From Cytophagales bacterium (GTDB taxonomy: Bacteria; Bacteroidota; Bacteroidia; Cytophagales; Cyclobacteriaceae), in the NCBI GenBank assembly GCA_022360055.1, contig JAKSDO010000224.1, forward strand, positions 1 through 33,977: a stretch of 33,977 bases of DNA, in the 5' to 3' direction. A model generated the notes under the pieces. The model worked only from the letters and a program-made list of their open reading frames with translations. It made no database searches and was not told the DNA's origin. Within the stretch, counting starts at the first letter, position 1; each line of letters opens with the position of its first letter. The translations under genes were made by a program, and so were the position numbers. Positions 1 to 33,977 of this stretch are shown here, one piece after another.

Positions 1-14
1 ATAAATTAGTACGA

Positions 15-41
15 TTGGCAATTTATATTGTTATATTTTTG
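15..41 (+). promoter_or_regulatory. candidate promoter of the T9SS cargo gene
   Basis: TATTTTTG at 34-41 matches the Bacteroidota -7 motif TAnnTTTG, and a TTG lies at 15-17. The spacer is 16 nt, a little shorter than the usual 19 or so. A start near 47 would leave a leader of about 18 nt before the ATG at 65. The match rests on motif alone. Confidence 0.35.
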
Positions 42-64
42 TTCGGAATTACCCATTTAGACCT

Positions 65-3000
65 ATGAGAAGATTTTTATGCAGAGCAATTGTTTTTTTT
101 GCGATCATATTCCTTCAGGTATTTTCCCCGCTTTCGGCGGCGACATTTACATCTGCTAAAACCGGAAATTGGAATGATGGTGCAACCTGGGGAAGTGCTA
201 ACAGTCCGGGTACTGTCGGAATAGATTATCCGGGGGCCGGAGATGATGCAATTGTAAGTGGGCATGCGATTACCGTTGTAGGTTCATCCGCGTGCAGAAA
301 TCTTTTAGTTGGAGCTGCGACATCAAATAGTATTACTATTAGTGTATTCTTCTCTTCTTTAACAATAAATGGTACACTTTTAGGCTATAATGGAGCGCCA
401 GCACCACCTGTTCAACCAAGCTCAATCAATGGAGGATTATTGGTTTTTACCGGTTCTGATATAAATGGATTTGCCCCAAGTATTACTACCGAGGTGATCG
501 CAGCCTGGAACAGCAACAACCAAATAAATGCAAATGTTTCTTTTAGTTTTGGTAGTAATAACAGATCGATTGATTTAATTACGTTCGATGGCTTTAATCC
601 TTCAAATATGGATTTTGGAGGGAATGTTACGGTTTCATCCGGGACCTTGTCCAATGGGAATCTTCTTATTTCAGACATAAGGCTAACATCGGCCACCGCT
701 TCTTTATCGGTGTCAAACGGAGCGGCACTGGATCTTTCCATTCCACTCACGATAGACGGGACAAATCAAATAAATCAGCTAACCAACGACGGAACAATTA
801 CGACCTCGAGCTATATAAATTCCAACACCTGCAATCTGGGGGCCAACAGTACGCTTAATACAAGCTATAATGGTACCGAAGGGTGGTGGTCCGGTACCAA
901 TCGGCCTACGTCCTTTTCGATCGATAACACATCCACTGTCAATTATAATTCTTCGTCTGCCCAGAACATATACGCTACGCAGTACGGGCATCTTCAGTTG
1001 AACAGTTCCAATAAAGATTTGTCTTCCACCGGTATTTTACAGGTCAACGGCAATTTGACTATCGGCACATCGGTCACCTTGAACAGCAACACAAATTCAA
1101 ATTCGGTCTCGATAAAAGGCAATCTGGTGAATAACAGCGGCACCTGGGCGCCGAACCAGACGGTTGTTTTTGACGGAACCGGAAGTCAAGCGATCAGCGG
1201 CTCCGGCGTCTCGTTCAACGGTGGGATTACGTTCGGCAATGGGATCGACGCCAATAGCGTTTCGATCGTCCAGGATTTGGCCACCACAAACCTTTTGATC
1301 CAGCCGTCCTCGGAATTTAGTCCCGGTTCCAACGGCATTACATTAAGCGGAGACTGGACGAATAACGGTACGTTCACGCAAGGAACCTCCTCCATTACGT
1401 TTAACGGCAGTTCCGTGTTATCCGGCACATCTTCAACGGCTTTTAATACTAGCAGCATCACAGGTACCGCCGATGTAAATTCCGCAAATATAGCACTGGG
1501 TGATTTAAACGTATCTGCGGCCGGTGTATTAAATACAAACAACACAACCTCTGTAGATGACCTGGTAAATGCCGGAACGGTTAATTGCAACGCATCGACT
1601 CTAAATGTCGGCGGGTCATTTACCAATAACAACACCTTTAACCGGGGAACGGGAACGGTGAATTTCAATGGAACAGGTGTTCAGGACGTTTCCGGAAGCG
1701 GTTCCATTGCCTTTCATAACCTCACAATCACAAATACAACACCGGCGACCGACGTCGTAAATTTGAATGCGGATATTAATCTGTATAATGTTCTGACCCT
1801 GAATTCAAACAGCCATATTGATGCGGACGGCAGCTCGGATGCGGGAAGCCTTACCTTGATCTCCGGAAGCACCGGAACGGCCAAGATAGCGCCTATCGGG
1901 TCGGGAGCCGTACTTGACGGAAATGTAACCACGCAACGTTTTGTAGCCGCCGGCACAACGGGCTGGCGGTTCATATCGACTCCGATCAAGAACCAGACCT
2001 TAGCCAGTTGGAGCGACGACTTTTCCATTCAGGGCGTTACGGGAGGTTCGCCCGCTGATGGAGATCCGATCGTTTTTACGTATAACGAGCCTTCGGGGAC
2101 CGGTCCCAATAACGGAGTGGATGGCTGGTCGGCATTCACAAATATCACGGACAACATCTCCAATGCAGGTATCCGGGTATATTTTTTCGAGAGCCAGTTG
2201 AGCGGCGGACTCGTCATTGATAATACCGGTCCGCCCATCGTCGGGGACGGCGGGAACAATACGGTACTCGGAACGGAAAAATATACCGTATCGGTAGATT
2301 TTACGCCCGGCGGGTTTGATGGCGGCGGCTGGAACCTGGTGGAAAATCCCTACCCCTGTGAAATAGATTATGAAAATGTGATATCCTCCTCCGGGAAGGA
2401 TGCCGGGTTGGTAAATGTCGATAATGGCATATATATCTGGAATCCAACTGTAGGGGCAAGTGGAAATTACGGCAGCTATGTAGGTGGGGTGAGTACGAAT
2501 AGCGTCACTCAATACATTGCCTCGGGGCAATCCTTTTTTGTGAAAGCGAACAATACCGGCGCTTCAATTTCCTTTATTGAAAACGACAAGGTCACCAATC
2601 AGGGGAACACATTCATCCGAAAGGAGGCCGTTGATAATGTATTAAAAGTAAAAATAGCCTCCGGTGATCGCGTGAATTTCGACGAAGCTGCCATCCGGTT
2701 CAGGAACGGAAGCAGCGAAGCGTTTGAGCGCGAATTTGACGCGTATAAATTGGCCAACGGTTGGATAAATATTTCTTCAATAACGGATGAAGCGCTTGAT
2801 TTGAGCATTAATACGCTTGGCAACAGCAAAGGCGTACATGCTGTAAAGCTGAGAATAGCGGCCTGGACGTTTGGTGATTTTAAAATCAATTTTTCCGGGT
2901 TGGAAAGTTTTACGGAAAAGGTGCAATTTCGATTGGTTGACAAGTATTTGGACAAATCGATGGTAGTGAATCCCGAATCCGAATACAGTTTTGAAATAGT

Positions 3001-4678
3001 TAAGAATATTCCCGAAACCTATGGGGATGACCGGTTCGAGTTAATACTTTCGCCGATTGTAAGCTTTAGATCGGAGCAGATAAGCGCAAAGGCGGGAAAA
3101 GAGTTTCTGATTCCGATTTATGCCGATCAGTTAATTGAAGTATTGAGTACTACGCTGACCATGGGTTGGGACAAAGAGTTGTTAGAGTTTGTAGCGATTG
3201 AGGAGCCCGGAACAGGGGAAGCGGGTGATTTCGATCTTTCAAAGGTTGAGGAAGGAGAGCTTGTATATACAAATATTAACGAAGCTCCGCTCAATCTTCC
3301 CGACAGCACCAAGCTATTTGCAATTCGCTTTAAAGCCTTGAATGGCCAGCCTCAGGTGGTGCTCAGTTTTGTAGATGAATCGATTAATATCAAATCCGTT
3401 GATGATATTGAAATGCCTTTTGATTCCGAGAACGCAATGATTTCCATTTTACAGAACAAGTTTGTCTCCGGTGAAATCTCAACATATAACGGTTTTGGCG
3501 TGGAAGGGGTCAAGGTAAGTACGAAAGGCGAGGAGCCCATCGAAAACTTTTCGGAGGTTGGCGGTCTTTATGCGCTCGATACATATGAAAATGAAAGCTA
3601 TGTAATTTCTGCGCAAAAAACGGATGATCCGAGACTCAATACCGGTGTGACTACCCTGGATATCATAAAGGCGAGAAGACACCTGTTGAAAATTCAGGAA
3701 TTAAATATTCCGTATCAGATAGTGGCCGCCGATGTAAACATGAGCAAATCGGTTACGGCGCTCGATTTGGCCTTGATGCGGCTTGTTGTTTTGGGGGCTG
3801 AAAAGGGTTTTAAAGATGGTATTAACTGGTTATTCATACCTGAAATATATGATTTGACAGAAGATCCCTTTGACTTTGCAACGGATTTTGAAGTGCATTT
3901 GACGGATCAGAATGTTGACCTGGACTTTGTCGCCGTGAAAATAGGAGATGTGAATAACTCCTGGAAATCAACGACTTCCGGTCGAATTGCAAATAGAAAA
4001 GTCGAATTGAAACTGGAAAATCCGGGCGTTGAAAATGCCGTCATAGAAATCCCGGTGACCGCTGGGGATTTCAAAGATATAAGTGGTTACCAGTTTACCG
4101 TTTCCTGGGATCCCGCCCAACTGGAATATTACGGAGTTGAGCATGGCGAACTGGAGGGATTCTACAACGAACAGATTGTCGATAATGGGGTCCTTACCAC
4201 GGTATGGGATGAGCCCGGCGGCGGATCGATCGCGCTGGAAAAAGGCGCCGTATTGTTTAAGCTCAGGTTTACTGCTAAAACCGGAGATGCAAAGAGCCTG
4301 GTAGAGATCGGTTCCGACCTGACGGAAGCCGTGGCCTTTGATGGTAAATTGAACGCGATGGGAATAAACGCCTCGGCCGTAAACATAGATCTCGAGGAAC
4401 TTCGAAAGGGCAGGCTGGAACTAGGTCAAAATGCGCCGAATCCGTTTAAGTCTGAGACGACGATTGAATTTAAAATTGTGAAACCGGGTAAAGCCAGGTT
4501 CACCGTTATGAATACGCTTGGCGAAATCGTGTACATGCATGAGGAAGATTATGCTCCGGGAATTTACAAACTGAGATGGGATAAAGGTCAGGGTATGCGC
4601 CCCGTCAATAAGGGCGTATATCTCTATCGTTTGGAATCAAACGGTGAAGAAGTGGTCCGGAGGATGCTGGTCGAATAA
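65..4678 (+). CDS. Secreted multidomain T9SS cargo protein with cohesin-like domains
   Basis: This 1537-residue protein opens with a signal peptide (about 1-25, ending SPLSAA). A G8-like start follows (TGNWNDGATWG near 35-45), then a long Ser/Thr/Asn/Gly-rich beta-repeat region to about residue 620 with units such as WTNNGTFTQGTSSITFNG. Two cohesin-like domains lie at about 995-1125 and 1311-1440. Between them is a dockerin-like segment (about 1133-1300) with NTGVTTLDIIKARRHLL and AADVNMSKSVTALDLALMR, which resemble calcium-loop half repeats. The last ~90 residues (GQNAPNPF, then TLGEIVY, ending VVRRMLVE) form a type A T9SS sorting domain, so export through the outer membrane and anchoring or release by PorU are expected from knowledge of the family. 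No catalytic domain is visible. It may be an adhesin, matrix or scaffold protein, but the exact role is unknown. It stands alone, without an operon partner. Confidence 0.9.
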   Translation: MRRFLCRAIVFFAIIFLQVFSPLSAATFTSAKTGNWNDGATWGSANSPGTVGIDYPGAGDDAIVSGHAITVVGSSACRNLLVGAATSNSITISVFFSSLTINGTLLGYNGAPAPPVQPSSINGGLLVFTGSDINGFAPSITTEVIAAWNSNNQINANVSFSFGSNNRSIDLITFDGFNPSNMDFGGNVTVSSGTLSNGNLLISDIRLTSATASLSVSNGAALDLSIPLTIDGTNQINQLTNDGTITTSSYINSNTCNLGANSTLNTSYNGTEGWWSGTNRPTSFSIDNTSTVNYNSSSAQNIYATQYGHLQLNSSNKDLSSTGILQVNGNLTIGTSVTLNSNTNSNSVSIKGNLVNNSGTWAPNQTVVFDGTGSQAISGSGVSFNGGITFGNGIDANSVSIVQDLATTNLLIQPSSEFSPGSNGITLSGDWTNNGTFTQGTSSITFNGSSVLSGTSSTAFNTSSITGTADVNSANIALGDLNVSAAGVLNTNNTTSVDDLVNAGTVNCNASTLNVGGSFTNNNTFNRGTGTVNFNGTGVQDVSGSGSIAFHNLTITNTTPATDVVNLNADINLYNVLTLNSNSHIDADGSSDAGSLTLISGSTGTAKIAPIGSGAVLDGNVTTQRFVAAGTTGWRFISTPIKNQTLASWSDDFSIQGVTGGSPADGDPIVFTYNEPSGTGPNNGVDGWSAFTNITDNISNAGIRVYFFESQLSGGLVIDNTGPPIVGDGGNNTVLGTEKYTVSVDFTPGGFDGGGWNLVENPYPCEIDYENVISSSGKDAGLVNVDNGIYIWNPTVGASGNYGSYVGGVSTNSVTQYIASGQSFFVKANNTGASISFIENDKVTNQGNTFIRKEAVDNVLKVKIASGDRVNFDEAAIRFRNGSSEAFEREFDAYKLANGWINISSITDEALDLSINTLGNSKGVHAVKLRIAAWTFGDFKINFSGLESFTEKVQFRLVDKYLDKSMVVNPESEYSFEIVKNIPETYGDDRFELILSPIVSFRSEQISAKAGKEFLIPIYADQLIEVLSTTLTMGWDKELLEFVAIEEPGTGEAGDFDLSKVEEGELVYTNINEAPLNLPDSTKLFAIRFKALNGQPQVVLSFVDESINIKSVDDIEMPFDSENAMISILQNKFVSGEISTYNGFGVEGVKVSTKGEEPIENFSEVGGLYALDTYENESYVISAQKTDDPRLNTGVTTLDIIKARRHLLKIQELNIPYQIVAADVNMSKSVTALDLALMRLVVLGAEKGFKDGINWLFIPEIYDLTEDPFDFATDFEVHLTDQNVDLDFVAVKIGDVNNSWKSTTSGRIANRKVELKLENPGVENAVIEIPVTAGDFKDISGYQFTVSWDPAQLEYYGVEHGELEGFYNEQIVDNGVLTTVWDEPGGGSIALEKGAVLFKLRFTAKTGDAKSLVEIGSDLTEAVAFDGKLNAMGINASAVNIDLEELRKGRLELGQNAPNPFKSETTIEFKIVKPGKARFTVMNTLGEIVYMHEEDYAPGIYKLRWDKGQGMRPVNKGVYLYRLESNGEEVVRRMLVE

Positions 4679-4713
4679 AGAGGGAATATTTGTTGCATTA
4701 AGTCAATAGTTCA

Positions 4714-4740
4714 TGATTATTGTCGGGGCAGCAATAATCA
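4714..4740 (+). terminator. hairpin downstream of the T9SS cargo gene
   Basis: TGATTATTG (4714-4722) and CAATAATCA (4732-4740) form a perfect 9-bp stem with a 9-nt G-rich loop, 36 nt after the stop codon. No T-tract follows, so it could be a 3' end stabiliser or a weak terminator rather than a classical intrinsic terminator. Nothing else was recognised in the rest of 4679-4958. Confidence 0.45.
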
Positions 4741-4932
4741 ACCGACCGTCTCCGGTGTCACTAACCGTCAAGCGGTCGCCATTGTTCGAGCGTCCCGTCC
4801 GGGCTGTTCAAAGATGAACTTTAGCTCCGTACTTCGTCGTTGATATTTGTTTATTGGCAGACTTACTCCTTTTTTTGTCGGGTTTCCCGAACCTGTTAGG
4901 TACGAATTACCGAATTCGACCAATTTTTGGTT

Positions 4933-4940
4933 TAGATTTG
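4933..4940 (+). promoter_or_regulatory. candidate -7 element for the TauE/SafE gene
   Basis: TAGATTTG fits TAnnTTTG and lies 18 nt before the ATG at 4959. No clear TTG is present at the expected -33 distance, so this is a motif-only proposal. Confidence 0.3.
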
Positions 4941-4958
4941 CAGTTACAACTTGTATGA

Positions 4959-5939
4959 ATGATCAGTAGAAATGCCATCTATAAGACAGCGCCGATAATG
5001 ATTATCCCTGTGATCTGGTTGCTGTATGCATCTGCCAACGACATCTGGTACGTGTTTCTCGATAACTGGTTCATGTCGGTCACCATGGTATTTGGATCGT
5101 TCATCGCCGGAGCGAGTTCCGAAGGCGGGGGGGCGGTTGCGTTTCCGGTAATGACCTTAATATTTAATATTCCTCCTGACATTGCGCGAAATTTCGGACT
5201 GGCCATTCAATCCATAGGAATGACCGCCGCTTCGTATTTGATTTTGATCAAAGGGATCAAGGTTGAATATAAGTATCTCTGGTTTGTAAGTCTCGGAGGG
5301 ATTTTTGGAATGGTCCTGGGCTCTTTGTATATCGCACCGCTTGTCCCGGCGGCGTATGCCAAAATGCTATTTGTGTCTTTCTGGCTGAGTTTTGGAGTGG
5401 TATTGTTTTATGTAAATGAAATATACAGGCGAAAGACAATCGATGAATTGCCGCAATTCAATTGGCCGGAAAGGCTGGTCATAATTTTTATTGGAATCAT
5501 CGGGGGCTCTATAAGCTCTTTGTTGGGGAGCGGGTTAGATATATTTAGCTTTTCCTACGTTACGATGAGGTATCATTTGTCTGAAAAGGTGGCCACGCCG
5601 ACCAGCGTAATTGTCATGGCTTTCAACTCCATTGTCGGATTTTTTCTACACGCAGTAATTATAAAGGATTTCGGCCAGGCTGAGCTCAATTACTGGCTTG
5701 TCTGTATTCCGGTCGTGGTCATCGGCGCTCCGGTCGGCGCGTATTTCATCAACCGGAGGACGCGTGGATTTATCGCAAGGTTTTTGTACCTGGTGATCTT
5801 GGTCCAGTTTGTCGGGGCCCTGTTTATTATAAAACCCGGGGAGGCGTTGCTTTATTTTTCGATCGCAGCCTTTGCCTTTGGCATGATTGTATTCTTCGGA
5901 TTTGCATGGCTGTCCAAAAAAATAAAATTCTTGAGATAG
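4959..5939 (+). CDS. TauE/SafE-family sulfite/anion exporter-like membrane protein
   Basis: This 326-residue protein is hydrophobic throughout, with about eight predicted membrane segments. Family-type glycine-rich stretches are visible: GSFIAGASSEGGGAVAFPV near 45-65, and GGSISSLLGSGLDI followed by HLSEKVATPTSV in the second half. The two halves look like the internal repeat typical of TauE/SafE permeases, which move sulfite, sulfoacetate or other small organosulfur or organic anions across the inner membrane. The substrate cannot be read from the sequence. The ATG at 4955 is closed after four codons by TAG, which makes 4959 the usable start. Neighbours give no metabolic clue; no sulfur gene is adjacent. 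Confidence 0.85.
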   Translation: MISRNAIYKTAPIMIIPVIWLLYASANDIWYVFLDNWFMSVTMVFGSFIAGASSEGGGAVAFPVMTLIFNIPPDIARNFGLAIQSIGMTAASYLILIKGIKVEYKYLWFVSLGGIFGMVLGSLYIAPLVPAAYAKMLFVSFWLSFGVVLFYVNEIYRRKTIDELPQFNWPERLVIIFIGIIGGSISSLLGSGLDIFSFSYVTMRYHLSEKVATPTSVIVMAFNSIVGFFLHAVIIKDFGQAELNYWLVCIPVVVIGAPVGAYFINRRTRGFIARFLYLVILVQFVGALFIIKPGEALLYFSIAAFAFGMIVFFGFAWLSKKIKFLR

Positions 5940-6079
5940 TCAATTAAGTCGGGTACCATACATATCCGGATCTTTGCCGGACACCTTCCTAAACAAAAAC
6001 AAAAACACAGCGTTGTTGAAATGAATTCGAGTTTAATTTCGTTCTATTAATATACACAGTATTGAATAAATTTGATGTC

Positions 6080-6169
6080 ATGAAAAAGCCAATGAAAAAA
6101 ATCCTGAATCTGACAATTGCGCTTGTCATCCTGATTGCAATCTTTATCTCAACCGGCGCTTTGGTCTGA
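6080..6169 (+). CDS. possible 29-residue membrane peptide, or 5' part of a small RNA
   Basis: An ATG at 6080 opens a 29-codon frame beginning MKKPMKKILNLTIALVIL. It has a basic start, one hydrophobic segment and a TGA at 6167-6169, so it looks like a small membrane peptide or a bare signal sequence. A TAnnTTTG match (TAAATTTG, 6067-6074) sits so close that transcription would begin at about the first codon. The ORF might then start at the internal ATG at 6092, or the transcript (about 6080-6265) might be non-coding. The strong terminator at 6243-6265 supports a short independent transcript of about 185 nt. Coding status is uncertain. Confidence 0.35.
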   Translation: MKKPMKKILNLTIALVILIAIFISTGALV

Positions 6170-6242
6170 TCGGTACGTCACAGGCACCGGTGTGTCGGTG
6201 GATGCGCCGGTGAAGGCCGGATTAAAAATAACACGAATCGGC

Positions 6243-6265
6243 AGGAGGGGAATCCCCTCCTTTTT
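6243..6265 (+). terminator. strong intrinsic terminator of the short transcript
   Basis: AGGAGGGG (6243-6250), loop AAT and CCCCTCCT (6254-6261) form a perfect 8-bp G:C-rich stem that runs straight into TTTTT. It is the clearest intrinsic terminator in the first half of the window. It lies 74 nt after the stop of the 29-codon frame. Confidence 0.85.
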
Positions 6266-6458
6266 ATTGGCCCGGCATCTTTCGGTTCTGTCCGGTTGTC
6301 AAATCCCCTGAAGGAGCCTTTAACCTGAAAAGTTCGTGACCTTTCGTGCCTTACCCGGAGGGTTGGTGCACTGTAGAAACGACATTCGGCATCCGTTTAT
6401 TCACGGGATACACGTTTTTAAACGATGGAGATATCCGTTGAGCAGATATGCAATCTTA

Positions 6459-6480
6459 ATTGGTCGGATTGGCCGACAAT
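6459..6480. promoter_or_regulatory. dyad-symmetric site upstream of the small lipoprotein gene
   Basis: ATTG-G-TCGG (6459-6467) and CCGACAAT (6473-6480) form an 8-bp inverted repeat with one bulged G and a 5-nt centre. It lies about 95 nt before the lipoprotein ATG. It could be an operator or an RNA hairpin. The rest of 6266-6575 shows nothing else I can support. Confidence 0.3.
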
Positions 6481-6575
6481 TATATTTCATTTTGATCCGA
6501 GGATTACATACTAAATTCAAAAAAACGAGTTATATGAATTGAATCGGGATTTTGGACAGACCGTTATATAAAGCG

Positions 6576-6977
6576 ATGAAAGCACTGGTAATTTTGATTT
6601 TAATTGTGGGCGGAGCATTATCTTCATGCTCCAAATTTGAAAGTGAGGTATCACTTGGTCAACATCGGATAACCTACAAAGTAAGCGCGGAGTCGGGTTT
6701 GTGGTATGGCAAGTACTTGGGCAGGAATGGGGAAGTATGCCTGTGTGAAGCGCCATATCAACCGGGTGAATGGACGCATAGTTTTGCAACTGACAATATT
6801 CCGTCCGACCTGTATATCCAGGTCACAAGCGAATTTTTCGATGATTTGACCCTAGTGAACAAACCCGATGTCACTGCAAGCATTTACATCAACGGCGAGT
6901 TGGCCGATATTCAAACGAATTCGATTGCTGATGGTAAAGTTGAGGCCAAATATCCTTCGGCGACCGTTTTCCCCTGA
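6576..6977 (+). CDS. small lipoprotein, possibly MmpS-like
   Basis: The frame is open from a TTG at 6552, but the ATG at 6576 gives a clean lipoprotein signal (MKALVILILIVGGALSSC), so I use 6576. This gives 133 residues with lipidated Cys18. After the signal comes a compact, probably all-beta domain with ITYKVSAESGLWYGKYLG and DLYIQVTSEFF. This resembles MmpS-type or other small transport-accessory beta domains of Bacteroidota, though I recognise it only loosely. It is convergent with the permease gene that follows, so it is likely its own transcription unit. The function is unknown. Confidence 0.7.
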   Translation: MKALVILILIVGGALSSCSKFESEVSLGQHRITYKVSAESGLWYGKYLGRNGEVCLCEAPYQPGEWTHSFATDNIPSDLYIQVTSEFFDDLTLVNKPDVTASIYINGELADIQTNSIADGKVEAKYPSATVFP

Positions 6978-7110
6978 TATCGAAATAATCGATCCGGTCG
7001 GGTAGGTGTAAAAAAGCTCATGGCAAGTACTCAACGTGGCATACTTTGAGTTTTCTGCAAATGACTCCCGGCGTTTTATTTGTAACACCTTTTCAGATAC
7101 CCATTGCTTT

Positions 7111-9483
7111 TCACTCATATCTCAGCGCTTCCACCGGATTTTTACGGGCAGCTCTAATTGTAAAATAACTCACCGTTAGCCATGTCAGTATAAAAATGGC
7201 GATACCGGAAAGGCCAAATATCCACCAGGAAATATTTGTCTTGTAGGCAAAATTATTGCTCCAGTTTTTCAATGCGATCCATCCGACAGGTATGGATATA
7301 AACAAGGCAACCAGCGTGTTGATAACCAGTTCCCGAGACAACAATTCCAGAATGTTACGCATTGATGCTCCGTTTACTTTTCTGATGCCTATTTCTTTAG
7401 TTTTACGCTCAGTTACAAACAGGAACAATCCCAATAACCCGATGCAGGAAAGAATAATCGAAACAATACAAAAAATGATCTCGATCTTCGCTATTTTTTC
7501 TTCGGAATGATATAGATCATTTAGGCTACCATCAAGCAAAGAGCATTGAAATGGTTCATCCGGTCGATATTCTTTCCATATATTTTTAAGGAGACTAAGA
7601 GCTTCATGAATATTATCGGCGTTGGCGCGCACTGAAATCAGATTGTTATAGTTTTGACCCAACTGAATAGCCAGCGGTTCAACATCGTGATGCAGTGATC
7701 GATAATTAAAATCATCGACGACGCCAACAATCTCGCCCCAGGGGGCATTGCATGTTCTGAACTTCCTCCCGATAATATTTTTGTCTCCCATTTTTCTGGC
7801 GAGGGAAGCGTTTACCAAAAAAGCCCTCCCTTCTTTATCCAGAGCGAAATTTTGATCAAATCCACGGCCTTCTACTATCTTGATCGAATAAAAATCAGTA
7901 AAATTATAATCTGTCATCATGTAGGGTGTCACCCAATCTTCTCCTTCCGGCTTGCCTTCAAAGTGGATGCAAGTGCGCCACATCGAATTGCCAAATGGAA
8001 TATTGGTTGAGGTAATGCCGTTGATGGCCATGTGCTTTTTAAGATCGTTTTTTATGGTATGGTAGTGATTGCGAATTTTCTGATTTGACCATATATTGAT
8101 CACTGCTTCGCTGGAATATCCAAGTTCTTTGTTTTTCATAAAATGAATCTGCTTGCCTATATAAAGCGCCGAAATGATATGAAGACAGGTAATTGATAAT
8201 TGAACAATAACCAAAATCCGTTTAAAGGCAATCCCCCGGGAACCAACATTGAAATTTTTTTTAAAAAGCGCCACAGGCTTTACCGAACTTAGGATTATGG
8301 CAGGATAAATGCCTGCAAATACACTCAACAAGAGTACAAACCCAAACATAACGGGGTAAAACCAAAACTCGTGATAGATCAAATTTGGTTGATCCAGGAT
8401 GTCGAATTTTCTTAATAAGGAATTGGCAATTTCTACAAAAAGCAGCGACACCCAAAAAGATATAAAAAGCAATAAAAACGCTTCCAGTAAAAACTGAAAA
8501 ATAAGGTTGATTTTGCCTGATCCTACCACTTTTTTCAATCCAAATTCCCTGTATCTCTTCGAGGTGGAAGCAGTAGCCAGATTTACATAATTGATGGTAG
8601 AGATTGCAACGATCAAAATTCCTATTACGATAAACATATATACCAGGGCAATATCCGACTTCTTATGGTTTTGTCCCCAAATGGTATGCCTGGAATAAAG
8701 ATGAAGATCGCTTAACGGTTGAATCAGAAATTCTATCGAAGTTGCGTCTATTTCCATATATTTATTTTTGTGGGCCTGAAGGGCTTGTGTTAATCCTTCC
8801 GGGTCTGTGTTTTGGTCTAATAACAGATAAATACTTGTAGTATGGTTGTAGTTCCTCCTGTTCCAGGAAGCTTTGCGCCCTTCTATGGAGACCAGAATAT
8901 CGGCCTGAAAATGAGAATTGTCGGGGATATCCTCAATTACTGCCGTAACTACATATTCCAATCCATCTTTATGCAAAATCGATTGCCCGACAGGTGATCT
9001 GTCTGCGAATAATCTTTTTGCAAAGGACTCTGAAATGACAGCGCTTTGAGGGTTGGATAATGCATTTTCGGGCGAACCGGCAATAAAGGTAAAGCTGAAT
9101 ATCTTGAAAATACTGTTGTCGGTGAAAGTTACATTTCTGGCTTCAACCCGATTTTCGGCATCACCAAACCACAGATTTCCAACTCCCAACAGACCTGTAG
9201 AGGCTTCTACTCCCTTGATCTCTTCTTCAAAGGTACCTATAAGCCATTCAGGCATGGAAGACAGATATTTTTCGTCCTGTCCTTTGAAATTTTGCTTTTC
9301 AATAAGACGATATATTCTATCTTTATTCTCATGAAATCCATCGAATGAAAACTCAATATACACCCAATTGCCAATGATAATGAGGGATGCAATACCAATA
9401 GATATACCAAAGAAATTGATCAAGGTGATGGCCCTGTTCCGGTAGAATAATCTGAATATGGTTTTTAAGTGGTGTTTTAACAT
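7111..9483 (-). CDS. MacB/FtsX-family ABC transporter permease
   Basis: At 790 residues this is the usual length for Bacteroidota duplicated FtsX permeases. It starts with MLKHHLKTIFRLFYRN and a first membrane helix (about 20-43), then a MacB-type periplasmic domain. Three helices of the first FtsX core lie at about 280-425. A second periplasmic domain follows, then a second FtsX core with TERKTKEIGIRKVNGA and the C-terminal signature ARKNPVEALRYE. These proteins work with a separate MacB-like ATPase in efflux or mechanotransmission across the envelope; no ATPase gene is nearby. It lies 65 nt downstream of the next permease on the same strand and is probably co-transcribed with it. The substrate is unknown. 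Confidence 0.92.
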   Translation of the reverse strand: MLKHHLKTIFRLFYRNRAITLINFFGISIGIASLIIIGNWVYIEFSFDGFHENKDRIYRLIEKQNFKGQDEKYLSSMPEWLIGTFEEEIKGVEASTGLLGVGNLWFGDAENRVEARNVTFTDNSIFKIFSFTFIAGSPENALSNPQSAVISESFAKRLFADRSPVGQSILHKDGLEYVVTAVIEDIPDNSHFQADILVSIEGRKASWNRRNYNHTTSIYLLLDQNTDPEGLTQALQAHKNKYMEIDATSIEFLIQPLSDLHLYSRHTIWGQNHKKSDIALVYMFIVIGILIVAISTINYVNLATASTSKRYREFGLKKVVGSGKINLIFQFLLEAFLLLFISFWVSLLFVEIANSLLRKFDILDQPNLIYHEFWFYPVMFGFVLLLSVFAGIYPAIILSSVKPVALFKKNFNVGSRGIAFKRILVIVQLSITCLHIISALYIGKQIHFMKNKELGYSSEAVINIWSNQKIRNHYHTIKNDLKKHMAINGITSTNIPFGNSMWRTCIHFEGKPEGEDWVTPYMMTDYNFTDFYSIKIVEGRGFDQNFALDKEGRAFLVNASLARKMGDKNIIGRKFRTCNAPWGEIVGVVDDFNYRSLHHDVEPLAIQLGQNYNNLISVRANADNIHEALSLLKNIWKEYRPDEPFQCSLLDGSLNDLYHSEEKIAKIEIIFCIVSIILSCIGLLGLFLFVTERKTKEIGIRKVNGASMRNILELLSRELVINTLVALFISIPVGWIALKNWSNNFAYKTNISWWIFGLSGIAIFILTWLTVSYFTIRAARKNPVEALRYE

Positions 9484-9548
9484 TACTGTTTATAGTTTTT
9501 GCTTTTTAGCTTCTATTTCCAGCCTTTCATCTATCATCTTTACCGATC

Positions 9549-11903
9549 TCATTCATATCGAAGCGCTTCAACAGGATTTTTTCTTGCGGCCGTCCAGCTC
9601 TGCCAGCTTACGGTCAAAAGGGCGATAAACAAAGCAATCCCTCCTCCAAGGAGAAATATCCACCAACGGATCTCGGTTTTGTAGGCGTAGTTCCCGAGCC
9701 ATTTATTCATGGCATACCAGGCTATGGGGGTGGCGATTATGAAGGCTACACATACCCATCGAATGAAATCCTTGTTAAGGAGCAATAATACATCTTCGAC
9801 GTGAGCTCCATTCACTTTTCTTATTCCAATTTCTTTAGTGCGCTTTTGACTTGCAAATAAGGAAAGCGCTAGGATGCCAAGGCAGCTAATGAGGACTGAA
9901 CATCCGGAAAAAGAGGTAAAAGAGCGGCGAAACTGAATTTCCTGCCGGTACATGTTTTCAACCGCCGTATCGAGAAAGCTAACTTCCACAGGAAAATCCG
10001 GGGAAAGCTCAGCGCTTATCTCTTTAATGCTTTCAACCACATCGGACAGCTCTTCAAAATTACCGGAATACGTCTTCACCAAAATATGAGAAACAGCTCC
10101 CCTGTTCAGTATGACAAGCGGGGCGATTGCATAATTTTTGGCCTTGAAATGGAAATCCCGGACCACGCCAATTATTTCAAATCTGTCGTTGATGGAGGCT
10201 CCGATGGGATTTTTGATTTCATGTTTTTTTACAAAAGATTCATTGACAAGGACTTTATTTCTATCCGTTTCGATTTTATTCGAAAAATTCCTGCCCGAGA
10301 TCAATTCGAGTCCGATCATATCCTTGAAATTCGCATCTCCGTCAATCACAGTAAATTGTATATACTTTTCCCCGCCTTCCGTCATTAGGTGGGCTCCCCA
10401 TTGCGAACAAGGTTTCGTGGGATAAAATGTGGTTAAGGATATTGTTTCGATGTGCGATTGATTGAGCAACCTTTCCTTGAGTACCTCATTGTTTAACTGA
10501 GCAGTTTGTTCGATGGCAATGATATTCTCATTTTCAAAGCCAAGGTCCTTGCCGCCAAATTTGATTTGCTTATTTATTAGAATCGTGAATGATATTAATG
10601 AAATGGTGGCGCAAAATTGAATTACGACAAGTGCGCCCTGAAAGAGATTGCCCTTATTGTTTGCCGACCTTTTTCTTACGCTATTAATCGGTAAAGTTGA
10701 AGCTGTTTTAATGGCATTCATCAAATTTGAAACGATTCCAACGGAAGTGACCAGCCCGATCGAAATGGCGATGAATCCGGGAGCCAGAAGGATTTCTTCG
10801 GAATACGCCAGACCTGTAAATCGTTGCACGGAAGGTCTTAATACTTCGGCAAGAATAATGGCAAGCCATCCTACCCCGACAAAAGTAATCACCGCTTCCA
10901 GCATGCTGCTTTTAAACAATTGCTTTTGATTCGCCCCAATGATTTTAAACAATCCGGATAGGTGCATTTTATCCTGCAATCCAAAGGAGGATATGTTGAG
11001 ATAGTTGATGATCGCCATAAAGAAAATCAGTACGGCAACCATGGTAAGAATAAGCACTTTTGGTTTATTGCCGATCACCAGAAAATCAAGCCAGGCATTG
11101 TCAATATTTGAAAAATATACATCCCTTACAGGGATCAACCTGATATCCGGAGCTAATTCATCTTCCGTACTTTTATGAGCATCAAATATTGCTTCAATAG
11201 ATAACTCGGCATTTTCTACCGTTGCTTCATTCCTTAAATGTACAAATGTCATAAACAGCCAGTTGGTCCAGGTATTGAAGTCGTTATCAATCAAAGGAAT
11301 CTTTGGAATGGCGGAAACGGGCAGTAGAATTTCAAAATCCAGGAATGAATTGTATTTCATTGCCGAGATGACTGCCGTTACTTTCACATGGTATTGATTG
11401 TTGAGGATGATATGTTGTCCCACAACATCCGTAGATCCGAATAACCTGGTGGCTTCCTCTTCGGATAGGACCGCAGAAAACGGATCTGCAAGTGCTGAAC
11501 CCAATTCTCCCGCGACAACCGTATAGCTGAACATATCAAAAAATCCGTTGTCGGCGTACATCAGGTTTGTTTCGAAGCTTTCGCCATTTTGTGTTTTTAC
11601 TACCGGAGGGCTCCAGGTTCCGGCCAGGCGAACTACATTTTGTATTTCCGGAATTTCAGTCATTAAATGGTCGGCAAGTATGCCTGGAGTTACGATTTCA
11701 TTTTCATTCAAATCATGACTGCTGCCAACCAGGAATTTTTGCTTTGCATCGGCATGGTAGAGATCGGTAGTCAACTCACTGTAACAGTAGGCAGCAAGCA
11801 TGAGTACGACAGCCATACTGAGCGTCAGCCCGCCAACATTGATTACGTTGACGGTAAAGTTCTTCCTGAAATTTCTGTAAAAAAGTTTTATTGTGTATTT
11901 CAT
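9549..11903 (-). CDS. MacB/FtsX-family ABC transporter permease (paralogue)
   Basis: This 784-residue protein has the same architecture as its downstream neighbour: first helix at about 21-43, periplasmic MacB-type domain, FtsX core at about 290-430, second periplasmic domain and terminal FtsX core. The shared signature KRTKEIGIRKVNGA and the end ARKNPVEALRYE identify it as a paralogue. The two proteins are diverged along most of their length, so the duplication is old. It is likely first in a two-gene operon. A remnant of a third paralogue lies just upstream, so the locus once held three permeases. The ATPase partner must be encoded elsewhere. Confidence 0.92.
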   Translation of the reverse strand: MKYTIKLFYRNFRKNFTVNVINVGGLTLSMAVVLMLAAYCYSELTTDLYHADAKQKFLVGSSHDLNENEIVTPGILADHLMTEIPEIQNVVRLAGTWSPPVVKTQNGESFETNLMYADNGFFDMFSYTVVAGELGSALADPFSAVLSEEEATRLFGSTDVVGQHIILNNQYHVKVTAVISAMKYNSFLDFEILLPVSAIPKIPLIDNDFNTWTNWLFMTFVHLRNEATVENAELSIEAIFDAHKSTEDELAPDIRLIPVRDVYFSNIDNAWLDFLVIGNKPKVLILTMVAVLIFFMAIINYLNISSFGLQDKMHLSGLFKIIGANQKQLFKSSMLEAVITFVGVGWLAIILAEVLRPSVQRFTGLAYSEEILLAPGFIAISIGLVTSVGIVSNLMNAIKTASTLPINSVRKRSANNKGNLFQGALVVIQFCATISLISFTILINKQIKFGGKDLGFENENIIAIEQTAQLNNEVLKERLLNQSHIETISLTTFYPTKPCSQWGAHLMTEGGEKYIQFTVIDGDANFKDMIGLELISGRNFSNKIETDRNKVLVNESFVKKHEIKNPIGASINDRFEIIGVVRDFHFKAKNYAIAPLVILNRGAVSHILVKTYSGNFEELSDVVESIKEISAELSPDFPVEVSFLDTAVENMYRQEIQFRRSFTSFSGCSVLISCLGILALSLFASQKRTKEIGIRKVNGAHVEDVLLLLNKDFIRWVCVAFIIATPIAWYAMNKWLGNYAYKTEIRWWIFLLGGGIALFIALLTVSWQSWTAARKNPVEALRYE

Positions 11904-12050
11904 AATTTGGCTTTCACTTCTTTTTACTCAGTGCCTGTAAGCAAACTTAAAGACACTACTTAAGTGTATCATTTATTGCAATTGCTGCTCGGCGTTTTAT
12001 GTGGATAATTCTTAGCCTATTCGGAGCTTCACAACTCATAAATTATATTT

Positions 12051-12294
12051 CTATTCATACCTCAGCGCCTCCACCGGATTTCTCGACGCCATCCTGACCG
12101 TGTGCCAGCCGACGGGTGCGAGCGCTACTGTAATTGTAATTAATCCCGCGAGGACAAAATTCCGCCAATTTAATCCACATCGGGATTATTATTGCACGGA
12201 CACATCCTGTGGAACGGCCAAAGGTATTAAGATAGGAGGTTAAGTCTTTCTTTAAGCGTTTGCTGAAAAATATCTTCAGATAATGCCCGAACAT
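12051..12294 (-). pseudogene. internally deleted remnant of a third MacB/FtsX permease
   Basis: Reading the minus strand from the ATG at 12294, the first 30 codons (MFGHYLKIFFSKRLKKDLTS, then YLNTFGRSTG) resemble the N-terminus of these permeases. In another frame, the 3' part down to the TAG at 12051-12053 encodes APVGWHTVRMASRNPVEALR followed by YE, the conserved C-terminus. Both ends of a ~790-residue protein are therefore present, joined after loss of more than 2 kb and a frame change. The C-terminal match is firm; the N-terminal one is weaker but positionally convincing. It sits immediately upstream of two intact paralogues in the same orientation. Confidence 0.75.
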
Positions 12295-12756
12295 AATGTA
12301 ATTTCAATTTGCAGTCAAGTCACCAAGATAAGTGCCAAAACATAAACATCAGTCATTCAGTTGCTTGCGATTATCTGGTTTTCGATATGTGTTGGATATT
12401 CCGACAATACTGTCCGGTTCTGATGTAGAATCCGTCTTCAGGAATGTGTTTTGAGGTTAACTTTCATGCCCGGGTGATGAAATTTAAGTTTGCGCAATAG
12501 AATGTCGGCGATCTTTAAGTGTCGGGTTGATTTAAAAATAGCTCTGATTGCATCGTCAAAAGAGCCTTAACAGGTACAATGGCAGACGAGAATCCACTCA
12601 AAGAGAACTTTTGAAGGACTATTCACTTCTTCCGGGGCGGGCATAGAGCGGTTCCGGAAAGTTCAAAAAGCATCGTCCGTCTTCCATTATACACACTTTT
12701 TTTGTTAATTCACGGAATTGGTCGGGGCCTGTAATTTTTAATAAATACGCTTTGGG
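12295..12756. other. intergenic stretch without a recognised gene
   Basis: These 462 nt carry only short, unconvincing frames. One minus-strand frame (12619-12825) overlaps the next gene and has no family resemblance. The stretch may include decayed 5' flank of the deleted permease. I see no firm promoter, although TACGCTTTG just before 12757 is one base longer than TAnnTTTG. Confidence 0.5.
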
Positions 12757-14073
12757 ATGAAAGTGAGGAACTTTTTCTTTATATGCGCTTACTTTTGCGT
12801 GATCGTTTTTGAAGTTTTCGGTCAATTTGAGGTATCTTCAAATCTGGTTCCCATTGCGGAAGGTTATGCGCAAACAAGCGTCAATGCCACCGTTTTCCGA
12901 AAAAACTCCGTTTCGACCTTTGATGGAGCGCAATACGTGGCTTTTTATGACGATGATGCCAACGTTGTTTTGGCCAAGAGGAAACTGAATACTTCCTCAT
13001 GGAAAATTAACAAGACACAGTATCAGGGAAACGTGAAAGATGCCCATAATGTCATTTGCATCATTCATGATGGCGAAGGATACCTGCACGTGGCCTGGGA
13101 TCATCATAATCATCCGTTGAGATACGCTGTAAGTCTTGAACCGGAATCCATGGAGTTGGGACACAGGAGGTCCATGACGGGCAAAATGGAACGTCAGGTG
13201 ACCTATCCGGAGTTTTACAAACTGAAGAACGGAGATCTGATTTTTATGTTTCGGGACGGAGTTTCCGGAAGTGGAAACTTGGTCATGAATTATTATAATC
13301 TCGGTAAAAAGAAGTGGCAGCGGGTTCAGGACAACCTGATCGACGGCGAGGGAGCGCGCAATGCCTATTGGCAGATGGCCGTTGATGATCCGGGTACCAT
13401 TCATTTATCCTGGGTATGGAGAGAAACCGGAGACGTAGCGACGAATCATGACCTGTGCTACGCGAGATCGAGAGATTATGGAAAATCATGGGAGAATTCC
13501 AGAGGTGAAAAATATGTATTACCGATAAATGCGGCAAACGCGGAATATGCCCTGCTTATTCCTCAAAACAGTAATCTTATTAATCAAACTTCGATGACCG
13601 CCGACAGGGACGGAAACCCCTACATAGCCACATATTTCCGGGGCCAAAATGAAAAGGCTACTCAATATAAAGTAATCTACAATATTGACGGGAAATGGAG
13701 ATCTTCTACCGTTTCGCAGAGAAAAACCAAATTTGATCTTGCAGGTGGAGGTACAAAAAGTATTCCGATAAGTCGACCACAGATATTGATCAGCCACTCT
13801 GGAAGAAACAGAGGTGTTCATTTGATATACCGGGACGAAGCGTTTGATAACAGGATCTGCCTGGCATCGTCAACATTCGGAGAGCCGATGAATTGGCATA
13901 TCCGGGAGATAAACGATGTGTCAATGAACCGGTGGGAGCCGTCCTATGATATCGAATTATGGCGCAGCCGGCAACTTTTACATATTTATCACCAGCAGGT
14001 AAATCAAGGAGATGCTGAAACAGCGGTAGAATCAAGAGCTACCATGGTCGGTATTTTAGAAGTGGATTTTTAA
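12757..14073 (+). CDS. secreted BNR-4-type beta-propeller protein, possible polysaccharide (ulvan-type) lyase
   Basis: This 438-residue protein has a signal peptide (about 1-22, ending VFGQ). It resembles the BNR repeat-containing family (BNR_4), a seven-bladed propeller. Conserved-looking residues are DAHN (His97), VAWDHHNHPLRYA (His116, His117 and His119), TYPEF (Tyr150) and FRDG (Arg166). A His/His/Tyr/Arg set with this order is used by PL24/PL25 ulvan lyases, some of which belong to this fold. The match is from memory and needs alignment. If it is not a lyase, it could be a sialidase-like or sugar-binding propeller. It is convergent with the next gene with only 5 nt between stops, and a GH18 chitinase follows, so a polysaccharide-degradation role fits the setting. 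Confidence 0.75.
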   Translation: MKVRNFFFICAYFCVIVFEVFGQFEVSSNLVPIAEGYAQTSVNATVFRKNSVSTFDGAQYVAFYDDDANVVLAKRKLNTSSWKINKTQYQGNVKDAHNVICIIHDGEGYLHVAWDHHNHPLRYAVSLEPESMELGHRRSMTGKMERQVTYPEFYKLKNGDLIFMFRDGVSGSGNLVMNYYNLGKKKWQRVQDNLIDGEGARNAYWQMAVDDPGTIHLSWVWRETGDVATNHDLCYARSRDYGKSWENSRGEKYVLPINAANAEYALLIPQNSNLINQTSMTADRDGNPYIATYFRGQNEKATQYKVIYNIDGKWRSSTVSQRKTKFDLAGGGTKSIPISRPQILISHSGRNRGVHLIYRDEAFDNRICLASSTFGEPMNWHIREINDVSMNRWEPSYDIELWRSRQLLHIYHQQVNQGDAETAVESRATMVGILEVDF

Positions 14074-14078
14074 TGCCC

Positions 14079-14513
14079 TTACAAAACGATGATCTTTTTC
14101 GAGGCTGACATCAGGTTCATTTTGATCGGAATGATGTTTTGGCCCTGGAGTATTGGAGGCTCATATCCATTGGGAACAAGGAAAATGGAAACCTTCGTAA
14201 TGTCCTCCTTCTTTACGCCGGATAGCTCGCAGACCCAACGTTTATCATTACTTATTGAAATAATCGGGGAATCACGGTTTGGAAGGGTATACCATCCGCT
14301 CCGGACTTTTGCGTAGACTGCAATATTGTAAAGTTGAACATCGGCGCCGTGGATTTGCCCCGCAATGCTTTCGTTCAGGTTTGAAGTATTGAATGGCGTA
14401 ACAGAAATAACCGGTCTGGCTATTTCATGATCGGTATGAACACAGGAAGAAAGAATTGTGCAAAAGAGAAATGTTATAAGTAGCGCATGATATCTTGCGA
14501 ATACGCTTTCCAT
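14079..14513 (-). CDS. small lipoprotein with a carbohydrate-enzyme-associated domain
   Basis: The frame opens at 14555, but the ATG at 14513 gives a proper lipoprotein signal (MESVFARYHALLITFLFC, then TILSSC), so the product is 144 residues. The rest is one beta-rich domain with ESIAGQIHGADVQLYNIAVY, SGWYTLPNRDSPI, WVCELSG and FLVPNGYEPP. I recall this pattern from a domain attached to secreted glycoside hydrolases of Bacteroidota; here it stands alone as a lipoprotein. It probably helps bind or present polysaccharide at the cell surface, but no direct evidence shows this. It is divergent from the chitinase gene and convergent with the BNR gene. Confidence 0.7.
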   Translation of the reverse strand: MESVFARYHALLITFLFCTILSSCVHTDHEIARPVISVTPFNTSNLNESIAGQIHGADVQLYNIAVYAKVRSGWYTLPNRDSPIISISNDKRWVCELSGVKKEDITKVSIFLVPNGYEPPILQGQNIIPIKMNLMSASKKIIVL

Positions 14514-14781
14514 GATCTGGTTGTTTTTGTCGATAAAAATAAATGCCAACATCAATATTTACGGCAACGGTTTTTTATGGATTCATTGATTGAATGAATT
14601 TTATCCCCCGGATCATGGGAATTTTTGCAGGGCTGTTTTATGGATATCGATTTGAGCGCGCATTTGATATTCGGAATCGGAGATAAACCGTAAGATAACA
14701 TTAGCAATGCTTTTTTTGTGAGTTATTATTCTTGCCGATTTGGAAATACTGGTTAATATTGGGTAAAGAAATTTAGACGCG

Positions 14782-15951
14782 ATGAGAAATATACTTCACT
14801 GTTCGTTTTTTGTATTTTCCATGTTGGTTGTAAGCTGTTCGCCCGGGGAAAAGCAGCCGGAACAGGCGCAGCGTGATGATCCAAAAGATTACCGGGTTGT
14901 TGGATATGTGGCGGGCTACCGGGATTTCGATTTTTCGAAAATCCTGGCAAAGAAGCTTACCCACATCAATTACGCTTTCGCCAATGTGATCGACGGCCGG
15001 GTGATGTTTGATACCGCCGACATTGATCATACTTCGTTGAAGGATGATGATTTAAAAGCACTGCAAAAATTGAAAGCGGTCAATCCCGATCTCAAGATCC
15101 TGGTTTCGGTCGGAGGCTGGGTATGGTCGGGGAATTTTTCCGATGCGGCATTAACGGCAGAATCGCGTTCCAGGTTTGCCAAAAGCGCGGCGGATTTCGT
15201 AGATAAATACGGTTTGGATGGTATTGATATCGATTGGGAATATCCGAATCAGGTAGGAGCCGGGAATATTCACCGGGTCGAGGATATTGAGAATTTTACT
15301 TTATTGATGAAAGCGACCAGGGAGGCCTTATCGGAGCTTGAAAAGCAAACACAAAAAGGTCACTATTTACTTACCATCGCTACCGGGGCAGATTCGGCAT
15401 ATGTTTCAAATACAAAGCTTGGCGAGGTGGCTGAATATCTCGATTTTCTGAATATTATGACCTATGATTTTTACAACGGATTGCACAAGACGACAGGTCA
15501 TCACGCCAACCTGTATCCATCCGTTAATAATCCCTTCCGGATCAGCGATGTGCTGAATTCCGTGAAGCTTCATGAAGATGCCGGTGTACCTTTGGAGAAA
15601 ATTACCATTGGGATTCCTTTTTATGGCCGCAGATGGGAGGGAGTGTCACCCGGGGAGAATAGCGGGCTTTACCAACCCGCCGAATCGGTCGGGCAAATTA
15701 TGTTTTACCGGCTGATTGCAGAGCAGTGTCTGAATAATGACAGTTACTCGAGGCTGTGGGATGAATCGGCAAAAGCGCCCTATTTATGGAATGCGGATTC
15801 CGGCATATTTATCTCTTACGAAGATGCGGAATCAATTGGGTATAAAATAGATTATCTAAAAGAAAAAGGGCTATCCGGCGTGATGTTTTGGGAGTATAGC
15901 GATGATGATCAGGGACAATTGCTGGACGCCGTTCATGAGCATTTGAAATGA
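14782..15951 (+). CDS. GH18 chitinase-like lipoprotein
   Basis: The product is 389 residues with a lipobox (SMLVVSC, Cys19). The GH18 TIM barrel is clear: YVAGYRDFDF, SVGGW (109-113), the catalytic DGIDIDWEYP (146-155) with general acid Glu153, MTYDFYNG, and a C-terminal GVMFWEYSDDD with the conserved Trp. GH18 enzymes hydrolyse beta-1,4-N-acetylglucosamine linkages by substrate-assisted catalysis, so chitin or chitooligosaccharides are the likely substrates; endo-beta-GlcNAcase activity is the alternative. A lipid anchor suggests a surface or periplasmic enzyme rather than a released one. No separate chitin-binding module is present. Confidence 0.92.
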   Translation: MRNILHCSFFVFSMLVVSCSPGEKQPEQAQRDDPKDYRVVGYVAGYRDFDFSKILAKKLTHINYAFANVIDGRVMFDTADIDHTSLKDDDLKALQKLKAVNPDLKILVSVGGWVWSGNFSDAALTAESRSRFAKSAADFVDKYGLDGIDIDWEYPNQVGAGNIHRVEDIENFTLLMKATREALSELEKQTQKGHYLLTIATGADSAYVSNTKLGEVAEYLDFLNIMTYDFYNGLHKTTGHHANLYPSVNNPFRISDVLNSVKLHEDAGVPLEKITIGIPFYGRRWEGVSPGENSGLYQPAESVGQIMFYRLIAEQCLNNDSYSRLWDESAKAPYLWNADSGIFISYEDAESIGYKIDYLKEKGLSGVMFWEYSDDDQGQLLDAVHEHLK

Positions 15952-15995
15952 TGTTTTAAAACCTGTCAGGGTTAAAATATACCATTAAATCAGAA

Positions 15996-16571
15996 ATGGG
16001 AACCACCTTCATCGATTTTATAAAAACCATGGCCGACGTGCCGTCCGGGCATGAAGAAAAATTCCTGAGCCTTGTCTCGGAAAAGGAGATAAAGAAAGGA
16101 TCGGATTTTATTGGTGCCGGACAATTCCCTAAATCCCTGGGATTTGTCAAGGAGGGATTATTCCGGTATTATTATATCGATAGAAAGGGCGAGGAATTTA
16201 CAAAAGGATTTTTCCCGGAAGGGACCGTATTGAGTTCTTACAGTGCGATGATCGAGAAAAGACCGTCCTATTTTGCTATTCAGGCGCTTGAGGATTCAAA
16301 GATCGAAGTAGTCGATTATCTCAAAGTCAGCGCGTTACTTTCAGACCACCCGTGCTGGAAGGATTTCCTGATCGCCCAGCTCCAGAAGGCATTTATCACC
16401 AAAGAAACCCGAGAACGGGAATTTCTACTCCTGGATGCCGAAGAGCGATATTTCAAGTTTAAGGAAAGGTTTCCCACCCTGGAAAACAGAATCAGGCAAC
16501 ATATCATTGCATCCTACCTGGGCATTGCCCCGGAATCGTTAAGCAGGATTCGTAGAAAGATTTATTTGTAA
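15996..16571 (+). CDS. Crp/Fnr-family transcriptional regulator
   Basis: The 191-residue protein has an N-terminal cyclic-nucleotide-binding-like beta roll (about 20-115, with GLFRYYYIDRKGEEFTKGFF). A dimerisation helix follows, then a short C-terminal helix-turn-helix (about 155-190, HIIASYLGIAPESLSRIRRK). Bacteroidota proteins of this size are usually ligand-orphan Crp-like activators; the cAMP phosphate-binding motif is not evident. It starts 44 nt after the chitinase gene on the same strand and could be co-transcribed with it. Regulation of the chitinase or of the downstream dehydrogenase is possible but unproven. Confidence 0.88.
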   Translation: MGTTFIDFIKTMADVPSGHEEKFLSLVSEKEIKKGSDFIGAGQFPKSLGFVKEGLFRYYYIDRKGEEFTKGFFPEGTVLSSYSAMIEKRPSYFAIQALEDSKIEVVDYLKVSALLSDHPCWKDFLIAQLQKAFITKETREREFLLLDAEERYFKFKERFPTLENRIRQHIIASYLGIAPESLSRIRRKIYL

Positions 16572-16758
16572 AAGATTATCGCCACACCCTCTTTGGGTTT
16601 CATAAACAAACGGATGCTTATGTCCAATTTTAGAGTGTTTTGTGCCTTATCGGCCCGGAGGGCGAGAAATACCGTGAATTTCCCGGATTAACATAGATCA
16701 ATGTAATTCTCTTACACAGCCGGTTTATTTGTATATTATTTACTAAATCGACAAAAAG

Positions 16759-17496
16759 ATGGACTTAGAAAACAACACGATTCTGATCACAGGCGGAAGT
16801 TCCGGCATTGGATTTGAGCTCGCCAGGAGGTTGGCCAGGAACAATAAGGTTTTGATTTGCGGAAGATCCGAGAGCAAGCTGGAGCGGGCGGAGAAGCATG
16901 TAAGGGGGTTGGAAACATTTCAGTGTGATTTATCTAAAGGCGCCGATTGTGACCGGCTTGGCGATTGGATTGAAAACAGGTTTCCCGATTTGAATATTTT
17001 GGTCAATAATGCTGCACTGGTACATACGGACAGCTTTTTGGAGGGAACGGATTTGATGGATAAGGCCATCCTTGAGTTTAACACCAACACCCTTGCTCCA
17101 ATCCGTCTTGCACACAAACTTTTGCCTCTTTTATTGAAGAATTCTGATCCGGGAATTATAAACGTGACCACGGGGCTGGCCTATACTCCGAGAGCGGCAT
17201 ATCCGTTTTACAGCGCGACAAAAGCAGCATTGCATTCGTTTACACAGGTATTGAGGTATCAATTGCGACATAACGATATTAAAGTGATTGAAGCTGTATT
17301 TCCGGCCGTAGATACACCCTGGCATAAAGGGAATGCTCCAAAGATTGCGATTCCGGCTGGTAAAGCGGTTGATGAAATGATCCACGGAATAAGGCGGGAT
17401 AAGGATGAGATCAGAATTGGTAAGGTAAAGCTGATTTACCTGATATCGAGAATGGCTCCGAAATTTGCGTTTAAGAAAATCAACAGTTTGAATTAA
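16759..17496 (+). CDS. short-chain dehydrogenase/reductase, DltE-like
   Basis: This 245-residue classical SDR has the nucleotide motif TGGSSGIG (11-18), NNA (83-85) and the active-site pair Tyr151/Lys155 in YSATKAALHS. The residue where catalytic Ser is expected, 13 before Tyr151, is Thr138 in NVTTGLAY. The order NVTTGLAYTPRAAYPFYSAT and the following HSFTQVLRYQLR resemble the DltE-like subgroup. The substrate is unknown. NAD(P)H-dependent reduction of a carbonyl is the expected reaction if Thr can stand in for Ser. It lies 187 nt after the Crp-like gene, so it is probably a separate unit. Confidence 0.87.
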   Translation: MDLENNTILITGGSSGIGFELARRLARNNKVLICGRSESKLERAEKHVRGLETFQCDLSKGADCDRLGDWIENRFPDLNILVNNAALVHTDSFLEGTDLMDKAILEFNTNTLAPIRLAHKLLPLLLKNSDPGIINVTTGLAYTPRAAYPFYSATKAALHSFTQVLRYQLRHNDIKVIEAVFPAVDTPWHKGNAPKIAIPAGKAVDEMIHGIRRDKDEIRIGKVKLIYLISRMAPKFAFKKINSLN

Positions 17497-17640
17497 CCCG
17501 ATTCATTCCCAATAAATCATTTTCAAAAGAATAATAGATCTGTAAAAGATGGAATCATTATCAAATATGCATCGGGATAACCCCGACCCCCAAGAATTTG
17601 AAATTATGATGCGGGTGCTCCGCTCTGCCCGTATAAGGCG

Positions 17641-17666
17641 GTTCAGCCCGCGCGGGCAGGCCGAAC
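17641..17666. repeat. GC-rich palindrome in a short intergenic region
   Basis: GCCCGCGCGGGC (17646-17657) is a perfect 12-nt palindrome nested between GTTC (17641-17644) and GAAC (17663-17666). It stands out from the AT-rich flank. Lying between convergent genes, it may be a REP-like unit or a bidirectional 3' end. No T-tract follows directly. Confidence 0.45.
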
Positions 17667-17731
17667 TTTGAAATGACGAACGAATTCCGTACAAGGAGAC
17701 TCCCCGAAGAAGAAACTATAAGGTGCTAAGC

Positions 17732-19603
17732 CTACTCCAGATCAACATGTTCGCGTTTCGGGTACCTCACTTCATATACCAGCGTCAGGTCAACCTGCTT
17801 TTGTGATTCCAGATCAAATTCCCACAAAATTTTGCCCGAATGTTCATCCAGTGTTCCTTTGGAAAGTTCTTTGACATTTACTTCGATTGGACTTATCGCC
17901 GAGACGGGTATCTGATCGAAAATGGTCAGATGGATGGGTTGTGACTTTTTGTTGCGCGCCATGATTTTGAATCCGCGCGTCTCCACTTTATTGCTTCCAA
18001 TGAAGTTCCGCTTTGTAAAAGTATCCGATTTTTTCCTGCCGATGACAATGCTTTTGTCCCTTCCAAGAGAAATATTTAAGGTATCCGCCAGAGTTTTAGC
18101 ATCCAGTATTGATCTGCCAACGTATGCATCTTCGAAATACAGATTTGCTTCCCCCTCCAATAGGCCAAACCGATCCCAGTTAATTATTCGGGCGATCAGG
18201 AAAGCGTCTTTTTCCAGTTTGGGCACGGCATAATACTCGTAAATGGTTTCGATGTCATGCTTCTTCAACCGGACAGTTAAATTTTCGCCATTGGATTTTA
18301 AGGAATAGGGGGTTTTTACCTCAAATTCAACGGTTGTTTGATTTTCGACCTTTGTGGTCGTAATGGGTTTCGCTACTTTTTCTTTTTTGAGGTGCGCATC
18401 GGCATGGTGCGATTGATGTTTTCGGCTTCCGGAACCATAACCCGTAACAACGACTTCGTTCAGGGCCATGATATCGGGAGTCATGGTTAGGTTGTGTGTC
18501 CGGCCGGTTATGGATACTTCCGCCTGAGCGTATCCTACGGAAGAAAAAGATAGTGTGGAAGCATCGTTCGGGAGCGTTAATGAATAGCGGCCTTCCATAT
18601 CCGTCACCGTACCGATGGACGATCCGGAGATCACTACGTTTACTCCGGGAATCGGTTCGCCGTCTTCGTTCGTTACAACTCCGGAGACACTTCCCGGCCC
18701 GAAAGAATTCATATTGTAGTCAGGCCGCTCATAAACTGTATTTCGCTCGTAATTCAAATACCATGTGGCCAGTTCCGGGGCCACTCCGGATTGATTCGGA
18801 TTCCCATTTGAAAATTTAAGGCGGACATTATTCCAATCGACACCTGTATTTTGGTAAACTTCAGCTTTGTACGTTAAACTCAATGGATTTTCAATATCCT
18901 TTACTCTTAAGTCATATTTGGGAAACCATCCGGCATTTGCCACAAGGTAGTCGACGTCAAATCGGGCTTTTGTATTTGATTGTGATTCAATTTTGATCTT
19001 TATTTCACCGGAGGGTTTGCCTTCATAATTTTGATACTCCCTGATTTGGTTTCTGACCTTGGAGAGCTGCAGATTGAGTTCGTTTATCTGATTTTTCAGC
19101 TTTAATTCTTCATCCATAATTTCCATGAGCGCCTGATCATAAAAATCCACAGCTTCCTTTAATTCGCTTATTGTTGCCGAAGCCCCTTCGCTGCCGAGAT
19201 TTTTATTGGCGTTCAGCAAACTCTGTTTTTCCTTTAGTACCGAAGTCCTGGAATTACTTTTGGCGATTTCATTTTCGAGTTTTTTCGCAATGCTTACCAG
19301 GCTGTCAACTTTATCATCGTAGCCGAGTTCGTCCAGATAATTGAAATTGTGGTTGACAGATAAAATGGTAAAGTCGCCGTTTCCTTTTACCTGGATGCTC
19401 CTCGCATCGATATGCGGCGAAAGGGATTTGATGATAACGGTTGACCTTCCCCTTTTTACATAAGTATTTCCGGACCTGGAGATTTGAGCTCCCTCAAGAT
19501 ATACAATAACGTTGTCGATTTTTGTAAGTAAATCGTGTTGTTCCGCCTCCTGAGCAAAAACCTGGTTTGCCAGGAGCACTATAGGTATCCATATGTATCG
19601 CAT
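17732..19603 (-). CDS. DUF4139 / MuiA-like protein with an inserted carboxypeptidase-regulatory-like domain
   Basis: The product is 623 residues with a signal peptide (about 1-18). An N-terminal DUF4140-like part (31-85) is followed by a coiled coil (about 95-190) and the DUF4139 beta region (from about 200: YLVANAGWFPKYDLRV, YQNTGVDWNNVRL). Inside it lies a CarboxypepD_reg-like domain (305-375: SGVVTNEDGEPIPGVNVVIS, DMEGRYSL). That insert ends in LNEVVVTGYG (381-390), a stretch otherwise typical of SusC-type TonB receptors. DUF4139 then resumes to the C-terminus. MuiA-like proteins are envelope proteins of unclear role, linked by name to mucoidy. It is divergent from the next gene, with a 225-nt shared upstream region. 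Confidence 0.88.
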   Translation of the reverse strand: MRYIWIPIVLLANQVFAQEAEQHDLLTKIDNVIVYLEGAQISRSGNTYVKRGRSTVIIKSLSPHIDARSIQVKGNGDFTILSVNHNFNYLDELGYDDKVDSLVSIAKKLENEIAKSNSRTSVLKEKQSLLNANKNLGSEGASATISELKEAVDFYDQALMEIMDEELKLKNQINELNLQLSKVRNQIREYQNYEGKPSGEIKIKIESQSNTKARFDVDYLVANAGWFPKYDLRVKDIENPLSLTYKAEVYQNTGVDWNNVRLKFSNGNPNQSGVAPELATWYLNYERNTVYERPDYNMNSFGPGSVSGVVTNEDGEPIPGVNVVISGSSIGTVTDMEGRYSLTLPNDASTLSFSSVGYAQAEVSITGRTHNLTMTPDIMALNEVVVTGYGSGSRKHQSHHADAHLKKEKVAKPITTTKVENQTTVEFEVKTPYSLKSNGENLTVRLKKHDIETIYEYYAVPKLEKDAFLIARIINWDRFGLLEGEANLYFEDAYVGRSILDAKTLADTLNISLGRDKSIVIGRKKSDTFTKRNFIGSNKVETRGFKIMARNKKSQPIHLTIFDQIPVSAISPIEVNVKELSKGTLDEHSGKILWEFDLESQKQVDLTLVYEVRYPKREHVDLE

Positions 19604-19828
19604 GTTGTTTTTCTTAATGGATGCAAGGAGGCCGGTAATTCCATAAAACTTTGTGAAAAAATATCAGCCGGGGTTAATTCCTCCCAGGTCGTCTTTTTAT
19701 TTCCGACAGTAGGGCAGTAAAGGCAGGCAATAATTTGCTTTCGCCTTATCGAATTCAGGGCAGATTTTATATCGGATTAAAGCTTTTTAGCTAATTTAGC
19801 ATATACATATTTTTAAACTCCATGTTTT

Positions 19829-20464
19829 ATGATGCTCCATATCCTCCTTTACGTTCTGCTGTTTCTTTCCTCTGTACTTTGCGCTCAGGATTATCGTCCC
19901 GGTCTTTTTTTTCGGGAGGATTTCAAAGAAACTCCCGCTGAAATACCTATAAGTCAAAAGCACATAGCCAATCCGGATGTGATTTTTACTGCTTATGGCC
20001 CCGGACAAGATAGCCTTAAAAAGAGTAATCATGAAAAACCCGTAGATGACCCGTATTATATGTGGTCCGGATTGACAGTGGACTCATGGGCAGTGACTTT
20101 TAAACACCGGGACTCATTTGCTGACCTTTCCTCATTTGCAAAGATCAGGTGGCGCACAAAGCAGGCAGGCTTTCATAATCTTCGAATCGTTTTAAGGCTG
20201 GCCGACGGAAGATGGTTCATCAGTGATCAATGTGACGGACCATCGGCGGATTGGCGAATAAAAGAGTTTAACCTGAACGATATCACCTGGTGGTCGTTTG
20301 ACATAACACAGATAAAGGAGATCAAACCGGTATCGACCGATGAAATTGACCTGACAAAAGTAGATGAAATTGGTTGCACCGACCTGATGCGCGGGGGTAA
20401 ATCCAGGGCCTGCTCCAGGTTGGATTGGATTGAAGTTTATGGCAAACCGGCCCCCAGAAATTGA
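19829..20464 (+). CDS. secreted protein with a probable carbohydrate-binding-like fold
   Basis: This 211-residue protein has a signal peptide (about 1-19, ending LCAQ). The body is beta-rich with evenly spaced aromatic residues: YMWSGLTVDSWAVTFKHRD, KIRWRTKQAGFHNLRIVLRL, DGRWFISDQ, RLDWIEVYG. The pattern resembles galactose-binding-like or CBM11-like jelly rolls found in secreted Bacteroidota proteins, but I cannot name the family. ATG ATG at 19829/19832 makes the start ambiguous by one codon. It is followed by a probable terminator and seems to be monocistronic. Confidence 0.75.
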   Translation: MMLHILLYVLLFLSSVLCAQDYRPGLFFREDFKETPAEIPISQKHIANPDVIFTAYGPGQDSLKKSNHEKPVDDPYYMWSGLTVDSWAVTFKHRDSFADLSSFAKIRWRTKQAGFHNLRIVLRLADGRWFISDQCDGPSADWRIKEFNLNDITWWSFDITQIKEIKPVSTDEIDLTKVDEIGCTDLMRGGKSRACSRLDWIEVYGKPAPRN

Positions 20465-20502
20465 CATTCGGACAATTCCGCTTTGAATAAATGGCAAACA
20501 AG

Positions 20503-20525
20503 AAACCGGGTTGTGCCCGTTTTTT
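20503..20525 (+). terminator. intrinsic terminator after the secreted protein gene
   Basis: AAACCGGG (20503-20510), loop TTGTG, then CCCG and a run of six T. The stem has four G:C pairs, one mismatch and three A:T pairs. It lies 39 nt after the stop codon and separates this gene from the operon that begins at 20793. Confidence 0.6.
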
Positions 20526-20585
20526 GGATGGGGGACAAAATTATAATAAGTGGTATAAACCAACTGCTGAAAATGCATGTAACAT

Positions 20586-20599
20586 CCGCAATATTGCGG
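20586..20599. promoter_or_regulatory. perfect 14-nt palindrome upstream of the membrane/VWA-like operon
   Basis: CCGCAATATTGCGG is a perfect palindrome, and the flanks AACAT and GATTGTT extend the symmetry with two extra bases on the right. It lies about 200 nt before the operon's first ATG. It could be a transcription-factor site; the partner is unknown. Confidence 0.45.
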
Positions 20600-20677
20600 G
20601 ATTGTTATGAATGAGATAAAATCTTGCATTTACGTCCAATTCATTTCAATATATCAATTTTGCTTACATCCGTATCC

Positions 20678-20700
20678 GGTGTTTAAGCCGGCTTAACACC
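20678..20700. promoter_or_regulatory. 23-nt palindrome overlapping the -33 region of the operon promoter
   Basis: GGTGTTTAAGCC meets GGCTTAACACC, a dyad symmetric over 11 bases per arm with a single extra T on the left. It overlaps the place where the -33 element of the promoter at 20705 should lie, so a protein bound here could block or recruit polymerase. No CDS shares this sequence. Confidence 0.5.
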
Positions 20701-20704
20701 CCTC

Positions 20705-20712
20705 TACGTTTG
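20705..20712 (+). promoter_or_regulatory. candidate -7 element of the membrane/VWA-like operon
   Basis: TACGTTTG matches TAnnTTTG exactly, and TTA at 20683-20685 is 19 nt upstream. The resulting leader is about 75 nt. The overlap of the palindrome with the -33 region supports a regulated promoter. Confidence 0.45.
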
Positions 20713-20792
20713 GATTGATGCGGGAAATGTATTTTCTTTCGTTTCCATTTCCTATGATAAATCAATCGATTTAACAATAAATTCCTCATAAC

Positions 20793-21989
20793 ATGGCAAA
20801 AACAGTTATTGCAAAAGCAAACAAGGAAGATGTATTGGTCGCTCATAAGATAGAGCGTGTCGGCCTTTACGAATTTGGTTATGAAAAAGCGGGTAGCGTT
20901 TATGGCGATCCTGATGTGTATGCGGCTTATCTTGAAAGAATCATCAATGGAGACTTGGTCGAAGAATCCTATCAGGGATTTACTGATGAGGAGAAAAAAG
21001 AACGCGTCAGACAAATAAAAGAGCTTGAAAAGGAACTTAAGAAAAGAGAAGTCGCAAACGCTAAAATCGAAGAAGAGGTCAAAGAAAAAGAAGTTAAAAT
21101 TGAAGAATATCGCGAAGAGATCCTGAAGCTAAGAGAGGTAAAGAATAAGGATCATGCAAAGTTGAAGGAAGAGAGTTTTAGCTCTTTAAAATTCTCCATT
21201 AACCTGTTTCTGTTGGTTTTTCTATCGATCTATTTGTTCTTCTTTTACATATCGGCCGCCTATAAAGCCCTTTACGTAGATTTTGAAGGAATTGCAGAGC
21301 GAATTGCGAATGGAGAAGGCACAGGCAGCATAATGCCCGGAGCTTATGAACTCATCGAAGCCTTGCAATTCAATTATCTTCTATTGCTGGTCCCTGTAGT
21401 TTTTTATGCTTTTGGCTGGGCATTCCACATCTTGTTAGAAGCAAAGCACAGGTTCAGGGCCGTTTTTATTTCACTGATTGTTGCGGTTACGTTTTTAGTG
21501 GACTTTTTATTGGCAATGATCATCCATAACAATACCGAAAATGCAAAGTCTTTGATGGGTATGGAAACCGTCCACTATTTACAAAGCAGCACATTTTACA
21601 TTATCCTGTTTCTCGGTTTTCTGGTATATATGATATGGAGTATTTTGCTTCATTCGCTTCTTAGGGAATGGAGTAAAAAACAGATCATGCGCAACATCAA
21701 AAAGATCATAAAACATTACGAGGAGGATATCCGGAGATTAAAACTGGATATGGTAAATGTAACGGAGATCAAAGCCCGGATTGCACATTACAGAGAGGAT
21801 ATCAGCACGGTTTTTTACGGAAATCTTAAGAAGTACATCGATCAGTTTACTTCCGGTTGGATTTCATATTTATCACCTTCCAACATGAAGGATATGAAAG
21901 ATGCCTGTCTTCATGTGAAAAAGATGTTTGAAGAAAAAAATAGCATCAGGAGAGGTACCGTAAGAGTAATAAGCAACAGGACTACGTAA
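20793..21989 (+). CDS. coiled-coil membrane protein of unknown family
   Basis: I do not recognise the family of this 398-residue protein. Residues 1-62 form a small soluble segment (AHKIERVGLYEFGYEKAG). Residues 65-128 are a Glu/Lys-rich coiled coil. Four hydrophobic segments lie at about 134-155, 193-215, 222-245 and 267-289, and 290-340 is again basic and helical (KKQIMRNIKKIIKHYEEDIR). With no signal peptide and four helices, both long termini should face the cytoplasm. It starts a two-gene unit with the VWA-like lipoprotein, 31 nt apart, behind a candidate regulated promoter. A sensor or scaffold that passes a signal between cytoplasm and periplasm is possible but is inference only. Confidence 0.75.
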   Translation: MAKTVIAKANKEDVLVAHKIERVGLYEFGYEKAGSVYGDPDVYAAYLERIINGDLVEESYQGFTDEEKKERVRQIKELEKELKKREVANAKIEEEVKEKEVKIEEYREEILKLREVKNKDHAKLKEESFSSLKFSINLFLLVFLSIYLFFFYISAAYKALYVDFEGIAERIANGEGTGSIMPGAYELIEALQFNYLLLLVPVVFYAFGWAFHILLEAKHRFRAVFISLIVAVTFLVDFLLAMIIHNNTENAKSLMGMETVHYLQSSTFYIILFLGFLVYMIWSILLHSLLREWSKKQIMRNIKKIIKHYEEDIRRLKLDMVNVTEIKARIAHYREDISTVFYGNLKKYIDQFTSGWISYLSPSNMKDMKDACLHVKKMFEEKNSIRRGTVRVISNRTT

Positions 21990-22020
21990 GTCAGGTAAAT
22001 GATTAAACAATACAGTTGAC

Positions 22021-22815
22021 ATGAAACGTTTTAAGACCATCAGGATAATGGAGACGATGTGCCTGATTATCCTGGCATTTCAATTTGGATGTAACCTGCC
22101 GGATCAAAAGGAAAGGAGCAGAAGAATAAATGTAAAGCACAATTACATTGTATTACTTGATCTTTCGGACCGCCTGATCGTACAGGAAAATCAACCGGAG
22201 CGGGACAAAGAGATCATAAAAGAGTTGTACAGAATTTATGAAGAACGGGTACGGCGAAATCTGTACATAAAATCCAGGGATGAAATTAAAGTAGTGATCG
22301 CTCCGCAAAAGGGATCCCAGTTGAGAAGGGAGGAGTTTGAGGACCGGCTTTATGTAAATATGGATAACATCAAAAATGTCTACAGGAAGCCAAAAGAGGA
22401 CGTTCGAAGAGCTGCTTTTTATAGCAATGTTGACACCTTGTACGAAAAGGCGGTTTTTAGCAGAAATCCGAAAAGCTATCAGGGCGCTGATATCTGGAAG
22501 TATTTCTACGAAGATCTTAAGGTGGATTATGTCAGTGATACCTTAGCTGAAAACTATCTTTTCATACTTACCGACGGCTATCCGATCGTCGGTAAAACCA
22601 AGGTGAAATTGAAGGAGGTAAAAAATAAGTTCCCCGATCTGTATATCGTATTGGTGGAAGCTGCGCCAAGAGAAAGGGATATGGAATGGGACCGGATCAT
22701 GGCGATATGGGAAGATTGGTTTGAAGAAGTCGGAGTGAAGGGCTATACGCTTATAAAAAGAGGAGCAATATCGAAAGAGCTTGAGCAAATTAGGAATGTG
22801 TTGCGGGAATCATAA
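22021..22815 (+). CDS. lipoprotein with a VWA-like fold
   Basis: The 264-residue product has a lipoprotein-type signal with probable lipidated Cys24 (LIILAFQFGC). The mature part begins with VLLDLSDRL (Asp47, Ser49), which looks like the first MIDAS strand of a von Willebrand A domain (DxS). A later FILTDG (Asp185) fits the DG strand. It is followed by DLYIVLVEAAP and a helix near 226-234, again VWA-like. VWA domains bind partners through a metal ion. The short spacing to the preceding membrane-protein gene suggests the two products work together, one at the inner membrane and one anchored by lipid. I cannot name a known system. Confidence 0.75.
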   Translation: MKRFKTIRIMETMCLIILAFQFGCNLPDQKERSRRINVKHNYIVLLDLSDRLIVQENQPERDKEIIKELYRIYEERVRRNLYIKSRDEIKVVIAPQKGSQLRREEFEDRLYVNMDNIKNVYRKPKEDVRRAAFYSNVDTLYEKAVFSRNPKSYQGADIWKYFYEDLKVDYVSDTLAENYLFILTDGYPIVGKTKVKLKEVKNKFPDLYIVLVEAAPRERDMEWDRIMAIWEDWFEEVGVKGYTLIKRGAISKELEQIRNVLRES

Positions 22816-23186
22816 TTGGGGTGGGCCCGGCGGATTTATGTGAAATAGTTTCAGCAGCTTTTGGATTGTCCCGGTGCATTCACCGGCGATGGCCGGAAGT
22901 GCAGCGCTCTTTGGGGTTGATCATCAATTGCCGAACCTCCCGGCTATTCCGGATTTGTAATCCCGGACGAACATGTACAGGGATTTCCGGTCCGGGGAAA
23001 GCAAAGAAATCCATCGGTGCGATTGAAGCAAAACTGCGACAAAGCCTGAACAGCAGGCGTTCGGATTCCAAATCCGGCTTTATTTGTCAAACCGATTTGC
23101 CCGACACCGCAAAAGAATCTATATTTCGCTTGCCGTATCGATGATATCTGCATTTATTTATACCCATGTCAAATTATTCTGCAAAA
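22816..23186. other. intergenic stretch with two similar inverted repeats, no recognised gene
   Basis: About 370 nt with no credible frame. It holds CCGGATTTGTAATCCCGG (22949-22966) and CGGATTCCAAATCCG (23062-23076), two small hairpins with the same GGATT/AATCC core, and related GGGATTTCC text between them. It may be a decayed repeat cluster. No clear TAnnTTTG precedes the next gene. Confidence 0.4.
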
Positions 23187-23876
23187 ATGAAAAATATACT
23201 TCGCCTTACCGTGATCCTGATGTTTGCATATCTTTCAGGTACAAATGCTCAATCCATCTCTCTGTTCAATGGGGAAGACCTGAATGGCTGGCATGTTGAT
23301 GTGCCGGAAATGGACGATAATCCCGCTGCCAGGAATCCGTTTATCGTTCGGGACGGGATGCTGGTGAGTCTGGGCACTCCGGGAGGTCATCTGATTACGG
23401 ATAAAATCCATAAGGATTATCGGCTTGAGGTAGATTATCGGTTTGCCGGAAAACCCGGGAATTGCGGTATTTTGGTTCATGCTTCCACCCCCAGAGCTTT
23501 GTATAACATGTTTCCTAAATCGATGGAAGTGCAAATGATGCATAACAATGCGGGTGATTTTTGGTGTATTGTGGAAGATATTAAGGTCCCCGATATGGAG
23601 AAAAGACGCGGAAGGCCCGAAGAATGGGGAATCACCGAAGGGAAAAAACGAAGAATTAGAAACCTGACGGAAAAATCAGAGCATAAACCCGGGGAATGGA
23701 ATACGATGATCATCGAATGCCTGGACCGGGAAGTAAAGGTTTGGGTAAACGGCGACCTGGTAAACCATGGTTATGACTGCACGGCTGACGAAGGTCAGAT
23801 TGCAGTTCAGGCGGAAGGGTCCGAGGTAGAATTCAGAAAACTTGAATTAACCCCAATCACTTCCCTCTCGGATTAG
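23187..23876 (+). CDS. DUF1080 (3-keto-disaccharide hydrolase-like) secreted protein
   Basis: The frame opens at 23166, but the ATG at 23187 starts a clean signal peptide (MKNILRLTVILMFAYLSG), so I use 23187 (229 residues). The mature domain starts with ISLFNGEDLNGWHVD, the hallmark of DUF1080, and continues with YRFAGKPGNCGILVHAS and SMEVQMMHNNAGDFWCI. Characterised members act on glycosides, including 3-keto-glycosides, with a concanavalin-like fold; many others are simply sugar-binding. No 3-dehydrogenase is nearby, so the substrate is open. It is probably periplasmic or exported. Confidence 0.88.
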   Translation: MKNILRLTVILMFAYLSGTNAQSISLFNGEDLNGWHVDVPEMDDNPAARNPFIVRDGMLVSLGTPGGHLITDKIHKDYRLEVDYRFAGKPGNCGILVHASTPRALYNMFPKSMEVQMMHNNAGDFWCIVEDIKVPDMEKRRGRPEEWGITEGKKRRIRNLTEKSEHKPGEWNTMIIECLDREVKVWVNGDLVNHGYDCTADEGQIAVQAEGSEVEFRKLELTPITSLSD

Positions 23877-23922
23877 AGTTCTTTTTCGCAGGTCTCTTTT
23901 TTGGAAGGTCACCGCCACGTGC

Positions 23923-24026
23923 CCCCTGATTTATATTCGGTCTCCAGCAAGGTGCAAAATCATTCGATCATCCGCATTTGTCCGTATAATTCTTCTCCGT
24001 AAGAAAAAAATCAGGGGTGCTTTTTT
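23923..24026. terminator. possible long-loop terminator in the convergent intergenic region
   Basis: CCCCTGATTT (23923-23932) pairs with AAATCAGGGG (24008-24017) over 10 bp with a 75-nt loop, and a run of six T follows at 24021-24026. It lies between convergent genes. The long loop makes an ordinary intrinsic terminator uncertain. A separate 7-bp hairpin is at 24058-24082. Confidence 0.35.
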
Positions 24027-24089
24027 GAGCGTTGACCTGTTTGGGAAATGACGATGGGATCTCCTGTTTCTGCCGGGAGATCGGGCCAT

Positions 24090-24776
24090 CTAAAATGGCT
24101 CCGATTCGATCTCAATAATTTTACTCTTGATCTTAAATTTACCACCCGTCTCATTTTTGCCATTTTTCAAAAAGGCATTATTCATTAGTCCTTTCCCAAA
24201 ATAATTTATAAAACGGGCGAATTGGAAATCCAGCCAGAAATATGTGCCGGTTTTATGGCCGGATGAATTCTCGTAGATCACCTTTGTTTTGATGTGAATC
24301 ATCCGTAATTCTTTGATCAGTTGCTTGTAGTCCTTTAATGAGATTTCTTCTTTGGTCAAAATCCGAATGGATGTATTTATTTTATCTCCGGGCATCAGGT
24401 TTTGAAGCTGGGTATTTGCCTGAAAGTATTTGTAATTATCCAGTCTGGGAAGATCCGTGGCCAGCCGTAGAGGAGTTTTATCCAATAGTTTTACCCTTGC
24501 ATTGGGCAGGAATTCGGCATAGACATCATGAATCCTGATGTTGTATGCCCAGTAATCCGAATCGTTGCACAGATCACCGGTAAAGATGAGTCCTCCCCAC
24601 TTAAACTTGTCTCCTTCTACATCTCCTTTGGTAGGGATCACCCGAACATTTTTGAAATAAAGCTTCGGCCTGAAAAAATTCTTCTTTATCTGATAAACGA
24701 TCATCAGGCTGGCCAATGCCCCGCCGGAAAAAGCTCCTATTACTACTAAAAAAAAGTTGCCTAAAAAATCAACCAT
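24090..24776 (-). CDS. membrane-anchored protein of unknown function
   Basis: The product is 228 residues with one N-terminal helix (about 6-30: FFLVVIGAFSGGALASLMIV). A soluble domain follows, with FRPKLYFKNVRVI, IFTGDLCNDSDYWAYNIRI, NLMPGDKINTSIRIL and GTYFWLDFQFARFI. The spacing of beta strands suggests an immunoglobulin-like or similar beta sandwich. I do not recognise a family. The start at 24776 is supported by the immediate membrane helix. It is alone on its strand. Confidence 0.65.
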   Translation of the reverse strand: MVDFLGNFFLVVIGAFSGGALASLMIVYQIKKNFFRPKLYFKNVRVIPTKGDVEGDKFKWGGLIFTGDLCNDSDYWAYNIRIHDVYAEFLPNARVKLLDKTPLRLATDLPRLDNYKYFQANTQLQNLMPGDKINTSIRILTKEEISLKDYKQLIKELRMIHIKTKVIYENSSGHKTGTYFWLDFQFARFINYFGKGLMNNAFLKNGKNETGGKFKIKSKIIEIESEPF

Positions 24777-25148
24777 TGGTCGGATCTACGATACGAGAAC
24801 GAATTTACATAGAATTTATGAGATAATTATACAAACTTGCCAATGCCGGATTATTCGCCATCAGATTTCACGGATAGCCAAGCCCTGGAAATCTTGTGAA
24901 CCGGCCTGCTTTTCGCTTGCCGGGCAACCGGATAACAAATAAAGCCGGTTAAAAGTAACCGTCCGGATAACATGTCAAAAGATCTTTGCCCGGGGTTTCC
25001 GACGATTTTCAGCAAGCCCTTTCGGCTTATTTTGTTTCCCGCAAATTCCGGGCTAAATCTTTGTGGACTTGGCAAAACGAGTGGACTTTTGGAATGCTCG
25101 GTAGTGGTATTGCGATGAAGCATAATCAATAAAACTGAAAAAAATCTC
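24777..25148. other. intergenic stretch without a recognised gene
   Basis: About 370 nt between divergent units. A 92-codon minus-strand frame (24851-25129) lacks family resemblance and is probably chance. Short CCGG-type inverted repeats occur near 24900-24965, but none is a firm feature. The 3' edge runs into the promoter at 25149. Confidence 0.45.
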
Positions 25149-25177
25149 TTGTTATTCCCGAAGGGTTCTTAATTTTG
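25149..25177 (+). promoter_or_regulatory. promoter of the TonB-receptor leader
   Basis: TTG at 25149-25151, an 18-nt spacer and TAATTTTG at 25170-25177 form the best match to the Bacteroidota promoter (TTG / TAnnTTTG) in the window. Transcription from about 25184 would give a very short leader before the ATG at 25196. Confidence 0.65.
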
Positions 25178-25195
25178 CGTTTCCAATAATGATTA

Positions 25196-25714
25196 ATGAG
25201 TTTTCCGGATAATTATATCTCAAGCCGACCTCATCGTTTTAAAAGATGGAGTAACAAAGCCTTCGCCGTTTTCAATTCAATAGGCAAGATTGTTCATATT
25301 GGAGTACTTTCAAGGATTGTTCATGGTATATCAACGGTAAAATCCATACTTCTGTGCATTTTGAAGGAACTTTTGGTTCAAATTATGCCGGAGGATGAAC
25401 TTGTCGATAAAGACCTTTTGAAAGGTACACAAGAGATTGAATTAAAACGATACCTGGAGCTTGTATTAAGTACAAACTACATCAAATATTTCCCGGGCGC
25501 GTCGAACGAAACATATTTTATTCTTACGTATATTTTAATTAAAAGGCCTTTTTGGGGCCTTTTTTCATGCGTTTATATTTTTTTAAGTTGCCGACACACA
25601 GAGCAATATAATCATGCTCGTGTGTGTCTTGAATTTGCTCCGGCCACGCCGGTTTCATTTATTCGAATCGATCGCGATCGGATCGATTCGATCTTCCATT
25701 TAATTATTAAATAA
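25196..25714 (+). CDS. small basic leader ORF upstream of a TonB receptor
   Basis: The first ~50 codons (NYISSRPHRFKRWSNKAFAV, FNSIGKIVHIGVLS) closely resemble short leader ORFs that, from memory, precede TonB-dependent receptors in Bacteroidota. The acidic stretch that follows (EDELVDKDLL, QEIELKRYLELVLS) also fits that pattern. Such ORFs are usually about 100 codons. Here the frame has no stop until 25712-25714, so from about codon 115 it runs through an intrinsic terminator and then a dispersed repeat. The last third is unlikely to be ancestral protein. It ends 12 nt before the receptor's ATG. A regulatory leader peptide is the most likely role; no enzyme motif is present. Confidence 0.6.
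   Translation: MSFPDNYISSRPHRFKRWSNKAFAVFNSIGKIVHIGVLSRIVHGISTVKSILLCILKELLVQIMPEDELVDKDLLKGTQEIELKRYLELVLSTNYIKYFPGASNETYFILTYILIKRPFWGLFSCVYIFLSCRHTEQYNHARVCLEFAPATPVSFIRIDRDRIDSIFHLIIK
25541..25565 (+). terminator. intrinsic terminator inside the leader ORF
   Basis: AAAAGGCC (25541-25548), loop TTTTTGG and GGCCTTTT (25556-25563) form a perfect 8-bp stem followed by T to 25565. It lies between the leader promoter and the TonB receptor, in the open frame of the leader, so translation through it would unfold the hairpin. Confidence 0.8.
25561..25660 (+). repeat. dispersed repeat, copy A
   Basis: This 100-nt stretch aligns without gaps to the reverse complement of 33391-33490, with 87 of 100 positions identical by hand count. 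The longest identical core is about 24 nt around ATAATCATGCTCGTGTG (near 25608-25628). It starts in the T-tract of the terminator and ends just before the hairpin at 25664. In this copy, GACACACAGAGCA and TGCTCGTGTGTGTC can form a stem. That stem is less complete in copy B, so conserved RNA structure is not indicated. Confidence 0.85.
25664..25690. promoter_or_regulatory. 10-bp perfect hairpin before the TonB receptor
   Basis: CGAATCGATC (25664-25673) and GATCGATTCG (25681-25690) flank a 7-nt GCGATCG centre. It lies 36 nt before the receptor ATG and directly after repeat copy A. It may be an operator or an mRNA structure affecting translation. No T-tract follows. Confidence 0.55.
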
Positions 25715-25726
25715 ACTTTATAAGTG

Positions 25727-27586
25727 ATGAACCGAAGTCAATTAATTTTTCTTTTTTTTCTTTTGAATTCAATGCGTCTGTTTGCCCAGATCGATACAAC
25801 CATTGTGATGTCCGATTTATTGATCAGCGGCAACAGAATATCAACTCCTTTTTCCGAAGCCTCCCGAAATATTCACATTATCACCAGCGATGAAATAAAA
25901 AGGAAGCCCGTACAAAGTGTGCCGGAGATTTTAACCTATTCGCCCGGGGTAGATATTCGGCAACGTGGGCCGATGGGGGTGCAAGCCGACATAGGAATTC
26001 GTGGAGGGACTTTTGAGCAAACGCTTGTTTTGTTGAACGGAATAAAATTAACCGATCCTCAGACCGGCCACCATATTATGAGTATTCCGATACCAATTGA
26101 TAATATTCACCGGATCGAGGTTTTAAAAGGGCCCGGAGCGAGAATTTTTGGACAGAACGCTTTTGCCGGATCGGTAAATTTTATTACAAAGGCGCCGGAA
26201 ACCGGGAGAATTGGATTTCGCGGATATGGCGGAAGCTTTGGGAGCTGGGGCGGAAATATTTCGATCTCAGTGCCCATTGGGAGTTACAAACAGTTTCTGT
26301 CGTACAATAGAGACGCTTCGGATGGATTTAGACATAATACCGATTACAAACAAAACAATGTATTCTACCAATCCCACGTGGCAACCAAGAATGGAAAATA
26401 TGAGTTGATATTTGGGCTGACCGACAGAAAATTCGGAGCTAACGGATTTTATGCCAGCTCAAAGTTTACCGAGCAATACGAGGAGTTACGGACGAGTATT
26501 ACCAGCATTTCCTATGAAACCCAGAAAAATAATCTTAGAATAAAACCGCGTATATACTGGAGATGGAACAGAGATAAGTATTTATTTATCAGAGAAAATC
26601 CTTCTGCTTACCAAAATCTTCATAAGACAAATACTTATGGGGCCGAAATAAACGCTTCCTATCGAAGTAGTATTGGAACTACAGGGTTTGGAGTTGAGTA
26701 TCGAAAAGAAGAGATTACGGGAGATTGGGTAAGAGGAGGCAATGAGAGCAAAAGCAATCTTCATGGGTTTGGCCGGGATAATTTCGGTTTTTATGCAGAT
26801 CATAAATTCAAGATTGGGAATAAATTTGATTTTACTCCCGGAATATATGTGAATTGGTATTCAGATTTTGGCTGGAATGCATTTCCGGGGATGGACCTTG
26901 GGTACAATTTAAATGACAAAATCAGAATTTATGGAAACGTAGGGAAATCATATCGAATACCTACGTTTTATGATCAATACTACAGCAGTCCGGTTGAAGA
27001 AGGGAATCCAAATTTAAAACCGGAAGAGGCCGTGACCTATGAATTAGGATTGCGATACATCCAAAATGGACTCACTTTGGACGTAAATTATTTTCAACGC
27101 GACGCCAGTCAATTGATCGATTGGGTTTTAAATCCGGTCGATAGTATTTGGAGGTCGCAAAACTTTCAGAATATTACGACTAATGGGATCGAATTTGTTG
27201 CAAATCTTGATTTCTTAAAATTAGTGGGATCGAATTTTCCAATAATCAATGCTACGCTGAGCTATAATTATCTGGATCAAAATTTAAGTGCGCAAGAAAA
27301 TGCTCAATCGCGATATGCGCTGGAACATATAACCAATCAAATCATCTTTGGCCTTGAGCACAGAATAATAGGTAAATTGAAAAATAGCTTCAAAATGAGG
27401 TATATCGATCGGTTCGAGCAGGATCCGTATTTGTTGATTGATGACCGAATGTACTATGAAATCAATGAACAGGCAAGCGTATTTGTTGAGGCTGCAAACC
27501 TGACCGGTCAGACATATACCGAAGTAATGACTCCAATGCCGGGAAGGTGGTTCAGGGCTGGGGTCCACATTAACATTGGATTATGA
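25727..27586 (+). CDS. TonB-dependent outer-membrane receptor (BtuB-like)
   Basis: A GTG at 25724 precedes the ATG at 25727; I use the ATG, giving a 619-residue product with a signal peptide (about 1-20, ending RLFAQ). The plug domain is clear (about 45-155): PEILTYSPGVDIRQRG, ADIGIRGGTFEQTLVLLNGI, IEVLKGPGARIFGQNAFAGS. It leads into a 22-strand-type barrel with NPNLKPEEAVTYELGLRY and a final strand ending in HINIGL. The length and plug are of the BtuB or siderophore-receptor type rather than SusC. The ligand (cobalamin, iron chelate or other) cannot be decided, and no cobalamin riboswitch was recognised. No SusD or transporter gene is adjacent. Confidence 0.9.
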   Translation: MNRSQLIFLFFLLNSMRLFAQIDTTIVMSDLLISGNRISTPFSEASRNIHIITSDEIKRKPVQSVPEILTYSPGVDIRQRGPMGVQADIGIRGGTFEQTLVLLNGIKLTDPQTGHHIMSIPIPIDNIHRIEVLKGPGARIFGQNAFAGSVNFITKAPETGRIGFRGYGGSFGSWGGNISISVPIGSYKQFLSYNRDASDGFRHNTDYKQNNVFYQSHVATKNGKYELIFGLTDRKFGANGFYASSKFTEQYEELRTSITSISYETQKNNLRIKPRIYWRWNRDKYLFIRENPSAYQNLHKTNTYGAEINASYRSSIGTTGFGVEYRKEEITGDWVRGGNESKSNLHGFGRDNFGFYADHKFKIGNKFDFTPGIYVNWYSDFGWNAFPGMDLGYNLNDKIRIYGNVGKSYRIPTFYDQYYSSPVEEGNPNLKPEEAVTYELGLRYIQNGLTLDVNYFQRDASQLIDWVLNPVDSIWRSQNFQNITTNGIEFVANLDFLKLVGSNFPIINATLSYNYLDQNLSAQENAQSRYALEHITNQIIFGLEHRIIGKLKNSFKMRYIDRFEQDPYLLIDDRMYYEINEQASVFVEAANLTGQTYTEVMTPMPGRWFRAGVHINIGL

Positions 27587-27962
27587 AATCTGAACATTAA
27601 TTCATAATTCACGTTGATAATAGTCTGGTTTTTCAGTTTTTTCCTCCGGAAGATCCGAGGACAAAGATTGAGGAATTAATCCAATTAAATAATAAAATTG
27701 CATCTATTCGCTGTAAAAACTAAGACCAATTGACAAATTGACAAAAAATCTGAGATTTATTGCAGTAATTGCATAAATAGGACATTGCTAAGAATAAATT
27801 TAACAAAAATAATTTTGTGGGGATCGATAAAAAAATAGTTAAATCATTTGAATATAAATATTTTTAGTTAATTTTACACTTATCTAAGTCTGGGCATTTC
27901 AATTTATTGGAAAGAGGATCTTAGATTTATTGCGAATTAACGATCGAATTATTATTTTTATT
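27587..27962. other. AT-rich intergenic region before the polysaccharide locus
   Basis: About 375 nt, very AT-rich, with no credible gene. It separates the TonB receptor from the polysaccharide operon and should contain that operon's promoter. The best candidate is listed separately at 27810. A TTG-initiated extension of the receiver frame (27930) is possible but not preferred. Confidence 0.5.
27810..27817 (+). promoter_or_regulatory. candidate -7 element of the polysaccharide operon
   Basis: TAATTTTG fits TAnnTTTG. The nearest TTG (27785-27787) is 22 nt upstream, slightly far. The leader would be about 145 nt before the receiver ATG. Confidence 0.35.
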
Positions 27963-28361
27963 ATGGCACATAAGCATCACATACTTATAATTGATGATGA
28001 TTTGGCGATGTGCCAGTTGTTGCAAAGATTATTTGAGGATGCTTATACCGTTACAACCAAAAATGATGGCATGTCGGCAATGTATTGGCTAGCGCAGGGG
28101 AATCTTCCCGATTTGATTATCACAGATCTTGATATGCCAAATATAAACGGTGAGGAATTTGTAAGTAACCTTAAAAATAGTGGATACTTCAATGAAGTGC
28201 CGTTCATTGTAATCACAGGATATTCCGGAAAAGAGCAGCGGCTTAAATGCATGAAGCTTGGTGTTCACGATTATTTTGAAAAGCCCTTTAATCCAAAAGA
28301 CCTGGTTTTTTCTGCTGAAGTAGTATTAAAACACAGTTTGAAGAAGTTTAGCATCCTATGA
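27963..28361 (+). CDS. single-domain response regulator (receiver only)
   Basis: The product is 132 residues and contains only a CheY-like receiver: acidic pair Asp11/Asp12 in IIDDDLAMC, phosphoacceptor Asp55 in IITDLDMPNING, Thr85 in VITGYSG and Lys107 in YFEKPF. All key residues are present, so it should accept phosphate. There is no output domain. The ATG at 27963 is preferred over an upstream TTG. Its stop overlaps the start of the next gene by 4 nt (ATGA), implying translational coupling. A partner histidine kinase is not in the window. It probably acts on the sugar transferase or another polysaccharide component by protein contact. Confidence 0.9.
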   Translation: MAHKHHILIIDDDLAMCQLLQRLFEDAYTVTTKNDGMSAMYWLAQGNLPDLIITDLDMPNINGEEFVSNLKNSGYFNEVPFIVITGYSGKEQRLKCMKLGVHDYFEKPFNPKDLVFSAEVVLKHSLKKFSIL

Positions 28362-29485
28362 TCAAGAATACATCCAGACAACCCACTCCATCCGTAGATT
28401 TTAATGCTCGGGATTCCAAAGGCGTAGAGCAGCAACTTATTCTTTTTGTCGGTTCAAACGCCGTTGAAATTTGCAGTGCGCTATTGGACTATAACTATAC
28501 CGGCCTGTCTCTGCCGAGTTTTTCCAGGGCGGAGCTATGGCTTAAAAATCAGATTCTTTCAAAATCCAAATTGCCCGTAGCTATCATTTCGGACTTTGCG
28601 TTGCATGACGGTAATGTATTTTCTTTTCATTACGGACTTAGATTAAATGAAAGGTTAAAAGCCATTCCTTTGATTGTAATTGCCAGAAACAGACCAAGAG
28701 AAGATAAAATCAAGGCTTTGAAAGTCGGAATAGACGACTTTTATATCGGTCGGCTGGATGCGGAGCAGATACATAAAAGGATTCAATTTTTATTTAAATT
28801 CAAAAAACTTACCTCCAAGCTCGAAGTTGAGCCTGAAGTAAATTTGAATCATTTTTTGCCCTTATTTAAAATGCCAATGCTAAAAAGGTGTTTTGATATT
28901 ATCTTTTCATCACTTGCTTTGATCGTATTGAGCCCATTGTTTTTATTAATAGCACTACTGATAAAAGCGGAATCCAGAGGTCCGGTTTTTTACATTTCAT
29001 TAAGGGCCGGTTCCGGCTATAAAATATTTAATTTTTATAAGTTCAGGACCATGAAATTGAATGCGGATAAAGAGTTGGATAGCATTATTCATTTAAATCA
29101 ATATAAGAATGAATTCGGGACTTCATTCTTTAAGTTTGACAAAGATCCGCGGGTTACCCGGGTTGGGGGATTCCTGAGAAAGTTTAGTTTGGATGAATTG
29201 CCGCAACTAATAAACGTATTGCTCGGTGATATGTCTCTGGTAGGTAATCGGCCTTTACCTTTATATGAGGCTGAAAAACTGACTAAAGATCAATTTGCAA
29301 AAAGGTTTTTAGCACCTGCCGGTATTACCGGTCTTTGGCAAGTGTCGAAGAGAAGATTATCACAACTGTCCGAGGAAGAGCGAATGAATTTGGATATCAC
29401 CTATGCCGATCGCTGTTCTTTTCTTTTTGATTTGAAAATATTGTTCAAGACGTTTCCTGTTGTTTTCCATCATGCAGTTCTGTAA
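28358..29485 (+). CDS. phosphoglycosyl transferase with an N-terminal degenerate receiver domain
   Basis: The 375-residue protein has two parts. Residues 25-148 fold like a receiver: Asp79 in [11 protein letters not shown] sits at the phosphoacceptor place. The N-terminal acidic pair is missing (FVGSNAVE), and the usual Lys is replaced (FYIGRL), so it is a pseudo-receiver. Residues 175-375 are a bacterial sugar transferase: membrane helix 178-203, [13 protein letters not shown], the [20 protein letters not shown] catalytic block with Asp279/Glu280, and [11 protein letters not shown]. Such enzymes transfer a sugar phosphate from a nucleotide sugar to undecaprenyl phosphate, starting a polysaccharide repeat unit. 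It overlaps the preceding receiver gene by 4 nt and the next glycosyltransferase by 1 nt. Confidence 0.9.
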
Positions 29486-30693
29486 TGCTGAATCAGTTTT
29501 TTCGGACGTTGATGTTCATATTTGAGATATCCGTTTTCGGATATTTTTTTTATGTGTCCTTGTACAATTTTATCCTTTCCTTTTTTGGGGTTTTCCGATC
29601 AAACGAAATAGGAAGTGCTAAGAACCCTTTGCAAAGGATTGTCGTATTGATACCGGCCTATAAAGAGGACCATGTTATTCTAAATACGGTACGCGAATTT
29701 CTAAAAGTGAATTACCCTAAAGACTTGCTGGAAATTATTGTAATAGCCGATTCATTTAAGGATAAGACGTTGGAAATTTTGAGAAACTACCCTGTGATTG
29801 TCCACGAGGTTTATTTCAGCGAGCGTACGAAAGTCAAAGCGATTAAATCTGCCCTGGGTAAAATCGGATGCGATAAGGATATTATGGTGATTATCGATGC
29901 CGACAATATAGTTGAAAAAGATTTTTTAATGAGCGTTAGTCAAATCGTCTCAAACGGAAATAAGCTCATTCAGGGGAAGCGAATAATTAAAAATCCGGGG
30001 AATGATCTGGCGCATCTGGATGATCTGAGCGAGCAGATAAATAATCATATAAATCGAAAAGGTGTCTGTAACATGGGCGGTTCTTCTTCCGTTGCGGGTT
30101 CCGGTTTTGCAGTGGAATATTGTTTGGGGAAAGAGATATTCTTCAAATTAGACTCTGTTGGAGGATTTGACAAGGAATTTGAAATTCTGGCGTTGAAAAA
30201 GGGCGTTAAGACTAAATTTGTAGAAGATATTTTGATTTATGATGAAAAGGTTGAGACGAAAGGTGTTTTTAAAAATCAAAGAAAACGATGGGTTGCAAGT
30301 CAATACGCATTCCTTTTAAAGTATTTCAAGTATGGAATTAAAGCTCTGGGCAAACGTGATTTTGCGTCGTTCAACAGCTCCATCTTGAGAAATATCCAAT
30401 TTCCCCGAGTATTGAATCTGGGTATATTTTCATTTTTAATCGTACTGACCGGTATATTTAAAGGCGGTTTATCGATTCCTTACCTGGTATGGATTATCTT
30501 TTACATTTTATTTCTTTTGTCCATATTAATTGCCGTTCCTAAAAGATTTTATAATTTTAGTACCGTTCTAAGTTTTATTCGACTGCCCGGTATTTTTTTT
30601 ACAATGCTTGCGATCATGTTCAAACTCAAGGGAGCAAACAGGGTATTTCTGCATACTCCGCATCATTCAAATCTATCAAAGAATGATGAATGA
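29485..30693 (+). CDS. membrane-bound family 2 glycosyltransferase
   Basis: The 402-residue product has an N-terminal helix (about 10-35), then a GT2 domain: RIVVLIPAYKED (51-62), Asp89 in IIVIADSFKDKT, the DAD triad (138-140), then FKNQRKRWVASQ with the QRxRW-type acceptor motif. Two or three helices follow near the C-terminus. This is the layout of processive or membrane GT2 enzymes such as hyaluronan- or cellulose-type synthases, but the sugar is unknown. Its ATG shares the A of the previous TAA (TAATG), so it is translationally coupled. The following gene starts inside its last codons. Confidence 0.88.
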   Translation: MLNQFFRTLMFIFEISVFGYFFYVSLYNFILSFFGVFRSNEIGSAKNPLQRIVVLIPAYKEDHVILNTVREFLKVNYPKDLLEIIVIADSFKDKTLEILRNYPVIVHEVYFSERTKVKAIKSALGKIGCDKDIMVIIDADNIVEKDFLMSVSQIVSNGNKLIQGKRIIKNPGNDLAHLDDLSEQINNHINRKGVCNMGGSSSVAGSGFAVEYCLGKEIFFKLDSVGGFDKEFEILALKKGVKTKFVEDILIYDEKVETKGVFKNQRKRWVASQYAFLLKYFKYGIKALGKRDFASFNSSILRNIQFPRVLNLGIFSFLIVLTGIFKGGLSIPYLVWIIFYILFLLSILIAVPKRFYNFSTVLSFIRLPGIFFTMLAIMFKLKGANRVFLHTPHHSNLSKNDE

Positions 30694-31588
30694 AGCGCCG
30701 TTAGTATCCATCATCACAATCAATTTCAACAATTTAAAAGTAACACTTGAGTTGTTGCTTTCTATCGAGGAATGTACCTACCAAAATCTTCAGGTCATCG
30801 TTGTAGACAATGGCTCTGAAAGGGATCCGACAGATGAGATAAAAAGAAAATTCGCAGAGGTGACGGTCATCAGATCCGAAAAGAATCTGGGCTTTTCAGC
30901 CGGGAATAACCTTGGCAGTAAATATGCTAAAGGCGAATTCATATTTTTTGTTAACAATGATACGCTATTTGCTGAAAATGTGATTGAGCGGTTGCTGGAT
31001 CCTTTTAGAGAAATTGAGAATTTGGCTATAGTTTCTCCGAAAGTGATCTATTATGAATCTCCAAACATTATTCAATATGCGGGAAGTACTGAGATCAATG
31101 CTTTGACCGGTCGAAATAAAGTTGTGGGACAAGGCGAGGTAGACAACGATGAATTATATAAATCCGGAGAAACATTTTTTGCCCATGGGGCTGCCATGAT
31201 CATAAAAAAAGATATGCTCCAATTAATTGGAGGGTTTCCTGAGATATATTTTCTCTATTACGAGGAGATGGATTATTCGTACAGAATCCGGAGATCAGGT
31301 TATCGGATTTATTATTATAATAAGGCTGTAATTTATCATCGCGTTTCGTATTCGACCGGAGAGGATAGTCCTTTAAAAACCTATTATATGACTCGGAATC
31401 GAATAATGTTTATGCAAAGGAATTTTAATGGTTTTCAGTTTACTGTTTTTATTTTATTTTTTGTTTTCTTTACTATACCTAAAAATAGTCTTAGGTATTT
31501 GATGCATATGCGATACGATCTTCTGAAAGCATTTTTTAATGCAATAAAATGGAATTTAGTTACATCCAGAAAGATTAAACTGAATTGA
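30683..31588 (+). CDS. family 2 glycosyltransferase (rhamnosyltransferase-like)
   Basis: An ATG at 30608 in the same frame would add 25 codons deep inside the previous gene. The ATG at 30683, giving MMNEAPLVSIITINFNN, is the natural GT2 start and overlaps the previous gene by 11 nt. The 301-residue protein has VVDNGS, a DxD-like FFVNNDTLF, and EEMDYSYRIRRSGYRIYYY, which fit the GT2 family of cytoplasmic rhamnosyl-type transferases. A hydrophobic stretch near the C-terminus may bind the membrane. It adds a sugar to the lipid-linked repeat unit; the donor is not known. Confidence 0.88.
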   Translation: MMNEAPLVSIITINFNNLKVTLELLLSIEECTYQNLQVIVVDNGSERDPTDEIKRKFAEVTVIRSEKNLGFSAGNNLGSKYAKGEFIFFVNNDTLFAENVIERLLDPFREIENLAIVSPKVIYYESPNIIQYAGSTEINALTGRNKVVGQGEVDNDELYKSGETFFAHGAAMIIKKDMLQLIGGFPEIYFLYYEEMDYSYRIRRSGYRIYYYNKAVIYHRVSYSTGEDSPLKTYYMTRNRIMFMQRNFNGFQFTVFILFFVFFTIPKNSLRYLMHMRYDLLKAFFNAIKWNLVTSRKIKLN

Positions 31589-31712
31589 AAATTCAATGAA
31601 ATTCGTTTTTCGGGTCTGCTAAAATAAATGTACCGGTAATCTGGGTAGATGGTTATTAAGATTGATCTTGTGAATATTCCTCGCTCGAAGTTTCAATTCA
31701 GGCCTGATTCTA

Positions 31713-33080
31713 ATGATTAAAACATCAAAGGAAGTAGTTAAAAGACTCCGAAAATCCTATTGGCTAAAATCGGGGACATTGGTATTATCTACCCGGCTGA
31801 TATTAATGATTATCGGATTCATTACCTTCCTGATACTCATTCGATATTTTGATAAAGAGGAATATGGCATTTGGGTAATCTACATGACAGTCACGAGTTT
31901 AATAGAAACTGTGCGAATTGGATTCCTTAAAAGCCCTTTAATGATATTGAATTCTGATAAAGCCACAAGAAGGGATTTGCTTTATGCGAACTCATTCTTT
32001 CTAAATATTCTCCTATCCTTGCTGTTCATAATTGCCGTTGTATCGTCGATTTCAATTTGGTCGGCATTTGGCAATATAGGGGTAATTAAATACCTGTTTT
32101 TTCTGTATTCGATCAAATTGATCATTGTGTCTGTTTCAGATCATTTCGACCTTATTCAGGAGACTAACCTGGAATTTAAGGGGAGCTTTTTTGATCTTGT
32201 CTCAAGATATTCGGTGTTTGTCTTATTAATTTTTGTGTTTCTCTTTTTTGGAAAAACCATTAGATTGGAATTACTGGTCTTGTTTCAAATTATCGGATCA
32301 GTGGTAGGATTAATTCTTACAAGTTTAAATGCATATCTAAAAGGAATTGTCGCATTACCATCCTTTACCTATAATGCGGTATATCTTAAGAAATATGTGA
32401 AGCTGGGAAAGTATACAATCGGTTCGAGCCTTATCTCGATAGCTTCCAGAAACATCGACACATGGATGTTGGGTTTATTGATGTCACCTGCGGCAATCAC
32501 AATCTATAATCCCGCCCTACGGGTATCAAATATTTTCGAATTGCCTTCGTCGACAGTTGCTTCGGTGGTCATGCCGAAACTGACAAAAGAAATTGGTTTG
32601 GAAGGAATAAGTTATCTAAAAACGTACTATGAACGTTCAATCACTTATGTCCTGATTGTTATGATTCCACTCGTAATTCTCATTTTCATTTTTTCAGATG
32701 AAATAGTTTATCTATTGGCCGGTCCTGGTTTTCAACAATCGGGGGAACTATTGAAGATTACCATTTTTTTTGGGCTTTTGATCCCCTTTAACCGGCAGTT
32801 TAATGTAATTATGGAGTCGGCCCGGAAGCCGGAAACAAGCTTTCTGGTCATGATATTTACCTTAGTAGTGAGTATAATTTCGCATTATATTTTCATACTA
32901 AATTATGGAATTTACGGCGCAGCTATTGGCTCCTTATTCGCCTATTTTTTGGTTTTTATTCTCACACAGGTATACTTGAACCATCATCACGGTATAAGGT
33001 TCTGGGAAATTTACTTGGATGTTGTACCAACATTCTTAAAAATACGAAAGAGATTTATAAGGACTTTTAAGACAAATTGA
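31713..33080 (+). CDS. Wzx-type polysaccharide flippase
   Basis: This 455-residue polytopic protein has about 12 hydrophobic segments and an N-terminal signature typical of polysaccharide/oligosaccharide flippases (LSTRLILMIIGFITFLIL, then RYFDKEEYGIW). It also has a mid-protein SRNIDTWMLGLLMSPAAITI. These proteins flip undecaprenyl-linked repeat units to the periplasm for polymerisation. The starting ATG at 31713 is preceded by 124 nt of non-coding DNA. The gene ends 2 nt before the Nudix pseudogene. No Wzy polymerase is seen in the window. Confidence 0.9.
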   Translation: MIKTSKEVVKRLRKSYWLKSGTLVLSTRLILMIIGFITFLILIRYFDKEEYGIWVIYMTVTSLIETVRIGFLKSPLMILNSDKATRRDLLYANSFFLNILLSLLFIIAVVSSISIWSAFGNIGVIKYLFFLYSIKLIIVSVSDHFDLIQETNLEFKGSFFDLVSRYSVFVLLIFVFLFFGKTIRLELLVLFQIIGSVVGLILTSLNAYLKGIVALPSFTYNAVYLKKYVKLGKYTIGSSLISIASRNIDTWMLGLLMSPAAITIYNPALRVSNIFELPSSTVASVVMPKLTKEIGLEGISYLKTYYERSITYVLIVMIPLVILIFIFSDEIVYLLAGPGFQQSGELLKITIFFGLLIPFNRQFNVIMESARKPETSFLVMIFTLVVSIISHYIFILNYGIYGAAIGSLFAYFLVFILTQVYLNHHHGIRFWEIYLDVVPTFLKIRKRFIRTFKTN

Positions 33081-33081
33081 A

Positions 33082-33392
33082 ATGAAAGTGAAAAAACTCT
33101 CATGCAATGATTATTGTTCCACTTATAGAAAAGTACCGGGATTATGTGTTGATCTGGTTCTGAGAATTGAGGAAAACAGTATAAATGGGATCTTAACCCT
33201 GGAAGAGGATTATATGGCATTTACCAGGAGGCACAATCTTGATGGGAGAATCCATTGCTGAGGCTGCAAAAAGAATTGCTTATGAAGAAGCAGATTTAAG
33301 GATTTTGGTCTTTACGGGGAATCATTGAATTCTCGGATTACACAAATCCCTTCTTTCATGTTGTCAGCTTTGTGCATCAGGTCTATTTATAG
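33082..33392 (+). pseudogene. frameshifted, truncated Nudix hydrolase
   Basis: Three frames together read as one Nudix protein. Frame 1, from the ATG at 33082, gives YRKVPGLCVDLVLRIEENS. Frame 2 gives WHLPGGTILMGESIAEAAKR then IAYEEADL, a recognisable Nudix box (GX5EX7R...EE) with Ile and Asp replacing usual Glu and Gly. Frame 3 gives IIEFSDYTNPFFHVVSFVHQ, ending in TAG at 33390-33392. There are at least two frameshifts, and the C-terminal part expected for this family is missing. The layout resembles Nudix hydrolases of polysaccharide loci, such as GDP-mannose hydrolases. Its end coincides with the edge of repeat copy B. Confidence 0.75.
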
Positions 33393-33490
33393 ATGAAACC
33401 GGTAGGGCCGGAGCAAATTCAGGACACACACGAGCATGATTATATTTCTCTGTTTGTCAGCAATCTAAAAAAATATAAATGGATAAAAAA
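33391..33490 (-). repeat. dispersed repeat, copy B (inverted)
   Basis: The reverse complement aligns without gaps to 25561-25660, with 87 of 100 positions identical by hand count. It begins where the Nudix remnant stops. The identity falls off on both sides, so the unit seems to be about 100 nt here. No flanking target duplication was found by eye, and no transposase is nearby. Confidence 0.85.
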
Positions 33491-33732
33491 AATGATCAGT
33501 TGAATTTAACCAGAGGTTGGTTGAGTTTTTTTAGCAATTTAGCAGAAAATATTATAAAGGAACAGGTTTCGTTTCTTGATACAAATTATCATTGGAATTA
33601 ATCTGAGCACAACCGTCTTAACGATTTATATAATTAAATTAATATTAAATATAATTTTTATTAGTTAAAAAATAGGATTATTATAACAGTTATTATAGTT
33701 TTGGGAATATTAGTTTTATTCAACTGTATGAA
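33491..33732. other. AT-rich intergenic region, no recognised gene
   Basis: About 240 nt, very rich in A and T, with no frame of note. It separates repeat copy B from the second glycosylphosphotransferase. The candidate promoter within it is listed separately. Confidence 0.5.
33696..33703 (+). promoter_or_regulatory. candidate -7 element for the last gene
   Basis: TAGTTTTG fits TAnnTTTG and lies 29 nt before the ATG at 33733. No TTG is found at the usual distance upstream. Confidence 0.4.
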
Positions 33733-33977
33733 ATGAGAGAAGGGTACTACGATAAATCCTTTAATATAATTCTACTAATAGTCGATCTTCTTGGTTTGAC
33801 GATAGTATTTTATGTCTCTTACTTCCTTCGATTCAATCTGAATAGTGAAATAACTATTGAGTTTTACATGTTTTTACTGTTGGTAGCGATTTTGTGGATC
33901 GTTACTTCATTTTATAACAAGATATATTTGTTAAGTAAGCTTCGGAGTTTAGTTAGGGCCTTTACTAATCTACTTTA
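33733..33977 (+). CDS. N-terminus of a polyprenyl glycosylphosphotransferase (partial)
   Basis: The frame runs to the window edge; 81 complete codons are visible. It reads MREGYYDKSFNIILLIVDLL, then FYVSYFLRFNLN, EFYMFLLLVAILWIVTSFYN and KIYLLSKLRSLVRAF. Two or more membrane helices and the YFLRFN start match the N-terminal part of WbaP/WcaJ-type exopolysaccharide glycosylphosphotransferases, which carry several helices before the sugar transferase domain. The ATG at 33728 is followed at once by a stop, so 33733 is the start. It would be a second initiating enzyme in the same region as the one at 28358. Confidence 0.75.
   Translation, partial: MREGYYDKSFNIILLIVDLLGLTIVFYVSYFLRFNLNSEITIEFYMFLLLVAILWIVTSFYNKIYLLSKLRSLVRAFTNLL

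What the first reader, a model, noticed from the sequence alone, without database searches (positions are those of the whole stretch)
25561..33490. A ~100-bp dispersed repeat in inverted copies flanks the TonB receptor and polysaccharide genes
25561-25660 and the reverse complement of 33391-33490 match at 87 of 100 positions without a gap. The two copies enclose about 7.7 kb containing the TonB receptor and the start of the polysaccharide locus. One copy begins at a terminator, the other where a Nudix gene is cut off. This looks like a mobile or recombinogenic small repeat family rather than chance. Substitutions in the shared open frame are mostly non-synonymous, which argues against a conserved protein.
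Basis: seen in the sequence. Interest (0 to 1): 0.75.

Follow-up and report, generated by a model that had tools for sequence, protein, structure and literature searches.

The report
Start-codon-docking mini transposon family
The 100-base repeat is one of more than two hundred copies of a tiny mobile DNA unit that has slipped into this bacterial genome at the six bases ATGAAA, often exactly at a gene's start codon, leaving a start codon behind; relatives elsewhere share their ends with a kind of jumping gene known to be guided by RNA.

Summary
Confirmed, and larger than claimed. The window copies match at 87/100; their 21-base core has 219 matches at <=3 mismatches in the genome, control 0. 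The unit is ~90 bp, begins with ATGAAA and is followed by ATGAAA, often the start codon of the next gene (54 of 93 clusters). Same-genus genomes hold empty sites at five of twelve loci tested, so it is a mobile insertion with ATGAAA on both sides. Copies avoid gene interiors (11 of 91 sites against 445 of 616 other ATGAAA). Family B has the same layout and 61 matches; a divergent superfamily occurs in 21 of 59 genomes including this one. In four other genomes an IS110-family gene directly follows such a unit; three elements (1.52-1.54 kb) could be read end to end and have similar ends. Best reading: MITE-like relatives of an IS110-type, possibly RNA-guided element inserting at ATGAAA. No IS110 recombinase was found in this genome. 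Flanking the TonB/polysaccharide genes is incidental: about one copy is expected per window.

The parts
25563..25658 (-). Unit copy 1 (family A), ATGAAA at both ends; its 3' junction ATGAAAAAAGGCCCC runs into a terminator-like hairpin
   Evidence: 60.6 bits, model positions 1-105; this copy was among the 17 sequences of the model
25541..25565 (.). Terminator-like hairpin AAAAGGCCTTTTTGGGGCCTTTTTT; its T-run, read on the minus strand, forms part of the ATGAAA junction of copy 1
   Evidence: inspection of the sequence
33393..33488 (+). Unit copy 2 (family A); left junction ATGAAA, right junction ATAAAA instead of ATGAAA
   Evidence: 53.1 bits; also a sequence of the model
25724..27586 (+). TonB-dependent receptor between the copies (context only)
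   Evidence: Pfam PF00593 1.3e-33, PF07715 8.6e-21
28358..33080 (+). Polysaccharide genes between the copies: sugar transferase, two family-2 glycosyltransferases, flippase (context only)
   Evidence: Pfam PF02397, PF13641, PF00535, PF13440

Best explanation
The repeat is a non-autonomous, MITE-like mobile unit of about 90 bp, present in more than 200 copies. It inserts at the hexamer ATGAAA and leaves ATGAAA on both sides, so an insertion at a start codon leaves the gene a start codon, now preceded by the unit's A-rich right end (AAATATAAACRG). Shown: copy number, borders, insertion against empty sites, avoidance of gene interiors, tandem arrays, a superfamily in relatives. Inferred: the units are mobilised in trans by an IS110-type DEDD recombinase, because IS110-family elements in other genomes sit next to units and have similar left ends (in G024 and G302 ATGAAATAYCCATGACGG..GACACACAGGGGSATGATTATAT) and right ends (AAATATAAACAG or a near variant, then ATGAAA). 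Inferred further: target choice is guided by the conserved noncoding segment 3' of that recombinase gene, a candidate bridge RNA or seekRNA. Insertions inside genes are mostly lost by selection; those at start codons and between genes persist.
For: 219 core matches, control 0. 119 copies in 102 clusters read with flanks (86 single, 15 double, 1 triple). Right junction hexamer ATGAAA in 78 and left in 72 of the 91 clusters with both ends complete. Of 93 clusters with real flanks, 55 have a frame open for >=100 codons from the right-hand hexamer, 54 of them with ATG there. Joined flanks of 12 loci align across the junction (>=20 bases each side) in same-genus genomes at 5 loci: mazG-like gene (6 of 6 congeners), hisS (5 of 6), glnB (4 of 6), PPIase (2 of 6), L126 (2 of 6) (alignments). 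11 of 91 pre-insertion sites inside genes against 445 of 616 other ATGAAA, p = 1e-28. In 40 loci of 11 other genomes 43 of 44 unit clusters end at an ATG and 27 of 44 are followed by a long frame (the search model includes the terminal ATGAAA, so only the frame count is independent). IS110 link: G024, G302, G190 and G043 each have a unit followed directly by an IS110-type gene on the same strand; PF01548 1.9e-28 and 1.5e-27 for G302 and G190; element lengths 1534, 1538 and 1521 bp with ATGAAA at both ends, the G190 one at the start of a gene that I read as pheT.
Against: The own genome has no match to PF01548 or PF02371, nor to two IS110 protein queries. Three congeners have PF02371 genes, but the four loci show no unit (one locus is cut by a contig end, and one search printed the flanks of L210 on the wrong strand). 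Being a 300-contig assembly, the genome may lack repeated IS copies, so absence is weak evidence. No transposition was observed. The more distant IS110 relative in G399 (38% identity) shows no unit. The left block of the G190 element differs from family A and resembles the unit beside it. The right ends of the IS110 elements score weakly with the unit model (14 and 10 bits), and these elements lack a clear TTCCATCTGACC block found in many units, so the units are not simple internal deletions of these particular elements. Start codons are not clearly preferred over intergenic ATGAAA (51:29 against 86:85, p = 0.057). Seven of the 12 joined-flank loci gave no alignment with 20 bases on both sides of the junction.
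Confidence: 0.7

Rival explanations
1. The units are an older, independent repeat family (REP-like), and the IS110 elements use unit ends as landing sites, as IS621 uses REP elements; some other enzyme moved the units.
For: All four close IS110 copies lie directly 3' of a unit, and in the three complete ones the sequence left of the element is a unit right end, TATAAACAG, TATAAACAC or TATATACAC. IS621 inserting into REP elements is documented (PMC11208160, passages seen).
Against: The IS110 elements carry a unit-like left block and a right end of their own, and unit U1 in G302 shares the left end of the IS110 in the same array. A landing inside a unit should leave the unit's middle block on one side; I see none.
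Confidence: 0.2
2. The unit is a 5' regulatory element (RNA leader or translation control) kept at many genes, not a mobile element.
For: 54 of 93 clusters end at the ATG of a long frame; the left 54 and right 20 positions are better conserved than the middle, and pair 11-15 of the small hairpin covaries (T-A 61, C-G 32, C-A 13, T-G 5), though relatedness of copies could do the same.
Against: Empty sites in congeners at five loci, unrelated downstream genes, tandem copies, insertions at non-gene ATGAAA such as both window copies, and copy numbers that differ widely between congeners.
Confidence: 0.05
3. REP-type elements moved by a Y1 (RAYT) transposase.
For: Short hairpin-bearing units in high copy; four Y1_Tnp matches in the own genome.
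Against: No unit within about 2 kb of the four Y1 genes (loci L116, L117, L118, L120; L118 is cut by a contig end on one side); the loop of the small hairpin is variable.
Confidence: 0.03

Closest known systems
IS110/IS1111 family insertion sequences with bridge RNA / seekRNA (PMC11208160, PMC11187229)
   Same: The larger elements have PF01548 and PF02371 domains, a specific target and a long noncoding region; its 3' position is the arrangement described for most IS1111 members.
   Different: Target is ATGAAA, often a start codon; the ~90-bp units carry no recombinase, and whether they encode any guide RNA is unknown; units stand in arrays; the own genome showed no recombinase. Subterminal inverted repeats were not examined.
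Bacterial MITEs
   Same: Short, without a transposase, high copy, ends like those of a larger transposon.
   Different: No terminal inverted repeats; the repeat at the junction is the fixed ATGAAA, not a variable duplication.
REP elements and RAYTs
   Same: Short hairpin-bearing intergenic repeats, sometimes in tandem (recalled).
   Different: Fixed ATGAAA junction, no Y1 gene nearby, ends like those of IS110-type elements.
TAACTGA direct repeats near start codons (PMC4679880, abstract read)
   Same: Repeats next to start codons, also in some Bacteroidetes.
   Different: Heptamers a few nucleotides upstream of start codons, described there as possible binding sites of a regulator, with no transfer mechanism evident.

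Membership tests
IS110/IS1111 insertion sequences (the larger elements in G024, G302, G190) | DEDD_Tnp_IS110 and Transposase_20 domains | tested here: met
   G302 1.9e-28 and 6.3e-17; G190 1.5e-27 and 1e-14. G024 was assigned by inspection of its sequence beside that of G302 and not scanned.
IS110/IS1111 insertion sequences (the larger elements in G024, G302, G190) | Structured noncoding RNA beside the recombinase gene, with loops matching target and donor | tested here: inconclusive
   138-155 nt 3' of the gene is conserved in three elements and folds into hairpins; two conserved ATGAAA stretches lie in it. Only 1 of 34 predicted pairs shows a double change; no Rfam match. Guide pairing was not tested.
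IS110/IS1111 insertion sequences (the larger elements in G024, G302, G190) | Subterminal inverted repeats (IS1111 group) | not tested
   No search for them was made.
Non-autonomous relative of this IS110 group (the ~90-bp units) | Both ends shared with the larger element | tested here: met
   Left block strong for G024 and G302, weak for G190; right end only the last ~15 bases, AAATATAAACAG|ATGAAA and near variants.
Non-autonomous relative of this IS110 group (the ~90-bp units) | Recombinase gene present in the same genome | tested here: not met
   Own genome: PF01548 none, PF02371 none; the assembly has 300 contigs. G024, with at least 68 units, holds such an element, with a stop inside the gene.
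Non-autonomous relative of this IS110 group (the ~90-bp units) | The recombinase moves the unit | not testable with these tools
   Needs a transposition assay.
Classical MITE of a DDE transposon | Terminal inverted repeats | tested here: not met
   Unit starts ATGAAACCGG and ends AAACGG|ATGAAA, not inverted (consensus).
REP/RAYT | Units flank a Y1 transposase gene | tested here: not met
   The four Y1 loci of the own genome with up to 2-kb flanks hold no unit.
Integron attC sites | Integron integrase and cassette arrays | not tested
   Considered only; no integrase search was made.

The most novel reading that the evidence does not exclude
An RNA-guided IS110-type recombinase has ATGAAA, a frequent way for genes to begin in these Bacteroidota, as its programmed target, so its small passengers spread as ready-made 5' leaders in front of hundreds of genes, apparently including essential ones, without destroying them. 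Each insertion puts a common A-rich initiation region before the start codon and so couples unrelated genes through a shared leader.
Probability: 0.35. Interest if true: 0.88.

Novelty: new variant of a known kind. Interest (0 to 1): 0.72.

Why it matters
It would be a non-autonomous family tied to IS110 elements, and a transposon that spares its host by landing on start codons and restoring them. It gives a natural, high-copy test bed for how an IS110 guide RNA sees a six-base target, and for what happens when hundreds of genes receive the same 5' leader in a phylum said to lack Shine-Dalgarno sequences (PMC6847099, abstract). Five paper searches listed no title or abstract start on IS110-derived miniature elements or on insertion at start codons; they cover an open-licence library and only the top 10-15 rows of each were seen. 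In the two main IS110 papers the terms 'MITE' and 'non-autonomous' do not occur in the main text.

Tried and rejected
A conserved small protein: of 74 copies the frame reads into the downstream ATG in 16, not in 42, 16 not scored. Known RNA family: no Rfam match for the window or for six related loci; the unit at relaxed threshold gave one match, a microRNA family at E 3.2, taken as chance. Phages: exact 23-mer absent from viral contigs. A longer parent element in the own genome: a masked all-against-all comparison of 98 fetched sequences showed none around the units; besides family B and repeats elsewhere it showed one 183-nt stretch near two units. RAYT/REP: see membership test. Purely local tandem duplication: 13 within-array pairs have mean distance 0.119 against 0.152 for random pairs, p = 0.066; five are 0.084 or closer and several as distant as random pairs, so both duplication and nested insertion are likely. 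Compensatory change in the large hairpin: not supported, the right arm varies without it. A sequence requirement upstream of the target: left flanks of 79 single units look like 56 other ATGAAA gene starts apart from a mild excess of purine at -1 (58 of 79 against about 27 of 56, p = 0.004, one of many positions looked at). Unit as a Kozak-like leader: the consensus has A at -6 but C at -3, so the A-3 feature of PMC6847099 (abstract read) is not met.

Caveats on counts: one search counted 58 of 96, but its 96 included clusters at contig ends without a true left flank; the recount is 55 of 93, 54 with ATG. One search used 91 of 102 clusters and a crude ORF caller; some of its 11 'inside' cases are probably miscalls (the mazG-like locus L134 is one). 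One search scored at most 68 candidates per genome, so 68 is a lower bound for G000 and G024, and its E-values are rough. The other-genome loci were picked from the best listed matches. Fetched own loci were chosen around family A, so neighbourhood counts for family B are biased.
Full report
OBSERVATION. The two stretches match at 87 of 100 positions and form by far the longest repeat listed in the window (103 nt; next 35 nt). In the own genome (7.55 Mb, 300 contigs; the window is contig C100) a DNA search gave 47 matches with only 40 of 261 candidates scored. A 21-base core pattern gave 108 + 111 matches at up to 3 mismatches and 0 for the reversed control. Two copies per window is near the average density (0.99 expected, P(>=2) = 0.26).

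ANATOMY. I fetched flanks for about half of the copies: 119 copies in 102 clusters (86 single, 15 double, 1 triple). 111 near-complete units were aligned. The consensus is ATGAAACCGGTAGGACCGGAGCAAATTCAGGACACACACGAGCATGATTATATTGCTCTGTGTGTCAGCAACCTAAAAAAATATAAACGG followed by ATGAAA; mean identity to consensus is 0.907, range 0.83-0.98. Positions 1-54 and 77-96 are more conserved than the middle. The small CCGG hairpin often keeps its closing pair through T-A/C-G exchange (61 T-A, 32 C-G, 13 C-A, 5 T-G), though subfamily structure could produce this too. The larger hairpin is not held by compensatory change. Tandem units share one ATGAAA per junction, about 89-90 bp apart.

WHERE IT SITS. In the 91 clusters with both ends complete the right-hand hexamer is ATGAAA in 78 and the left-hand one in 72. 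In 55 of 93 clusters with real flanks a frame of at least 100 codons begins at the right-hand hexamer, in 54 with ATG. By their N-terminal sequences these include genes that I read as hisS, glnB, a peptidyl-prolyl isomerase, rsgA and many secreted proteins; leuB follows a unit at a contig end (labels from inspection, not from a search). Against 616 other ATGAAA hexamers in the same pre-insertion loci, unit sites strongly avoid gene interiors (11 of 91 against 445 of 616, p = 1e-28), while start codons are not clearly preferred over other intergenic ATGAAA (p = 0.057). The simplest reading is insertion at any ATGAAA, followed by selection. Neither window copy stands at the start of a long frame: one abuts a terminator-like hairpin whose T-run forms part of the junction, the other follows a short broken frame and has ATAAAA at its right junction.

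PROOF OF INSERTION. Joined flanks with the unit removed, sent for 12 loci against six same-genus genomes, align across the junction with at least 20 bases on each side at five loci: the mazG-like gene (six genomes), hisS (five), glnB (four), the PPIase (two) and L126 (two). Alignments of the mazG-like and glnB loci show one clean gap of a unit's length. The other seven loci aligned mostly on the gene side or in separate pieces. Not every congener is empty at glnB: in G001 the flanks are 67 bases apart, and the stretch ends AAAATATAGACAG|ATGAAA like a unit's right end, perhaps a decayed unit (inspection). At the mazG-like locus all six congeners have ATGGA where the own genome has ATGAAA, which fits a need for ATGAAA in the target but is one locus.

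SUPERFAMILY. A second family, B (ATGAAACAGGCCATGCCTGAG...TTTTAAACAG|ATGAAA), has the same layout and 61 matches, control 0. A sequence-only model from 17 units found matches at E <= 0.001 in 21 of 59 genomes: all 7 genomes of the genus counting the own (G002 only just, 8.5e-4), others of the family, 1 of 22 at order level. With the 21-mer at <=2 mismatches only 6 of 395 class genomes had any match, the own included, and two of the others (G257, G085) read as chance. In 40 loci from 11 other genomes 43 of 44 unit clusters end at ATG and 27 of 44 are followed by a long frame.

LINK TO IS110. In G024 the only 21-mer match lies in a unit-like stretch that starts 97 bases before a gene of the IS110 family; in G302 three units in a row precede another such gene, whose own left end is unit-like. 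A class-wide protein search (395 genomes, E <= 1e-60) gave four genomes: G302, G190, G043 and the more distant G399. G190 and G043 again show a unit directly 5' of the IS110-type gene; G399 does not. The three elements that can be read end to end are 1534, 1538 and 1521 bp, begin with ATGAAA and a left block that is close to unit left ends in G024 and G302 and less so in G190, and end with TATAATCAG, TATAAACAG or TATATACAG before ATGAAA; the G190 element stands at the start of a gene that I read as pheT. Domains PF01548 and PF02371 are present in G302 and G190. A segment of 138-155 nt between the gene's end and the right end is conserved in all three, folds into hairpins and holds two conserved ATGAAA stretches. 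I take it as a candidate bridge RNA or seekRNA, in the 3' position described for most of the IS1111 group (PMC11187229 section 6; PMC11208160 sections 6 and 12). Guide pairing was not demonstrated.

AGAINST. The own genome shows no IS110 gene by either domain, and the four IS110-type loci of three congeners hold no unit. The recombinase may have been lost, may sit in a missing part of the assembly, or may be another enzyme. The alternative that IS110 merely lands at unit ends remains open, since all four close copies follow a unit. Many units of other genomes carry a middle block TTCCATCTGACC that I do not see clearly in these IS110 elements, and the elements' right ends match the unit model only weakly.

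VERDICT. Mobility and ATGAAA insertion: about 0.97. Mobilisation by an IS110-type recombinase: about 0.7. RNA guidance to ATGAAA: about 0.4. The finding is a new variant of a known kind: miniature, recombinase-less relatives of IS110-type elements that dock at start codons.

Noticed in passing
window 16603-16691; L062 863-950; L123 976-1091; L082 3980-4091: A second, unrelated dispersed repeat (around AAATTCATGGAATTTCTCGCCC and GGGCC), 84-90% alike between loci, one copy between genes in the window.
   Followed up: partly
own genome, 61 matches (e.g. L079, L094, L081): Family B units carry a 22-codon frame ending in TGA shortly before the downstream ATGAAA; several stand next to family A units in the loci fetched, which were chosen around family A.
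   Followed up: partly
L289 (G001:C148:5300-5900), between the two genes at the glnB site: A 67-base stretch ending AAAATATAGACAG|ATGAAA, perhaps a decayed unit inserted independently at the same start codon in a congener.
   Followed up: partly
L054 2166-2348 and L103 2122-2304: A 183-nt stretch, 90% alike, lies about 40-75 bp upstream of a unit at two places.
   Followed up: no
L202 near 11170 and L207 near 2400: The open frame of the IS110-type gene breaks at the same run of A in G302 and G190, as if expression used slippage there, or as decay; G024 has an in-frame stop elsewhere.
   Followed up: no
G302 (L202), G024 (L205) and G190 (L207) IS110 elements: The loop of the second noncoding-RNA hairpin begins with the same 8-10 bases as the element's left-end block (CACACAGG in G024/G302, CACCAACCGT in G190), so the two differ together between elements.
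   Followed up: partly
window 7108-12081: Direct repeats of 32-35 nt, some at about 2.4-kb spacing, across long minus-strand frames suggest tandem paralogous genes.
   Followed up: no
contig ends of the own genome (e.g. C61, C86, C88, C196, C203, C224): Units sit within about 130 bases of these contig ends, so they probably break the assembly and the copy number is a lower bound.
   Followed up: no
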